Of a stretch of 64,000 nucleotides of DNA, positions 1 to 64,000 are shown one piece after another. Under the pieces are notes generated by a model. That model worked only from the letters and a program-made list of their open reading frames with translations, searched no databases and had not been told where the DNA came from. Position 1 is the stretch's first letter. Each line of letters opens with the position of its first letter. Origin of the DNA: Caulobacter vibrioides (GTDB lineage Bacteria; Pseudomonadota; Alphaproteobacteria; Caulobacterales; Caulobacteraceae); assembly GCF_002310375.3 (NCBI RefSeq), contig NZ_CP023315.3, forward strand, positions 310,001 through 374,000, written 5' to 3'. Made by a program: the position numbers and the translations under genes.

Positions 1-1251
1 GGCGTCATGTTCGCCGGTCGTGTCGAGGACACGATCCTGCAGTCGACCCGCCCCGCCGCCGTTCAGGCGCTGGAGCCGGACCGCCAGGCGGTGTTCTACA
101 GCGACGCCCGCGCGATTGCGGCCAAGCAGGCCCCCTCGGAAGTTACCTACGAGGGCGAGCTGAAGGTTGCTCTGGACGCCAAGGTCGCCGAGGCCAAGCG
201 TATCGAGACGCTGCTGAATACGGGCATGTTGGCCGGCGCCGGCGTCCTGGCCCTGGCGGGTTTCCTGCTGGCCTTTCCGCGCATCAACCCCGAGTTCCGC
301 GCCCGCAATCGCGTCGAGGGTTGGACCAACATCCTGCTGATCGCCTGCTCCGTGGCGGCGGTCCTCACGACCTTGGGCATCGTGCTGTCCCTGGTCTGGG
401 AAAGCTGGCGCTTCTTCCAGAGCGTTAGCCCGCTCTCGTTCCTGCTCGGAACGGAGTGGAGCCCGCAGATCGCCATGCGCGCCGACCAGGTCGCATCTTC
501 GGGCGCTTTTGGCGCCGTGCCGCTGTTCGCCGGCACCTTCCTGATCATGTTGATCGCCATGCTGGTGGCCGCGCCCGTCGGCCTCTACTCGGCGATCTAC
601 CTCTCGGAGTACGCCGGGCGCACCGTCCGTGGCGTCGTCAAGCCGCTGCTCGAGATTCTGGCAGGCGTGCCCACCGTGGTCTACGGCTTCTTCGCCGCCC
701 TGACCGTGGGTCCGCTGTTCCGCGCCGGCTTCAACGCCATTGGCGCGGCCCTGCCCCCTGGCCCACTGGCCACCTACCTGATGGAAGTCCAGAACCAGAT
801 GGCGCTGGTGGCCGGGGTGGTGATGGGGATCATGCTGATCCCGTTCGTCTCCTCGCTGTCGGACGACATCATCAACGCCGTGCCGCAAAGCCTGCGTGAC
901 GGCAGCTACGCGATGGGCGCCACCAAGTCGGAAACGGTCAAGAAGGTCGTCCTGCCGGCCGCCCTGCCGGGCATCATGGCCGCCATGCTGCTGGCCGTTT
1001 CGCGCGCCGTCGGCGAAACCATGATCGTGACCATGGCCGCCGGTCTGCAAGCCAAGCTCACCGCCAACCCGCTCGATACGGTGACCACCGTCACCGTCCA
1101 GATCGTCACCTTGCTCACCGGCGACCAGGAGTTCGACAGCCCCAAGACCCTGTCGGCCTTTGGCCTGGGCCTGACCCTCTTCGTGGTCACCCTCTGCCTG
1201 AACATCGTCGCCCTGCGCATCGTCCAGAAGTACCGGGAACAATATGACTGA
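1..1251 (+). CDS. pstC: Phosphate ABC transporter permease PstC (5' partial)
   Basis: Inner-membrane permease of the high-affinity phosphate importer, pairing with PstA and driven by PstB. The reading frame is open to the window edge, so the first part of the gene is missing; about 414 residues are visible from the first in-window ATG at 7. An N-terminal part with a membrane segment near residues 75-95 resembles the extra N-terminal domain of long alphaproteobacterial PstC proteins. The permease core follows, and the cytoplasmic EAA loop (DGSYAMGATKSETVKKVVLP, about residues 298-317 from that ATG) contacts the ATPase. It overlaps pstA by 8 bases, consistent with one pst-pho operon whose promoter and PhoB boxes lie outside the window. 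Confidence 0.95.
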   Translation, partial: GVMFAGRVEDTILQSTRPAAVQALEPDRQAVFYSDARAIAAKQAPSEVTYEGELKVALDAKVAEAKRIETLLNTGMLAGAGVLALAGFLLAFPRINPEFRARNRVEGWTNILLIACSVAAVLTTLGIVLSLVWESWRFFQSVSPLSFLLGTEWSPQIAMRADQVASSGAFGAVPLFAGTFLIMLIAMLVAAPVGLYSAIYLSEYAGRTVRGVVKPLLEILAGVPTVVYGFFAALTVGPLFRAGFNAIGAALPPGPLATYLMEVQNQMALVAGVVMGIMLIPFVSSLSDDIINAVPQSLRDGSYAMGATKSETVKKVVLPAALPGIMAAMLLAVSRAVGETMIVTMAAGLQAKLTANPLDTVTTVTVQIVTLLTGDQEFDSPKTLSAFGLGLTLFVVTLCLNIVALRIVQKYREQYD

Positions 1252-2539
1252 CGCGACTCGCGGCGCGGCCGGCCCGCGCCAGACTCTCTCGGCCGCCGAG
1301 GCCCGGCTCAAGAAGCGCCACCGCGCCGAGCGCCTCTTCAAGGCGCAAGGGCTGGCGGCGATCATCGTCGCGATGATCTTCCTGGTGGTGTTGGTCGGAC
1401 GGATCGTGACGCAGGGCTACTCGACCTTCGAGACCCATACCCTGTCCGTGCCGGTCTATCTGAACCCCGAGCGGATCGACACGTCCGACCTGTCCGGCGT
1501 CAACTACGACTACATCGTCGCCGAGGCGGTGATGAAGAAGCTGGGCGTTCAGGACGACGATTACGGGACCATCTCGACCAAGGTCCAGGACCTGATGTCG
1601 CGAGATTTCGGCTTCCAGATCCTCAACAAGCTCAAGGCCGACCAGTCGCTGATCGGCCAGACCATTACGCTGAAGGGCCCGCTGAAGGCCGATGCGGACC
1701 TCTACTTCAAGGGCGAGCTCAAGCGCTCGACCGACGAAGGTGATCGCAAGCTCGACAATCAGCAACTGGACTGGCTGGACAAGCTGAAGAAGGACGGCGC
1801 GATCACCTCGGGCTTCAATGTCGGCTTCTTCACCCACTCCGACTCGACCGAGCCAGAGCAGGCCGGGGTGTTGGGCGCGGTGGTCGGTTCGGCCATGATG
1901 CTGCTGATCACGGCCCTGATCTCGGTGCCTGTAGGCGTGATGGCCGCTGTCTATCTGGAAGAGTTCGCGCCGAAGAACCGCTGGACCGACATCATCGAGG
2001 TGAACATCAACAACCTCGCGGCCGTGCCGTCGATCGTCTACGGCCTGCTGGGCCTGGCCCTCTTCATCAACTGGCTGAACGTCCCGCGCGGTTCGCCCTT
2101 GGTGGGCGGCCTGGTGCTGGCCCTGATGGCCCTGCCCACCGTGATCATCGCCACCCGCTCGGCGCTGAAGGCCGTGCCGCCTTCGATCCGTGAAGCCGCC
2201 CTGGGTGTCGGCGCCAGCAAGACGCAGACCGTTTTTCACCATGTGCTGCCGCTGGCCATGCCGGGCGTGATGACCGGCGCGATCCTGTCGCTGGCCCACG
2301 CCCTGGGAGAGACCGCGCCGCTGCTGATGATCGGCATGGTCTCGTTCGTGCCGGGGGTGCCCGAAGGCCTCACCAGCGCCGCCACGGTCCTGCCGGTTCA
2401 GGTGTTCATCTGGGAGAACGCGTCTGAACGCGCCTTCCATGAGCGCACCGCCGCCGCGATCATGGTCCTTCTTGTCTTCATGATCGTGATGAACGCCCTG
2501 GCCGTGATCCTGCGCCGCCGCTTTGAGCGCCGCTGGTAG
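1244..2539 (+). CDS. pstA: Phosphate ABC transporter permease PstA
   Basis: Second permease subunit of the phosphate importer. At 431 residues it is much longer than the roughly 290 residues of E. coli PstA. The extra N-terminal 200 residues contain one membrane segment (about 40-60) and a polar region, matching the DUF3333-type extension of long alphaproteobacterial PstA proteins. The C-terminal half has the usual membrane segments and an EAA loop (REAALGVGASKTQTVFHHVL) near residue 316. The ATG lies inside the end of pstC and the stop is 6 bases before pstB, so translation is probably coupled. Confidence 0.95.
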   Translation: MTDATRGAAGPRQTLSAAEARLKKRHRAERLFKAQGLAAIIVAMIFLVVLVGRIVTQGYSTFETHTLSVPVYLNPERIDTSDLSGVNYDYIVAEAVMKKLGVQDDDYGTISTKVQDLMSRDFGFQILNKLKADQSLIGQTITLKGPLKADADLYFKGELKRSTDEGDRKLDNQQLDWLDKLKKDGAITSGFNVGFFTHSDSTEPEQAGVLGAVVGSAMMLLITALISVPVGVMAAVYLEEFAPKNRWTDIIEVNINNLAAVPSIVYGLLGLALFINWLNVPRGSPLVGGLVLALMALPTVIIATRSALKAVPPSIREAALGVGASKTQTVFHHVLPLAMPGVMTGAILSLAHALGETAPLLMIGMVSFVPGVPEGLTSAATVLPVQVFIWENASERAFHERTAAAIMVLLVFMIVMNALAVILRRRFERRW

Positions 2540-2545
2540 GACGCC

Positions 2546-3427
2546 ATGACCTCGATCCTGAACCCCCTCGCTTCGCCCCTCCTCCAGGGACACGCCATGA
2601 CCGTCCAAAGCCCCGATGATTCCGCCCGCGCGCCGGTGACCTCCGCCGCCCCTGTCGCTCCGGCGATCGCCGCCCCGAAAATCAAGGCGCGCGGCGTCAA
2701 GGTCTTCTATGGCGACAAGCAGGCCCTGTTCGACGTCGACCTCGACATTCCGGCCAAGTCGGTCACCGCCTTCATCGGCCCGTCGGGCTGCGGCAAGTCG
2801 ACCTTCCTGCGCTGCATCAACCGCATGAACGACACGATCCCTTCGGCGCGCGTCGAAGGAACGATCGAGATCGACGGCGCCGACGTCAACGCCAGGAGCG
2901 TCGACCCGGTGGTCCTGCGCTCGCGCGTCGGCATGGTGTTCCAGAAGCCGAACCCCTTCCCGAAGACCATCTTCGAGAATGTCGCCTATGGGCCGCGCAT
3001 CCATGGCCTAGCGAGCGGCAAGGCCGAACTGGAAGCCATCGTCGAAAGCAGCCTCAAGAAGGCTGGTCTCTGGAACGAGGTCGCCGATCGCCTGCACCAG
3101 CCCGGCACCGGCCTCTCGGGCGGCCAGCAGCAGCGTCTGGTGATCGCCCGCGCCATCGCCGTGTCGCCCGAAGTGATCCTGATGGACGAGCCCTGCTCGG
3201 CCCTGGACCCGATCGCGACGGCGAAGATCGAGGAGCTGATCGACGAGCTGCGCAGCCAGTTCTGCATCGTCATCGTCACGCACTCGATGGCCCAGGCCGC
3301 CCGCGTCTCGCAGCGCACGGCCTTCTTCCACCTCGGCAAGCTGGTTGAGAGCGGCCCGACCGAGGAGATGTTCACCAATCCTCGCGACAACCGCACCCAG
3401 GACTACATCACCGGCCGCTTCGGCTGA
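2546..3427 (+). CDS. pstB: Phosphate ABC transporter ATP-binding protein PstB
   Basis: Cytoplasmic ATPase that powers phosphate import through PstCA. Visible motifs are Walker A (GPSGCGKST, about residues 77-85), the ABC signature (LSGGQQQR) and Walker B ([11 protein letters not shown]). With the chosen ATG (AGGA just upstream) the protein has 293 residues and an Ala/Pro-rich leader of about 45 residues before the ABC domain. A second ATG at 2597, preceded by AGGGA, would give 276 residues and is equally plausible, since typical PstB proteins have about 250-260. It sits between pstA and phoU. Confidence 0.95.
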
Positions 3428-3452
3428 TCCAGGCGCGCGGGAGAAAACAGAG

Positions 3453-4145
3453 ATGACCGAACATACCGTCAAATCGTACGGCGAAGAGCTGGCCCACCTG
3501 ACGGCCGAAGTCACCCGCATGGGTGGCATCGCCGAGAGCCAGGTCGCCGACTGTATCGCCGCCATCGCCCGCCGCGACGGCCCGCTGGCCCAGGCCGTGG
3601 TCGCCGGCGATGAGCGCCTCGACACGCTGCAGTCCGAGATCGAGCGCAAGGCCTTCCGCCTGATCGCGCTGCGTCAGCCCATGGCGGTGGACCTGCGCCA
3701 CGCCGTCGCCGCGCTGAAGATCTCGATGAGCCTGGAGCGCTGCGGCGACATGGCCAAGAACATCGGCAAGCGCGCCTTGATCCTGACCGAGGCCGACCCG
3801 ATGAGCGCCCTGACGCGCTCTATCGAGCGCATGGGCAAGCTGGTCCAGGGCCGCCTGAAGGACGTGCTGGACGCCTACACCACGTCGGACCTCCAGCGCG
3901 CCATCGGCGTGTGGAGCCGCGACGAAGAGGTTGACGAGCACTACAACGCGATCTTCCGCGAGCTGCTGACCTACATGATGGGTGATCCGCGGACGATCAA
4001 CGCGTGCACGCACCTACTGTTCGTGGCCAAGAACCTCGAGCGGATCGGCGACCATGCCACCAACATCGCTGAAATCATCCATTTCGAGCTGACGGGCGAG
4101 GAACTGACCTCGCAACGTCCCAAGCTCGACGTGCTGTCGCAGTAG
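3453..4145 (+). CDS. phoU: Phosphate signalling regulator PhoU
   Basis: PhoU links the transport state of Pst to the PhoR/PhoB system and keeps the Pho regulon off when phosphate is plentiful. The protein has 230 residues with two helical PhoU domains. Each carries an acidic metal-binding stretch: SLERCGDMAKNI near residue 95 and KNLERIGDHATNIAE near residue 195. The ATG at 3453 follows GGGAGAAAACAG, 25 bases after pstB; longer readings would run back into pstB and are unlikely. It lies 21 bases before phoB, in the conserved order pstB-phoU-phoB. Confidence 0.95.
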   Translation: MTEHTVKSYGEELAHLTAEVTRMGGIAESQVADCIAAIARRDGPLAQAVVAGDERLDTLQSEIERKAFRLIALRQPMAVDLRHAVAALKISMSLERCGDMAKNIGKRALILTEADPMSALTRSIERMGKLVQGRLKDVLDAYTTSDLQRAIGVWSRDEEVDEHYNAIFRELLTYMMGDPRTINACTHLLFVAKNLERIGDHATNIAEIIHFELTGEELTSQRPKLDVLSQ

Positions 4146-4166
4146 TTCCGGAAGAGGCGGCCTGAC

Positions 4167-4859
4167 ATGACTCCCTACGTTCTGGTGGTCGAAGACGAAG
4201 ACGCCCTGGCCACCCTGCTTCACTACAACCTCGACAAGGAAGGCTACCGCGTCGGCGTCGCCGGAGACGGCGAGGAAGCCCTGATCATGGCCAATGAGCG
4301 GGCGCCCGACCTGGTCATCCTCGACTGGATGCTGCCCAAGGTCTCGGGCATCGAGGTCTGCCGCCGGCTGCGCGGCCGCGCCGAGACGCGCAACGTGCCG
4401 ATCATCATGCTGACGGCGCGCGGCGAGGAAACCGACCGTATCCGCGGGCTCGACACCGGGGCCGACGACTATGTGGTCAAGCCGTTCTCGATGGTGGAAC
4501 TGACCGCCCGGGTCCGCGCCGTGCTGCGTCGGATCCGCCCGGGTCTGGCCGATGACCGCATCACGGTCGGCGACATCATCATCGACCGCGTCGCCCACCG
4601 CGTGAAGCGGAGCGGCAAGGAAATCCATCTTGGCCCGACCGAGTTCCGCCTGCTCGACTATCTGATGCAGCACCCGGGCCGGGTGTTCAGCCGCGAGCAA
4701 CTGCTGGACGCGGTCTGGGGCTCGGACGTCTATGTCGAGGCTCGCACTGTTGACGTCCACATCGGTCGTCTCCGCAAGGCGCTGAACGGCACGGCTGACG
4801 CCGATCCGATCCGCACCGTGCGTTCGGCGGGCTACTCGCTGGATATGGACGCGGCCTAA
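4167..4859 (+). CDS. phoB: Phosphate response regulator PhoB
   Basis: OmpR/PhoB-family transcription factor that activates the phosphate-starvation regulon after phosphorylation by PhoR. The receiver domain (about 1-120) has acidic residues E9, D10 and E11, the phospho-acceptor D53 in VILDWMLPK, and the conserved Lys in VVKPF. A winged-helix DNA-binding domain follows (about 130-228, with GRVFSREQLLDAVW). Its length of 230 residues is standard. The stop overlaps by about 3 bases the stop of the convergent LytTR gene, leaving no room for a separate terminator. phoR is not seen downstream; it probably lies upstream of the window. Confidence 0.96.
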   Translation: MTPYVLVVEDEDALATLLHYNLDKEGYRVGVAGDGEEALIMANERAPDLVILDWMLPKVSGIEVCRRLRGRAETRNVPIIMLTARGEETDRIRGLDTGADDYVVKPFSMVELTARVRAVLRRIRPGLADDRITVGDIIIDRVAHRVKRSGKEIHLGPTEFRLLDYLMQHPGRVFSREQLLDAVWGSDVYVEARTVDVHIGRLRKALNGTADADPIRTVRSAGYSLDMDAA

Positions 4860-5689
4860 GAGTCTGAGGCCTGTCGGCCAAGACGCTTGAGCAACGCGTC
4901 GCGGTAGGTTCGGCTGGTCACGACCTCCGCGCCGCTGGCCAGGGTCAGCCGCCACGAGCCATCGGACAGGGGCTGGGCTTGTGAAACCTTGGACAGGTTG
5001 ACCAGCGCCGATCGATGAGCACGGGCGAAGAGGCGCGGATCAAGCCGCGCCTCGAGGCTCTGTAAGGTCGCGCGCATCAGGCCCTCGCGTCCGTCCCAAT
5101 GGACGACCACATAATTGTCGGCCGCGCCGAACCATTCGACCGCCGTGATGTCCACCGGGACGCGGCGTGCGCCGGCCATGACCATCAGGCGTTCAGCCAC
5201 GTCCAAGACGGGCGTGGCGCGGGCTTCGGCGAGGGCGGCCTGCAGGAGCGCATTGCGCGCGCTTGCTTCGGCGGCTCGGCGGTGGTGCGCAGCGGCCAGG
5301 CCGACTGCGACGATGGCGGTATGCAACAGGATGCAGACTGGCGCGCGACCCAACGCCCTCTCCGCGAGGTCGCCGCCGCCGGCGAAGGCCTGGTCGATCA
5401 GGCTGGCGACCACGGCCTCCAGCGGTACGATGACGAGGCCGGTGGCGAAGGCGGCCAGGACGCCTCGGGGGCCAGCTCCAAACCGCCGTAGCACCAGCCA
5501 GACGACGCCGATCACGGGCAGCCAGGCGGCATAGATCGCCCCTTGCCAGGCCAGGGACTGCTCGACGCTCAGGACCCGCCCATCGGCCAGGGCGAAGCGG
5601 CGGGCGAACCAGGCGGCGCAAAGGGTGGTCGCCAACCAGCTATAGGCCGTAAGACCCACGACCCACGCGGTGGTCGGCGCGGCCCTCAC
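4856..5689 (-). CDS. Membrane-anchored LytTR-family transcriptional regulator
   Basis: The C-terminal 100 residues form a LytTR DNA-binding domain (motifs FGAADNYVVVHWDGREGLMR and ARAHRSALVNLSKV). It is preceded by about four hydrophobic segments (roughly residues 5-145) and no receiver domain, so DNA binding is tied directly to the membrane. I chose GTG at 5689 because its GTG overlaps the TGA of the upstream gene (GTGA), giving 277 residues; longer readings run through that gene. The partner gene encodes a multi-pass membrane protein, as in LytTR regulator plus membrane protein pairs. The target promoters and signal are unknown. Confidence 0.8.
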   Translation of the reverse strand: MRAAPTTAWVVGLTAYSWLATTLCAAWFARRFALADGRVLSVEQSLAWQGAIYAAWLPVIGVVWLVLRRFGAGPRGVLAAFATGLVIVPLEAVVASLIDQAFAGGGDLAERALGRAPVCILLHTAIVAVGLAAAHHRRAAEASARNALLQAALAEARATPVLDVAERLMVMAGARRVPVDITAVEWFGAADNYVVVHWDGREGLMRATLQSLEARLDPRLFARAHRSALVNLSKVSQAQPLSDGSWRLTLASGAEVVTSRTYRDALLKRLGRQASDS

Positions 5690-6357
5690 ACGGGCGACAA
5701 GCGTTTGCGACGCACCACCAGGGCGGCGACCCAGATGATCGCCACGGGTTGAAACAGCAGGGTCGGCCAGAGCTGGCTCCATGGCTTGGGCAGGAAGGTC
5801 AGGAAGTTTCCCGAAAAGGCGCTGAGCACCGCGCCATAGGCGCTCAGCATCTTCACAAGATGCTCGTAGGTCCAGAGGTCTGGCGAAAAGGGCCATGCCG
5901 TCGGCTGGATGAACCGCCAGAGGTCCCACCCGCCATAGAGGAAGCAGGCATAGACCAGGGCGATCGTGGTGGCCTTGGGACTGGCCGTTCTACCGCTCAG
6001 CAGAAGACCCAGAACCCAGATCCCCACCGCGATGACCGCCAGGGTCGCGGTCCAGTCCAGCCGCGTGGCGCGCTGATGCGGATCGAGATCGGGCCGCTTG
6101 CGCCTGAGGACCCGCACGCCCGAGAAAACGGTCAGGGTGGCGGTCGAGGACAGGGCGGCGAAGTAGGCGTTGAACCGTAGCGCTGTCATGACCCAGGCGG
6201 CGGCCAGGAGCATGCTCATAAGCACAACAAAGACGCGGCCCGCGCGCCGATGCCATTGCGAGCCCTTGGTTGTGCAGAGCGGCAGGAGACCCGCGCCGAC
6301 GAGGATCAGGCCGCAACTGATGTGCAGGGCGAGGGCGGGGTGGAAGAGTGCGTCCAT
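5686..6357 (-). CDS. Multi-pass membrane protein, DUF2306-like
   Basis: Protein of 223 residues with about six or seven hydrophobic segments. The N-terminal part (LHISCGLILVGAGLLPLCTT, then KGSQWHRRAGRVFV) resembles the LH...KG..H...G pattern of DUF2306-type membrane proteins and of the gene at 41425. The ATG at 6357 follows AGAAGAGGCCC; a reading 34 residues longer would extend towards purD without a good ribosome site. It is coupled by a 4-base overlap to the LytTR regulator, which suggests that it senses or restrains that regulator. No substrate can be assigned and the family call is tentative. Confidence 0.65.
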   Translation of the reverse strand: MDALFHPALALHISCGLILVGAGLLPLCTTKGSQWHRRAGRVFVVLMSMLLAAAWVMTALRFNAYFAALSSTATLTVFSGVRVLRRKRPDLDPHQRATRLDWTATLAVIAVGIWVLGLLLSGRTASPKATTIALVYACFLYGGWDLWRFIQPTAWPFSPDLWTYEHLVKMLSAYGAVLSAFSGNFLTFLPKPWSQLWPTLLFQPVAIIWVAALVVRRKRLSPV

Positions 6358-6470
6358 GGGCCTCTTCTGCGCACGGCCGACATCGTCGCCAGCGAGAAGG
6401 GGCGAATGGCGGCCTGTGGGGGCGAGAGCGCGCTTGACCCGATGCCGGTCGCGCGTCACACCCCGCGCTC

Positions 6471-7754
6471 ATGGAAAAGCTGACCATCCTCCTCGTCGGG
6501 TCCGGCGGGCGTGAGCACGCCCTGGCCTGGAAGATCGCCCAGTCGCCGCTTTGCGGTCGCCTTGTTGCGGCCCCGGGCAACCCCGGGATCGAAGCCGTGG
6601 CCGAGCTGCGCGCGGTCACGGCGACTGACGCCGATGGCCTCGTCGCCCTGGCCCAGGAGATCGGCGCGGATCTGGTGGTGGTCGGTCCGGAGTCGGCGCT
6701 GGAGGTCGGTCTCGCCGACAAGCTGGCGGCGGTCGGTATCCCCTGTTTCGGCGGTAGCCAGCGCGCCGCGCAGCTGGAGACGTCCAAGGCCTTCACCAAG
6801 GACTTCTGTCAGCGTCACGGCCTGCCGACGGCCGCCTATGGCGTGTTCGAGAACGCCGCCTCGGCCGGCGCTTTCCTCGACACCCTGGAAGCGCCGTTCG
6901 TGATCAAGGCCGACGGTCTGGCGGCGGGCAAGGGCGTGGTGATCGCCGCCACACGGGCCGAGGCCGACGCCGCCGTGCTGGACATGCTGGGCGGCCGGTT
7001 CGGTTCGGCCGGCGCGCGGGTGGTGATCGAGGAGTTCATGCACGGCGAGGAGGCCTCGCTGTTCGCGGTCTGTGACGGCAAGACCGCTGTGCTGTTCGGC
7101 GCGGCCCAGGATCACAAGCGCGCCTATGACGGCGACGAGGGCCCCAACACCGGCGGCATGGGCACCTATTCGCCGCCGCCAATCCTGACCCAGGACCTGA
7201 TCGACCAGGCTTGGCGCGAGCTGATCGTTCCTACCGTCGAGGGCATGGCCGCCGAGGGCAATCCGTATGTCGGCGTGCTCTACGCCGGACTTATGCTCAC
7301 GCCTGCGGGTCCCAAGCTCGTCGAATACAACGCCCGCTTCGGCGATCCCGAGTGCCAGACCCTGATGCTGCGCCTTGAGAGCGACATCGTCCCTATCCTG
7401 CTGGCGGCGGCGAAGGGCGAACTGGCCTCGGCCGCGCCGCCGAAGTGGCGCGAGGAGGCGGCGATCTGCGTCGTGCTGGCGGCCGAGGGCTATCCCGACG
7501 CGCCCAAGACCGGCGGCCGCATCCAGGGCGCCGATACGGACTTCGGCGCCGGCGTCGTGGTCTTCCACGCCGGCACGACGCGTGAGTTCGAGGGGCGTCT
7601 TGTGGCCTCGGGCGGCCGGGTGCTGAACGTCTGCGCCTTGGGCCAGACCTTGAGCGAAGCCCGCGAGGCGGCTTACGGCGCGCTTGAGCGCGTTTCGCTG
7701 GAAGGCGGCTTCTATCGTCGCGACATCGGCTGGCGGGCGTTGAAGGCTTCCTAA
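6471..7754 (+). CDS. purD: Phosphoribosylamine-glycine ligase
   Basis: GAR synthetase joins phosphoribosylamine to glycine using ATP, the second step of purine biosynthesis, in the cytoplasm. The 427-residue length fits the family. The N-terminal VGSGGREHALAWK motif, the ATP-grasp region with KADGLAAGKGVV (about 145-156), the GPNTGGMGTYSPPP stretch and the EYNARFGDPECQ motif (about 290) are all typical of PurD. It stands alone on the plus strand, divergent from the membrane-protein/LytTR pair, and is followed by a large dyad repeat. Confidence 0.97.
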   Translation: MEKLTILLVGSGGREHALAWKIAQSPLCGRLVAAPGNPGIEAVAELRAVTATDADGLVALAQEIGADLVVVGPESALEVGLADKLAAVGIPCFGGSQRAAQLETSKAFTKDFCQRHGLPTAAYGVFENAASAGAFLDTLEAPFVIKADGLAAGKGVVIAATRAEADAAVLDMLGGRFGSAGARVVIEEFMHGEEASLFAVCDGKTAVLFGAAQDHKRAYDGDEGPNTGGMGTYSPPPILTQDLIDQAWRELIVPTVEGMAAEGNPYVGVLYAGLMLTPAGPKLVEYNARFGDPECQTLMLRLESDIVPILLAAAKGELASAAPPKWREEAAICVVLAAEGYPDAPKTGGRIQGADTDFGAGVVVFHAGTTREFEGRLVASGGRVLNVCALGQTLSEAREAAYGALERVSLEGGFYRRDIGWRALKAS

Positions 7755-7757
7755 AAC

Positions 7758-7870
7758 CCTCCCCCTAGTGGGGGAGGTGGCCCGTAGGGCCGGAGGGGGG
7801 TGTTCTGTGGAGCCTGCCTCTTCCCCCTCCGTCGTCTCGTCGAGCCGACACCTCCCCCGCTAGGGGGAGG
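7758..7870. repeat. C-rich intergenic dyad element, copy 1
   Basis: A block of nested inverted repeats between purD and the next gene. The left hairpin CCTCCCCCTAGTGGGGGAGG is at 7758-7777 and the right hairpin CCTCCCCCGCTAGGGGGAGG at 7851-7870. An inner stem pairs CGGAGGGGG (7791-7799) with CCCCCTCCG (7823-7831). Related full-length blocks lie at 17017 and 32051, and half-size versions at 10322 and 19519, so this is a dispersed repeat family. It may act as a terminator or mRNA 3'-end structure for purD; it encodes no protein. Confidence 0.85.
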
Positions 7871-7940
7871 ATCTTTGGGTTGCGCGGCGCTCCCCACCCT
7901 CTAAACTCCCCATTCAAACAAGCGTTGGGGAGAAAGCGCC

Positions 7941-9023
7941 ATGGCCGAAGCCGCCGAACAGTCCGCCCAGGATCTGAATTCGGGCACCAAGCCCGTCGAC
8001 CCGCGCCATGCGATCGACGAGGCCAAGCTGGCCGCCTGGCTGGAAGCCAATGTCGAAGGCTACGCTGGTCCGCTGGAAGTGCGCCAGTTCAAGGGCGGCC
8101 AGTCCAACCCGACCTACCAGTTGGTCACGCCGGCCCGGAAGTATGTCCTGCGCCGCAAGCCGCCGGGCAAGCTGCTGCCCAGCGCCCACGCGGTGGATCG
8201 CGAGTACAAGGTGATCTCGGGCCTGAACAAGGCCGACTTCCCGGTCGCCAAGGCCTATGCGCTGTGCATGGACGAGGACGTCATCGGCACGATCTTCTAC
8301 GTGATGGAGAACGTCGAGGGCCGGATCCTGTGGGACGGGACCCTGCCCGACTATCAGCCGGCCGAGCGCCGGGCGATCTACGAGGCCCAGATCGACACCC
8401 TAGCGGCCCTGCACAACGTCGATTACGCCGCCGTCGGCCTGGCCGACTATGGCAAGCCCGGCAACTATTTCGCGCGCCAGATCGACCGCTGGACCAAGCA
8501 GTACAAGGCCAGCGAAACCAAGACCATCGAGGAGATGGACCGGCTGATCGACTGGTTGGCCAAGACCGTGCCGGCGGACGACCAGACCTCGATCGTCCAT
8601 GGCGACTATCGCCTCGACAACATGATCCTGCACCCGACCGAGTCGCGGGTGATCGCGGTGCTGGACTGGGAGCTGTCGACCCTGGGCAACCCGCTGGCCG
8701 ACTTCAGCTATTTCCTGATGAACTGGGTGATGCCGTCCGACCAGCGCGGTGGCCTATCGGGCGTCGATGATCTGACCGCCTACGGTATCCCGACGATCCC
8801 CGAGGCCGTGGCCCGCTATTGCAAGGCCACCGGCCGGGACGGCCTGCCGGAACTCGACTGGTATTTCAGCTACAACCTCTTCAGACTGGCGGGCATCTGC
8901 CAGGGCATCGTCGGCCGCGTCCGTGACGGCACCGCCGCCAGCGCCCATGCGCAGCTGATGGAGGCGCGCGTGCCGGTTCTGGCTAAGGGGGCCTGGGACT
9001 TTGCGCGTAAAGCGGGGGCTTGA
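7941..9023 (+). CDS. Phosphotransferase (APH/ACAD10-like kinase family)
   Basis: Protein of 360 residues with the aminoglycoside-phosphotransferase/choline-kinase fold. The catalytic loop IVHGDYRLDNMILHP (about 220-234, Brenner motif HGDxxxxN) and the metal-binding aspartate in AVLDWELSTLGNPLADFSY are present, as is an N-terminal nucleotide-binding region (FKGGQSNPTYQLV, YVLRRKPPGKLLPSAHAVDR). The closest family I recognise is the kinase domain of ACAD10/11-type enzymes, which act on hydroxyacyl-CoA in fatty acid breakdown, so antibiotic resistance is unlikely. The ATG at 7941 follows GGGGAGAAAGCGCC. It ends 7 bases before the amidohydrolase ATG. Confidence 0.85.
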   Translation: MAEAAEQSAQDLNSGTKPVDPRHAIDEAKLAAWLEANVEGYAGPLEVRQFKGGQSNPTYQLVTPARKYVLRRKPPGKLLPSAHAVDREYKVISGLNKADFPVAKAYALCMDEDVIGTIFYVMENVEGRILWDGTLPDYQPAERRAIYEAQIDTLAALHNVDYAAVGLADYGKPGNYFARQIDRWTKQYKASETKTIEEMDRLIDWLAKTVPADDQTSIVHGDYRLDNMILHPTESRVIAVLDWELSTLGNPLADFSYFLMNWVMPSDQRGGLSGVDDLTAYGIPTIPEAVARYCKATGRDGLPELDWYFSYNLFRLAGICQGIVGRVRDGTAASAHAQLMEARVPVLAKGAWDFARKAGA

Positions 9024-9030
9024 GGGCGAT

Positions 9031-10317
9031 ATGCGGAAACTGATGACGGGCGCTTGCGCCTTGGCGACGACGGTCGCCCTGGCCGGCGTCGCGAGCGCCC
9101 AGACGACCTTCGTACAGGCCGGGCGCCTTCTCGCCGATCCCGCGACGGGAAAGGTCGAGACCGCAAAGACCTTGGTTCTTGAGAAGGGCCAGGTGGTGCG
9201 CATCCTCGACGGCTATGTCGCCGAGAAGGGCGGCAAGGTCGTCGATCTGAAGGACAGCTTCGTGCTGCCCGGCCTGATCGACAGCCACGTGCACCTGACC
9301 GGCGAGCAGAATCCGAACGGACGCCTGCAGGCCGTGACGCAGTCGCCGTCCGACAGCGCCATGGTCGGGGCCGGCTTCGCCCGCAAGACCCTGATGGCCG
9401 GGTTCACGACCGTGGCCAATCTGGGCGCCAACAGCCAGGCGATCTTCGCCCTGCGCGCGGGCGTCAAGCGCGGCGACGTGGCCGGGCCGCGTATCCTGGC
9501 GTCCGGTTCATCGATCTCGGTCCATGGCGGCCATGGCGACATCAACGGCTATAGCGAGGACGTCATGCACGCCTTGCGGCCGGAATCGGTCTGCTCGGGC
9601 GCGGATGACTGTCGTCGCGCGGTGCGGGAGCAGATCTGGCTGGGGGCAGACCTCATCAAGATCACGGCGACGGGCGGCGTGCTATCCAACACCGCCGCAG
9701 GCCTCGCCAAACAGTTTTCCGACGCCGAACTGGGCGCGATCGTCGAGTCCGCGCACAGCATGGGCCGCAAGGTGACCGCCCACGCCCACGGCGGCGACGG
9801 CATCAATGCGTTCCTCAAGGCGGGCGGCGACTCGATCGAGCACGGCACCTATCTGGACAACGAGGGCATCGCCCTGATGAAAAAGTCGGGCGCCTATCTC
9901 GTCCCGACCCTGATGGCGGGCGACTTCGTCTACCGGATCGCCAGCGGCTCGAACAACTACTTCACCCCCGCCCAGACGGCCAAGGCGCTCGAGGCGGGGC
10001 CCAAGATGTTGGACATGGTTCGCCGCGCGCACGCCGGCGGCGTCAAGATCGCCTTTGGCACCGATAGCGGCGTCTCGGCCCACGGCGACAACGCCGGGGA
10101 GTTCGCCCTTCTGGTCAAGGCGGGCATGACCCCGCTGGAGGCCATCCAGACCGCGACGGTCAACGCCGCCGACCATTTCTCGCTGAGCCACGAAATCGGC
10201 AGCTTGGCGCCCGGCAAGGCGGCGGACCTGATCGCCGTGAAGGGCGATCCGCTCAAGGACGTCACCGAGCTTCAACGCGTGACCTCGGTCATCAAGGGCG
10301 GCGTGGTCTACAAGTAG
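9031..10317 (+). CDS. Exported metal-dependent amidohydrolase (prolidase-like)
   Basis: The chosen ATG gives 428 residues starting with a Sec signal peptide (MRKLMTGACALATTVALAGV, cleavage likely after ASA), so the enzyme acts in the periplasm. The amidohydrolase-superfamily metal site is visible: HxH at H86/H88 (LIDSHVHL), histidines in AHAHGGDG and SIEHGTYL, and the aspartate in FGTDSG. The C-terminal LAPGKAADLIAVKGDP is typical of this group. Relatives in Caulobacter cleave Xaa-Pro or other dipeptides; the actual substrate here is inferred. A longer start at 9001 would overlap the upstream gene and bury the signal peptide. Confidence 0.85.
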   Translation: MRKLMTGACALATTVALAGVASAQTTFVQAGRLLADPATGKVETAKTLVLEKGQVVRILDGYVAEKGGKVVDLKDSFVLPGLIDSHVHLTGEQNPNGRLQAVTQSPSDSAMVGAGFARKTLMAGFTTVANLGANSQAIFALRAGVKRGDVAGPRILASGSSISVHGGHGDINGYSEDVMHALRPESVCSGADDCRRAVREQIWLGADLIKITATGGVLSNTAAGLAKQFSDAELGAIVESAHSMGRKVTAHAHGGDGINAFLKAGGDSIEHGTYLDNEGIALMKKSGAYLVPTLMAGDFVYRIASGSNNYFTPAQTAKALEAGPKMLDMVRRAHAGGVKIAFGTDSGVSAHGDNAGEFALLVKAGMTPLEAIQTATVNAADHFSLSHEIGSLAPGKAADLIAVKGDPLKDVTELQRVTSVIKGGVVYK

Positions 10318-10321
10318 GGTC

Positions 10322-10350
10322 AAACCCTCCCCCGCCAGGGGGAGGGTTTT
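10322..10350. terminator. Bidirectional terminator, half-size C-rich dyad
   Basis: Perfect 12-base arms, AAACCCTCCCCC and GGGGGAGGGTTT, separated by GCCA, with a T-run in both directions. It sits between two convergent stops (amidohydrolase at 10317 and lpxK at 10356), so it can end transcription from both sides. Its arms match half of the larger dyad repeats of this window. Confidence 0.8.
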
Positions 10351-10355
10351 GAGTC

Positions 10356-11363
10356 TTACAGCCCGACCCCCTTCAGCAGCGCCTCCAGCGCTTCTGGATC
10401 GTCGAACCGGGCGCGCACGGGCCAGGGCGTGACGCGTTCGCGCCAGGCCGGCGGCAGGCGCACCCAGTCCTTTTCGGTGGTGACCAGCCCGGCCTGATAG
10501 ACCTCGGCGCGGTCGGCCAGCATCTTGAGGGTCGACTCGCTATAGGCGCCGTGGTCGGGGAAGGGCGCGAAGTCGACCAGCTGGCAGCCCGCCGCCGTCA
10601 GGGCCTTCTCGACCTTCCAGGGCTTGGCGATCCCGGCGAAGCCGACCTGCGGCCCCTTGGGGACCGGCGCGGCGGCTTCGAGGCGGGCGACCAGCACAGG
10701 CATGTCGCCGAACTCGACGAGAAGGTCGATGTCCGGCTGCTCCATCTCGACCGGCAACAATACGATCACCGCGTCGGCGCGGGACAGACCCACCTTCAAC
10801 GGCTCGCGCATGGGCCCGGCGGGGAAGACCCGGCCGTCGCCGAACGGCCACTCGCCGCCGCGCGTCTCGCCGTCGACCACGACCAGCGACAGCGCCTTCT
10901 TGACGCTGGGATTTTGGTGGCCGTCGTCCATGACGATGGCGGATGCGCCGGCCCGCACCGCCGCCTTGGCGCCGGCGACCCGGTCGGCGGCGATCCACAT
11001 CGGGAAATCCTGCGCCAGCATTAACGGCTCGTCGCCGACATCGGCGGCGGTGTGACGGATGGTGTCGACCCGCACCGGCCCCTTCAGCTTGCCGCCATAG
11101 CCGCGCGACAGGCCGTGGGCGGCGACGCCCCGCTGGGTCAGGGTCAGCAGCAGTTCGCGCACGATCGGCGTCTTGCCGGCGCCACCCATGGTGACGTTGC
11201 CCACACAGATCACCGGCGCGCCGATGATGGCCGGCGTGGCGCGCGCGATCCGGCGTCGGGTGGTGTCGGCCCACAGCCACGACAGGGGCGTCAGCAAGGC
11301 GCGGGTCACCGGCGCGGGCGCGCCGCTCTTGACGTACCACCAGCGGGGGGTGCCGAGTTTCAT
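10356..11363 (-). CDS. lpxK: Tetraacyldisaccharide 4'-kinase
   Basis: LpxK phosphorylates the 4' position of the lipid A disaccharide at the inner membrane, the sixth step of lipid A synthesis. Its 335 residues carry an unusually placed P-loop (GNVTMGGAGKTPIVRELL, about residues 55-72), then SRGYGGKLKGPVRVD and the acidic VMDDGHQNPSVKKALSLVVVD stretch typical of LpxK. The ATG overlaps the TGA of kdtA (ATGA), so the two are translationally coupled. It is the last gene of a minus-strand lipid A cluster. Confidence 0.96.
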   Translation of the reverse strand: MKLGTPRWWYVKSGAPAPVTRALLTPLSWLWADTTRRRIARATPAIIGAPVICVGNVTMGGAGKTPIVRELLLTLTQRGVAAHGLSRGYGGKLKGPVRVDTIRHTAADVGDEPLMLAQDFPMWIAADRVAGAKAAVRAGASAIVMDDGHQNPSVKKALSLVVVDGETRGGEWPFGDGRVFPAGPMREPLKVGLSRADAVIVLLPVEMEQPDIDLLVEFGDMPVLVARLEAAAPVPKGPQVGFAGIAKPWKVEKALTAAGCQLVDFAPFPDHGAYSESTLKMLADRAEVYQAGLVTTEKDWVRLPPAWRERVTPWPVRARFDDPEALEALLKGVGL

Positions 11364-12613
11364 GGAACGAGCTCAAGGATGCGGGAAAGACCCGCCCGCG
11401 CCTCGGCGTCGCGGGCGTCGACATAGGCGCGGGCGCGGGCGGCGTCATCGCCTAGGCGATCAGGTGCCGCGAGTGCACCGCTCAAGTCATCGCACAGGTC
11501 CGTATCGTCGGCGTAGCCACCAATGCCGGCTTCGGCTAGCGCGTCATACACGCTCCGCCAATTCTCGACATGCGGACCGCGCACAAATGGGCAAGAGACG
11601 CGGGCCGCCTCAAGGGGATTGTGGCCGCCAATGTCGGGCAGCAGGCTGCCGCAGATCAGGGCTAGGTCGGCGAGCCGGTACCAGAGGCCAAGTTCGCCAA
11701 GCGTGTCCGCGACGAGGATAGATCCCGCAGAAGTTCCACCGCTGCGCAGACCTGCTGCAAGGCCGCGCCAGCGCGCTTCCTCGGCAATGGCCGGACCTCG
11801 CTCGATGTGGCGCGGCACGATGATCAGATGAGGCCTATCACCGCTCATTTGTGCATAGGCCGCGAGCACGAGTTCGTCCTCGCCCGGATGGGTGCTCGCC
11901 GCGACCAGGACACGCTTTCCAGCGAAGATCACGCGCTGTTTGGACAATTCTGCCTCATCGACCGGCAGGGGCGCGGCGCCGAACTTCAGGTCAGCCTCTC
12001 CGGCGACCTGTCCGCCCAAAGCCTCGAAGCGCGCCTGCGCCCGCGCGTCCTGGGCCAGGATCAGGTCAAAGCCCGATAACAACTGTCGGGCGGCGTCAGG
12101 GCGCCGCGACCAGCGCGCGAAGCTGCGGTCCGACAGCTTGGCGGAGACCAGGGCCAGTCGCGTCCCGGCGGCTTTCGCCTCCAGGAGGAGGTTCGGCCAC
12201 AGCTCGCTTTCGACGAAGACGGCGAGGTCGGGCTTCCACCGCGCGATGAACCGCCGCGCCGCGCCCGGCGCGTCGATAGGCGCGTACTGGTGGATCGCGC
12301 CCGGCGGCAGGCGCTTGGCCAGCAGGGCGGCCGAGGTGGTGGTGCCCGAGGTCACCAGCACGGTGACCTCGGGCTTTTCGGCGCGCAATCGCTCGACCAG
12401 CGGCAGGATCGACAGGGTCTCGCCGACGCTGGCGCCGTGCAGCCAGACCAGCGGGCCGCCGGGCCGAGGGGTGTCGGCGCGCGCCAGCCGTTCAGCCAGC
12501 CGCGCGGGGTCTTCCTTGCCCTTGCGGGCGCGGTGGGCCAGCAGGGCCGGAGCGACGGGTTCGAGCAGGCCCGTGGCGGCCCGGTAGAGGTTCAGCGCGT
12601 CGGGCCGGATCAC
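11360..12613 (-). CDS. kdtA: 3-deoxy-D-manno-octulosonic acid (Kdo) transferase
   Basis: KdtA/WaaA transfers Kdo from CMP-Kdo to lipid IVA on the cytoplasmic face of the inner membrane. The N-terminal glycosyltransferase domain shows WLHGASVGETLS (about residues 52-63) and LVTSGTTTSAALL; the C-terminal domain has RHIERGPAIAEEARWRG and the GSLLPDIGGHNPLEAA donor-binding motif. I chose GTG at 12613, which overlaps the TGA of the CDF gene (GTGA), giving 417 residues beginning with IRPDALNLYRAATG. An ATG 27 bases upstream is possible. Both flanking junctions overlap, so this is one operon with lpxK. Confidence 0.93.
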   Translation of the reverse strand: MIRPDALNLYRAATGLLEPVAPALLAHRARKGKEDPARLAERLARADTPRPGGPLVWLHGASVGETLSILPLVERLRAEKPEVTVLVTSGTTTSAALLAKRLPPGAIHQYAPIDAPGAARRFIARWKPDLAVFVESELWPNLLLEAKAAGTRLALVSAKLSDRSFARWSRRPDAARQLLSGFDLILAQDARAQARFEALGGQVAGEADLKFGAAPLPVDEAELSKQRVIFAGKRVLVAASTHPGEDELVLAAYAQMSGDRPHLIIVPRHIERGPAIAEEARWRGLAAGLRSGGTSAGSILVADTLGELGLWYRLADLALICGSLLPDIGGHNPLEAARVSCPFVRGPHVENWRSVYDALAEAGIGGYADDTDLCDDLSGALAAPDRLGDDAARARAYVDARDAEARAGLSRILELVP

Positions 12614-13623
12614 ACGACGTCCGCCGGGGCCAGGCGACACGCATGCGCGCCGTGGCCGCTTTCCACCTGGATGGTCACGTGGCCGATGTTGAACCGGCTG
12701 GCCAGCTCGGCGCAGGCGTCGTGCAGGAACTGGTCATGGTCGGCGTCCAGCGGACGGACGACGTGGGCGGTCAGGGCGGTCTCGGTGGTGCTCATCGCCC
12801 AGATGTGCAGGTCATGCACCTCGCTGACCCCCGGACGGGCGGCCAGCCAGTCGCGTACCTTTTGCGTATCGATGCCGCGCGGCGTGGCGTCCAGGGCCAG
12901 ATCCAGCGAGTCGCGCAGCAGGCCCCAGGTGCCCAGCACGATCACCGCCACGATGACCAGGCTCACCACCGGGTCCAGCCACATCCAGCCGGTGAAGGTC
13001 ATGGCGAGCGCGGCGATCACCACCCCGGCCGAGACGGCCGCGTCGGCGGCCATGTGCAGGAAGGCGCCCCGGACGTTGAGGTCTTCCTTGGAGCCCTTCA
13101 TGAACATCAGCGCCGTGGCCGTGTTGATGACGATGCCGATGGCCGCGACGATCATCACCGGGCCGGTCTCAACGGGCTGCGGCGCCGCGAAGCGGCGAAC
13201 GGCCTCCCAGGCGATAGCCCCCACGGCGACCAGCAGCAGGGCGGCGTTGGCCAGCGAGGCCAGGATCGTGCCTTTGCGCAGGCCATAGGTGCGCCGCGCG
13301 CTGGGCGCGCGCTTGGCCAGGATCGTCGCGCCCCAGGCCAACAGCAGGCCCAGGACGTCGGAGAGGTTATGGCCGGCGTCGGCCAATAGCGCCAACGAGT
13401 GCGTCAGGATGCCCGCGCTGGCCTCTACGATGACGAAGCCGAGGTTCAGCGCCGTGCCGATCGCGAACGCGCGGCCGAAATCCTTGGGCGCGTGATGATG
13501 GTGGCCGTGATGACCGTGGCCGTGGTGGTGATGCCCATGCCCGTGGTCGTGGCCATGATGGCCATGACCGTGGCCATGACCGTGGCCATGATCGTGAGCG
13601 TGTCCGTGGGCGTCGTGCGGCAT
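12610..13623 (-). CDS. Cation diffusion facilitator metal exporter, His-rich N-terminus
   Basis: CDF/ZnT-type transporter exporting divalent metal (probably zinc) in exchange for protons. From the ATG at 13623 it has 337 residues. The first 45 residues are a His/Gly/Asp-rich tail with more than 20 histidines; six membrane segments follow. The HxxxD-type metal site is seen in LLADAGHNLSDVLG, with the second site in HMAADAAVSAGVV. It is embedded between the acyltransferase and kdtA genes and overlaps kdtA, an unusual location for a metal exporter. An upstream in-frame start at 13683 would overlap the acyltransferase gene and is less likely. Confidence 0.9.
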   Translation of the reverse strand: MPHDAHGHAHDHGHGHGHGHGHHGHDHGHGHHHHGHGHHGHHHHAPKDFGRAFAIGTALNLGFVIVEASAGILTHSLALLADAGHNLSDVLGLLLAWGATILAKRAPSARRTYGLRKGTILASLANAALLLVAVGAIAWEAVRRFAAPQPVETGPVMIVAAIGIVINTATALMFMKGSKEDLNVRGAFLHMAADAAVSAGVVIAALAMTFTGWMWLDPVVSLVIVAVIVLGTWGLLRDSLDLALDATPRGIDTQKVRDWLAARPGVSEVHDLHIWAMSTTETALTAHVVRPLDADHDQFLHDACAELASRFNIGHVTIQVESGHGAHACRLAPADVV

Positions 13624-13654
13624 GGGTCCTACATCCCACCAAGCAGGGGAGGGA

Positions 13655-14364
13655 TCAATCTTTGGGCGCGGTTTCGCCGACAATGGCTTCCGCGCGGCGG
13701 GAAACGGCGCTCAGGCGCGCGCGCCAGGCCTCGACCAAAGCGTCGGGATCGTCGTCTCGACCGGCCTGAACTGGGCCGTCCCAGACCATGGCCGCCTTGG
13801 CGAAGGGCAGGGGAATGATGGTGCGGTCCCAGGTCTTCAGGCGGATGCAGGGATTGACCGCCACGCCGACGAACAGCACCGGCGCGCCGCTGACCCGGGC
13901 CAGGGCGACCGCGCCCTTCTGCATCACCTCGACGGGACCGCGCGGGCCATCCGGCGTGATGGCCATGGCGCCGCCGTCCTTCACCCACTTGACCATGTCG
14001 CGGAAGGCCTGCTCGCCGCCCTTATTCTTGGCGGTGTCGGTTTTCTTCAGGGACGAGCCCCGGATCGACGGTAGGCCAAGGCGCGCGATCACTCGGGCGA
14101 TGAACTCGCCGTCGCGCGATTGGCTGACCAGAACGCGGATCTCGGGCTTGTCGGGTCCCTGCGGCCAGGTCGCGGGCCCGACGGGCACCCGCGAATGCCA
14201 CAGCGCCAGGATCGCGCCGCCGCCGCTGGCCAGGGCCTCGGCCTGGACGCGCTCAGCGATCTCCTGGCCCTCTCGCGTCCAGCGCAGGGTCTTGTAGGTC
14301 AGAGCGATGTAGCCCGAGAAAAGCCGGGTCATCGCGCTCATCACCCAGGGCGAATGCAGGGGTC

Positions 14365-14368
<4 letters not shown>
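13655..14368 (-). CDS. DUF374 lysophospholipid acyltransferase-like protein
   Basis: DUF374 proteins belong to the LPLAT superfamily and are found with alphaproteobacterial lipid A genes. The acyltransferase signature is visible as ILALWHSR (HX4D-like region, with His in place) and the downstream block AITPDGPRGPVEVMQKGAVALARVSGAPV. The chosen TTG at 14368 overlaps the TGA of the ABC exporter gene (TTGA) and gives 237 residues; ATG at 14341 or 14332 would be more conventional. Its exact acyl acceptor is unknown; a role in envelope lipid synthesis is inferred from family and context. Confidence 0.85.
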
Positions 14369-16188
<1,820 letters not shown>

Positions 16189-16343
16189 GGGGGAGGGGTC
16201 GGCTGTCAGGGCGAGGCTGTCAAGGACGTGCGGGGTCCAGTGTCCGGGAAAAGCGACGCTCTGAAGGCGGATCGTCGCGGGATTTTGCCTTTCGCGGGCT
16301 AAGCCCCTAGTTAGGACCGGAATTTCCGAAGGATCGCGCCGCC

Positions 16344-17009
16344 TTGGCCAAGTTCGACCTCACCACGCCTTGGGGCCGGTTCAAGACCTATCTCCACTAT
16401 CTGTGGAATGACCACGCCTATCTGAGGCTGGGCTTTTCGAACGCCCACTGGATCAGCCCGGAACTCGTCCGCGCCAACCAGCCCTGGCCGTTCCAGCTGG
16501 CCTGGTGGAAGCGTCGCGGGATCAAGACGATCGTCAACCTGCGCGGCGGCTTCGACGGCAGCTTCTACGCGCTGGAGAAGGACGCCTGCGAGCGCCTGGG
16601 CCTGAACTTCGTCGACTTCGTGATCACCTCACGCGAGGTCCCGATCCGCGAGCGGGTGCGGGGCGCCAAGGAGCTGTTCGAGCGCATCGAGTATCCGGCC
16701 CTGATGCACTGCAAGTCCGGCGCGGACCGGGCGGGGATCATGAGCGTGTTCTACGCCCACTATCGGCTGGGCCAGCCGATCCGCGAGGCGATGCAGCAGC
16801 TGGGGCCGCGCTACCTGCACATCAAGCACGGCAACACCGGCGTGCTGGACTATGTCTTCGAGCAGTATCTGGAGAAGGGCGAGCCCAAAGGCCTGACCTT
16901 CAGCGACTGGGTCGAGAGCGACGACTACGACCCAGTCGAGATGAAGAAGACCTTCCGCGCCGGCATGCTGGGCAAGGTGCTGACCGACAAGATCCTGCGG
17001 CGGGAGTAA
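16344..17009 (+). CDS. Tyrosine/dual-specificity phosphatase-like protein
   Basis: Protein of 221 residues with the cysteine-phosphatase P-loop HCKSGADRAG: nucleophile C123 and R129 (CX5R), near the middle of a compact DSP/PTP domain. The start is a TTG at 16344 with GAAGGA ten bases upstream; no nearby ATG gives a sensible protein. It is divergent from the MsbA-type exporter and lies in a lipid A neighbourhood. Relatives of this fold in alphaproteobacteria include enzymes that dephosphorylate lipid phosphates, so the substrate may be a lipid rather than a protein; that is inference. Confidence 0.8.
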   Translation: MAKFDLTTPWGRFKTYLHYLWNDHAYLRLGFSNAHWISPELVRANQPWPFQLAWWKRRGIKTIVNLRGGFDGSFYALEKDACERLGLNFVDFVITSREVPIRERVRGAKELFERIEYPALMHCKSGADRAGIMSVFYAHYRLGQPIREAMQQLGPRYLHIKHGNTGVLDYVFEQYLEKGEPKGLTFSDWVESDDYDPVEMKKTFRAGMLGKVLTDKILRRE

Positions 17010-17016
17010 CCCAAAT

Positions 17017-17122
17017 CCTCCCCCTATGGGGGAGGCGGCCGAAGGCCGGAGGGGGGAGTTTGGGCTAGCCGGCGTCTTCCTCCTCCGTCGGCTTCGCCGA
17101 CACCTCCCCCGCTAGGGGGAGG
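17017..17122. repeat. C-rich intergenic dyad element, copy 2
   Basis: Same architecture as the block at 7758: left hairpin CCTCCCCCTATGGGGGAGG (17017-17035), a CGGAGGGGGG stretch that can pair with CCTCCGTCGGC further on, and right hairpin CCTCCCCCGCTAGGGGGAGG (17103-17122). It fills the space between two convergent genes and may terminate both. Confidence 0.85.
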
Positions 17123-17135
17123 ATTTCAGACCAGA

Positions 17136-17360
17136 TCAGCCTTCGCTGGGATCCAGCAGCTTGTGGGCGTGGATGATGAAGTAGCGGGCGTGGGCGTTGT
17201 CGACCGTGGCCTGGGCCTTGGCCTTCCAGGCCTTGTGGGCCTCGTCGTAGCTCGGAAAGGCGCCGACGAACTCGACCTTGGAGAGGTCACGGAATTCGAC
17301 GCCCGCGACGTCCTTAAGCTCGCCGCCGACTACGATATGAAGAAGCTGCTTGTCAGGCAT
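17136..17360 (-). CDS. DUF4170 family small protein
   Basis: Protein of 74 residues from the ATG at 17360 (MPDKQLLHIVVGGELKD). The sequence, including VEFVGAFPSYDEAHKAWKAK and a C-terminal ARYFIIHAHKLLDP, matches the DUF4170 family, a small cytoplasmic protein conserved in alphaproteobacteria next to cysQ and lipid A genes. Its function is not established. It lies 29 bases downstream of the cysQ-like gene on the same strand, fitting the pmbA-cysQ-DUF4170 order. Confidence 0.85.
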   Translation of the reverse strand: MPDKQLLHIVVGGELKDVAGVEFRDLSKVEFVGAFPSYDEAHKAWKAKAQATVDNAHARYFIIHAHKLLDPSEG

Positions 17361-17389
17361 TTTGAGCAAGTTCCTGCGAGGAATTATAG

Positions 17390-18169
17390 TTATGGCAGCT
17401 CGATATGCCCGACACGGTTAAGGATCAATGGCGCCAGCGCGCGATTGGCGCAAACCAGGCTCGGAACCTGCGGAACGGGCCGATTATAGGCGTAGGGGCG
17501 GCCCTTGTGATCACTGAGCGCCGCGCCGGCGCGCTGGCAGATCAGATCGGCGGCCGCCACATCCCACTCGCTTTTGGGAGACAGCGCTACGGCGGCGTCA
17601 AAGGCGCCGGCGGCGACAAGGCACGCCCGGTAGGCGATCGAGTTGCGGGTCTCGATGCGCATCGCGGGCCACGGCTCGCGCCAGGCGGGGTGGGCGAACA
17701 TCTTGGCGTCGCCCAGCATGGCCGCGCCTTCCAGGGCGTCAGTGGCGCTGGGGGCGATCGGCGCGCCGTTTAGGGTGGCCGGACCGTCGAGGATCGCGGC
17801 GTAGGTCTCGTCCAGGGCCGGCGCGTGGACCACGGCGGCGATGGGCTTGCCGTCCTCGACCACGGCGATCGACACCGCAAACCACGGCTTGCCCTTCATG
17901 AAGGCCACGGTGCCGTCGATCGGATCGACCACGAACTGTCGTCCGGTGGCCAGGCGCGCGGGATCATCGGCGGTCTCTTCCGACAGCCAGCCATAATCGG
18001 GGCGTTCGGCGCGCAGTTCGGTGCGCAGCAGGGTATCGACGGCGAGGTCGGCGTCCGTGACCGGCGAGCCGCCCTCTTTGGACCAGATCTTCAGGCCGTT
18101 CTCGCGGGCGCTAAGCGCCAGTTCGCCCGCCTCCCGCGCTGCGGCGATGATCAGGTCCAGGTCGTTCAT
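17390..18169 (-). CDS. cysQ: 3'(2'),5'-bisphosphate nucleotidase (inositol monophosphatase family)
   Basis: CysQ-type phosphatase that removes the 3' phosphate of PAP/PAPS, by-products of sulfate activation and sulfotransfer. Its 259 residues show the metal-binding motifs of the inositol monophosphatase superfamily: WLSEETADD (about 68), VDPIDGTVAFM (about 90-100) and the C-terminal WDVAAADLICQRAGA. SKEGGSPVTDADLAVD near residue 32 is typical of CysQ. The ATG overlaps the stop of pmbA (ATGA). A broader inositol-phosphatase activity cannot be excluded. Confidence 0.9.
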   Translation of the reverse strand: MNDLDLIIAAAREAGELALSARENGLKIWSKEGGSPVTDADLAVDTLLRTELRAERPDYGWLSEETADDPARLATGRQFVVDPIDGTVAFMKGKPWFAVSIAVVEDGKPIAAVVHAPALDETYAAILDGPATLNGAPIAPSATDALEGAAMLGDAKMFAHPAWREPWPAMRIETRNSIAYRACLVAAGAFDAAVALSPKSEWDVAAADLICQRAGAALSDHKGRPYAYNRPVPQVPSLVCANRALAPLILNRVGHIELP

Positions 18170-19497
18170 TTGCCTGCGATCGCAAGGGCGTCGACCAGCA
18201 AGGAGGGACTATTGCTGGCGCCGCGGAACTCCAGGTCCGAGCCGGGAACGAGCCGGGCGTAGATGCCGATCAGATTGCCGGCGACGGTGATCTCGGTGAC
18301 CGGACCGGTGTTCTCGCCGTTCTCGAACCAATAGCCCGAACAGCCGACCGACCAGTCGCCGGTGTTGCCGTTCAGCGAGGGCCCGAACATCGAGGTGACC
18401 ACCAGGCCGGTCCCGGCGTCCTTCATCAGGCCCTTCAGGTCCTGGGTCCCCGGTTGGAGCGTCAGGTTGTGGGTCGAGACGCCGGATGGTCCCGCCAGGC
18501 CGCGCGAGGCGTGGCCGGTGGTGACCAGGCCCAGCTGTTTGGCCGAGCTGGTGTTCAGGAGCCAGGTGGTCAGCACGCCGTCCTCGATCAGGGCGCGGGC
18601 TTGCGTGGCCACGCCCTCATCGTCGAAGGGGGCAGAGCCGAGGCCCCGCACCCGGTGCGGATCTTCCAGCAGGTTGACGCCCCGCGCGAAGATCGGCTGG
18701 CCCAGTCTGTCCTTCAGGAACGAGGTGCCGCGCGCGATCGAGGGGCCGGAAATCGCGCCCAGCAGCGGGCCGATCAGGCTCATGGCCAGGCGGTTTTCAA
18801 AGATCACCGGCGCGGTGGTCGAGGCGATCTTGCGGGGGTTCAGGCGGGCCACGGCCTGACGGCCGGCCGCCATGCCGATGTCGCCCGCCGCCGGCAGGTC
18901 GCCGAAGTGGCGGGTCGAACGACCTTCGCCGCCCCGCTCCATGCCCGCGCCCTCGCCGGCGATGGCCGAGGCCGAGATCGAGTGACCGGTGGCCGCGTGC
19001 GCGCCGTGGAAGCCGTCGCTGGTGGCCAAGGCCCAGCGCGACGACGACCAGGTGGCCGAGCCGCCATCGGAATTGGTGACGCCCTCGACCGCGCGGGCGT
19101 GGTCTTCGGCGGTGCGCGCCTGGGTTTCCAGGGTCTCGGCCGAGGGCTCGTAGGCGTCGATCAGGTCGAGATCGGGGAACGGACCCCGTGCGAGGCGATC
19201 CTGCGGCGCGAGGCTGGCGTAGGGATCTTCCGGCGCCAAACGCGCCATGGCGACGGCGCGCTCGATCAGCTTGGCGCGGGCCTCGGACGAAATGTCGGAG
19301 CCGGAGACGGTGGCGCTGCGCCGCCCGATGAAGACGCGAAGGCCAAGATCGCGGGCCTCCTCGCGCTCGACCTCTTCGAGCTCGCCCAGGCGGACTGAAA
19401 CGGAAAGGGATTGGCGCTCGGCGAAGACAGCCTCGGCCGCGTCGGCCCCGGCCTTGCGCGCGGCGGCGACCACGTCATGCAGCAGATTATTGTCCAT
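18166..19497 (-). CDS. pmbA: Metalloprotease-related protein PmbA (TldE)
   Basis: Member of the TldD/TldE family; in E. coli TldE (PmbA) pairs with TldD to process peptides such as microcin B17 precursor and CcdA. The 443 residues match PmbA length, and the catalytic HExxxH of TldD is absent, as expected for TldE. The C-terminal part (LLNTSSAKQLGLVTTGHASR, TGDWSVGCSGYWFENGE) is strongly PmbA-like. It is the first gene of the pmbA-cysQ-DUF4170 unit. tldD is not in the window. Confidence 0.93.
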   Translation of the reverse strand: MDNNLLHDVVAAARKAGADAAEAVFAERQSLSVSVRLGELEEVEREEARDLGLRVFIGRRSATVSGSDISSEARAKLIERAVAMARLAPEDPYASLAPQDRLARGPFPDLDLIDAYEPSAETLETQARTAEDHARAVEGVTNSDGGSATWSSSRWALATSDGFHGAHAATGHSISASAIAGEGAGMERGGEGRSTRHFGDLPAAGDIGMAAGRQAVARLNPRKIASTTAPVIFENRLAMSLIGPLLGAISGPSIARGTSFLKDRLGQPIFARGVNLLEDPHRVRGLGSAPFDDEGVATQARALIEDGVLTTWLLNTSSAKQLGLVTTGHASRGLAGPSGVSTHNLTLQPGTQDLKGLMKDAGTGLVVTSMFGPSLNGNTGDWSVGCSGYWFENGENTGPVTEITVAGNLIGIYARLVPGSDLEFRGASNSPSLLVDALAIAGK

Positions 19498-19518
19498 GGG
19501 GTCTTATGGACGTGATCT

Positions 19519-19541
19519 CCTCCCCCGTGCAACGGGGGAGG
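19519..19541. repeat. Half-size C-rich inverted repeat
   Basis: Arms CCTCCCCCGT and ACGGGGGAGG around a 3-base loop, between the MAPEG gene and pmbA. It matches one hairpin of the larger dyad elements. Without a T-run on the minus strand it is a weak terminator candidate. Confidence 0.7.
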
Positions 19542-19552
19542 ACAATTCGTAG

Positions 19553-19954
19553 CTACCCGATGGCCGACAGCAGAAGGGCCACGCCGGCGAAGATATAGGC
19601 CAGCCACGTGGCGACCATGCCGATCGCCCGCGGGATCGAAGCGCCACCGCTGTTGGACAGGCCGATGGCGTGGACCACGCGGCCGGCGAACAGGATGAAG
19701 CCCACCACGTGGATGGCCAGGGGCGCGGCGCCGGCGACGGCCAGCACGGCCAGGGCGGCGACGCCCGACGGGATGTACTCTGACGCGTTGCCGAAGGCGC
19801 GGATGGCGCGGGCCAGTTCCGGGATGCCCTCGTCGCCCAGCGCCACCTTGTGCTTTTGGCGCAGGCGCACGACCAGCAGCGAGAGGATCAGCAGCAGGAA
19901 AAGGTTGAGGCCGGCCCAGAGCGCCGCAGCGTGGCCAGAAGCGATCGTATCCAT
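19553..19954 (-). CDS. MAPEG family membrane protein
   Basis: Protein of 133 residues with four membrane helices and the MAPEG pattern (RAFGNASEYIPSGVAALAVL near residues 50-69 and FILFAGRVVHAIGLS near 85-99). MAPEG proteins are eicosanoid/glutathione-related membrane proteins in eukaryotes; bacterial members are mostly uncharacterised, possibly glutathione-dependent detoxifiers. It lies upstream of pmbA on the same strand, with a half-size C-rich hairpin between them. Confidence 0.85.
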   Translation of the reverse strand: MDTIASGHAAALWAGLNLFLLLILSLLVVRLRQKHKVALGDEGIPELARAIRAFGNASEYIPSGVAALAVLAVAGAAPLAIHVVGFILFAGRVVHAIGLSNSGGASIPRAIGMVATWLAYIFAGVALLLSAIG

Positions 19955-20037
19955 GGTCTTTTCGTCGTCCTTACGCCCGCTCCCCCGAACGGAGCGCCAT
20001 ATGAGGCCTTCCGCCCGGGCTCGGCAACCCGGCGACC

Positions 20038-21867
20038 TTATCGCGCGAGTTCGCGGGCGATCGGGTAGAGCAGGTGTTGATCGTCGTAGAACGGCGTGCG
20101 CCTGTAGAACCAGGCCAGCCGCGCGGCCGGATCGGCGGCGAACTTCGGCTCGGCCGCCAGCTTGGCCTCGAACTCGGCCTTCAGCGCCGGGTCCGCCGCC
20201 ATCATCTTTTCGGCCAGGGGCGCGATCGCGTAGGGCTCGATGTATTCGACCCGGCTCAGCACCTCGGGAACCATGCCCCAGGCGAAGAGGCTTTCGCTGG
20301 ACTGCGGCTCGAGCAGCAGCACGACCAGATCGCCGAGCGGCTGGTCGGTGGGCACGCGCACCGAGCCCTTCGGGAAGGTCCAGTCGCGGGCCTCGGTCGT
20401 CACCTTTTCCACGCTGATCTGCACGTGGCCTTCATTGGCGCGCGGGGCGATTTTGGGCTCGACCAGACGGATCATCTCGACCTTGAGCGTCTTGTCGGCG
20501 GGCAGGGTCTCCAGCGCGACGCCGTGCAACTTCAGGCGCTCGATGATGTCGGCGCGGTGGCTGGGCACATAGTAGGCGGTCGGGCGCTTGAGGGTCAGCG
20601 AGGGCTTGGAGCCATAGAACGGGACGTTCCAGATCTCCGGATCGGCCTCGCCCAGCCAGCGCACTTCCTTCCGGCCCGAGGCGAGGCTGTCGTAGTGCTC
20701 GTAACGGATGCCCTTGAAGGCGCGCGTGTAGGCGGGCTTGGGATCGGCGACGAAGTTGGCCGGGATCTCGGCGGGGCGCAGGGCGCTGTCGGTGGCGATC
20801 GCTTGCCGCAGATCCCCGCCCTTCTCGGCCAGTAGTTTCAGGGCGGTCTCGATGAACACATAGGTCCCCAGCACCCGCTGGGCGTGCGGCTTGAGGCTAT
20901 GGTTCTCGATCAGGATGGTCGGCACGTGGGCCGCCGCGCCCCAGCCGTTCGAGAAGCGCTCGCCCAGGCCCCCATCCGAGAAGCCGGCCTTGGGATTGTG
21001 TTCGTCGATCCCGAACACCAGCTCGCCGGGGATATGGCCCTGCGCCTCCAGGCTCTGGTTCATGGCGGGCTTCAGCACCGCGTCCAACCATTTGGCGATG
21101 GCGGGCGAGCGGTTCCAGACGCCGTTCTCGCCATTGAAGCCGTAGGTGACGTCGTACTGGTAGTCCATGCCGTCGGTCACGTGGACATCGACATAGAGAT
21201 CGGCCTTGTACTTGGCCTGCAGGCGCTTCAGCGCCCGCATCTCCGGCTGGTCCAGCTTCATGAAGTCGCGGTTGAGGTTCTGGTTGGTCGCGGTGTTGCG
21301 CCAGCCCTGGATGCGCGGCCCGCGCTGGTTAGGGCGAGAGTAGAGCCCCGATCGCTCGTGGCCATCGACCGACAGGATCGGGATCAGCACGAGATTGACC
21401 TTGTCGAGCAGGCCGTCCTTGCCGTGGAACGCCATGTCCCGCAGCAGCATCATGCCGGCGTCCTTGCCGTCGATCTCGCCAGGGTGGATGCCCGCCTGGA
21501 CCAGCAGCAGCGGCTTCTTGGGATCCAGCCGGTCACCGTCCTTGGAGGCGATGACGGCGAAGATCTCGCGGCCTTGCGGCGAGACGCCGAAGTCCTCGAG
21601 CCGGATCAGAGGGCTGGCCTTGTCCAGCTTCTGGAACCAGGCGCGGGTGTCGGCGTAGGTCGGCGAGAAATTGTGCTCGGCGTCGGCCTCGAACGGCGTC
21701 ACCCACGGATCGGCCTTGTCACGGATCAACGCCTGGCTGGCGCCTTGCCACGGCGGGGCCGGCGGCAGGAAGGGCTGGTCCCAGGGGGCTTTGGGTGTGA
21801 CGGTCTGGGCCATGACGGGGGCTCCCAAGACAAACAGGGCGGTGGCGAGAAGGGCGGTCGTACGCAT
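20038..21867 (-). CDS. Exported M14 family zinc carboxypeptidase
   Basis: From the ATG at 21867 the protein has 609 residues and starts with a Sec signal peptide (MRTTALLATALFVLGAPVMA, cleavage after AQ). The M14 zinc site is visible: QAGIHPGEIDGKDAG supplies His and Glu near residues 105-115, and VDVHVTDG gives the second His near residue 200. The candidate catalytic Glu is in TILIENHSLK. The last 250 residues are a further domain without a known name to me. It probably trims peptides in the periplasm. A start 14 codons upstream would bury the signal peptide. Confidence 0.88.
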   Translation of the reverse strand: MRTTALLATALFVLGAPVMAQTVTPKAPWDQPFLPPAPPWQGASQALIRDKADPWVTPFEADAEHNFSPTYADTRAWFQKLDKASPLIRLEDFGVSPQGREIFAVIASKDGDRLDPKKPLLLVQAGIHPGEIDGKDAGMMLLRDMAFHGKDGLLDKVNLVLIPILSVDGHERSGLYSRPNQRGPRIQGWRNTATNQNLNRDFMKLDQPEMRALKRLQAKYKADLYVDVHVTDGMDYQYDVTYGFNGENGVWNRSPAIAKWLDAVLKPAMNQSLEAQGHIPGELVFGIDEHNPKAGFSDGGLGERFSNGWGAAAHVPTILIENHSLKPHAQRVLGTYVFIETALKLLAEKGGDLRQAIATDSALRPAEIPANFVADPKPAYTRAFKGIRYEHYDSLASGRKEVRWLGEADPEIWNVPFYGSKPSLTLKRPTAYYVPSHRADIIERLKLHGVALETLPADKTLKVEMIRLVEPKIAPRANEGHVQISVEKVTTEARDWTFPKGSVRVPTDQPLGDLVVLLLEPQSSESLFAWGMVPEVLSRVEYIEPYAIAPLAEKMMAADPALKAEFEAKLAAEPKFAADPAARLAWFYRRTPFYDDQHLLYPIARELAR

Positions 21868-21909
21868 AGGGCGAAGTCCTCGCGCCTCCTGCGTCCGATG
21901 ACAACCCAC

Positions 21910-22521
21910 TTAGCCGCCGATCAGCGACCAGCCGCCTCGACTGACCAGCGCCTCGGCCGAGCGCAAGATCTGCCAGCCCTGATACGCCAGCAGGATCGCC
22001 AGGGCGATCGGCGAGATCCAGCGCCCCGGCGTCACAGCCGCTACGAGGGTCAAGATCGTAAACAGGGTCGTGCCTGCCCAGAACACAGGGCCAAGGTTTA
22101 GCCGGCCGATCTCGCCATTGATGTTCACCAGACCCAGAAACACCAGGACGATCAGAAGGTTGGCCGCCAGGACGCTGAGCAGAACAAGCTTCCGGTGCGC
22201 CCAGAAATGGTCGTCCAGGCTCTCGCCGGCCTTCAGCTCCCGCGGAAAGACCTGGGTGGCGGCCACATAGAAGGTGCTGGCCACCACAAGGCCCAGGATC
22301 AGCAGGGCGTAGTTGTAGGGCGCAGGTCGGAAGATCACCCAGGCCTGGTTCCAGAAGCTGGCGATGTCGATCGCCACGAACAGCGCCAGCATCGGGGTCA
22401 GCAGGCCGAACTTGACCTGCCGGCGACCGTCCAGCAATCGCGCAAAGCCGCCCACCAGTTCGGCGACCGAGAAGCCCAGCAGGAGGCCATAGAAGCTGAA
22501 GAAGAACTCAAACGCGTCCAT
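21910..22521 (-). CDS. Hypothetical multi-pass membrane protein
   Basis: Not recognised. The protein has 203 residues and about six hydrophobic segments, starting MDAFEFFFSFYGLLLGFSVA and ending with a short glycine-rich tail. A conserved-looking polar loop (FPRELKAGESLDDHFWAHRK) sits near residues 92-111. It lies between the UbiD gene and the peptidase gene on the same strand, with short gaps on both sides, so it may be co-transcribed, but no function follows from that. Confidence 0.7.
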   Translation of the reverse strand: MDAFEFFFSFYGLLLGFSVAELVGGFARLLDGRRQVKFGLLTPMLALFVAIDIASFWNQAWVIFRPAPYNYALLILGLVVASTFYVAATQVFPRELKAGESLDDHFWAHRKLVLLSVLAANLLIVLVFLGLVNINGEIGRLNLGPVFWAGTTLFTILTLVAAVTPGRWISPIALAILLAYQGWQILRSAEALVSRGGWSLIGG

Positions 22522-22546
22522 GATGGCCCCCGACCGACCGCTTCAA

Positions 22547-24076
22547 TCACTTCCAGATCGGCTTGCCGTCACCCGGCAGGCCCAGCCGGCCCCACATGTC
22601 GCTGACCTTGTCGACCACGGCCTGGTCCATGCGGATTTCCTCGCCCCATTCGCGCTTGGTCTCGGGCGGCCACTTGTCGGTGGCGTCGAGGCCGATCTTG
22701 GAGCCTAGGCCGCTCTCAGGCGAGGCGAAGTCGAGATAGTCGATCGGGGTGTGCTCGATCACCGTGATGTCCCGCGCCGGGTCCATCTTGGTGCTGATCG
22801 CCCACATCACGTCCTTCCAGTCGCGGGCGTTGATGTCGTGGTCCACGACGATCACCCACTTGGTGTACATGAACTGGCGCAGATAGCTCCACACGCCCAG
22901 CATCACGCGCTTGGCGTGGCCGGGATAGGCCTTCTTCATCGAGACCACGGCGATGCGGTAGCTGCAGCCTTCCGGCGGCAGCCAGAAGTCAACGATCTCG
23001 GGGAACTGCTGGCGCAGAAGCGGGATGAACACCTCGTTCAGCGCCTCGCCCAGCACCGAGGGCTCGTCCGGCGGCCGGCCGGTGAAGGTGGTCAGGTAGA
23101 TCGGGTCCTTCCTCATGGTGATCGCGCTCACCTGGAAGACCGGGAACTTCTCGACGCTGTTGTAGTAGCCGGTGTGGTCGCCGTAGGGGCCCTCGTCGGC
23201 GTACTCGTCCAGCAGGACGTGGCCCTCGATGACGATCTCGGCGTGGGCCGGCACCATCAGCGGCACGGTTTTGGCCGGGACGAGATCGACCTTGGCCCCG
23301 CGCAGCAGGCCGGCGAACTGATATTCTGACAGGGTGTCGGGCACCGGCGTCACGGCCGCCAGGATGGTGCCCGGATCCGCGCCCAGCACGGCGCAGGCGG
23401 GCAGGGGCTCCTTGGAGCCGGCCTTCTTGTGGCGGGCATAGTGCTGGGCGCCGCCGCGATGGGCCAGCCAGCGCATGATGCACTTGTCCTTCGACAGGAC
23501 CTGCATGCGGTAGATGCCGAGGTTGAAGTCGTCCTCGCGGTCCTTGCTGGGGCCCTTGGTCACGACCAGCGGCCAGGTGATCAGCGGCGCGGGCTCGCCG
23601 GGCCAGCAGGTCTGGACGGGCAGCTTGGAGAGATCGATCTGGTCGCCGGTCAGGACAATCTCCTGCACGGGCGCCTTCTTCACCGTCCCGGGACGCATGC
23701 TCATGACCGTCTTGGCCAGCGGCAGCATGTCGAGGGCGTCCTTGAGGCCCTTGGGCGGCTGGGGCTGGCGCAGGAAGGCCAGCAGTTCGCCGACCTCGCG
23801 CAGCTCACCGGCCGTCTCGCGCGGCTCGCCGCCCAGGGTGACACCCATCGCCACGCGCTTGACCGTGCCGAACAGGTTGGCGAGCGCCGGCATCTCCGAA
23901 CGGGAGCCATCGGGCAGCAGCACGTGCTCGAACAGCACCGCAGGTCCGCCGGTCGCCAGGAGGCGCGTCTGGATCTCGGTCATTTCGAGTACGCTCGAGA
24001 CCGGCTCCTTGACGCGCACCAGCTCGCCCTTGGCCTCCAGGACCTCGATGAATTCGCGCAGGCTGCGATAAGCCAT
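22547..24076 (-). CDS. ubiD: UbiD family decarboxylase
   Basis: UbiD enzymes are prenylated-FMN-dependent (de)carboxylases; the classic member decarboxylates 4-hydroxy-3-polyprenylbenzoate in ubiquinone biosynthesis. This protein has 509 residues with UbiD landmarks: an N-terminal [20 protein letters not shown], a central [22 protein letters not shown] region, [20 protein letters not shown] with the catalytic acid region near residue 285, and [18 protein letters not shown]. That it is the ubiquinone enzyme is the likely reading; paralogues acting on aromatics exist. No ubiX partner is nearby. Confidence 0.88.
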
Positions 24077-24124
24077 GAGATGCTCCTTACGAGCGGCGGA
24101 ACCTAGCCGAATTCGCGCCGAAGG

Positions 24125-25153
24125 CTACGGCCTACCCCCAAGCGCCGCGATCAGGATCTCCCGGACGCGCGCGAGGTGTTCGGGCGTCATCTCGCCCAGC
24201 GAGCCGCGGCGTTCGGGCGGGATATGGGCGACGGGGTCGCCGTGGACCTGGAAGACGTAGTGGTCGAAGACCTCTCGCCAGATCCGGCGTTCCTCGGCCG
24301 AAAGCTCCCGCAACGCGGCGAGGGCATGGAGCAGCGCTTCCAGCGGGCGGCCCATCACGGCGCGGGGTTCGTTCCACCAGTAGTTCACCAGGACCGTGAA
24401 GCGGTCGAGCGACTCCACATTGTGGAACCAGAAATACGGAATGTAGATCGCATCCCCCGGCTCCAGCTCAGCCGACTGAGCGCTGGCCCAGGCGTCCTCG
24501 AACCTTGGAAAGCGAGCCAGGTCGGGCTTGGCGATATCCACCAGGCTGACCGGAGGCCCGGCCGGTGTGAACTCCAGCGGGCCCAGATACAGGTTCTTCA
24601 ATTGCTCTGGCGGGAACAGGGTGAAGCGCCGGCGCCCCGCCACCGCGCAGGCTATGTTGTAGTTCATGTCGAAATGCGTGGCGGTGACGATCGCATTGCC
24701 CAGCCAGATGCGCGGCGCGGCCAGCGCGTCCTCGAGCAAGGGCTGCGGATTGTCCGGCGCGAAGCCGGGCAAGGCGCCTTCGGTAGGAATGGACTGCACG
24801 GCCAAGGCCGGCGGTTGGGGCGAGCTTCGAAACGCCAGGAGGCCCTTCAACGCCTCGATCAGGCGCGTGGGCTGGCGACGAAAGTTCAGGCCGTCCATGG
24901 CCTCGGTGTAGAAAAAGCGGCCGCCAATCTCCGGCCCGCCGGTCAGGATGGTGACGGGCTTGCCGGCGTCCATCCGCGCCAGGTACTCGGCGATCGCTTC
25001 ATCCGAGGTCTTCGCGGCGAGCACGGCGGGCCAGTCGGCGATCAGACCCTTCAGCACAGCCGGCTGGTTGGCGGGCATGATCTCGTCGCGGAAGATCTCG
25101 CGGGTGACGTCCCGCCATTCCTTCACGCGGAACGGGGCGAGGGGCGCGCTCAT
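24125..25153 (-). CDS. Cupin-like/JmjC-type dioxygenase
   Basis: Protein of 342 residues of the cupin_8/JmjC-like 2-oxoglutarate-dependent dioxygenase family. The iron-binding facial triad is visible as ATHFDMNYN (HxD, about residue 163) and IPYFWFHNVES (distal His, about 245). Flanking features IPANQPAVLKGLIADWPA and AGRRRFTLFPPEQLKNLYLG are typical. Substrates of bacterial members are mostly unknown; protein or small-molecule hydroxylation is inferred. Its stop is 48 bases upstream of the ubiD start on the same strand, and its own ATG lies next to the proB stop. Confidence 0.85.
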   Translation of the reverse strand: MSAPLAPFRVKEWRDVTREIFRDEIMPANQPAVLKGLIADWPAVLAAKTSDEAIAEYLARMDAGKPVTILTGGPEIGGRFFYTEAMDGLNFRRQPTRLIEALKGLLAFRSSPQPPALAVQSIPTEGALPGFAPDNPQPLLEDALAAPRIWLGNAIVTATHFDMNYNIACAVAGRRRFTLFPPEQLKNLYLGPLEFTPAGPPVSLVDIAKPDLARFPRFEDAWASAQSAELEPGDAIYIPYFWFHNVESLDRFTVLVNYWWNEPRAVMGRPLEALLHALAALRELSAEERRIWREVFDHYVFQVHGDPVAHIPPERRGSLGEMTPEHLARVREILIAALGGRP

Positions 25154-25154
25154 C

Positions 25155-27481
<2,327 letters not shown>

Positions 27482-27557
27482 TTAAAACACACAGTGCGAC
27501 AAAGTGTCTTGGCAGCAAAAACCGCCGTTTCTTCTACGGCGGAGCAGGAGGCTGACC

Positions 27558-28517
27558 TTGGCGAGTGAAGAAGAGGGCATGGTGTTGCTGGCGAGGGATC
27601 TGCGCGATCTGTCGACGCAGGAACTCCACCGCAAGTATAGCGCCGAGGCTTCGACGCACCGCAACATCTTGATGGCCCGGGGCACGGGCGTCGCGCCGCA
27701 GTGGCGCGACTTCAAGGTCTTTATGGAGGAAGTGGGCCCCAAGCCGTCCGCTGATCATAGCCTCGTGCTGCTCAATCGCTACGAGCGCACCTACGGCCCA
27801 GGCCGCGCCCGCTGGATGACCGCCGAGGAGCAAGCCGCGCACGAAGCCGAGTTTGATCGGCTGCGCGCCGAGCAGATGCGCGAAGAGCAACTTCTCCTGC
27901 ACAAGGCCGCCGCCACCAAGCGCGCCAGCACCCCGGGCGCGCCGTCGTTCGGCCAATGGACGCCGATGGGCGGCAAGCTGGTCACCTATCCCGATGTGGC
28001 CAAGAAGCTGGCGATTCCGGTCAACGCCCTGTCCAAGACCATGCCGCCGGGGGCGAGCGCCGACGACCTGGTCAAGCGCGCTGCGACCTCCGCCGACCTG
28101 ATCAACGAGAACGCCACCTGGCTGCCGCCGGACCCGGTTCGCAAGGCCGGCTTCTTCGAAGCCTATCGCATCTGGCACCTGCAGGTTCAGCCGCAGTTCG
28201 GCCGCGCCGCGACGCCGACGTTCCTGTTCCTCTACATCGCCCTTCCGGTCATGAAGCAGTGCCGCGACGAGCTGATGGATCTCGACCTGTGGAACCCCCT
28301 GGGCCAGCGGGCTCTGAATGCGCGCGACAATCACCCGGCTTGGAAGAAGTACACCGAGTTCATGCCGCGCGCTCAGGTGGCGATGATGGAGATTCCCATC
28401 TACGCGACCTATTCGCTGCTCAGCGACCTGGACGCCCTGTGCGAGCGGATCGTCACCGCCGAGAAGCGCTTCCGCGAAGGCCCGCAGAAGGTGATCCACA
28501 CCCACCGCGCGGCCTAA
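27558..28517 (+). CDS. Conserved-looking protein of unknown function
   Basis: Not recognised. I chose TTG at 27558 because a strong AGGAGG lies 6 bases upstream (27546-27551); no ATG is equally well placed, and a start at 27504 has no ribosome site. The product has 319 residues, is soluble, and is rich in charged helices (about 80-125). A segment LVTYPDVAKKLAIPVNALSK near residue 140 could be a helix-turn-helix, but that is weak. No signal peptide or membrane segment is seen. It is divergent from obg and has strong coding character (high GC3). Confidence 0.75.
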   Translation: MASEEEGMVLLARDLRDLSTQELHRKYSAEASTHRNILMARGTGVAPQWRDFKVFMEEVGPKPSADHSLVLLNRYERTYGPGRARWMTAEEQAAHEAEFDRLRAEQMREEQLLLHKAAATKRASTPGAPSFGQWTPMGGKLVTYPDVAKKLAIPVNALSKTMPPGASADDLVKRAATSADLINENATWLPPDPVRKAGFFEAYRIWHLQVQPQFGRAATPTFLFLYIALPVMKQCRDELMDLDLWNPLGQRALNARDNHPAWKKYTEFMPRAQVAMMEIPIYATYSLLSDLDALCERIVTAEKRFREGPQKVIHTHRAA

Positions 28518-28526
28518 GGCCCAACT

Positions 28527-29060
28527 CTAGGCCAACCACACCATCATCCGCGTCGCCGCCGGTTCGCCGCGCGCGATCGACGGCTTGTGCTCGACGACGC
28601 CGGTATAGAGAAAGCCGGCCTTGATCAACACGCGCCCAGAGGGCTCGTTGTCGGCGAAATGACCTGCCGTGACATAGCGCTTGCGCCAGGCCGAACGGGC
28701 CCAGTCCAGCGCCCCGCGCGTGGCCTCGGTCGCGTAGCCGCGCCCCCAATAAGGACGACCGATCCAGTAGCCGAGCTCAACGGGCCCATTTGGATTGGTG
28801 AACAGCCCCACGACTCCGATCAGTCCCTCGTCCGCCAGATCGATCGCGAAGGTGTTGTCGCGCGTGCGATCCTGCATCCCGCACCGCGCGACGAAATCCT
28901 CCGCGTGGGCGCGGGTGTAGGGCGAGGGCATGCGTGTGGTCATGCGCGCCACGTCATGATCGACGCAGAAGGCCGCCACGCGTTCGATGTCGGCTTTGGC
29001 GGGCTGTCGCAGCAAGAGGCGCCCGGTTTGGATGACGGGACTGTCTTCGATGACGCACAT
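28527..29060 (-). CDS. GNAT family N-acetyltransferase
   Basis: Protein of 177 residues of the RimJ/RimL-like GNAT group: IQTGRLLLRQPAKADIERVA at the N-terminus, IGVVGLFTNPNGPVELGYWI in the middle, and the acetyl-CoA loop RPYWGRGYATEATRGALDWA near residues 107-126. The start ATG follows GGGAGGCGCCG. The substrate could be a ribosomal protein N-terminus or a small amine; nothing in the sequence decides. It is convergent with the unknown gene at 27558 and downstream of the rpmA terminator. Confidence 0.88.
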   Translation of the reverse strand: MCVIEDSPVIQTGRLLLRQPAKADIERVAAFCVDHDVARMTTRMPSPYTRAHAEDFVARCGMQDRTRDNTFAIDLADEGLIGVVGLFTNPNGPVELGYWIGRPYWGRGYATEATRGALDWARSAWRKRYVTAGHFADNEPSGRVLIKAGFLYTGVVEHKPSIARGEPAATRMMVWLA

Positions 29061-29140
29061 CGGCGCCTCCCAGGTTTCTCCGGTCCTCTTTCATCCGGGA
29101 CCGTGACGCCGCCATGGCGCATTGTGTGACGGCGGCGAGA

Positions 29141-29181
29141 CAAAACAAAAGCGGGGAGCCCGGCGTTCCGGACTCCCCGCT
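29141..29181 (-). terminator. Rho-independent terminator after rplU-rpmA
   Basis: On the minus strand AGCGGGGAG pairs with CTCCCCGCT around a partly paired CCGG-rich loop, followed by TTTTGTTTTG. It lies 63 bases beyond the rpmA stop, and clearly separates that operon from the GNAT gene. Confidence 0.85.
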
Positions 29182-29243
29182 AGAGATCGTCTGTCCGGAT
29201 CGTCTTCTTGCGAAGCACGATCCGAAGAAACTCTGGTTCGTGC

Positions 29244-29513
29244 TTACTCGGCCGGCTGAGCGGCCGGGGTCACGGTCACGTAGGTGCGGTTGTGCTTCTT
29301 GGTCACGAAGCCCACCGCGCCCTGCACGAGCGCGAAGAGGGTGTGATCCTTACCGATGCCGACGTTCGTGCCCGGATAGAACTTGGTGCCGCGCTGACGC
29401 ACGAGGATGTTGCCGGCGAGAACCTTCTCGCCGCCGAACTTCTTCACGCCAAGGCGCTTCGACTCTGAGTCGCGACCGTTGCTGGACGAGCCGCCTGATT
29501 TCTTGTGAGCCAT
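29244..29513 (-). CDS. rpmA: 50S ribosomal protein L27
   Basis: L27 reaches the peptidyl-transferase centre of the 50S subunit with its N-terminal tail. The 89 residues begin [20 protein letters not shown] and contain [20 protein letters not shown] and the [19 protein letters not shown] block, all diagnostic. The C-terminus is a short AAQPAE tail. It follows rplU by 31 bases in the universal rplU-rpmA order and shares its promoter. Confidence 0.98.
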
Positions 29514-29544
29514 CTTGCTCTCCTACCTTTAGAAGGCGTCGCCC

Positions 29545-30060
29545 TTAGGCTTCGCCTTCCTCCGTGGTGGCGGCGGCCTTCTTAGGGGCGGCCTTCTTCT
29601 TCGGGGCGGCTTCGGCCTTGGCCGGAGCGGCCTCGACCGGGGTCGGGATCGTCGCCGGAACGGCGGCGTCGCCGAGGCCACGAGCGCGGGCGTTGAGGAT
29701 GACCTTCGGGGTCAGGTCGATCGAACCTTCCCACTTGGCTTCCTTACCAGCGCCAGCGACCGACGTGACGCGCACGACGGATTCGAACTGGCGGTGACCG
29801 CGGGTGCGGCGGTAGCCCTGACGGCGGATCTTCTTGAAGATCTTCACCTTCTCGCCCTTGCGGGTTTCGAGCAGGGTTCCGGAGACGACAGCGCCGTCAA
29901 CGGTGGGGGCGCCGACCGTCACGGCCTCGCCTTCGCCAAGCATCAGGACTTCACCGAAGGCCACGGCAGCGCCGGGTTCACCTTCGAGCTTTTCGACCAC
30001 CAGCAGGTCGCCGGCTTGAACCCGGTACTGCTTGCCGCCGGTTTTGATCACCGCGTACAT
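29545..30060 (-). CDS. rplU: 50S ribosomal protein L21
   Basis: L21 binds 23S rRNA in the 50S subunit. The canonical part (about residues 1-103) starts MYAVIKTGGKQYRVQAGDLL and includes KVKIFKKIRRQGYRRTRGHR. The protein then continues to 171 residues: a segment rich in ILNARARGLGDAAVPAT and a final Ala/Lys-rich tail (KAEAAPKKKAAPKKAA), an extension seen in some alphaproteobacterial L21 proteins. A promoter and a leader hairpin lie just upstream. Confidence 0.97.
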   Translation of the reverse strand: MYAVIKTGGKQYRVQAGDLLVVEKLEGEPGAAVAFGEVLMLGEGEAVTVGAPTVDGAVVSGTLLETRKGEKVKIFKKIRRQGYRRTRGHRQFESVVRVTSVAGAGKEAKWEGSIDLTPKVILNARARGLGDAAVPATIPTPVEAAPAKAEAAPKKKAAPKKAAATTEEGEA

Positions 30061-30100
30061 AGGTTAGCGCCTTAAAAACGTGCGTTCGCAAAATAGGGAA

Positions 30101-30125
30101 CGCCCGCTCGGAAACCCGGCGGGCG
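30101..30125 (-). promoter_or_regulatory. Leader hairpin in the rplU 5' UTR
   Basis: On the minus strand CGCCCGC and GCGGGCG form a perfect 7-base stem with an 11-base loop. It lies between the predicted transcription start and the rplU ATG (at 30060), so it would be in the mRNA leader. Ribosomal-protein leaders often serve autoregulation; whether this one does is not shown. Confidence 0.5.
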
Positions 30126-30137
30126 AAGAGGGCGCGA

Positions 30138-30165
30138 CTTATACAGCCCGAAGCTCGGGAGTCAA
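30138..30165 (-). promoter_or_regulatory. Predicted sigma-70-type promoter of rplU-rpmA
   Basis: Minus-strand TTGACT (-35) and TATAAG (-10) are separated by 16 bases, close to consensus. The predicted start falls about 70 bases before the rplU ATG. Confidence 0.65.
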
Positions 30166-30232
30166 CGGCGTAGCGGAGGATTCAGCCGAGGCCCGCGACG
30201 AAAGCGCACGAGAGGGCGGCAAGCCTCTGGCA

Positions 30233-30247
30233 TGTTACTTTATAACA
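30233..30247 (+). promoter_or_regulatory. Zur-like operator
   Basis: TGTTACTTTATAACA is a dyad with perfect 5-base arms TGTTA/TAACA, one base away from a TGTTATNNNATAACA arrangement expected for alphaproteobacterial Zur sites. It ends 16 bases before the GTG at 30264 and overlaps an AT-rich candidate -10 (CTATAT), a position suited to repression. The consensus is from memory and needs testing. Confidence 0.55.
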
Positions 30248-30263
30248 CGCTATATGCCCTCCT

Positions 30264-30893
30264 GTGACCTCGCCCTTCTTCGCCTCGATCGCCGTCACCG
30301 CCTTCGCGGTCGCCTTCCTGCACGCCGCGCTGCCGACCCATTGGCTGCCGTTCGTGCTGGTCGGGCGCGCGCAGAAATGGTCGACCGGCCGCACGCTCGG
30401 CGTGACCCTGCTAGCGGGCTTGGGCCACGTCGGCCTGACCATCGCCTTGGGTTTGGCCCTGGTGTTGGCGGGCATGGCCCTGCAGCCGTCTTTGGGCGGG
30501 CTTTTCCACTGGATCGTCGGCGGCCTGATGGTCGCTGTGGGCGTCTTCTATATCGCGCGCGGTCGGCACAACCACGCACTGCCGGAAGCCAGTCGCCGGA
30601 CTTACGCGTCCGATCGCGCGGCGATCGCGGCCCTGGTGACTCTGCTGACGCTGTCGCCGTGTGAGGCGTTCCTGCCCTACTATCTCGCGGGCATGGAGCA
30701 CGGCTGGGTCGCCTTTGTGGTGCTGAGCGCTGTTCTGATGGCCGCCACCGCCGCGGGCATGCTGATCTTCACCAGCCTCAGCCTGGCCGGCTTCAAGCGT
30801 CTGGGCCTGCAATGGGTCGAGCGCTACGAGGAGACCATCCTGGGCGTGGCCCTTGTGCTGGTCGGCCTGGCCGTCGCGTTCCTCAAGACGTAA
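30264..30893 (+). CDS. Multi-pass membrane protein, putative metal-related transporter
   Basis: Protein of 209 residues with about six hydrophobic segments. Polar residues in otherwise hydrophobic stretches stand out: FLHAALPTHWLPF near residue 18 and LSPCEAFLPYYLAGMEHGW near residue 130, plus ARGRHNHALPE in a loop. These could bind metal. The start is GTG with CCTCC-poor context, chosen because it lies just after the operator and gives an N-terminal helix. It is 42 bases upstream of the COG0523 GTPase and probably shares its zinc-responsive promoter. I cannot name a family with confidence. Confidence 0.75.
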   Translation: MTSPFFASIAVTAFAVAFLHAALPTHWLPFVLVGRAQKWSTGRTLGVTLLAGLGHVGLTIALGLALVLAGMALQPSLGGLFHWIVGGLMVAVGVFYIARGRHNHALPEASRRTYASDRAAIAALVTLLTLSPCEAFLPYYLAGMEHGWVAFVVLSAVLMAATAAGMLIFTSLSLAGFKRLGLQWVERYEETILGVALVLVGLAVAFLKT

Positions 30894-30935
30894 AGCCCGC
30901 TTTCGTTCGGCGGTCAGGGCGCCTAAATAGCGGCC

Positions 30936-32039
30936 ATGACCCAGACTGTTCCGACTTCCGGCAAGATCCCCGTCACCGTGCTCACCGGCTATCTCGGCGC
31001 CGGCAAGACCACCCTGCTCAATCGCATCCTCACCGAGGAGCACGGCAAGCGCTACGCCGTGATCGTCAACGAGTTCGGCGAGGTCGGCATCGACAACGAC
31101 CTGGTGGTCGGCGCGGATGAAGAAGTGTTCGAGATGAACAACGGCTGCGTCTGCTGCACCGTGCGCGGCGACCTGATCCGGGTTCTCCAGGGCCTGATGA
31201 AGCGAAAGGGCGGTTTCGACGCCATCATCGTCGAGACGACGGGCCTGGCCGATCCAGGCCCCGTGGCCCAGACCTTCTTCGTCGACGACGATGTCAAGGC
31301 GCGCACCGCCCTCGACTCGGTCACCGCCGTGGTCGACGCCAAGCACATCCTGCTGCGCCTGTCGGACAGCAAGGAGGCTGTCGAGCAGATCGCCTTCGCC
31401 GACCAGATCGTGCTGAACAAGACCGACCTCGTGTCCGAGGACGATCTGCGCCACGTCGAGGCGCGTATCCGTCGGATCAACCCGCTGGCCCCGATCCACC
31501 GCGCCCAGCGCTCGAACGTCCCGCTGGACGCCATCCTGGGCAAGCACAGCTTCGATCTTGAGCGGATCACGGACCTTGAGCCGGATTTCCTCAATCCCGC
31601 TCACGGCGAGCCTGGCCACGTGCACGACGAGCACTGCGGCCACGACCATCATCACCACCATGATCATGGCCATGATCATGTGCACGACGAGCACTGTGGT
31701 CATGACCACCACCATCACGACGCCAAGAGCGACGTCCACGATGACGGCGTCAAAGGGATCTCGCTGACGCTGGACAAGCCGGTCGACGGCCAGAAGATCA
31801 CCGCCTGGCTCAACGACCTCTTGGCCCGTCGCGGCCCAGACATCCTGCGCGCCAAGGGCATCATCGACGTGAAGGGCGAGAACAAGCGTCTCGTCTTCCA
31901 GGCCGTGCACATGATCCTGGAAGGCGATTTCCAGCGCGAGTGGACCGACAAGGACAAGCGCTATAGCCGCATGGTCTTCATCGGCCGCGATCTCGACGAG
32001 GCCGAACTGCGCGCAGGCTTCGAGGCGACGGCGGCTTAA
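30936..32039 (+). CDS. COG0523 (CobW/ZNG1-type) GTP-binding metallochaperone, His-rich
   Basis: G3E-family GTPase of 367 residues, the group that delivers zinc or other metals to client enzymes. Walker A is [13 protein letters not shown] (near residue 14), the metal-binding CxCC motif is C71-C73-C74 in [13 protein letters not shown], and NKTD provides guanine specificity. Between the GTPase domain and the C-terminal CobW_C domain is a stretch of about 45 residues (about 228-272) with over 20 histidines, containing two copies of [14 protein letters not shown]. Context with the Zur-like site suggests zinc; cobalt is the main alternative. Confidence 0.92.
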
Positions 32040-32050
32040 GGCGCTTAAAT

Positions 32051-32165
32051 CCTCCCCCTAGCGGTGGAGGCGGTCGCCGAGCGACCGGAGGGGGAAGTCC
32101 TCCTGGGCCTTGCCTCTTCCCTCTCCGTCGTCTCTTCGCGCCGACACCTCTCCCTTGGGGAGAGG
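32051..32165. repeat. C-rich intergenic dyad element, copy 3
   Basis: Same plan as the copies at 7758 and 17017 but more diverged: left hairpin CCTCCCCCTAGCGGTGGAGG, an inner stem between CCGGAGGGGGA and TCCCTCTCCG, and right hairpin CCTCTCCCTTGGGGAGAGG. It follows the COG0523 gene directly. Confidence 0.8.
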
Positions 32166-32180
32166 ATTTCAGACAAACAA

Positions 32181-32211
32181 AAAGCCCCGGAGCCTAAGGC
32201 TCCGGGGCTTT
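32181..32211. terminator. Strong bidirectional terminator
   Basis: Perfect 14-base arms AAAGCCCCGGAGCC and GGCTCCGGGGCTTT around TAA, with A/T runs on both sides. It lies between the convergent COG0523 and exbD genes. Confidence 0.9.
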
Positions 32212-32239
32212 CGTGTTTCTGGCGTCTGCCTGAGGATCC

Positions 32240-32689
32240 TTAGTGGATGTCCTCATTGATCAGGCCGACCTTGAACCAGCCCGAGGTCTGCAGCTGGTTC
32301 AGCACGCCCATGAAGTCGGCGTACAGCACGTCGGCGTCGGCGCGGATCATGATGCGCTGATCGTCCTTCGGGCCGGCTTGGCCGGTCGCCGTGAACTTGG
32401 CGTTCAGATCGTACTCGAGGTTGTCGAGGCTGCTCTGCTTGTCAGCGATAAAGATCGCGCCCGACTTTTGGATCGAGATGAAGACCGGTTCCTTCGGCTT
32501 CGGCGCGTTCGGCGGCGGCGGAACCGCCGGCGGAAGATCGATCTTGATCGACGTCACAGCCATCGGCACGGCGACCATGAAAATGATCAGCAGCACCAGA
32601 AGAATGTCCACGAAGGGCGTGACGTTGATTTCGGAGTTCTGGCCCAGATCGTAACGGCCACCACCGCCGCCAGCAAGTTTAGCCGCCAT
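32240..32689 (-). CDS. exbD: ExbD/TolR-family biopolymer transport protein
   Basis: Protein of 149 residues from the ATG at 32689. It has a single membrane helix (about 27-47, with the functionally important Asp in VTPFVDILLVLLIIFMVAVP) and a periplasmic domain reached by a proline-rich linker (PPAVPPPPNAPKPKEP). ExbD works with ExbB and TonB to energise outer-membrane receptors. No exbB or tonB gene is adjacent, so this is a solitary or accessory copy. A start 40 codons upstream would be out of keeping with the family. Confidence 0.9.
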   Translation of the reverse strand: MAAKLAGGGGGRYDLGQNSEINVTPFVDILLVLLIIFMVAVPMAVTSIKIDLPPAVPPPPNAPKPKEPVFISIQKSGAIFIADKQSSLDNLEYDLNAKFTATGQAGPKDDQRIMIRADADVLYADFMGVLNQLQTSGWFKVGLINEDIH

Positions 32690-32943
32690 AGCCTGCACTG
32701 TCTCCCAGAAGGCCGCGCGCTCTGCGCACGCGCCTGAAATGTCGTTACCTCGCCACGTCTGGCGCAGACGGGCGCGGAAGTAAAGCCCGACGACGCGCCG
32801 CAATAGCAACCCCCTTTTTGCCTCTTTTTGACGGAACGCCGTTCGAATGGGCGCCGGCCCGCACCGGGGTTCGCGTGGCGCGCGAATCTGACGCTTTTCG
32901 AAAGAGTCTAGTCGTCGCGGTCGGTGTGTCTTATCTCGCGCGC

Positions 32944-33975
32944 ATGATCTTTTCGTTCGACGCCTTCGTCACCAACGCCCTGTTCGACCGCTCCGGCCGG
33001 GCCATGTTTGCTCTCGGCGACGGCACGGTGCGCCTGCAGACCGAGGAGGGATTCGTGACGGTCGAGGCCCACGGCGGCCCGCTCGGCGGCGCCGTTCTGG
33101 CGGCGGCGGTCCACCCCAGCGGCGCGGGAATCGTCACCGGCGGCGACGACGGACGCGTGGTCTGGAGCCGAATCGAGGGGGGTGAGGTCGTCGCGACCCT
33201 GATCGCCGAGGTGAAGAACAAGTGGATCGAGCACGTGGCCGCCAGCGCCGCCTCGGGTCTGATCGCCTTCACCGCCGGCAAGGAGGTCCATGTCCGCGAC
33301 GCCGCCGATCCGGCCTTCGCGCGCGTGTTCGCGCACGAAAAGACGGTGTCGGGCCTGACGTTCGAGCCCAAGGGGCGGCGCCTGGCCTCGGCGACCTATG
33401 GCGGCGCCTATCTCTGGTACGCCCGCATCGCCGATCAGAAGCCGACGATCCTCAAGTGGGCGGGCAGCCATATCGCGGTGGAATTCAGCCCGGACGGCAA
33501 GTTCCTGATCTCGTCCATGCAGGAAAACCAGCTGCACGGCTGGCGGCTGTCTGACGGCAAGGACATGCGGATGGGCGGCTATCCGTCCAAGATCAAGAGC
33601 GTGGCCTTCTTCGACAAGGGCAACCTTCTGGCCACGGCCGGCGCCTCGGGCGCGGTCATCTGGCCGTTCGCGGGCGCGGGCGGCCCCATGGGCAAGGAGG
33701 CCGCCGAGATCGGCTTCTCACGCGACTCGATGGTCGTCCGCGTGGCGGGGATCGATCCCCAACCGGTCTGCATCGCCGGCCAGGACAACGGCAAGATCTG
33801 GGCCGCCCACATGCGCAACGGCCGCATCGAGACCCTCAAGGCCGAAAAGGGCGCGTCCATCAGCGCCCTGTCGGTCAGCGCTGACGGCAAGACGATGGCC
33901 TGGGGCGATGAAAGCGGCGAGGCCGGGGTGCTGGAGATCCCCGACCTTTCCGGTCCGCGTCAGTTTGTGGGATAA
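32944..33975 (+). CDS. WD40-repeat beta-propeller protein
   Basis: Protein of 343 residues built of about six or seven WD40-like repeats, recognisable from recurring hydrophobic-Asp-Gly-Lys patterns (VHPSGAGIVTGGDDGRVVW, FEPKGRRLASATYGGAYLWY, FSPDGKFLISSMQENQLHGW, VSADGKTMAWGDESGEAGVL). No signal peptide is seen, so it is probably a cytoplasmic scaffold. The ATG at 32944 gives the first blade at once; a longer reading to 32818 would cover the promoter region of the divergent exbD gene. No partner is evident. Confidence 0.82.
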   Translation: MIFSFDAFVTNALFDRSGRAMFALGDGTVRLQTEEGFVTVEAHGGPLGGAVLAAAVHPSGAGIVTGGDDGRVVWSRIEGGEVVATLIAEVKNKWIEHVAASAASGLIAFTAGKEVHVRDAADPAFARVFAHEKTVSGLTFEPKGRRLASATYGGAYLWYARIADQKPTILKWAGSHIAVEFSPDGKFLISSMQENQLHGWRLSDGKDMRMGGYPSKIKSVAFFDKGNLLATAGASGAVIWPFAGAGGPMGKEAAEIGFSRDSMVVRVAGIDPQPVCIAGQDNGKIWAAHMRNGRIETLKAEKGASISALSVSADGKTMAWGDESGEAGVLEIPDLSGPRQFVG

Positions 33976-34018
33976 CTTCCATCCGACCCTCCCGGCGTTC
34001 GCCGGGGCAATCGGAAGT
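33975..34018. repeat. Nested inverted repeat between convergent genes
   Basis: Inner stem CCCGGCG/CGCCGGG (33991-33997 with 34000-34006) inside outer arms ACTT..CCGA/TCGGAAGT. It fills the 49 bases between the WD40 and nitroreductase stops and may end transcription both ways, although no T-run follows. Confidence 0.5.
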
Positions 34019-34024
34019 ACGGCG

Positions 34025-34687
34025 CTAGAACCCCTTCAGTTCCGCCCATTCCTCGAACGGCGCGCGGCGCGAACGGAAGTTGTTCACCGGCGCGTCGGCG
34101 TCGCGGTAGCCCAGCGCCATGCCTGAGAACAGCATGTGGCCCTCGGGCAGGCCGACATGCTCGTCGACCAGCTTGTTGTAGTGCGACCAGAACTCCTGTG
34201 GGCAGGTGTCGAGGCCACGTTCGACGGCCAGCAGCATGAAGGTCTGCATCAGCATGCCGACATCGCTCCACTGCGGCGGGCCGCAGCGGCGATCGATCGA
34301 GAAGAACAGCTGCACCGGCGCGCCGAAGCCCTGGCCGTTGTTGGCGAACCACTGCAGGCGCTGCAGCTTGTCCTCGCGCGGAATGGCCAGCGCGCCGTAC
34401 ATGTCCTCGCCGACCTGGAAACGACGGCTGCGCAGCGGCTCCCAAAGGTTGGCGGGATAGACGTCGTACTCGGTGGGATCGGGCGAGGCCACGCGTTGGA
34501 GCATGGCGGCCTTCAGGGCTTCGAGAGGCGCGCCACCCACGACCTGCACCCGCCAGGGCTGGAGATTGCCGCCCGACGGCGCCCGCGCGGCGGCTTCCAG
34601 CAGGTCGCGGATCAGCCCGGCGTCGACCGGATCGGGCTTGAAAGCGCGCACCGACATGCGGCGGTTCACGGCGTCGATCACGTCCAT
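34025..34687 (-). CDS. Nitroreductase family FMN-dependent oxidoreductase
   Basis: Protein of 220 residues with the nitroreductase fold: N-terminal MDVIDAVNRRMSVRAFKPDP with the FMN-contacting RRMSVR, ARAPSGGNLQPWRVQVVGG near residues 33-51, and the C-terminal LFSGMALGYRDADAPVNNFR with the second FMN loop. It reduces nitroaromatics or quinone-like compounds with NAD(P)H; the physiological substrate is unknown. The ATG at 34687 follows GAGGGAG; a 21-residue extension upstream lacks such a site. Confidence 0.9.
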   Translation of the reverse strand: MDVIDAVNRRMSVRAFKPDPVDAGLIRDLLEAAARAPSGGNLQPWRVQVVGGAPLEALKAAMLQRVASPDPTEYDVYPANLWEPLRSRRFQVGEDMYGALAIPREDKLQRLQWFANNGQGFGAPVQLFFSIDRRCGPPQWSDVGMLMQTFMLLAVERGLDTCPQEFWSHYNKLVDEHVGLPEGHMLFSGMALGYRDADAPVNNFRSRRAPFEEWAELKGF

Positions 34688-34771
34688 TGATAGCTCCCTC
34701 ACCCAGATATGTTTATGCCGCGCGACAGCGGCGTTTGCTGTCGTTAGCATCCGTCCGCTGCGTCAAGACAA

Positions 34772-35461
34772 GTGGGGCGTTTCGTGCGGCGGCTTTTGCG
34801 CAATCTTCTTCTGGCCTTGTTCCTGGTGCTGGTCGCCGGGCCTGTCGTGGCGGTCATTCTCTACCGCTTCATCCCGCCGCCGGTGACGCCGCTGATGGTG
34901 ATCCGCGCCGTCGAGGGGCGCGGGCTGGACCATCGCTGGCGGCCGATGGATAAGATCTCGCCGACCTTGCCGCGCGCCTTGATCGCGGCCGAGGACGCCA
35001 AGTTCTGCGAGCATCGCGGCTTTGACTTCGAGGCCCTGCAGAAGGCCTACGAGAACAACGAATCGGGCCGAAAGATCCGGGGCGGCTCCACGATCAGCCA
35101 GCAGACTGCCAAGAACGTCTTCCTGTGGCCGGGGCGCTCCTATGTCCGCAAGGGGCTGGAGGCCTGGTTCACGGTGCTGATCGAGACCTTCTGGGGCAAG
35201 AAGCGGATCATGGAGGTCTATATGAACTCCATCGAGTACGGCTCGGGCATCTACGGCGCCGAGGCCGCCGCTCAGCGCTATTTCGGCGTCAGCGCCGCCA
35301 AGCTGACTCCGGCTCAGTCCGCCCGGCTGGCCGCCATCCTGCCCAGCCCTCTGAAATGGAAGGTCATCAAGCCGGGCAAGTATGTGGCCAAACGCAGCAA
35401 GAAGATCGGCAAGGCCTCGGGCGCTGTGCGGCGCGATGGCCTGGCCGATTGCGTGGCTTAA
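34772..35461 (+). CDS. mtgA: Monofunctional biosynthetic peptidoglycan transglycosylase
   Basis: Glycosyltransferase family 51 enzyme polymerising lipid II into glycan strands on the outer face of the inner membrane. Its 229 residues have one N-terminal membrane helix (about 10-30) and the GT51 motifs: catalytic E74 in [34 protein letters not shown] and [20 protein letters not shown]. No transpeptidase domain follows, which defines MtgA. The start is GTG at 34772. Confidence 0.95.
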
Positions 35462-35473
35462 GGGAAGATCGTC

Positions 35474-36022
35474 ATGCCTGTCGCACCCGGGCCCACGCTC
35501 GAGACCGAACGCCTCATCCTGCGTCCTCCGGCTGACGAGGATCTGGACCGCTGGGCGCAGATGATGGCCGATCCGGTCGCGGCGCGCTTCATCGGCGGCC
35601 AGCAACCGCGCGCCACGGCCTGGCGGTTCATGGCGACGATGGCCGGCTCGTGGGCCCTGAAGGGGTTTGGCATGTTCTCGGTCATCGAGAAGACCTCCGG
35701 CCAATGGCTGGGCCGCATTGGGCCCTGGCGCCCCGAGGGTTGGCCGGGGACCGAGGTCGGCTGGGGTCTGCACCCCGACGCCTGGGGACGGGGCTATGCG
35801 GTTGAGGCGGCGAGCACGACGATCGACTGGGTGGTGGATCACCTGGGATGGACCGACATCATTCACTGCATCGATCCGGACAACACGCCCTCACAGGTGG
35901 TCGCCCAGCGCCTGGGCTCGGTCAATCGCGGCGCGGGGCGTCTGCCGCCGCCGTTCGAGGATCATGTCGTCGAGATCTGGGGGCAGACGGCCGAACGGTG
36001 GCGGGCCCGCCGAAACCGCTAG
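35474..36022 (+). CDS. GNAT family N-acetyltransferase
   Basis: Protein of 182 residues of the RimJ/RimL-type GNAT fold: TLETERLILRPPADEDLDRW at the N-terminus, WLGRIGPWRPEGWPGTEVGW in the middle and HPDAWGRGYAVEAASTTIDW as the acetyl-CoA loop. It starts 12 bases after mtgA and may be co-transcribed with it. The substrate is unknown. It differs in sequence from the GNAT gene at 28527. Confidence 0.87.
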   Translation: MPVAPGPTLETERLILRPPADEDLDRWAQMMADPVAARFIGGQQPRATAWRFMATMAGSWALKGFGMFSVIEKTSGQWLGRIGPWRPEGWPGTEVGWGLHPDAWGRGYAVEAASTTIDWVVDHLGWTDIIHCIDPDNTPSQVVAQRLGSVNRGAGRLPPPFEDHVVEIWGQTAERWRARRNR

Positions 36023-36029
36023 GACGGGT

Positions 36030-36800
36030 TTAGTCCACCGCCAGGATCACGTCAGCGGCGGCGATCGAGACGACGACGGCGTCGCCGGGCGCCAGACCCC
36101 AGCCGGGCGCGCCGGCCTCGACCGTCGCCACCAGCGACTTGCCAGCCGACAAGCCGATCACCACTTCGGCCGCGCCCTGACCGCCCTCCCGGTCGAGGAT
36201 CCGCCCCTCCAGCCTGTTCTCCGTCGCGGCGGCGTCCAGCCGGATGAAGCTGGACTTGATCAAGGCGATCGCCGGGCGGCCGGGCGTGAGGCCAAGGTCC
36301 TCGACGCTGCGCCGGGTGACCCGGGCGGTGAGGCCAAGGCCCTCGCCGACATCCAAGGTGACTTCGGCCGTGACCTCGTCTTCGCGCACCATCGTCACGG
36401 TTCCGCGCAGGGCGTTGCGGGCGCTGGTGCGCAGACCAAGGCTCCAGAGCAGTTCAGCGTCGCTCGACAGGTCGGCTTCCAGCCGCGCGAAGGCGGCGCT
36501 CACCTCGCGCTCGGCGGCGCGAAAGGCGCGGATCACGGCGTGACCGCGAGCGGTCACCTGCGCCGCCCCGCCGGCGCGTCCGCCCGGCGCGGCGCTGACC
36601 AGCGGCGCCTCGAACAGATTGTTCAGCGCCTGCACGCCGTCCCAGGCGCCCTTGTAGGAGAGGCCGGCTTCCTTGGCGGCCGCGCTGATCGAGCCGTGCC
36701 GCGCCACCGCCTCCAACAGGGCGATGCGCTCCAGCCCCACCCGCGCCAGCCCGCCGCGCTTGAGGATCAGGGAGGCGCGGAAGTCGGCGTCGCTGCTCAC
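36030..36800 (-). CDS. modE: ModE-type molybdate-responsive regulator
   Basis: Protein of 256 residues from GTG at 36800. The N-terminal winged helix-turn-helix (ALLEAVARHGSISAAAKEAG, then LSYKGAWDGVQALNNLFEAP) is that of ModE/LysR-type proteins. It is followed by two TOBE/Mop domains (about 122-186, SARNALRGTVTMVREDEVTA; and about 190-256, ENRLEGRILDREGGQGAAEV), which bind molybdate. ModE represses modABC when molybdate is plentiful. It is divergent from modA with a ModE box between, so it probably controls both directions. An extension upstream of the GTG would cross that box. Confidence 0.9.
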   Translation of the reverse strand: MSSDADFRASLILKRGGLARVGLERIALLEAVARHGSISAAAKEAGLSYKGAWDGVQALNNLFEAPLVSAAPGGRAGGAAQVTARGHAVIRAFRAAEREVSAAFARLEADLSSDAELLWSLGLRTSARNALRGTVTMVREDEVTAEVTLDVGEGLGLTARVTRRSVEDLGLTPGRPAIALIKSSFIRLDAAATENRLEGRILDREGGQGAAEVVIGLSAGKSLVATVEAGAPGWGLAPGDAVVVSIAAADVILAVD

Positions 36801-36820
36801 TGGTCGGGTCTCGATTTCAT

Positions 36821-36846
36821 CGTTATGTAGTTTGACTGCATAACCG
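36821..36846. promoter_or_regulatory. ModE-box-like operator
   Basis: Inverted half-sites GTTATGTA (36822-36829) and TGCATAAC (36838-36845), separated by 8 bases, matching the CGNTATATA-N6-8-TATNTANCG type of ModE site in layout. It lies in the 71 bases between the divergent modE and modA starts. Confidence 0.75.
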
Positions 36847-36871
36847 CTGCGCCAAGCCCAAGGCATAACAG

Positions 36872-37630
36872 ATGATCGCTCGCCGTCCGATGCTGATCGC
36901 CGCCGTGCTCGCCGCCGGGGTCCTGGCCGTCGCCGGCGCAGCCATGGCTGCGGAGACCAAGGTGGCCGTCGCGGCCAACTTCACCGAGCCGGCCAAGGCG
37001 ATCGCCGCGCGATTCAAGGCCAGGACCGGCCATGACGCGGTGCTCAGTTTCGGATCCTCGGGCCAGTTCTACACCCAGATCGCCAATGGCGCGCCGTACG
37101 AGGTCTTCCTGTCGGCGGACGTCGAACGGCCCCAGAAGGCCGAGGCGACGGGGCTGACCGTGCCCGGGTCGCGCTTCACCTACGCGACGGGACGCCTGGT
37201 GCTGTTCAGCAAGACGCCGGGGCTCGTCGATAGCAGAGGCGCGGTGCTGGCGAGCGGCAGGTTCGACAAGCTGGCGATCGCCGACCCCAAGGCCGCGCCT
37301 TACGGCCAGGCGGCGATCGAAACCTTGAACAGGCTCAGACTCTACGACGCCCTGAAGCCCAGGATCGTCACCGGCGCCTCGATCACCCAAGCCTACCAGT
37401 TCGTCCAGACCGGCGCGGCGGAACTGGGCTTCGTGGCCCTGTCTCAGGTCGTGGGCGACAAGGGCGGCTCGCGCTGGATCGTGCCGGCGGCGAACCACGC
37501 GCCGATCGAGCAGCAGGCGGTCCTGCTCAAGACCGGCGCAAGCAGCGACGCCGCCAAGGCCTTCCTGACCTTTCTCAAGAGCGCCGAGGCCAAGGCGATC
37601 ATCCGCCGCTACGGCTATGAGGTCCGCTGA
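36872..37630 (+). CDS. modA: Molybdate-binding periplasmic protein ModA
   Basis: Periplasmic solute-binding protein for molybdate/tungstate. The 252 residues begin with a signal peptide (about 1-27, cleavage after AMA). Typical ModA features follow: [40 protein letters not shown] with the oxyanion-binding serines, and the C-terminal [20 protein letters not shown]. It starts 26 bases after the ModE box. The modB start lies 2 bases beyond its stop, so the two form an operon. Confidence 0.94.
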
Positions 37631-37632
37631 CC

Positions 37633-38307
37633 GTGGCTGAGGTGCTGTGGCTGACGGCGAAGCTGGCGGGGATCACCACCCTGCTTCTGCTGTTGCTGGC
37701 CACGCCCCTGTCCTGGTGGCTGGCCCGGGGGCGGTCGCCCTTGCGCACGCCCGTCACCGCCATCGTCGCCCTGCCGATCGTCCTGCCGCCGACCGTGCTG
37801 GGCTTCTATCTGCTGATCGCCCTGGGACCGAACAGTCCGCTGATGGCGCTGCTGCAGCCGTTCGGGGTGCGGACCCTGGCCTTCACCTTCGAGGGGCTGG
37901 TGATCGGCTCGCTTATCTATTCGCTGCCGTTTGCCGTCCAGCCATTGCGCAACGCCTTTCTGGCCATCGGCGACGAGCCGCTGGAAGCCGCCGCCAGCCT
38001 GGGCGCCTCGCGCGCGCAGACCTTCTGGCGGGTGGCGCTGCCCCTGGCGCTGCCGGGCTATGTCGCCGCCGCGATCCTGACCTTCGCCCACACGGTCGGC
38101 GAGTTCGGGGTGGTGATGATGCTGGGCGGGAACATCCCGGGCGAGACCACGGTGCTGTCGACCGAGATCTATCGTTTGGTCGAGGCGCTGGAATGGGGCG
38201 AGGCGCATCGTCTGTCGCTGCTGCTGCTGGCCTTCGCGTTCCTGGTGCTGTTCGTCCTGCTGGCGCTGGAGGCGCGGTCGAAGATCCTGCTGCGCACCCG
38301 GGCCTAG
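37633..38307 (+). CDS. modB: Molybdate ABC transporter permease ModB
   Basis: Inner-membrane permease of 224 residues with five or six hydrophobic segments and the EAA loop [20 protein letters not shown] near residues 117-136, the docking site for the ATPase. The start is GTG at 37633. Immediately downstream, where modC normally lies, there is a 320-base stretch with no recognisable ATP-binding protein, so the ATPase must be encoded elsewhere, be shared, or be missing. Confidence 0.93.
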
Positions 38308-38627
38308 AGCGTCAGCCGAACTTCAACGATCGCGAGAAGAAGCCCCTGCGCCACTCTGTCGCGCAGGTCGGACGGTTTGCGGGATTTGCGTATTCTATTT
38401 CGAGAATGGGCCCATGATCGGAAAATGTAGCCAACACTAGCCATTTTCTTCGGCGATTTTTCCAGTTCTAGTGGTTGAGCCATAGGCAGGAAAAGACCCT
38501 GAACGATTCTGGGTTTTCACCGCGTGGCGGCGAAAGCCTTGATTAAGGGTTGAGGTCGCCAATCGAGCCGTATCCCGAGCTGGCGCCGGCGTTTTGGCGC
38601 TGAAACGCTACGATTGCGGGGGCTTCA
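38308..38627. other. Gap between modB and the chemoreceptor gene
   Basis: No coding sequence supported. I searched it for a modC start or remnant (Walker A or ABC signature) and saw none. The second half is less GC-rich and probably holds the promoter of the chemoreceptor gene. It also contains the dyad at 38515-38535. Confidence 0.6.
38515..38535. promoter_or_regulatory. Interrupted palindrome upstream of the chemoreceptor gene
   Basis: TTTC-A-CCGC-GTG-GCGG-C-GAAA: both four-base blocks pair symmetrically around GTG. It is 92 bases upstream of the GTG at 38628. It could be a regulator site or an mRNA-leader hairpin; nothing decides. Confidence 0.4.
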
Positions 38628-40529
38628 GTGACCTGGACCATCAAGACGAGACTTGTGGGCTGCCTCGCCGCGCTGGGTGTTGGCATGGTGGCCATAGGGC
38701 TCTCGGGCTTCATCGCCAACAGCATCGCCAACCAGCGCATGCATTCGGTCATTCATGACCGCGTCGACCCGATGCAACAGCTGAAGGCGGTGAGCGACGC
38801 CTATGCCGTCAACATCGTTGACGCGGCGCATAAGGCGCGGTCGGGCGAACTGCCGATGGACAAGGCTCTGGAGGCCGTCGATGCGGCCCAGGCCGTGATC
38901 GTGGAAAACTGGCGCGCCTATGCGGCGACGAAGATGACCGCCGAGGAAAAGGCGCTCGCGGACAAGGTGGTCCAAGGCCGCCCCGCCGCCGACGCGACGG
39001 TTCACAGGCTGGAGGCGTTGCTGAAAGCGGGCGACGCAGCGGGTCTGCAGGCTTTCGTCGACACGCAACTCTATCCGACGATCGACCCGGTCACCGCCAG
39101 TGTCGGCGCCCTGGTTGATCTTCAGGTCCGGGTCGCGCGAGAGGAGGGCGCGGCCGCAGAAGCCGTCGGCAAAGTCGCGGCGATCATCATGGCGATCGTG
39201 GCGATCACGGCCGCCGCGCTGATGGCCTTTGCGACCCATGTCGTTATCGCCAAGGTTTGCGCTCCCATCGCCGCCATGACCGCAACCATGCGTCGCCTGG
39301 CGGATGGCGATCACGGCGTGACGGTGCCCGCTGTCGGTCGCCGAGATGAATTGGGCCAGATGGCCAGCGCCGTTCAGGTGTTCAAGGAAAACGCCATCGC
39401 CAAGCTGGCCGCTGACGCGGCGGCCGCCGACGCCAAGGCCCGCGCCGAAGCTGACCGCCAGGCCATCGCCGCCAAGGCCATCGCCGAGCAGCAGCAACTG
39501 GTGGTCCAGTCGTTCGGCGTCGGTCTCTCCAATCTGGCGGCGGGCGATCTGACCTATCGTGTCCGTGACGACCTGCCCCTGGAGTACGAGAAGCTGCGCG
39601 TCGACTTCAACACCGCGCTCGATACGCTGCAGACCACGATGACGGTGATCGTCGGCAACGCCGACGGGATTCGCGCGGGCAGTCGGGAAATTTCCAACGC
39701 CTCGAACGATATGGCCAAGCGGACCGAACAGCAGGCCGCCGGCCTTGAGGAAACCGCGGCCGCGCTCGAGGAGATCACCTCTACGGTCAAGCGCACCGCA
39801 TCCGGGGCGCAAGAAGCGCGTCGGGTGGTCAACGTCGCCAAGGCCGACGCTGAAACGGGCGGTCAGGTCGTGGCCGAGGCGGTCACCGCCATGGGTCAGA
39901 TCGAGAAGTCTTCCGAACAGATCGGCAGCATCATCGGGGTCATCGACGAGATCGCTTTCCAGACCAACCTGCTGGCGCTGAACGCGGGCGTTGAAGCGGC
40001 GCGCGCGGGCGAGGCTGGGCGAGGCTTCGCGGTCGTCGCTCAGGAAGTCCGGGCCCTGGCTCAGCGATCGGCCGAGGCCGCCAAGGAAATCAAGGCGCTG
40101 ATCAACACCTCCACCCAGCAGGTCGATGTCGGCGTGGATCTCGTCGCCCGAACGGGCGAGGCGCTGCAACGGATTGTCGCCCAGGTGGGCCAGATCAATG
40201 GTGTCGTGGGTGAGATCGCCGCATCCGCCCAGGAGCAGGCCACGGGACTGGAGCAGGTCAATACCGCCGTCAGCCAGATGGACCAGGTGACCCAGCAGAA
40301 CGCGGCGATGGTCGAGGAGGCCTCGGCCGCCAGCCATGCGCTCTCGCGGGAGGCTGACGCGCTGAACCGGTTGATGGGTCAGTTCAATGTGGGCGTGGTG
40401 GCCTCGACCGCCGCCGCCGCCCCGCGTGCGCCGCCGCCGCAGGACCGACCGCAAGAGCGCCCTTCACCCCGTCTGGTCGCGCGTTCGGGCTCGGCGGCGC
40501 CGAAGATGGACTCGTGGGAAGATTTCTAG
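38628..40529 (+). CDS. Methyl-accepting chemotaxis protein with C-terminal pentapeptide
   Basis: Chemoreceptor of 633 residues: N-terminal membrane helix (about 8-30), four-helix-bundle ligand domain (about 35-180, [19 protein letters not shown]), second helix (about 183-207), HAMP, and a long signalling coiled coil. The hairpin tip [20 protein letters not shown] is near residue 442. The tail ends DSWEDF after a flexible Ala/Pro-rich linker and resembles the NWETF pentapeptide that tethers CheR/CheB. The start is GTG. No che genes are adjacent. Confidence 0.93.
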
Positions 40530-40535
40530 TCCCGG

Positions 40536-41276
40536 CTAGAACCAGCCCGCCTCGCGCAGCGCCTTGGCGTAGGCGCGGCTGACCGGCGCCTCGACGCCGC
40601 CCATCAGTCGCAGGGTGGCGCGTCCATCGCCGCGTCGGGCGTCCTCGACGGCGGTCTTGGCGACCCACCATGAGCGGTGGGTCTGGGCCCCTTCGATCCC
40701 TTCCAGTTCCGCTACGGCGTCGGAAAGGCGCATCAGGATCAGGTCCTGGCCGCGCGAGGTGTGCAGGCGCAGATAGTGGTCCTGCGCCTCGATGGCGTAG
40801 AGCTCTGCGCCGCGCAGCTTCGGGGGGAGGCGGTCAAGAAAGCGCGGGGCCGCCGCGCCGGCCGGCGAAGCGTGGGTTTCCACCGGGCGGCGCTGGACCA
40901 GGAAGTTCAGCGCGGTCATGCCGGTCGTGACGATGAACACCGGGCCCACGTACAGCGACAGCGTCTGAGGGCGGGGCGGGCCGTGGAAGGCCAGTTCGCT
41001 GACCAGCCAGACGACGCCCGTGAACGGCAGGGTGATGCCGATGACGGTCAGGGCGCCATAGAGCCAGGGGCGCGCGTCCGCCCGCCCTTCGCGTCCGATC
41101 AGGTGGGTGATCACCGTTCCGACCACCGCGCCCGCCAGGCAGAGCCCGACCCAGTAGGCGAGCCTGACGCCTATCGGCGCGGCGTCGCTGCCGAACGCCC
41201 CGATCAAAGCCAGGAACACCCCGGCCGCCGCCGACACCGCGAAGCCCCGCAGGCTCTGTCTTGTGGTCATGGCCAT
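40536..41276 (-). CDS. Membrane-anchored LytTR-family regulator
   Basis: Second regulator of the same build as the one at 4856: four hydrophobic segments (about residues 10-130), then a C-terminal LytTR DNA-binding domain (ELYAIEAQDHYLRLHTSRGQ, GAQTHRSWWVAKTAVEDARR). No receiver domain is present. From ATG at 41276 it has 246 residues; GTG at 41351 would add 25 and is possible, but codon usage there is weaker. It is divergent from the DUF2306 gene at 41425 and ends 6 bases from the chemoreceptor stop. Signal and targets are unknown. Confidence 0.78.
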   Translation of the reverse strand: MAMTTRQSLRGFAVSAAAGVFLALIGAFGSDAAPIGVRLAYWVGLCLAGAVVGTVITHLIGREGRADARPWLYGALTVIGITLPFTGVVWLVSELAFHGPPRPQTLSLYVGPVFIVTTGMTALNFLVQRRPVETHASPAGAAAPRFLDRLPPKLRGAELYAIEAQDHYLRLHTSRGQDLILMRLSDAVAELEGIEGAQTHRSWWVAKTAVEDARRGDGRATLRLMGGVEAPVSRAYAKALREAGWF

Positions 41277-41284
41277 TCGCGAAG

Positions 41285-41312
41285 CGTGAACGGCGCCCTC
41301 CAGCCGTTCACG
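41285..41312. promoter_or_regulatory. Perfect 10-base inverted repeat between LytTR and DUF2306 genes
   Basis: CGTGAACGGC and GCCGTTCACG are perfect complements separated by 8 bases. The repeat lies 9 bases before the ATG chosen for the LytTR gene. It could be an operator or a leader hairpin; if the longer LytTR start is right it lies in coding sequence. Confidence 0.5.
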
Positions 41313-41424
41313 AAACGAGGCTGGCGACTGGCGCAACGACGATTGAGACACGGACCCGACCACTCCACCAAGGCTTTCGACGGCGAGGCGATCCACCGCC
41401 CCGCTCGAACCGGAGTGAAGGAAG

Positions 41425-41985
41425 ATGGCCGCGCACGGCAAGTCAATCTCGCAGGCTTCAGATCGTTGGAGCGGTCTTCGCAACGCCGCCTTTGGCGTCG
41501 GCTCGGCGATCCTGATCGTGGCGGTCTCAGCGCCGCAGGCCATCACCAACCTTGGGGCCTTCGTCCAGCGGATCGGCTTCCAGCCGCACACGCCGGACTT
41601 CTCCCGGATCGCCGCCGCGCCGGCGGTGATCCAGCTGCATCTCTATTCGGCCCTGACCGCTCTGGCGATCGGCGTGGTTCTGATGATGCGGGTGAAGGGC
41701 ACGACTCTTCACAAGCTTCTGGGCTGGACCTGGGTGCTGGCGATGGGCTCGACGGCGGTCAGCTCGCTGTTCATCCGCGAGATCAACCACGGCGACTTGA
41801 GCTTCATCCACCTGCTGTCCGGCTGGACCATCGTTGGCCTGCCGGGCGCGGTCTACGCCGCCAAGCGCGGCAAGGTCTCGGCGCACCGCCGGGCCATGAC
41901 CGGAATGTTCGTCGGCGGTCTGCTGATCGCGGGCCTCTTCACCTTCCTTCCCGGTCGCCTGCTCTGGACCGTGTTCCTGGGCTGA
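41425..41985 (+). CDS. DUF2306 family membrane protein
   Basis: Protein of 186 residues with four to five hydrophobic segments. The DUF2306 pattern is clear: IQLHLYSALTALAIGVVLMM, KGTTLHKLLGWTWVLAMGST, FIHLLSGWTIVGLPGAVYAA and VSAHRRAMTGMFVGGLLIAG, with histidines at helix ends that could bind haem or a quinone. It is divergent from a LytTR regulator, repeating the pairing seen at 4856-6357. The family has no assigned function. Confidence 0.82.
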   Translation: MAAHGKSISQASDRWSGLRNAAFGVGSAILIVAVSAPQAITNLGAFVQRIGFQPHTPDFSRIAAAPAVIQLHLYSALTALAIGVVLMMRVKGTTLHKLLGWTWVLAMGSTAVSSLFIREINHGDLSFIHLLSGWTIVGLPGAVYAAKRGKVSAHRRAMTGMFVGGLLIAGLFTFLPGRLLWTVFLG

Positions 41986-42020
41986 CCGTTTCTCATCCAA
42001 CCTCAAAAAGGACTAATCCC

Positions 42021-42458
42021 ATGACCTTCGTTCGCACGCTCGCCCTGGCCCTGGCGGCCGCTTCCGTCCTCGCCCCCGCCGCGCGCGCCCAAGAGGCCGT
42101 CGGCGACCTGACCCTGACCTTCCCCGACCTCAAGGCCAAGCAGGGCCAGATCCTGATCGCCGTCTTCGACAGCCCGCAGGGCTGGGCGTCGGGCAAGCCT
42201 GTCCGCGTCGCCAACGCCTCGGCCGCCCAGGACCCCGCCGCGGCCAAGATCCTGGCCCTGCCGCCGGGCGCCTACGCCGTGCGTGCGTTCCAGGACGTCG
42301 ATGGCGATGGCAAGATGGGGACCAACCCCTTCGGCATGCCGACCGAGCCTTACGGCTTCTCGCGCGACGCCCAACCGAACATGGGGCCGCCCTCGTTCGA
42401 CGCCGCCGCCTTCGAGGTCAAGGCCGGCGCCAACGCTCAATCCCTCCGCCTGAACTGA
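42021..42458 (+). CDS. Exported DUF2141 family protein
   Basis: Protein of 145 residues with a Sec signal peptide (MTFVRTLALALAAASVLAPA, cleavage after ARA), then a beta-rich domain with LPPGAYAVRAFQDVDGDGKM and GMPTEPYGFSRDAQPNMGPP, hallmarks of DUF2141. The family is periplasmic or outer-membrane associated and of unknown function. It ends 10 bases before the carotenoid oxygenase start, so the two are probably one operon. Confidence 0.88.
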   Translation: MTFVRTLALALAAASVLAPAARAQEAVGDLTLTFPDLKAKQGQILIAVFDSPQGWASGKPVRVANASAAQDPAAAKILALPPGAYAVRAFQDVDGDGKMGTNPFGMPTEPYGFSRDAQPNMGPPSFDAAAFEVKAGANAQSLRLN

Positions 42459-42468
42459 GAGCCCAGCC

Positions 42469-43920
42469 ATGAACCGGCGTGACATCCTCCGCGGCGCGGC
42501 CCTTACGGGCGCCGCCGCCGTCCTCACCCCCGAAACCCTCTGGGCGGCCGCCGCCAGCGACTGGACCCTGGGCATAGCCGATGTGGAGGCCGACATCGCC
42601 CCCACGGGCATGCCCCTGGTTCACGGTCGCGCGCCCGTCGACCTGAAGGGCACGCTCTTCCGCAACGGTCCGGCCAAGTTCCGCAGGCCCGGCGGTTCGG
42701 TCGGCCACTGGTTCGACGGCGACGGCATGGTCCGCAAGTTCCAGATGGGCGAGGGTCAGGCGCGCATGGCGGCTCGGTTCGTCGACACCGTCAAGCGCCG
42801 CCAGGACACCGCCGCCGATGCGGTGATCACCCCTGGTTATGGCACGGCGGGAGGAGCGGGCGCCCGGGTCGGGTCGGCCGATGACGCCAACGCCGCCAAC
42901 ACCTCGGTGATGATGGCGGGCGGCGAACTCTGGGCGCTCTGGGAGGGGGGCTCGCCGACGGCGATGGATCCGGTCTCGCTGGAGACGCGCGGGTTCAAGG
43001 CGCTGAGTCCCGACATGAAGGGCATGCCGTTCCTGGCCCATCCGCGCGTCGAGCCGGACGGAACCGTCTGGAACCTTGGCCTGGCGGGCAAGCGGGCGGT
43101 GGTCTGGAACCTGTCGGCCGACGGCGCCCTGCGCAAGGCCGAGGTCATCACCCTGCCGCGCGCCGGCTACATGCATGACTTCACCGCCACCGAGCGCAGT
43201 CTCGTCATCATCCTGCAGCCCTGGGTGCAGGAAGGCATGCGCATGCCGATCGCGACCAACATGGTCTGGCGGCCGGAGCTGGGGACAAAGGTCCTGGTGC
43301 TGGACAAGGACGATCTTTCGAAGCGCCGCGTGTTCGAGCTGCCGCCTTTCTTCTTCTTCCATCTGGGGGACGCCTGGGAAGAGGCGGACGGGACGATCCG
43401 CTTCGACGCCTGTATCGACAAGGATCCTTCTGGAACGGCCGCGAACGGTGGGGCGATCGTGCGCGGCGAGTTCCTCAAGGCGCCGCCGCCGCGCCGGGCC
43501 ATGATCACTCTGCGCGCCAACGGCCAGGCCGAGTTGGCCGCCGAGGCGATCAGCGCCGAGTTCCCGCGCTCGGATCCGCGCTTCGCGGGTCTTGCCCGGC
43601 GCTATGCGGTGCATCTGACCAACGAGCGCCCCGATCGCCCGCTGTTCCAGAGCGTGGCCGTGCGGGACTGGAAGAAAGACCGCGATCAGGTTTTCGACTT
43701 CGGTGCGCGTCACCTCGTCGAGGAGATGGTGTTCGCCCCGCGTCCTGGGTCTTCGGCGGAGCTGGACGGCTGGCTGGTCGGCACGACGCTCAACCTCGAC
43801 GCCCGCGCGACCGAGCTGCACGTGTTCGACGCGCGCCATGTGGACAGGGGCCCGCTGGCGACTTGGCGCGCGCCGGTGGCCCTGCCCGTGACGTTCCACG
43901 GTGTGTTCGTCGGGGCGTGA
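42469..43920 (+). CDS. Carotenoid oxygenase (RPE65/CCD family) with Tat-like signal
   Basis: Fe(II)-dependent enzyme that cleaves C=C bonds of carotenoids, apocarotenoids or stilbenes. All four iron-binding histidines are visible: H191 (LAHPRV), H236 (YMHDFT), H298 (FFHLGD) and H477 (TFHGVF). The 483 residues fit the family. The N-terminus MNRRDILRGAALTGAAAVL looks like a twin-arginine signal, implying export of the folded iron enzyme, which is unusual for this family. Which substrate it cleaves cannot be told from sequence. Confidence 0.9.
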   Translation: MNRRDILRGAALTGAAAVLTPETLWAAAASDWTLGIADVEADIAPTGMPLVHGRAPVDLKGTLFRNGPAKFRRPGGSVGHWFDGDGMVRKFQMGEGQARMAARFVDTVKRRQDTAADAVITPGYGTAGGAGARVGSADDANAANTSVMMAGGELWALWEGGSPTAMDPVSLETRGFKALSPDMKGMPFLAHPRVEPDGTVWNLGLAGKRAVVWNLSADGALRKAEVITLPRAGYMHDFTATERSLVIILQPWVQEGMRMPIATNMVWRPELGTKVLVLDKDDLSKRRVFELPPFFFFHLGDAWEEADGTIRFDACIDKDPSGTAANGGAIVRGEFLKAPPPRRAMITLRANGQAELAAEAISAEFPRSDPRFAGLARRYAVHLTNERPDRPLFQSVAVRDWKKDRDQVFDFGARHLVEEMVFAPRPGSSAELDGWLVGTTLNLDARATELHVFDARHVDRGPLATWRAPVALPVTFHGVFVGA

Positions 43921-43925
43921 GAGAA

Positions 43926-43949
43926 CGGCGGTCCTTGCCAGGGCCGCCG
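43926..43949 (+). terminator. Hairpin after the carotenoid oxygenase gene
   Basis: CGGCGG pairs with CCGCCG and CCT with AGG around TGCC, 6 bases after the stop. No T-run follows, so it may only partly reduce read-through into the TetR gene. Confidence 0.4.
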
Positions 43950-43995
43950 GGTTGCGCCTATCCGGGGGGGAGCTTCATCAAGGCGGGCCCCCCTC

Positions 43996-44706
43996 ATGAC
44001 CGCAACCAAGTCCCGCGCCCGCGCCGGCGGACGGGGTCGCCCGTCCAAGGCCAAGGGTCTGGACCTGAAGGAAACCATCCTCGACGCGGCCGAGGGACTG
44101 TTTGCGCGTCACGGCTTCTATGGCGTCACCACCCGCCAGGTGGCGGCCGAGGCCGGCGTCGACACCGCCCTGATCCACTACTATTTCGGAGCCAAGCGCG
44201 AACTGTTCGACGCGGTGTTCCTGCGTCGCGCCGAGATCCTCAACCAGGCGCGCGAGGCCTCCATGAACGCCTATGTGAAGGCCAATGCGGGCGCGATGAC
44301 CGTCGAGGGCGTCATCGAGGCCTTCATCGATCCGCTGCTGCGGATCTCGCAGGATGGCGGCCAAGGCTGGAAGAGCTATTTCGTCTTGGTGGCGCAGGTG
44401 AACAACACCCCGGCGTGGGGCGGCGAGACCATGACTCGCTTCTTCGATCCCGTGGTCCACCAGCTTGTCGAGACGCTCAAGTCGGTGCGGCCCGAGGCGG
44501 CCTATCGTGACCTTTACTGGTGCTACCAGTTTCTCACCGGCTCGATGATGCTGACCCTTTCGGAAACGGGACGGATCGACTCCCTGTCGGAAGGCGAATG
44601 CCATTCCAGCGATCTTGAAGCCGTCCGCCAGCGCCTGTTCGCCTATTGCGCTGCGGGCTTCGAGGCCGTGATCGCCAAGCAGAACAAGGCCTTGGCCGGC
44701 GCCTGA
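43996..44706 (+). CDS. TetR family transcriptional regulator
   Basis: Protein of 236 residues. A basic N-terminal tail precedes the TetR helix-turn-helix (LDAAEGLFARHGFYGVTTRQ, then VAAEAGVDTALIHYYFGAKR, about residues 28-70), followed by a helical ligand-binding domain. TetR repressors of this layout respond to small hydrophobic molecules. It lies between the carotenoid oxygenase and the TonB receptor genes, and a perfect palindrome lies between it and the receptor gene, so it is the obvious candidate regulator of the island. Confidence 0.92.
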   Translation: MTATKSRARAGGRGRPSKAKGLDLKETILDAAEGLFARHGFYGVTTRQVAAEAGVDTALIHYYFGAKRELFDAVFLRRAEILNQAREASMNAYVKANAGAMTVEGVIEAFIDPLLRISQDGGQGWKSYFVLVAQVNNTPAWGGETMTRFFDPVVHQLVETLKSVRPEAAYRDLYWCYQFLTGSMMLTLSETGRIDSLSEGECHSSDLEAVRQRLFAYCAAGFEAVIAKQNKALAGA

Positions 44707-44724
44707 TCCGTCACACGTTTCGCA

Positions 44725-44746
44725 TTTTTCATCACTTGATGAAAAA
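44725..44746. promoter_or_regulatory. Perfect palindrome upstream of the TonB receptor gene
   Basis: TTTTTCATCA and TGATGAAAAA are perfect 10-base complements around CT. It is 133 bases before the receptor ATG, suited to a TetR operator; a half-site TTCATCA is also seen at 43974-43980 before the TetR gene. An alternative is a terminator of the TetR gene. Confidence 0.6.
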
Positions 44747-44879
44747 GGGCTGGCGTCCCGCGCCGGTTCGGGTGATGGTGAACGCAATTCGCTGTTCGAT
44801 GAATTGGCGGAACTCCGAGTACGCGTCCGCGAAAGACGGATCTGGCTCGGAAGGGCGGAACACTAGGGAGGGGAAACCC

Positions 44880-47120
44880 ATGACTTCGATGTGGAAGGCC
44901 GCGCTGCTGGCAGGCGCTGCGTGGAGCACGATCGCCGGCGCTGCGTCGGCTCAGCAGGCCCCGGCCGCTGACAACTCGGTTTCGGTCGACGAGGTGACGG
45001 TCACCGCGCGTCGTCGCGAGGAAAATCTCAAGGACGTGCCCGTCGCCGTCTCGGCCTTCTCGGCCGAGAAGCTTGAGCGTTCGGGCGGTACGGACATCAC
45101 CGTCCTGTCGCAGACCACCCCGAACATCACCGTGCAAACCGCCCGTGGTTCGAACTCGACCCTGATCAGCTACATCCGCGGCGTGGGCCAGCAGGATCCG
45201 CTGTGGGGCTACGAGCCTGGCGTCGGCCTCTATGTCGACGACGTCTACATCTATCGCCCGCAAGGCGCGGTGCTCGACATCTTCGACGTCGAGCGGATCG
45301 AAGTGCTGCGCGGCCCCCAGGGCACGCTCTACGGCCGCAACACTATCGGTGGCGCGATCAAGTACGTGACCAAGCGCCTCGGCGACGAAGCCAGCGCCAA
45401 GATCAAGGGCGCGTACGGCAGCTACAACCAGACCGACGTCCTGGTCTCGGGCCAGACCCCGGTCGGCGGCGGCCTGTCGGTCGGCGGCTCCTACGCGCTC
45501 TACAAGCGTGACGGCTATGGCTCGAACCTGACCACCGGCGCCGAGCACTACAACAAGGACGTCGAGGCCTTCCGTCTCAGCGCCGAGTACCAGCCGACCG
45601 AGGACCTGTTCTTCCGCCTCGCCTATGACAAGGTCGTCGACGACTCCAACGCCCGCCACGGTCACCGTGAACTGCCGGCCCTGGTCGGCGGCTATCAGGT
45701 GTTGGACGTCTATGACACTCAGGCCGGTCTGGGCGACAAGAACCACGTGATGACCAAGGGCGTGTCGCTGAGCGCTCAGTGGAACGCGACCGACACGGTC
45801 ACCCTCAAGTCGATCACCGCCAGCCGTCGCGGTCACACCGACACCGTCATCGACTTCGACGGCACGCCGCTGCCGACGCTGGACGTGCCGGCCACCTATG
45901 ACGACCGCTCGTTCTCGCAGGAACTGCAGGCCGTCTATTCGGACGAGAACGTCCAGGGCGTCTTCGGCCTCTACTACATGAACAGCCAGGCCTCGGGCGA
46001 GTTCGACACCATCGCCGGCAACCTCGGCGTGGCTATCGCCAACGGCGGCAAGGTCAACACCCAGAGCTTCGCGGCGTTCTTCGACTTCAGCGCCAACTTC
46101 ACCGACAAGTTCAAGGTCTCGCTGGGCGCCCGCGCCACCCGCGACGCCAAGCGCGCCAATGTCTATCGCTTCTTCTATCTCGGCGCGACGCGCACGCCCT
46201 ACCAGGCCGGCACGCCCCGTCCGATCCTGCAGACGCGCACCAACTACAACGCCGAGAAGACCTTCGAGCAGTTCACGCCGCGCATCTCGGCCTCGTATGA
46301 CCTGAACGACGACCTGACGACCTATGTCTCATTCTCGAAGGGCTACAAGTCGGGCGGCTGGGACATGCGCGGCGACGCGTTCATCACCCCGCAGACGGTC
46401 AACGGCTACCGGCCCGAGGTCGTGAAGACCTACGAAGCGGGCCTGAAGGGCTACATGTTCGACCGCCGGGTCTCGTTCTCGTCGGCCGCCTTCCTGTCCA
46501 AGTACACCGACCAGCAGGTCACGACCCAGGTCGTGGTGCCCTCGGGCATCGCCAGCTCGGTCGACAACGCCGGCGCCTCGACCCTGTACGGCGTCGAGTT
46601 CGAAGCCAACGCCAAGCTGAGCGCGAACCTGTCGGCCAATGTCGCCCTGGGCTACATCCACGCCGAGTACGACACCTTCAGCCGCTTCGTGCCGGCCGGC
46701 GCGCCCAACCCGCTGAACCCGTCGACGACCCTGGCCACCGGCCAGGTCATCAACGTCGCGGATCTGTACGGCTTCCAGAACACGCCGGAATGGACGGGCA
46801 ATGTCAGCCTGACCTGGCGCGGCCAACTGGCGGGCGGTGATCTGGCGATCACGCCGATGGTCAGCTACCGCGACGCCTACCAGCAGTTCGAGCAGCCCCT
46901 GCCGCTGCTGGACCAGAAGGCCTTCACCCTGGTGGACCTGACGGCCCAGTGGACCGCTCCGGGCGGCCGCTACAAGCTGGCCCTGACCGGCAAGAACCTG
47001 ACCAACGAGAAGTACCGCACCGGCGGCTACAACTTCGGGGTTCCGACCTACAACAACGCGGTGATCGGCTTCTATGGTCCGCCGCGCACTGTGGCCGCTT
47101 CGATCGAGGTGGCGTTCTAA
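44880..47120 (+). CDS. TonB-dependent outer-membrane receptor
   Basis: Outer-membrane transporter of 746 residues: signal peptide (about 1-24, cleavage after ASA), TonB box region (VDEVTVTARRREENLKDVPV), plug domain (about 50-165, IRGVGQQDPLWGYEPGVGLY) and a 22-strand barrel ending in the outer-membrane signature SIEVAF. It belongs to the group used in Caulobacter and sphingomonads for uptake of plant and aromatic compounds rather than obvious siderophore receptors. The ATG follows GGGAGGGGAAACCC. Its neighbours suggest the ligand is the substrate or product of the carotenoid oxygenase. Confidence 0.94.
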   Translation: MTSMWKAALLAGAAWSTIAGAASAQQAPAADNSVSVDEVTVTARRREENLKDVPVAVSAFSAEKLERSGGTDITVLSQTTPNITVQTARGSNSTLISYIRGVGQQDPLWGYEPGVGLYVDDVYIYRPQGAVLDIFDVERIEVLRGPQGTLYGRNTIGGAIKYVTKRLGDEASAKIKGAYGSYNQTDVLVSGQTPVGGGLSVGGSYALYKRDGYGSNLTTGAEHYNKDVEAFRLSAEYQPTEDLFFRLAYDKVVDDSNARHGHRELPALVGGYQVLDVYDTQAGLGDKNHVMTKGVSLSAQWNATDTVTLKSITASRRGHTDTVIDFDGTPLPTLDVPATYDDRSFSQELQAVYSDENVQGVFGLYYMNSQASGEFDTIAGNLGVAIANGGKVNTQSFAAFFDFSANFTDKFKVSLGARATRDAKRANVYRFFYLGATRTPYQAGTPRPILQTRTNYNAEKTFEQFTPRISASYDLNDDLTTYVSFSKGYKSGGWDMRGDAFITPQTVNGYRPEVVKTYEAGLKGYMFDRRVSFSSAAFLSKYTDQQVTTQVVVPSGIASSVDNAGASTLYGVEFEANAKLSANLSANVALGYIHAEYDTFSRFVPAGAPNPLNPSTTLATGQVINVADLYGFQNTPEWTGNVSLTWRGQLAGGDLAITPMVSYRDAYQQFEQPLPLLDQKAFTLVDLTAQWTAPGGRYKLALTGKNLTNEKYRTGGYNFGVPTYNNAVIGFYGPPRTVAASIEVAF

Positions 47121-47138
47121 TCTAGGCGATAGCTGCTC

Positions 47139-47173
47139 GGGCGGGACTTGCTGCAACAGGTCCCGCCCTTTTT
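47139..47173 (+). terminator. Rho-independent terminator after the TonB receptor gene
   Basis: Perfect 9-base stem GGGCGGGAC/GTCCCGCCC, a 12-base loop and five Ts directly after it. It lies 18 bases beyond the receptor stop and before the MFS gene. Confidence 0.85.
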
Positions 47174-47203
47174 GTATCTGGACGGGCGTTGAGGAGGGCG
47201 AGC

Positions 47204-48505
47204 ATGAGCGAGGACGTGAACAAGGCCGAAACGGCCGGGCGGGGCGGCCGCTACCGCTACGTGGTGCTGGCCATGCTGATCCTGGCTTACACCTTCAACT
47301 TCCTGGACCGGCAGATCCTTGGAATCCTCGCCGGGTCGATCAAGGCCGAGTTGCACCTGACCGACACCCAGCTGGGCCTGATGGGCGGGGTGGCCTTCGC
47401 GGCGCTGTACACCACGCTGGGCGTACCGCTGGCCTGGCTGGCCGACCGTGTCAGCCGCACCTGGATCATGACCGTGGCCCTGACCGTGTGGAGCGGTTTC
47501 ACCGTCGCCTGCGGCCTGGCGGGCGGATTCTGGAGTCTGTTCCTGGCGCGCATGGGCGTCGGCGTCGGCGAGGCGGGGGGCGTGGCGCCGGCCTATTCGC
47601 TGATCGCGGACTATTTCCCCAAGGAGCAGCGCGCCCGGGCGCTGGCGGTCTATTCGTTCGGCATTCCTCTGGGGACGGCTCTGGGCGTGCTGTTTGGCGG
47701 CCTGATCGCGACCTATGTCGACTGGCGCTTCGCCTTCATCGCCGTGGGTCTGGCCGGCGTGCTGCTGGCCCCGATCTTCAAATGGGTGGTCAAGGATCCG
47801 GTGCGCGGCGGCCTTGATCGCGCGCCGGGCGAGGTCGCGCCCGCCGAGCCGCCCAAGGCGCCGGCGTTCGGTCAGGTGCTGGCCACCGTCATGCCCAAGC
47901 CCAGCTTCTGGTTGCTGTCGTTCGGCGCGGCCTGCTCGTCGATCTGCGGCTATGGCGTCGCGTTCTGGCTGCCGACCTTCTTCCAGCGCAGCTTCGGACT
48001 CTCGCTGACCGACCGCGCGCTCTATTACAGCGCCCTGTCGCTGATCGGCGGCGTGGCGGGCATCTGGCTGGGCGGCGTTCTGGCCGACCGCTTCGGCGCC
48101 AAGAACAAGGCCGCCTACGCCCTGGCGCCGGCCATCTGCTTCCTGGTGGCTCTGCCGTGCTTCCTGCTGGCGATGAACGTCCAGTCGATGGTCGTGGCCT
48201 TCCTGCTGTTCCTGATCCCGACGGGGCTGAACCTGGCGTGGCTAGGTCCGGTGGTCGCCGCCGTCCAGCACCTGGCGCCGCCGTCGATGCGGACCACCAC
48301 CTCGGCCCTCTTCCTGCTGATCAACAACCTGCTGGGCCTGGCCGTGGGGCTCTGGTTCTTCGGCTATGTGTCGGACCTGCTCACGCCGCGCTACGGCGCG
48401 GAGTCGATGCGCTATGCGCTCTACTACGGGCTTGGCTTCTACGTTGTGGCCGCTGTCCTGCTGATCATCGCCTCGCGCCGCCTGCAGAAGGACTGGGCCG
48501 AATAG
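47204..48505 (+). CDS. Major facilitator superfamily transporter
   Basis: Inner-membrane transporter of 433 residues with 12 predicted helices. The MFS signature between helices 2 and 3 is AWLADRVSRTWIM, and GVGEAGGVAPAYSLIADYFP near residues 114-133 is typical of the spinster/hexuronate-like subgroup. The ATG follows GAGGAGGG. It may carry the compound taken up by the receptor across the inner membrane; that link is inference from position only. Confidence 0.92.
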   Translation: MSEDVNKAETAGRGGRYRYVVLAMLILAYTFNFLDRQILGILAGSIKAELHLTDTQLGLMGGVAFAALYTTLGVPLAWLADRVSRTWIMTVALTVWSGFTVACGLAGGFWSLFLARMGVGVGEAGGVAPAYSLIADYFPKEQRARALAVYSFGIPLGTALGVLFGGLIATYVDWRFAFIAVGLAGVLLAPIFKWVVKDPVRGGLDRAPGEVAPAEPPKAPAFGQVLATVMPKPSFWLLSFGAACSSICGYGVAFWLPTFFQRSFGLSLTDRALYYSALSLIGGVAGIWLGGVLADRFGAKNKAAYALAPAICFLVALPCFLLAMNVQSMVVAFLLFLIPTGLNLAWLGPVVAAVQHLAPPSMRTTTSALFLLINNLLGLAVGLWFFGYVSDLLTPRYGAESMRYALYYGLGFYVVAAVLLIIASRRLQKDWAE

Positions 48506-48819
48506 GGGCTCTTGGCGCGGTTGCTTTGGTGCGTCAGGGCCCTGGCCATGTCGCCAGGGCCCTATGACAACGTTGCCATTGCTGAACGCTTCAGCGCAGT
48601 GCGATCGGCGGCGTGCGGCGGAAGGGGTGGGACCGGTAACAATACCGTCGCGTCAAGGGTTTCCTTGCCAGGCTCGCCTAAACGGGCGGCGACGGTGGCC
48701 TATCGGACAAGATAACCGCGCAAGCCTTCACCTTATCGTCCACGCGCGGTTGCGCCTGCGAAATAGCGCTCCTATAACCCGGCCACATTTCAGAAAGCCG
48801 TCGTCGAGACCGGGCCCTC
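48506..48819. other. Gap between the MFS gene and sucC
   Basis: No gene supported. A perfect 11-base hairpin AGGGCCCTGGC/GCCAGGGCCCT (48536-48546 with 48553-48563) lies 30 bases after the MFS stop without a T-run. Near the end, TTGCGCC (48750-48756) and the CCTATAAC stretch (48771-48778) could be the sucC promoter; this is a weak call. Confidence 0.5.
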
Positions 48820-50019
48820 ATGAACATCCACGAACATCAAGCCAAAGCCGTACTCGCCGAGTTCGGCGCCCCCGTGCCGCGCGGTTTCGCCGCGTTCACG
48901 CCCGATGAAGCCGCCGCCGCCGCCGAAAAGCTGGGCGGACCGGTCTTCGTCGTGAAGAGCCAGATCCACGCCGGTGGCCGTGGCAAGGGCAAGTTCGAGG
49001 GCTTGGGCCCCGACGCCAAGGGCGGCGTCCGCGTCGTCAAGTCGGTCGACGAGGTCCGCTCGAACGCCGAGGAAATGCTGGGCCGCGTCCTTGTGACGCA
49101 CCAGACCGGCCCCAAGGGCAAGCAGGTCAACCGCCTCTACATCGAAGAAGGCGCGGCGATCGCCAAGGAATTCTACCTGTCGCTTCTGGTTGACCGCGCC
49201 TCGAGCAAGGTCTCGGTCGTCGCCTCGACCGAAGGCGGCATGGACATCGAGGACGTCGCCCACTCGACGCCCGAGAAGATCCACACCTTCACCATCGACC
49301 CGGCGACGGGCGTGTGGCCGACCCATCACCGGGCTCTGGCCAAGGCCCTGGGCCTGACCGGCGGTCTGGCCAAGGAAGCCGCCTCGCTGCTGAACCAGCT
49401 CTATACGGCGTTCATGGCCAAGGACATGGCCATGCTGGAGATCAACCCGCTGATCGTGACGGCGGATGATCACCTGCGCGTCCTCGACGCCAAGCTGTCG
49501 TTCGACGGCAACAGCCTGTTCCGTCACCCGGACATCAAGGCGCTGCGCGACGAGAGCGAAGAAGACCCCAAGGAAATCGAAGCCAGCAAGTACGACCTGG
49601 CCTACATCGCCCTCGACGGCGAAATCGGCTGCATGGTCAACGGCGCCGGTCTGGCCATGGCCACCATGGACATCATCAAGCTGTACGGCGCCGAGCCGGC
49701 CAACTTCCTGGATGTCGGCGGCGGCGCCAGCAAGGAAAAGGTCACCGCGGCCTTCAAGATCATCACCGCCGACCCGGCCGTCAAAGGTATCCTGGTCAAC
49801 ATCTTCGGCGGCATCATGCGCTGCGACATCATCGCCGAGGGCGTCATCGCCGCGGTGAAGGAAGTCGGTCTCCAGGTTCCGCTGGTCGTCCGTCTGGAAG
49901 GCACCAACGTCGAACTCGGCAAGAAAATCATCTCGGAAAGCGGCCTGAACGTCATCGCCGCCAACGATCTGTCTGACGGCGCCGAGAAGATCGTCGCCGC
50001 TGTGAAGGGCGCCCGCTAA
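48820..50019 (+). CDS. sucC: Succinyl-CoA synthetase beta subunit
   Basis: Beta subunit of the TCA-cycle enzyme that interconverts succinyl-CoA and succinate with nucleotide phosphorylation. Its 399 residues start [20 protein letters not shown] and show the ATP-grasp part ([14 protein letters not shown]) and the CoA-domain segments [20 protein letters not shown] and [16 protein letters not shown]. Its stop is immediately followed by the sucD ATG. Confidence 0.98.
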
Positions 50020-50904
50020 ATGTCGGTTCTGATCGGTTCCCACACCAAGGTCATCTGCCAGGGCATCACCGGCGCTCAAGGCACGTTCCACACCGAGCAG
50101 GCCATCGCGTATGGCACGCAGATGGTCGGCGGCGTCACCCCGGGCAAGGGCGGCCAAACCCACATCGGCCTGCCGGTGTTCGACACCGTCGCCGAAGCCA
50201 AGGACCGCACCGGCGCCGACGCCTCGGTGATCTATGTCCCGCCGCCCTTCGCGGCTGACTCGATCCTGGAGGCCATCGAGGCCGAGATCCCGCTGATCGT
50301 CTGCATCACCGAGGGCATCCCGGTGCTGGACATGGTCAAGGTCAAGAAGGCCCTGCAAGGTTCGCGTTCGCGCCTGATCGGCCCGAACTGCCCGGGCGTC
50401 CTGACGCCCAACCAGTGCAAGATCGGCATCATGCCGGGCGGCATCTTCTCGGAAGGCTCGGTCGGCGTCGTGTCGCGTTCGGGCACCCTGACCTATGAAG
50501 CCGTGTTCCAGACCACCAATGCGGGCCTGGGCCAGACGACCGCTGTCGGCATCGGCGGCGACCCGGTCAAGGGCACCGAGTTCATCGACGTCCTGGAAAT
50601 GTTCCTGGCCGACGAAGCCACCAAGTCGATCGTCATGATCGGTGAAATCGGCGGCTCGGCCGAAGAAGAAGCGGCCCAGTTCCTGAAGGACGAAGCCAAG
50701 CGCGGCCGCAAGAAGCCGATGGTCGGCTTCATCGCCGGTCGCACGGCTCCTCCTGGTCGTCACATGGGCCACGCCGGCGCCATCGTGTCGGGCGGCAAGG
50801 GCGGCGCCGAGGACAAGATCGCGGCGATGGAAGACGCGGGCATCCGCGTTTCGCCCTCGCCGGCCAAGCTGGGTGAAACCCTGCTTGAAGTGCTCAAGGG
50901 CTAA
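50020..50904 (+). CDS. sucD: Succinyl-CoA synthetase alpha subunit
   Basis: Alpha subunit carrying the CoA-binding Rossmann domain ([20 protein letters not shown]) and the phosphohistidine H251 in [18 protein letters not shown]. The 294 residues fit the family. It directly abuts sucC with no intergenic base, so translation is coupled. A terminator and overlapping hairpins separate it from sucA. Confidence 0.98.
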
Positions 50905-50917
50905 CTAGACACCGAAA

Positions 50918-50946
50918 CCCCGCCTCGCGCGGGGCCCAGGTTTTTT
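50918..50946 (+). terminator. Terminator after sucCD
   Basis: CCCCGC/GCGGGG stem with a 5-base loop, then CCCAGG and six Ts. Part of it is reused by a longer competing stem (50932-50986). Confidence 0.7.
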
Positions 50947-51014
50947 GCGACCGCCAGTCGACGATCCGAAAAAATCACCTGGGCCCCCGCGAAGCGACGG
51001 GCGCCCGGGTGATT
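50932..51014. repeat. Overlapping inverted repeats between sucD and sucA
   Basis: Two dyads share bases. First, GGGCCCAGG with TTTTTT (50932-50946) pairs with AAAAAA and CCTGGGCCC (50969-50986), leaving TCA bulged. Second, AATCACC (50973-50979) pairs with GGTGATT (51008-51014), with GGGC/GCCC and CCCG/CGGG inside. Only one can form at a time. They lie in the 177 bases before the sucA ATG. Confidence 0.65.
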
Positions 51015-51081
51015 GAGAGACTATATTTACGGGCTATGCGGTAGCGCTCCCGTAAGCAGCGGATCTGAAGGCGACAAATCC

Positions 51082-54045
51082 ATGGCGGACGACGCAGGCA
51101 TCATCAACCAGGTCTTGACCGAGACCAGCTTCCTCTACGGCGCCAATGCGGCGTTCGTGGAAGATCTCTACGCCCAGTGGGCGGAGAATCCCGGATCGGT
51201 CGAGCCCTCGTGGAACGCCTTCTTCGCCAGCCTGCAGGAGCAGGCCGACCAGGTTAAGCGGGCCGCGCAGGACCCCGCCTGGACGCCCAAGAAGGTCGCC
51301 ACCGTCCGTCCGGACTGGCTGTCGGCCCTGGACGGCCAATGGGCCACCGTCGCCCCCGCCGTCGAAGCCAAGGTCTCCAAGGCCATCGAGGCCAAGGCGC
51401 CCGGCGCCAACGCCGAGGCCGTCCGCGCCGCCACGCTGGACAGCCTGCGCGCCATCATGATGATCCGCGCCTATCGCATGCGCGGTCACCTGGCCGCCAA
51501 TCTCGACCCGCTGGGCCTGGATCCGCCGAAGGACGCCAGCGAGCTGGACCCGGCCTCGTACGGCTTCTCGGAAGCCGACTACGACCGTCCGATCTTCCTC
51601 GACTTCGTGCTGGGTCTTGAGACCGCCACGGTGCGCGAGATCTTGTCGATCGTCCGCCGCACCTACTGCGGCAATGTCGGCGTGCAGTACATGCACATCT
51701 CCGACCCGGCCGAGAAGGCCTGGCTGCAAGAGCGCATCGAAGGCCGCGACAAGGAGATCGTGTTCTCCAAGGAGGGCAAGGTCGCCATCCTGAAGAAGCT
51801 GATCGAGGCCGAGGGCTTCGAGCGCTTCCTGCACAAGCGTTTCCCCGGCACCAAGCGCTTTGGCCTGGACGGCGGCGAGGCCATGGTCCCGGCGCTGGAG
51901 CAGATCATCAAGCGCGGCGGCGCCCTGGGCGTGAAGGACATCGTCCTGGGCATGCCGCACCGCGGTCGCCTGAACGTGCTGGCCGCCGTGATGGGCAAGC
52001 CCTACCACGTGATCTTCCACGAGTTCCAAGGCGGCTCGTCGGTTCCCTCGGACGTCGAGGGCTCGGGCGACGTGAAGTACCACATGGGCGCCTCGTCGGA
52101 CCGTGAGTTCGACGACAACAAGGTCCACCTGTCGCTGACCGCGAACCCGTCGCACCTGGAAATCGTCAACCCGGTCGTGATCGGCAAGGCCCGCGCCAAG
52201 CAGGCCTTCACCCTGCGCGAGCAGCCGGACGCGGGCCGTGGCCACGTGCTGCCGCTGCTGTTGCACGGCGACGCCGCCTTCGCCGGCCAAGGCGTGGTGG
52301 CCGAGTGCTTCACCCTGTCGGGCCTGAAGGGCTACCGCACGGGCGGCACCATCCACTTCATCGTCAACAACCAGATCGGCTTCACCACCAGCCCGCGCTA
52401 TTCGCGCAGCTCGCCCTATCCCAGCGACATGGCGCTGATGGTCGAGGCGCCGATCTTCCACGTGAACGGCGATGATCCCGAAGCCGTCGTCTTCGCCGCC
52501 AAGGTCGCGACCGAGTACCGGCAGAAGTTCGGTAAGGACGTGGTCATCGACATGGTCTGCTACCGTCGCTTCGGTCACAACGAAGGCGACGATCCGACCA
52601 TGACGTCGCCGCTGATGTACGCGAAGATCAAGGGCCACGCCCCCACGCGCGAACTGTACGCCAACCGCCTGATTGGCGAAGGCGTCATCACCCAGGCCGA
52701 CAGCGACAGCTGGGTTCTGGAGTTCGAGAAGTTCCTCGACGCCGAGTTCGACGCCGGCAAGACCTACAAGCCCAACAAGGCCGACTGGCTGGACGGCAAG
52801 TGGGCGGGCCTTACCCTGCCGGGCGACGAGGATCGCCGCGGCAAGACCGCCTTCCCGGAAACCCGCCTGCGCGAGCTGGGCCGTCAGATCACCGCGATCC
52901 CCGAGCGGATCGACGCTCACAAGACCGTGCGTCGCGCCATCGAGAACCGTCGCGACGCGTTCGAGAAGGGCGAGGGCATTGACTGGGGCGCGGCCGAGCA
53001 CTTGGCCTTCGCCACCCTGCTCGACGAGGGCATCCCGGTCCGCCTGTCGGGCCAGGACTCGGTGCGCGGCACCTTCACCCAGCGCCATTCGGACATCATC
53101 GATCAGAAGACCGAAGAGCACTACACGCCGCTGAACAACATCCGTCCGGGCCAGGCGCATTATGAAGTGATCGACTCGGCCCTGTCGGAAGAGGCGGTGC
53201 TGGGCTTCGAATACGGCTTCTCGCTGGCCGAGCCGAACACGCTCACCCTGTGGGAAGGCCAGTTCGGCGACTTCGTGAACGGCGCCCAGGTGGTCATCGA
53301 CCAGTTCATCAGCTCGGGCGAGCGCAAGTGGCTGCGCATGAGCGGCCTGGTGATGCTGCTGCCGCACGGCTATGAGGGCCAGGGCCCCGAGCACAGCTCG
53401 GCGCGCCTGGAGCGCTTCCTGCAGTCGTGCGCGGAAGACAACATGCAGGTCGTCAACTGCACCACGCCGGCCAACTACTTCCACGCGCTGCGTCGCCAGA
53501 TGCACCGCGAGTTCCGCAAGCCGCTGATCGTGATGGCCCCCAAGAGCCTGCTGCGCCACAAGCGCGCGGTCTCGAACCTGTCGGACTTCGCCGAGGGCTC
53601 GACCTTCCACCGCGTGATGGTGGACGGCGCTGAGGCCGGCTGCGATGTCGGTGGGATCACGCTGAAGAGCGACGATCAGATCAAGCGCGTCATCGTCTGT
53701 TCGGGCAAGGTCTACTTCGACCTCGTCGACCAGCGCGCGAAGCTCGGCCGTGATGACGTCTACCTGCTGCGTCTGGAGCAGTTCTATCCGTGGCCGATGA
53801 AGTCGCTGATGAACGTGCTGGGACGCTTCAAGAACGCCGACCTGATCTGGTGTCAGGAAGAGCCCCGGAACATGGGCGGCTGGACGTTCGTTGATCCGTG
53901 GCTGGAAATGACGCTCGACAAGCTGGACATCAAGGCCAAGCGCGCCAAGTACGTCGGCCGCCCGGCCTCGGCCTCGACGGCCGCCGGCCTGATGAGCCGC
54001 CACCTGAAAGAGCTTGAAACCTTCCTCAACGAGGCCTTCGCGTAA
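51082..54045 (+). CDS. sucA: 2-oxoglutarate dehydrogenase E1 component
   Basis: Thiamine-diphosphate-dependent E1 of the 2-oxoglutarate dehydrogenase complex, decarboxylating 2-oxoglutarate and passing succinyl groups to SucB. Its 987 residues are standard. The N-terminus [20 protein letters not shown], the substrate-pocket motif [19 protein letters not shown], the ThDP region [20 protein letters not shown] and the C-terminal [15 protein letters not shown] are all typical. I chose ATG at 51082; a start at 51013 would fall in the hairpin region. Confidence 0.98.
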
Positions 54046-54104
54046 GCGAAGGACTCGCACCCAAGAAACCCGCCGGACCAAGCAAGAGAGACTCGGAAAG
54101 CCCC

Positions 54105-55325
54105 ATGGCCGACATCAATACGCCCGCCCTCGGCGAATCCGTCACCGAAGCCACGGTGGCGCGCTGGACCAAGAAGGTCGGTGAGGCCGTGAAGAAGGAC
54201 GAGATCCTCGTCGAGCTGGAAACCGACAAGGTTTCGCTCGAAGTGGCCTCGCCCGCCGACGGCGTGCTGTCGGCGATCGGCGCTGCGGAAGGCGCGACCG
54301 TCGTTCCGGGCACGGTGCTGGGCGTCGTCGCCGAAGGCGCGACCGCCTCGGCCGCGCCGGCCGCCGCGCCGGCTCCGAAGGCTGAAGCGCCCAAGCCCGC
54401 GCCGGCTCCGGCCGCCGCTCCGGCCCCGGTCGCCGCGGCTCCCGCCGCCGCGCCGGTCAGCCCGGCCCCGGCCCGCATCGCCGCCGAAAGCGGCCTCGAC
54501 CTCTCCAAGGTCGCGGGCACCGGCAAGGACGGCCGCGTCACCAAGGGCGACGCCCTGGCCGCTCTGGAAGCCCGCGCCGCCGCTCCGGCCCCGGCCGCCG
54601 CTGCGAGCGCGCCGCGCGCCCTGCACGAGCGCGAAGAGCGCGTGAAGATGACGCGCCTGCGTCAGACGATCGCCCGTCGCCTGAAGGAAGCCCAGAACAC
54701 CGCCGCCATGCTGACGACCTTCAACGAGGTCGACATGAGCGCCGTGATGGCCCTGCGCGCCCAGTACAAGGACGTGTTCGAAAAGCGCCACGGCGTGAAG
54801 CTGGGCTTCATGTCCTTCTTCACCAAGGCCGTCGTGGCCGCGCTGAAGGCGATCCCGGACGTCAACGCCGAGATCGACGGTCAGGACATCATCTACAAGA
54901 ACCACTACGACATCGGCGTCGCCGTCGGCACCGATAAGGGCCTGGTGGTTCCGGTCGTCCGTGACGCCGACGTGCTGAACCTGGCCGAGATCGAAAAGAC
55001 CATCGGCGACCTCGGCAAGAAGGCCCGCACCGGCGGCCTGGCCATCGAGGACATGCAGGGCGGCACCTTCACGATCACCAACGGCGGCATCTACGGCTCG
55101 CTGATGTCGACCCCGATCCTGAACGCGCCGCAGTCGGGCATCCTGGGCATGCACGCCATCAAGGAACGCCCGATGGTCGTCAACGGCAAGATCGAGATCC
55201 GGCCGATGATGTACCTGGCCTTGTCCTACGACCACCGCGTCGTCGACGGCGCCGGCGCCGTGACCTTCCTGGTCAAGGTCAAGGAAGCCCTCGAAGACCC
55301 GCAGCGCCTGCTGCTGGATCTCTAA
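54105..55325 (+). CDS. sucB: Dihydrolipoyl succinyltransferase (E2 of 2-oxoglutarate dehydrogenase)
   Basis: E2 core of the 2-oxoglutarate dehydrogenase complex, 406 residues. It has a lipoyl domain (about 1-76, lipoyl-lysine K42 in ETDKVSLE), an Ala/Pro linker (about 80-122), a peripheral-subunit-binding domain (about 123-158, [20 protein letters not shown]), a second linker, and a catalytic domain with H377 in [10 protein letters not shown]. It follows sucA by 59 bases. lpd, usually next, is displaced by about 1.6 kb. Confidence 0.98.
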
Positions 55326-55334
55326 GCGTCACGG

Positions 55335-55362
55335 AAGCCCGCCCTCATCGGCGGGCTTCTTT
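55335..55362 (+). terminator. Rho-independent terminator after sucB
   Basis: AAGCCCGCC/GGCGGGCTT with a 6-base loop, followed by CTTT, 9 bases after the sucB stop. A second stem, CGGCCCCG/CGGGGCCG, follows just before the DUF3088 gene. Confidence 0.75.
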
Positions 55363-55419
55363 GCATTCGCGGCCCCGGCGTCCTACGTCGGGGCCGTTCG
55401 CATTTTCGGGACCTACGCC

Positions 55420-55764
55420 ATGGCCAAGGACACGCTCTATCTGCTCAAGCCGCACTTCGAGAAGGACGGCGTCCAGCGCTTCTGTCCCGACTGCGCGATG
55501 ATGGAGGGATATCTGGCGACCTATCCCGCCCTGCGCGAGGCGCTGGAGATCGTCTATGTCGACTACGCCCGTCCGCGCGCAGTGCTGGTCGAGCGGCTCG
55601 GCGAAGCGCACCAGAACGCCCCGACCCTGATCCTGGCCCAGGCCGCCCCGGACGAGGGGCCGCACGGCGAAATCCACTTCGCGAACGATCTGTCGTTCCT
55701 GACCGACGCCCGGCCGATCACGCGTTATCTGGCGAGCAAGCTCGGGTTGGCGGCGCCGCTGTGA
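55420..55764 (+). CDS. DUF3088 family protein
   Basis: Protein of 114 residues starting MAKDTLYLLKPHFEKDGVQR. The FCPDCAMMEGYLATYPALRE stretch (CxxC near residues 22-25) and PITRYLASKLGL tail suggest a thioredoxin/glutathione-S-transferase-like fold with a CxxC, and match the DUF3088 family as I recall it. Its function is unknown. It lies between sucB and vapBC. Confidence 0.78.
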   Translation: MAKDTLYLLKPHFEKDGVQRFCPDCAMMEGYLATYPALREALEIVYVDYARPRAVLVERLGEAHQNAPTLILAQAAPDEGPHGEIHFANDLSFLTDARPITRYLASKLGLAAPL

Positions 55765-55792
55765 GATCATTGAAAGTGGCTGCTCGCTGATA

Positions 55793-55811
55793 TATCTATA
55801 ATTCGTAGATA
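55793..55811. promoter_or_regulatory. VapBC autoregulatory operator (predicted)
   Basis: TATCTA and TAGATA are perfect complements separated by 7 bases; outer arms CTGAT (55787-55791) and ATCAG (55815-55819) extend the dyad. It is just upstream of the vapB ATG in an AT-rich patch, where VapBC complexes normally bind. Confidence 0.7.
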
Positions 55812-55822
55812 CGGATCAGCCC

Positions 55823-56095
55823 ATGGCCAAGATCGACGTCGAACCTGCCCGCGCAAAGCTCTTCACCCATGGTGGCAGCCAAGCCGTACGCTTGCCGAAA
55901 GCCTTTCGGTTTGACGGGACCGAGGTCACGGTCAGGCGTGAAGGGCGGAAGGTGATCCTCGAGCCACTGACGGATGACCGTCCCCGGACTCGGGCTGAAC
56001 TTGAGGCCATGTGGGCGCGCGTTGACACGCTTCTCGGCGGTGAGTTCCCGGATCGGGATCAGCCCCCTGAACAAGAGCGCGATTTCGGCTGGTGA
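55823..56095 (+). CDS. vapB: VapB-type antitoxin
   Basis: Antitoxin of 90 residues: an N-terminal SpoVT/AbrB-like swapped-hairpin DNA-binding domain (about 8-50, THGGSQAVRLPKAFRFDGTE) and a C-terminal tail (DQPPEQERDFGW) that would thread into the toxin. With VapC it binds the operator just upstream. The stop overlaps the start of vapC (GTGA). Confidence 0.92.
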   Translation: MAKIDVEPARAKLFTHGGSQAVRLPKAFRFDGTEVTVRREGRKVILEPLTDDRPRTRAELEAMWARVDTLLGGEFPDRDQPPEQERDFGW

Positions 56096-56499
56096 CCCTA
56101 GCACTCGACACGAACGTCTTTATCGACCTGCTGCGGGGACGTCGCGCCTCCGTGCGCCAGAGACATGCCGAAGCGATCCTCGGAACTCGGCCGCTGGTGA
56201 CGTCTCTGGTGGTGTTCCACGAGCTGCATTTCGGAATAGCGGCCAGCCCGAACAGCGTTGCGGAGGCCGATGCGGTAGCGATCGTCCTCAGGGGCGTTTC
56301 CATCGAGCCCTTAACCGAGCAAGACATGATCCGAGCGGCGGAGGTCCGGGCGCGCTTGAGGCGTACGGGCCGACCGATCGGTGGGTACGATGGGCTGATC
56401 GCGGGCCAAGCCCTCGAGCGCGGTTGGACGCTTGTCACATCCAATGTTCGTGAATTCGATCGCGTCGAAGGGCTCGCGCTTGAGAACTGGGGCGAGTAA
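56092..56499 (+). CDS. vapC: VapC-type PIN-domain toxin
   Basis: Endoribonuclease toxin of 135 residues. The PIN acidic residues are visible: D6 in LALDTNVFIDLL, Glu in VVFHELHFG, Asp in IGGYDGLIAGQAL and the final Asp in VTSNVREFDRV, so the site looks intact. The start is GTG, overlapping the vapB stop by 4 bases. Substrates are likely tRNA or rRNA by family. The module sits between sucB and lpd. Confidence 0.93.
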   Translation: MTLALDTNVFIDLLRGRRASVRQRHAEAILGTRPLVTSLVVFHELHFGIAASPNSVAEADAVAIVLRGVSIEPLTEQDMIRAAEVRARLRRTGRPIGGYDGLIAGQALERGWTLVTSNVREFDRVEGLALENWGE

Positions 56500-56978
56500 G
56501 CCGCTCCAGCGGCTCGCCCGCGGCGCCGCGTCGCCAGCGCGTCGTCGTTGCCGTCGCCCGATAGAGCGCCGCCCGGGTGTCGCCTTCCTGGGCGCTGGGC
56601 ACGAAGCCCGCTCCGTTCCAGGCCGGTGTCGACCGCGCGAGGGGGCCGTCAAGGCGCGGGCGGCGACGACGGCGGCCAGGGCCGCGGGGAGGCCGAAGAG
56701 GCGGGCGCGGGGCGTCACGACGATAGGAGCCACGGCGGGGTGGCGCGCTCCAGGCGGTCTAACGCCAAGCTTGTGGCGGTCACCGGATCAGCGCGCGTCG
56801 CCGTCGGGCGCATCCCGCCGTTCTCCTTGATTTTCAAGGGCGCAGGCGACGAAAGGTGGTTCCGTTTTTAACACTCTGGTTCTAAGGAACACGCGCCTCC
56901 AAAGGTCTGACAGAACGGCCGGCGAGGCCCATATCTTGTCCGGCGCCGCTTATGGCGCGTCCTGAAGGCGATAGACCC
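56500..56978. other. Gap between vapC and lpd
   Basis: No confident gene. An AGCCGCT/AGCGGCT hairpin lies just after vapC (56500-56515). On the minus strand a 32-codon frame (56715-56813, AAGGAG before its ATG) overlaps by GTGA a second frame that shows a protein-like stretch only after a frame change, possibly an eroded gene. The last 100 bases are likely to hold the lpd promoter. Confidence 0.4.
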
Positions 56979-58379
56979 ATGGCTCAGTACGACGTCGTCA
57001 TCATCGGTGGCGGTCCTGGTGGCTACAACGCGGCGATCCGCGCTGGCCAACTGGGCCTGAAGGTCGCGATCGTCGAGGGCCGCGGCAAGCTGGGCGGCAC
57101 CTGCCTGAACGTCGGCTGCATGCCCTCCAAGGCCCTGCTGCACGCCTCGGAACTGTACGCCGCTGCGACCGGTCCGGAGTTCGCCAAGCTCGGCATCGAG
57201 GTGAAGCCCAAGCTGAACCTCTCCCAGATGATGGCCCAGAAGGCCGAGAGCGTCGAAGCCCTGACCAAGGGCGTCGAGTTCCTGATGAAGAAGAACAAGG
57301 TTGAGTACGTGAAGGGCTGGGGCCGCATCGCCGGCGCCGGCAAGGTGGTGGTGAAGGCCGAGGACGGTTCGGAAACCACCCTCGAGACCAAGAACATCGT
57401 CATCGCCACCGGCTCGGAGCCCACCCCGCTGCCGGGCGTGACCGTCGACAACAAGCGCGTCATCGACTCGACCGGCGCCCTGTCGCTGCCCGAAGTGCCT
57501 AAGCGCCTGGTGGTCGTCGGCGCCGGCGTGATCGGCCTGGAACTGGGCTCGGTCTGGAAGCGCCTTGGCGCCGAAGTCACCGTGGTCGAGTACCTGGACC
57601 GCATCCTGCCGGGCACCGACACTGAAGTGGCCAACGCCTTCCAGAAGATCCTGGTCAAGCAGGGCTTCAAGTTCCAGCTGGGCGCCAAGGTCACCGGCGC
57701 TGAAGCCGGCGCCAAGGGCGTGAAGCTGAGCTTCGAGCCGGTCGCCGGGGGCGAGGCCCAGACGATCGAGGCCGACTACGTGCTGGTCGCCATCGGCCGT
57801 CGCCCGTACACCCAAGGCCTGGGCCTGGAGACGGTCGGCGTCACGCCCGACAAGCGCGGCATGATCGCCAACGACCACTTCAAGACCGGCGTCGCCGGCG
57901 TCTGGGTGATCGGTGACGTGACCTCGGGTCCGATGCTGGCCCACAAGGCCGAGGACGAGGGCGTGGCCTGCATCGAGATGATCGCGGGCAAGGCCGGCCA
58001 CGTGAACTACGGCATCATCCCGGGCGTGGTTTACACCAGCCCCGAGGTGGCCACGGTCGGCAAGACCGAGGACGAGCTGAAGGCCGAGGGCGTCGCCTAT
58101 AAGGTCGGCAAGTTCCCGTTCCTGGCCAACAGCCGCGCGAAGATCAACCACGAGACCGACGGCTTCGTGAAGATCCTGGCTGACGCCAAGACTGACCGCA
58201 TTCTCGGCGCCCACATGATCGGCCCTAACGTCGGCGACATGATCGCCGAGTACTGTGTGGCCATGGAGTTCGGCGGCGCGTCGGAAGACGTGGCCCGCAC
58301 CTGCCACCCGCACCCGACCCGCTCCGAAGCCCTGCGCCAGGCGGCCATGGGCGTCGAAGGCTGGACGATGCAGGCGTAA
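56979..58379 (+). CDS. lpdA: Dihydrolipoyl dehydrogenase
   Basis: FAD flavoenzyme (E3) reoxidising dihydrolipoyl groups of the 2-oxoglutarate dehydrogenase complex. Its 466 residues show the FAD-binding [20 protein letters not shown], the redox-active pair C42 and C47 in [13 protein letters not shown], the NAD-binding [20 protein letters not shown] and the catalytic His in [10 protein letters not shown]. The ATG at 56979 is preferred; a start 27 bases upstream adds an atypical leader. Position after sucAB supports the assignment. Confidence 0.97.
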
Positions 58380-58423
58380 AGACCGTTCTGGGTGGAGCGT
58401 TTCCGCCCGAAAGTTTAGCTTGG

Positions 58424-58441
58424 CGCTTGATCAATCAAGCG
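58424..58441. promoter_or_regulatory. Palindrome upstream of a small secreted protein gene
   Basis: CGCTTGAT and ATCAAGCG are perfect complements around CA, 31 bases before the ATG at 58473. It could be an operator or a leader hairpin. Confidence 0.5.
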
Positions 58442-58472
58442 TAGAGTGGCGGGGTTCCTCTGGAGCCCCGCC

Positions 58473-58829
58473 ATGCTTATGTCAGTCCTAGCGCTTGCGA
58501 CGACGCTGCAAGCCGTTCCCCTCGATATCCAGGCGCTGAACGTTCCAACCGTTCAGCAAACTGTGCGATTGGGCGCAGAGCAAGAGCGCGCCGCCGACGT
58601 TCTTCGGATTCCCGTCCCTTCCGAGCTCAAGGGCGCAAGGCGAGTGGCCGTGACCAAACCGACGGCCCCTTGCCAGAAGATGGCGCTGCAGCACGTTGCC
58701 AAGCTCGGGGGCGCGACGCCCGAGGCCCTTTCGAACATGCCCATGGCTTACGCTGAGCGTGCTGTATCGCGGACGGTGGATGGCTGTGCGATCGCGGTGC
58801 GGGTCGCTGTGAGTGGACCGGCGCGCTAG
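58473..58829 (+). CDS. Small secreted protein of unknown function
   Basis: Not recognised. From ATG at 58473 (GGAG just upstream) it has 118 residues with a signal peptide (MLMSVLALATTLQAVPL). The mature part has two cysteines (KPTAPCQKMA near residue 68 and RTVDGCAIAVRVAV near residue 103) that could form a periplasmic disulfide. The C-terminal half, VDGCAIAVRVAVSGPAR, resembles a TonB_C-like beta strand, a weak impression. It stands alone behind a palindrome. Confidence 0.65.
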   Translation: MLMSVLALATTLQAVPLDIQALNVPTVQQTVRLGAEQERAADVLRIPVPSELKGARRVAVTKPTAPCQKMALQHVAKLGGATPEALSNMPMAYAERAVSRTVDGCAIAVRVAVSGPAR

Positions 58830-58911
58830 GCTCGGCGGTAATCGTAGGCGGCGCGCGCCAAAGTAAGCCCCCAAGTTCCTGGGATCACTGCCTGGGCTTC
58901 ACATAGAAAAA

Positions 58912-58939
58912 GGCCCCGCCTTTGAGGGAAGGCGGGGCC
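58912..58939 (-). terminator. Terminator after the second chemoreceptor gene
   Basis: Perfect 11-base arms GGCCCCGCCTT/AAGGCGGGGCC; on the minus strand TTTTTC follows. A second hairpin (CCCCGCC/GGCGGGG, 58963-58985) lies nearer the chemoreceptor stop. The plus side also has a T-run a few bases on, so it may serve the small secreted gene as well. Confidence 0.8.
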
Positions 58940-59005
58940 AGTCTGTTTTTCGAGGGGAGGAACCCCGCCAGAGGGGGCGGCGGGGCTTACGCGTACTAAA
59001 CCGGT

Positions 59006-61027
59006 TTAGAACTCTTCCCAGTCGTCGCTCGACGAAGCGCCGACGGCCTTGGCGAGCTTGGCCTGGGCGGCGGCGACCGGGTTGGCCCCCGGGCGGCTGG
59101 CCGAGCTGGCGAGGGCGGGACCGGGCGACGCCGAGTACGAGGACGGCGCCGGGGCGGGGGCAGAGGCGCGCGGCGCGGCGGGCGGTGGGGCGACCGGGCG
59201 GCTGGCGCGCTTGGAGCCGCCGGCGGCCGCGACGCTCGCCGAGCCCTTGACGCGGAACCGCGAGATCATCTGCATCAGATTGCCCGCCTCGCTCTTCAGC
59301 GCGTGCGAGGCGGCGGTCGACTGCTCGACCATGGCGGCGTTCTGCTGGACAGTCTGGTCCATCTGATTGACGGCGGCGTTGACCTCATTGAGGCCGGTGG
59401 CCTGCTCCTGGCCCGAGGCGGCGATCTCGCCTACCAGCGCGTCGATCTCGCCGACCTTGACCACGATGGCCTGCAGCGCCTCGCCGGTCTGGCCGACCAT
59501 GGCGACGCCTTGATTGACCTGCTGGGACGAGGTCGAGATCAGGGTCTTGATCTCCTTGGCCGCATCGGCCGAACGTTGGGCCAGGGCGCGCACTTCCTGG
59601 GCGACGACGGCGAAGCCGCGACCGGCTTCGCCCGCGCGGGCGGCTTCGACGCCGGCGTTCAGCGCCAAAAGGTTGGTCTGGAACGCGATCTCGTCAATGA
59701 CGCCGATGATCTGGCTGATCGATTGCGACGACTTTTCGATCTGGTTCATGGCGTCGACGGCGTTGCGCACGACGATGCTGGAACGCTCGGCGTCAGAACG
59801 GGTCGAGCCGACCACCTTGGAGGCTTCCTGCGCCCCGGCCGACGAGCGGCGCACCGTGGCGGTGATCTCGTCCAGAGCGGCTGCGGTTTCTTCCAGGCTG
59901 GCGGCCTGCTGTTCGCTGCGGCGCGACAGGTCGTCTGCGGCCGAGGCGATCTCGTCGGAGCCCGCGCCGATGCTGCTGGCGGCATGGACGATGGTGCCCA
60001 TCGCCTCTTCCAACTGGGTGATGGCGCCGTTGAAATCGTTCTGCAGGCGCTTGTAGGCCTCGGGGAACTGCTGATCCAGGCGGTAGGTCAAATCACCGTC
60101 CGACAGGCGGGCCAGGCCGCCAGCGATGGCTTCCATGACCATGGCCTGTTCCTTGGCGGCGGCTTCGGCCACCTCTTGATTGCGGCGACGCTCGGCCTCG
60201 GTTTCGGCGTTGGCGCGCTGCTGGGCGGCCTCGGCGGTGCGCAGGGCCACGGCGTTGTCCTTGAACACCTGGACCGAGCGGGCCATGGCGCCGACCTCGT
60301 CCTTGCGCTCTGCGCCGCGCACTTCGACGTCGACCGACCCTTGGGCCAGGATATCCATGGTCTTGGCGGTGGCGATCAGCGGGGCGGCGATCTTCCGCGA
60401 GCCGATCCACAGGGCGAACAGCAGAGCCCCGCCAGCGGCGACCAGGCCGAAAATGATCGAGAAGATCGTGCCGGCGGCGGCTTCCTTGTTCGCCTTCTCC
60501 ACCATCGCCTCGGTTTCCTTGGCGTGGGTGTTGGTGAAGTCCGCAGCGTCCTTGTTCAGCGCAGCGATTTCCGGATCAATCACCGCCATCACCATGATGG
60601 CGGCTTCATTGGCGTCCTGCAGGCCCAGATCGGCGCCCTGGCGAGCGCTCGTATAGATCTTGTCGAAGCGCGCGCTGAAGTCCGCGACCCTCTTTTCGGC
60701 TTCAGGATCGGCCTTCTTGATCTCCTTCAGCAGTTCCTTGCCTTCCTTGTAGGCGAGGTCGATTTCTTGGCTGGCCGCTTGGGCCTCGGCCGACGCCCCA
60801 GGATAGGAGACGGTCCGGTAAGCCGCGTAGCCGATACCCACGACGCGACGATTGAAGCGCGCCGTGGCCAGTTCGGCCGGCGCCCGTTGTTCGACGAGGA
60901 CCTTCTCGTTCGCCTCAACCTTGCGAGACTGGTAGACGCCCAGCCCGACGATCAGCAAGGCGACCACGGTCAAGATGACGGCCGGAAGGGCCACCTTGGT
61001 TGAGATCTTCAGGTTGTCGAAGTTCAT
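59006..61027 (-). CDS. Methyl-accepting chemotaxis protein with C-terminal pentapeptide
   Basis: Chemoreceptor of 673 residues from ATG at 61027 ([20 protein letters not shown]). It has two membrane helices (about 13-32 and 190-212) flanking a helical periplasmic domain, then HAMP and a long signalling coiled coil with the tip [20 protein letters not shown]. The tail is a long Ala/Pro/Ser linker ending SDDWEEF, which resembles the CheR/CheB-tethering NWETF. The signalling part is close to that of the receptor at 38628. An upstream extension of 59 residues lacks family support. Confidence 0.93.
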
Positions 61028-61200
61028 GAGGGCCTCGTCGACGAGCGGTCGCGCAATCGTACTGTTCTCGAATTCCACAACGCCCTGACGCGGTAAAATC
61101 GCGGTTAATGCGCGCGCGCTGGGCGGGTGTAGCGACAGTCTGACGCACCCAAATCGAGCCCCCGCGCTCAACTCTGGCGCGACGGCTTTCTTGCCTGTTG

Positions 61201-62115
61201 TCAAGCTTTCGGATGCGCGGCCTGATAGGCGGCCAGGAGGCCGGCGGCGTCGACTTCGGTGTAGCGTTGGGTGGTCGAGAGCGAGGCGTGGCCCAGAAGG
61301 TCCTGGATGGCTCTCAGGTCGGCCCCGGCCCCCAGAAGGTGCGTTGCGAACGCGTGTCGAAAGGCGTGGGGCGTGACGCGGTCGGATAGCCCCAGGCGTC
61401 CGCGCAGGGTCTGCACCAACCCCTGGACGTGGCGCGGCGACAGCGGCCCGCCACGCTTGGCCCGAAACAGGGGCTCATCAGGCCCGAGCTTGAACGGAAG
61501 TTCGTCCAGATAGACATCCACCGCCGCGCGAACGGCGTCCAGCACGGGCACGATGCGGGTCTTGCCGCCCTTACCCGTGATCCGCAGCGCCATCGCCAAC
61601 GGCGTGTCGCTGATGCGTAGAGACAGCGCCTCGCTGATCCGCAGGCCACAACCCCACAGCAGGGTCAGCACCGCTTCATCGCGTGCGGTCTCCCACGGGT
61701 CGCGTTCAGTGTCGTCGGCGGCCTCGGTGATCAGGTCGCGCGCCTGATCCTCGGTGACGGGGCGCGGCAGGCCGATCTTGAGGCGGGGACCGCGCACCAG
61801 CGCCACGCCGGCGTTCGCCACGCCATGGCGCTGGTCCAGATAGCGGTGAAACGCGCGGATCGACGACAGCGCCTGGGACAGAGAGCGCGGAGCCAGGGCG
61901 TTCTCGCCCAGGCGGCGGGAGGCCAGATAGCCGCGCAGGTCCGCCGCCGAGATCTCGCCCATCGCGGCAAGGCTCAGCGTCTCGCCGCGATGAATCTCGA
62001 GGAAGTTCAGATAGGCCAGGACATTGTCGCCATAGGCCCGCACCGTACGCGGCGAGGCCCTACGCTCCAGCGTCAGATGATCCAGCCAGGCGGCGTAGGC
62101 CTGGCGGGCGCTCAC
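61201..62115 (-). CDS. xerC: Tyrosine recombinase XerC
   Basis: Site-specific recombinase that with XerD resolves chromosome dimers at dif. The 304 residues have an N-terminal SAM-like domain (about 5-90) and a catalytic domain with [12 protein letters not shown] (first Arg), [20 protein letters not shown] (HxxR) and [16 protein letters not shown] (final His and nucleophile Tyr). Its coupling to the DUF484 gene (ATGA overlap) is the classic housekeeping xerC context, so it is not a phage integrase. Confidence 0.95.
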
Positions 62116-62792
62116 AGGACAGGCCAGCGTTCGGCCGTGCGCTCCACCACGCGGGCCAGGAAATTCACCAGTTCGGTCCCCATGTCTGGCGTGAAGCCCT
62201 CGGGGTCGGTCGAGCCGAAGGCGATCAGCGCTTCGCGACGGGGCTCCCAGATCGCCATGCGGACGATGGCCATGCTGCGAATCGTCTCGGCCTTGTCGTC
62301 GAACAGCGGCAGGGCCGGGGCGAAGAAGCCCATGCGTGCGATCGGCGCATCGCCCAGCAGCATGTCGACCTGGCTTTCGGCCAGGGCGCGCCAGCCCGCC
62401 GGCACCCGGCTCGGGCCCTCGAGCGCGATCACCCCCGCGGCGTGTCCGAAGCGCAGCTGGGCCATTTCGTCGACGCGGCGGGCGAGGTCGGAGTGGTTGC
62501 GGGCGTCGAGCATGTCGATCACCGCAGCGTGCGTCTGGGCCTGGGCGGAATAGTTAGCGCGGGCGTTGGCCTCGATGGCCTGCCGGACGCTGGCCTCGCG
62601 ACGGTGCGCGGCGGCGGCCCGGGCCAGGGCCTTAGGGCCAAAGTCGATGACGTTCGCCGCGTCGACCCGCAGGCCCAGCTCGCCCAGCAGGTTCTCGTCC
62701 TCGCGCAGGAACTCCGGTTCGGTGCGGAGGAAGTCACGCACGCTCTCGGCATCGACGACCGTCGTTCTGGTCGCTCGCGTTGCGTCGCTCAT
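62112..62792 (-). CDS. DUF484 family protein
   Basis: Protein of 226 residues of the DUF484 family, a GAF-like domain protein usually found beside xerC. The N-terminal DAESVRDFLRTEPEFLREDE and the C-terminal DKAETIRSMAIVRMAIWEPR, EALIAFGSTDPEGFTPDMGT blocks match. Its function is not established. The stop overlaps the xerC start. It is divergent from priA. Confidence 0.9.
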   Translation of the reverse strand: MSDATRATRTTVVDAESVRDFLRTEPEFLREDENLLGELGLRVDAANVIDFGPKALARAAAAHRREASVRQAIEANARANYSAQAQTHAAVIDMLDARNHSDLARRVDEMAQLRFGHAAGVIALEGPSRVPAGWRALAESQVDMLLGDAPIARMGFFAPALPLFDDKAETIRSMAIVRMAIWEPRREALIAFGSTDPEGFTPDMGTELVNFLARVVERTAERWPVL

Positions 62793-62917
62793 CTCGTCCC
62801 CACCCGCTTCAGACTCAAGGCGACCAGATGAAGCGCCAAGACGGTTAACACCGGCTTGATGCCGTCGGCGCCCGACGCTCTCGACCTGGGGACGGTTTCG
62901 CGGCAGAAGCTCACGCC

Positions 62918-64000
62918 ATGCCGCGCATTGCTTCCGTCCTGCTGCCGATGCCGTTGCCGGAGGCCTTCGACTACGCCGAGCCGGAAGGCCTTGGGCTGGC
63001 TGTTGGCGACCATGTGACCGTGCCCCTGGGGCCGCGCGTCATCCGGGGCGTGGTGACCGCCCTGCGCGATGGAACCGGCGGCAATCGGCCGCTGAAACCG
63101 GTGCTGGAGCGGGTCGACGATCCGCCGCTGCCGCCCGGGGCGCTGGCCTTCGTGGAGTGGGCGGCGCGCTACTCGGTCGATGTTCCCGGCTGGCCGCTGG
63201 CCATGGCCTTGCGGGGCCTGCGCCATCCGCCGCCCAAGCCCGACAAGGTGCTGGCGCTCACCGGCGCTCAGCCCGGGCGCGTGACGCCGGCGCGCCTCAA
63301 GGTCATGGCCGCCGCCGAAGGGACAAAGCTCTCGGGCGTAGCCCTGGCCTCTGTGGCCGGCGTCTCGGCGGGCGTGGTCAAGGGGCTGGTCGACGAGGGC
63401 GTGCTGGCCGTCGAGTTCGTGGAGCCCGAGCGCGGATTGGCGCAGCCTGACCTGTCGCTGCCGGCCCGCGCGCTCAATCCGGGCCAGGCCGCCTGCGTCG
63501 AGGTGCTGAAGGACATGCTGGACAGCGGCGGCTTCCAGGCCGCGTTGCTCGACGGTGTGACCGGCTCGGGCAAGACCGAGGTTTATCTGGAAGCCGTGGC
63601 CGAGGCGCTGAAGGATCCCGACGCGCAGGTGCTGGTCCTGTTGCCCGAGATCGCCCTGACCCAGGCGGTGATGGCGCGTTTCGAGCAACGATTCGGCGCG
63701 GTCCCGGCCGAGTGGCACTCAGGCGTGTCGCCGCCGCGCCGCAGGCAGGTCTGGGAAGCGGTCGCGGGCGGGAACGCGCGGATCGTGGTCGGCGCCCGCT
63801 CGGCGCTGTTCCTGCCGTTCCGCAAGCTGAGGCTGATCGTCGTCGACGAAGAGCACGACGGCTCCTTCAAGCAGGAAGAGGGCTTCATCTACCAGGCCCG
63901 CGACCTGGCCGTGGCCCGCGCCAAGATCGAGGGCGCAAGCGTGCTGCTGGCCTCGGCGACGCCGTCGCTGGAGAGCCTCTACAACGCCCAGACCGGGCGC
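62918..64000 (+). CDS. priA: Primosomal protein N' (PriA helicase), 3' partial
   Basis: 3'-to-5' DNA helicase that restarts stalled replication forks. The first 361 codons are visible and the frame is still open at the window edge. The N-terminal DNA-binding domain (about 1-105, VLLPMPLPEAFDYAEPEGLG) is followed by the helicase domain: Walker A GVTGSGKTEVYLEAV near residue 215, LLPEIALT, and the DEEH box in IVVDEEHDGSFKQEEGFIYQ. Full-length PriA is about 730 residues. It starts 125 bases from the divergent DUF484 gene. Confidence 0.95.
   Translation, partial: MPRIASVLLPMPLPEAFDYAEPEGLGLAVGDHVTVPLGPRVIRGVVTALRDGTGGNRPLKPVLERVDDPPLPPGALAFVEWAARYSVDVPGWPLAMALRGLRHPPPKPDKVLALTGAQPGRVTPARLKVMAAAEGTKLSGVALASVAGVSAGVVKGLVDEGVLAVEFVEPERGLAQPDLSLPARALNPGQAACVEVLKDMLDSGGFQAALLDGVTGSGKTEVYLEAVAEALKDPDAQVLVLLPEIALTQAVMARFEQRFGAVPAEWHSGVSPPRRRQVWEAVAGGNARIVVGARSALFLPFRKLRLIVVDEEHDGSFKQEEGFIYQARDLAVARAKIEGASVLLASATPSLESLYNAQTGR

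Follow-up and report, generated by a model that had tools for sequence, protein, structure and literature searches.

A 22-bp AT-rich inverted repeat (O1), located between a tetR gene and a gene for a TonB-dependent receptor in Caulobacter vibrioides, is very probably the operator of the adjacent TetR regulator, as judged by sequence comparison. In the overall explanation that we favor, to which we assign a probability of roughly 0.6, TetR dimers would flank the receptor promoter, occupying O1 beside the -35 box as well as a second site (O2) that spans the start site, and the receptor gene would stay blocked by bound TetR until a ligand releases the dimers. With O1 and O2 at a near-constant helical phase, the bound dimers would cooperate. 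The same repressor would also bind one site before sco (scoA, 3-oxoacid CoA-transferase) and one before bdh (3-hydroxybutyrate dehydrogenase), and receptor synthesis would thereby be coordinated with the catabolism of 3-hydroxybutyrate and acetoacetate.

In the window, i.e. the entire 64,000-nt stretch of C. vibrioides DNA that was analyzed, TTTTTCATCACTTGATGAAAAA was found exactly at 44725-44746, where the initial annotation had described a perfect 22-base palindrome. The location and the two perfect 10-bp arms were confirmed, but the element is an inverted repeat of 10+2+10 build, with an asymmetric 2-bp center, CT, that is not self-complementary. It was also said to be distinct from its GC-rich surroundings, and indeed it is the sole inverted repeat in this 67% GC window whose arms reach 10 bp or more, with a spacer of at most 4 bp and an arm AT content of at least 70%, while 60 dinucleotide-preserving shuffles yielded none. 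Inverted repeats of any composition numbered 8 in the window, with some overlap among them, versus a shuffle mean of 0.7 and a maximum of 3. The O1 palindrome is real and exceeds chance expectation. No Rfam element was detected in 44600-44980 at the gathering score, and no further copy of TTCAYCANNTGRTGAA was present in the window when up to three mismatches were allowed. A genome scan for more copies, suggested earlier, returned one exact match to TTCAYCANNTGRTGAA in the 4.14-Mb genome, namely O1, and 18 more sites with two mismatches, as compared with 5 for the reversed control pattern. Most of these 18 are probably due to chance; 15 of them lie in a high-GC3 coding frame, which is a weak test, as O1 itself also falls in one. 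Two of the 18, before bdh and scoA, are singled out by AT-rich symmetric flanks.

As originally noted, O1 lies just after tetR, beginning 18 bases past the end of the stop codon (44706), and 133 bases before the receptor ATG (44880). DUF2306, DUF2141 and RPE65-type genes are found upstream, followed by tetR, O1, the TonB-dependent receptor, an MFS gene and sucC (Table 1). The receptor can be equated with CCNA_00338 of C. crescentus NA1000 because the two lengths given for that gene in the available passages of PMC3951458, where it was cut by 234 nt from 2475 to 2241 bp, match exactly, both being present here (44646-47120 and 44880-47120). Since a strong intrinsic terminator lies between the receptor and MFS genes, control of the latter by O1, and its co-expression with the receptor, are uncertain.

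Table 1. Coordinates of genes, sites and promoter elements in the window
Feature	Position	Strand	Basis or remark
Candidate tetR promoter, TTGCCA-N18-TATCCG	43935..43964	+	Inference; visible here and in many of 27 loci inspected
TTCATCA half-site before tetR	43974..43980	+	Probably chance; present in 3/61 loci
tetR (CCNA_00337-like), presumed regulator	43996..44706	+	TetR_N and TetR_C_30
O1, main operator candidate	44725..44746	.	Spans -61 to -40 when the start is placed according to the available part of PMC11005374
Candidate -35, CTGGCG	44750..44755	+	5' base at -36; exact in 23/25 short-spacing and 14/36 long-spacing loci
Candidate -10, TGATGG	44773..44778	+	By position only, 17 bp after -35; poor consensus match
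O2, weaker operator-like site, CAATTCGCTGTTCGATGAATTG	44785..44806	.	Spans inferred start (-1 to +21); recognizable in 60/61 loci
Inferred receptor transcription start	44786	+	94 nt before ATG; Table 2 of PMC11005374 (available part) mapped onto the sequence
TonB-dependent receptor, CCNA_00338 of C. crescentus	44880..47120	+	Gene lengths match available passages of PMC3951458
Intrinsic terminator after receptor gene	47139..47173	+	Terminator scan, RNA folding
MFS transporter gene	47204..48505	+	Domains; gene order conserved; read-through from receptor gene possible

One scan supplied 80 tetR-orthologue loci, of which 70 have the receptor gene downstream on the same strand; with the 10 others and 9 near-copies left out, 61 loci remained. 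O1 is kept in all 61 of these dereplicated loci, showing 0, 1, 2 and 3 mismatches to TTCAYCANNTGRTGAA in 36, 15, 8 and 2 of them, respectively. It has the build of a local TetR operator, an inverted repeat within roughly 16-22 bp that is located at a promoter next to tetR, and is conserved together with the tetR orthologue (61/61 loci, 0-3 mismatches). The recognition-helix stretch VDTALIHYYF is identical in every sequence listed for these 61 loci, which comprised the top five variants of each group. In a search independent of tetR, TTTCATCANNTGATGAAA had a single match in each of 25 Caulobacter genomes out of 75 (0/75 for the reversed control), every time before a receptor homologue; 24 of these matches are beside tetR, and the remaining one is at a contig end. 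At the family level, WTTCACCANNTGGTGARW was found in 13 of 199 genomes, 12 of which have it at the tetR/receptor locus.

The lone family-scan match away from tetR (L146/L199), which was set aside, precedes a pair of AbiEi/AbiEii-like genes; two O1-like palindromes 67 bp apart are found at the 5' end of that pair (L199:5769-5857, genome G161), and probably represent its own autoregulatory site.

With its position 18 bp past the tetR stop codon and the ability of the RNA at 44715-44760 to fold (-14 kcal/mol, z -2.5), O1 could in principle be the intrinsic terminator of tetR. However, its distance to the receptor is stable at 121-172 bp, as opposed to -43 to 5101 bp from the tetR stop (61 loci), and in the 8 of 61 loci where more than 100 bp separate it from tetR (584 in L068, 1334 in L083 and 5101 in L077) it is still 126-160 bp before the receptor. 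Moreover, the stem is AT-rich and is not followed by a T-run, and no terminator was called at O1 by a consensus scan, unlike at 47139-47173. Thus neither a GC-rich stem with a T-run nor a fixed location at a gene 3' end was found for O1, and we discarded the terminator reading, which the initial annotation had named as a refutation of its proposal, as exceedingly improbable. Because O1 keeps its distance to the receptor where tetR is as far as 5.1 kb away, it is best viewed as a promoter operator. The earlier proposal that O1 is the best operator candidate for this TetR is backed by its conservation at the locus, its position at the receptor promoter, and its staying with the receptor when tetR is distant.

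Repeat-like, GC-rich inserts roughly 100 bp long lie between the tetR stop and O1 in L039, L041 and L053 (and in L040 and L047), and none between O1 and the receptor. In the receptor-less loci L090, L101, L103, L104, L108 and L109, several share a TTGCGTGCAGTGCAGCA-like stretch followed by the TTTTGGGCGTTTCCTCCC motif after tetR, an arrangement reminiscent of phasin promoters.

The placement of O1 and O2 relative to the promoter depends on the start site. Table 2 of PMC11005374, in the part available, lists CCNA_00338 as '-94 to +60' under 'gfp fusion (relative to TSS)', from which we infer that transcription begins 94 nt ahead of the ATG. By this start site, the -35 box closely follows O1, and +1 falls within O2. 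According to the available text of PMC4287350, 93% of RpoD motifs start at -34 to -37; a generic sigma-70 scan called no promoter at the receptor promoter. Where CTGGCG is exact, it is found 34-37 bp before O2, while its gap to O1 shifts from 3-4 to 23-25 bp; therefore O2 is fixed relative to the promoter, and it is O1 that moved.

We predict, with good though lesser confidence than for O1, that O2 is a second operator. Its matrix score is above zero in 51 of 61 loci and below zero in 10; the site is weak in Caulobacter and absent in L089, and in part of Phenylobacterium it reads TAATTCACCANNTGGTGAGTTT, the same code as O1. O2 occurs at the start of the inferred mRNA, and good folding was seen for some of its Phenylobacterium versions, so that it might act as a hairpin at the 5' end of the receptor transcript instead of as a protein site. 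This is improbable: the O2 stretch in the window folds no better than its shuffles (z +1.1), and the O1 code shared by O2 in part of Phenylobacterium argues against an RNA role.

TetR could act as an activator, binding O1 just upstream of the weak -35 box, and the location of the O1 center at about -50, the poor promoter match, and helical phasing, which is compatible with RNA polymerase contact as well, would all fit. On the other hand, the inferred start site is covered by O2, and TetR-family proteins are mostly repressors, so that we give activation little credence and retain repression as the preferred reading.

The spacing between O1 and O2 is 59-61 bp in 25 loci (including L089, which has no real O2), 80-84 bp in 35 and 92 bp in one. 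These classes, defined post hoc with the data already in view, accommodate all 61 loci, versus a mean of 10.5 and a maximum of 18 for shuffled stretches; second sites initially mispicked in L062, L089 and L098 were replaced by an O1-anchored search. The steps are close to whole helical turns, which suggests that bound dimers may act together. It should be noted that just three label changes on the tetR tree explain all spacing groups, so only a handful of events underlie the phasing steps (about 21 and 10-11 bp). If true, whole-turn spacing is what a protein bridge or a short DNA loop around RNA polymerase would need, and helical phasing in a TetR system could readily be tested on the natural series of 60, 82 and 92 bp. 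In long-spacing loci (e.g. L066, L078, L198), a conserved TGTGGCGC is found directly ahead of O1; it is missing from the short-spacing class.

Regarding tetR itself, an autoregulatory site, which is frequent but not obligatory, did not emerge: an operator-like site at p<=0.05 precedes tetR in only 6 of 61 loci. The TTCATCA half-site that the initial annotation had pointed out before tetR is present, but is kept in only three C. vibrioides-like loci, and because of this lack of conservation autoregulation through it is doubtful and was dropped from consideration.

Beyond the receptor locus, promoter-like sites are found in the same genome before bdh (TIGR01963, 402.6 bits vs. a cut-off of 307.05) and before scoA (TIGR02429, 276.3 bits vs. 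128.5). A matrix built only from the 58 best tetR-receptor intergenic sites (in some Phenylobacterium loci this site is O2) was run over the 250 nt ahead of sco and bdh at a threshold of p<=0.01, using the best copy per genome in hand-chosen genomes (61 + 28, with G105 in both) and leaving out G233, G155, and the sco of G167 and G182. The sco site was detected in 9/9 short-spacing Caulobacter, 13/13 other Caulobacter (with G103), 10/14 Phenylobacterium and 12/12 Brevundimonas-like genomes, and the bdh site in 9/9, 10/13, 1/13 and 11/12, respectively; other genera with tetR gave 0/5 for sco and 1/4 for bdh. Altogether, the four main tetR-containing groups yielded 44/48 for sco vs. 2/26 in tetR-minus genomes, and 31/47 for bdh vs. 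0/27, where tetR-minus means no match at E<=1e-70, so that more distant homologues may exist there. One such genome, G138, has a good sco site. The control genes scored 1/24 (sucC) and 0/21 (RPE65).

There are also exceptions in the opposite direction: the sco site at p<=0.01 is absent from Phenylobacterium G257, G221 (p 0.043), G218 and G153, all with tetR and receptor. Conversely, three Phenylobacterium genomes (G185, G230, G255), which have tetR without a receptor or O1 in 6.5 kb, kept sites ending in TTGATGAATTT before sco. In genera with a divergent tetR, the receptor site is unlike the sco site, and the sites do not co-vary in step.

These data could also mean that O1 serves the adjacent TetR only, and that a different regulator recognizing a similar palindrome, e.g. 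a ketone-body regulator, acts at the sco and bdh sites and perhaps at O2. The bdh and sco sites, AATTCATCNNNNGATGAATT, are closer to O2 (AATTC...GAATT) than to O1, and the AATTC...GAATT pattern with up to three mismatches matched at O2, before bdh and sco and at two further positions of the C. vibrioides genome, but not at O1; the exceptions in Phenylobacterium and in other tetR-containing genera point in the same direction. However, the Brevundimonas-like sco site is O1-like (TTATTCATCACCTGATGAAAGA in G180), O2 has the O1 code (TTCACCANNTGGTGA) in part of Phenylobacterium, few or no sco and bdh sites turn up in tetR-minus genomes, and in three genomes with no receptor beside tetR the sco site is retained. 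We consider a separate regulator the less likely reading, though a live rival. A putative single TetR regulon uniting outer-membrane uptake and ketone-body catabolism (sco, bdh) is the reading we favor, with somewhat less assurance than the operator role of O2; the distribution of its sites is mixed.

In this respect, bdh with an operator-like site is found about 5.5 kb upstream of tetR in the Caulobacter genomes G009, G013, G024 and G084, physically linking parts of the putative regulon. Another site, AATTCAACGTTCGATGAATT, with one mismatch to the bdh/sco pattern (L211:1501-1520, genome positions 3192877-3192896), is located about 83 bp before an ORF (L211:1603-2991) which, by its translation, looks like a cytochrome P450 and may be a further regulon member.

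In 16 loci (L179-L192, L195, L196) of Brevundimonas-like and other genera, tetR and the receptor gene are divergently oriented, and one site, typically TTATTCAGCGTTCGATGATTTT, is found near the receptor start. RPE65, DUF2306 or DUF2141 genes are close by in most of the 16. Their helix-turn-helix carries REV(A/S) in 14 of 16 loci versus RQVA in the listed sequences of the 61 loci, while VDTAL(I/V)HYYF is common to both sets. We did not draw on the tetR paralogues (42-54% identical, 20 loci) as evidence; a receptor homologue is present in 6 of these 20 stretches. Some of them carry related yet different palindromes, e.g. TTTCAACANNTGTTGAAA in L166, and variants such as TTTCAACAGATGTTGAAA occur near their own tetR paralogue genes in L166 (2126-2147) and other paralogue loci, hinting at a subfamily recognition code.

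What is new here is that sco and bdh are preceded by sites of the same type as the receptor operator, albeit with exceptions. Together with O2, they suggest a small regulon that goes beyond a single local site. Among the matches listed in the literature searched, none described such an operator or regulon by title or abstract opening, and those listed for TTTCATCA with TGATGAAA included none about O1; PMC13273656 was dropped, as its available part concerns an IclR repressor. CCNA_00338 is matched in PMC12559287, PMC3951458 and PMC11005374, CCNA_00337 in PMC3951458, and CCNA_00336 in PMC5324124 and PMC8224329. In the available passages, SisA down-regulates CCNA_00338 in reporters and carbon depletion raises its mRNA (PMC12559287), while RusT expression lowers it 2.2-fold (PMC11005374); those passages name neither a transcriptional regulator nor a substrate for it. 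This receptor of a model bacterium is under small-RNA control and is induced by starvation; for it, the present analysis names a likely repressor and two candidate operators, and the proposed catabolic co-targets sco and bdh point to its substrate class. The simplest guess, given these co-targets, is that it imports a compound degraded through acetoacetate. The full combination of a TetR regulon coupling uptake to ketone-body catabolism, a two-operator distance evolving by whole helical turns (60, 82, 92 bp), and a receptor importing 3-hydroxybutyrate oligomers or an acetoacetate-yielding compound is offered only tentatively, and we would not expect all of it to hold.

Among solved structures, TetR is nearest to NicR and to the TetR-like chain 2fbq, which we take to be PsrA. 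NicR (chain 5fhp), the nearest by sequence (E 3.7e-18), shares the TetR fold family, but the similarity is distant, extending over residues 26-225, and its genes are different; NicR is a catabolic repressor responding to another ligand. PsrA, a TetR-family regulator of fatty-acid degradation, is the best NCBIfam match (NF053516), yet the score of 86.8 bits falls far below the curated cut-off of 300 bits for PsrA membership, and the TetR described here would target the receptor, sco and bdh. In the available part of PMC5343134, PsrA regulons belong to lipid catabolism, and the TetR groups treated (FabR, FadP, LiuQ, PsrA, RutR) include none at the tetR/receptor locus. The HutC, HypR and NagR regulons, covered in the same part of that source, involve other regulator families and other compounds, but in each of them, as proposed here, one regulator serves both TonB-dependent uptake and catabolism.
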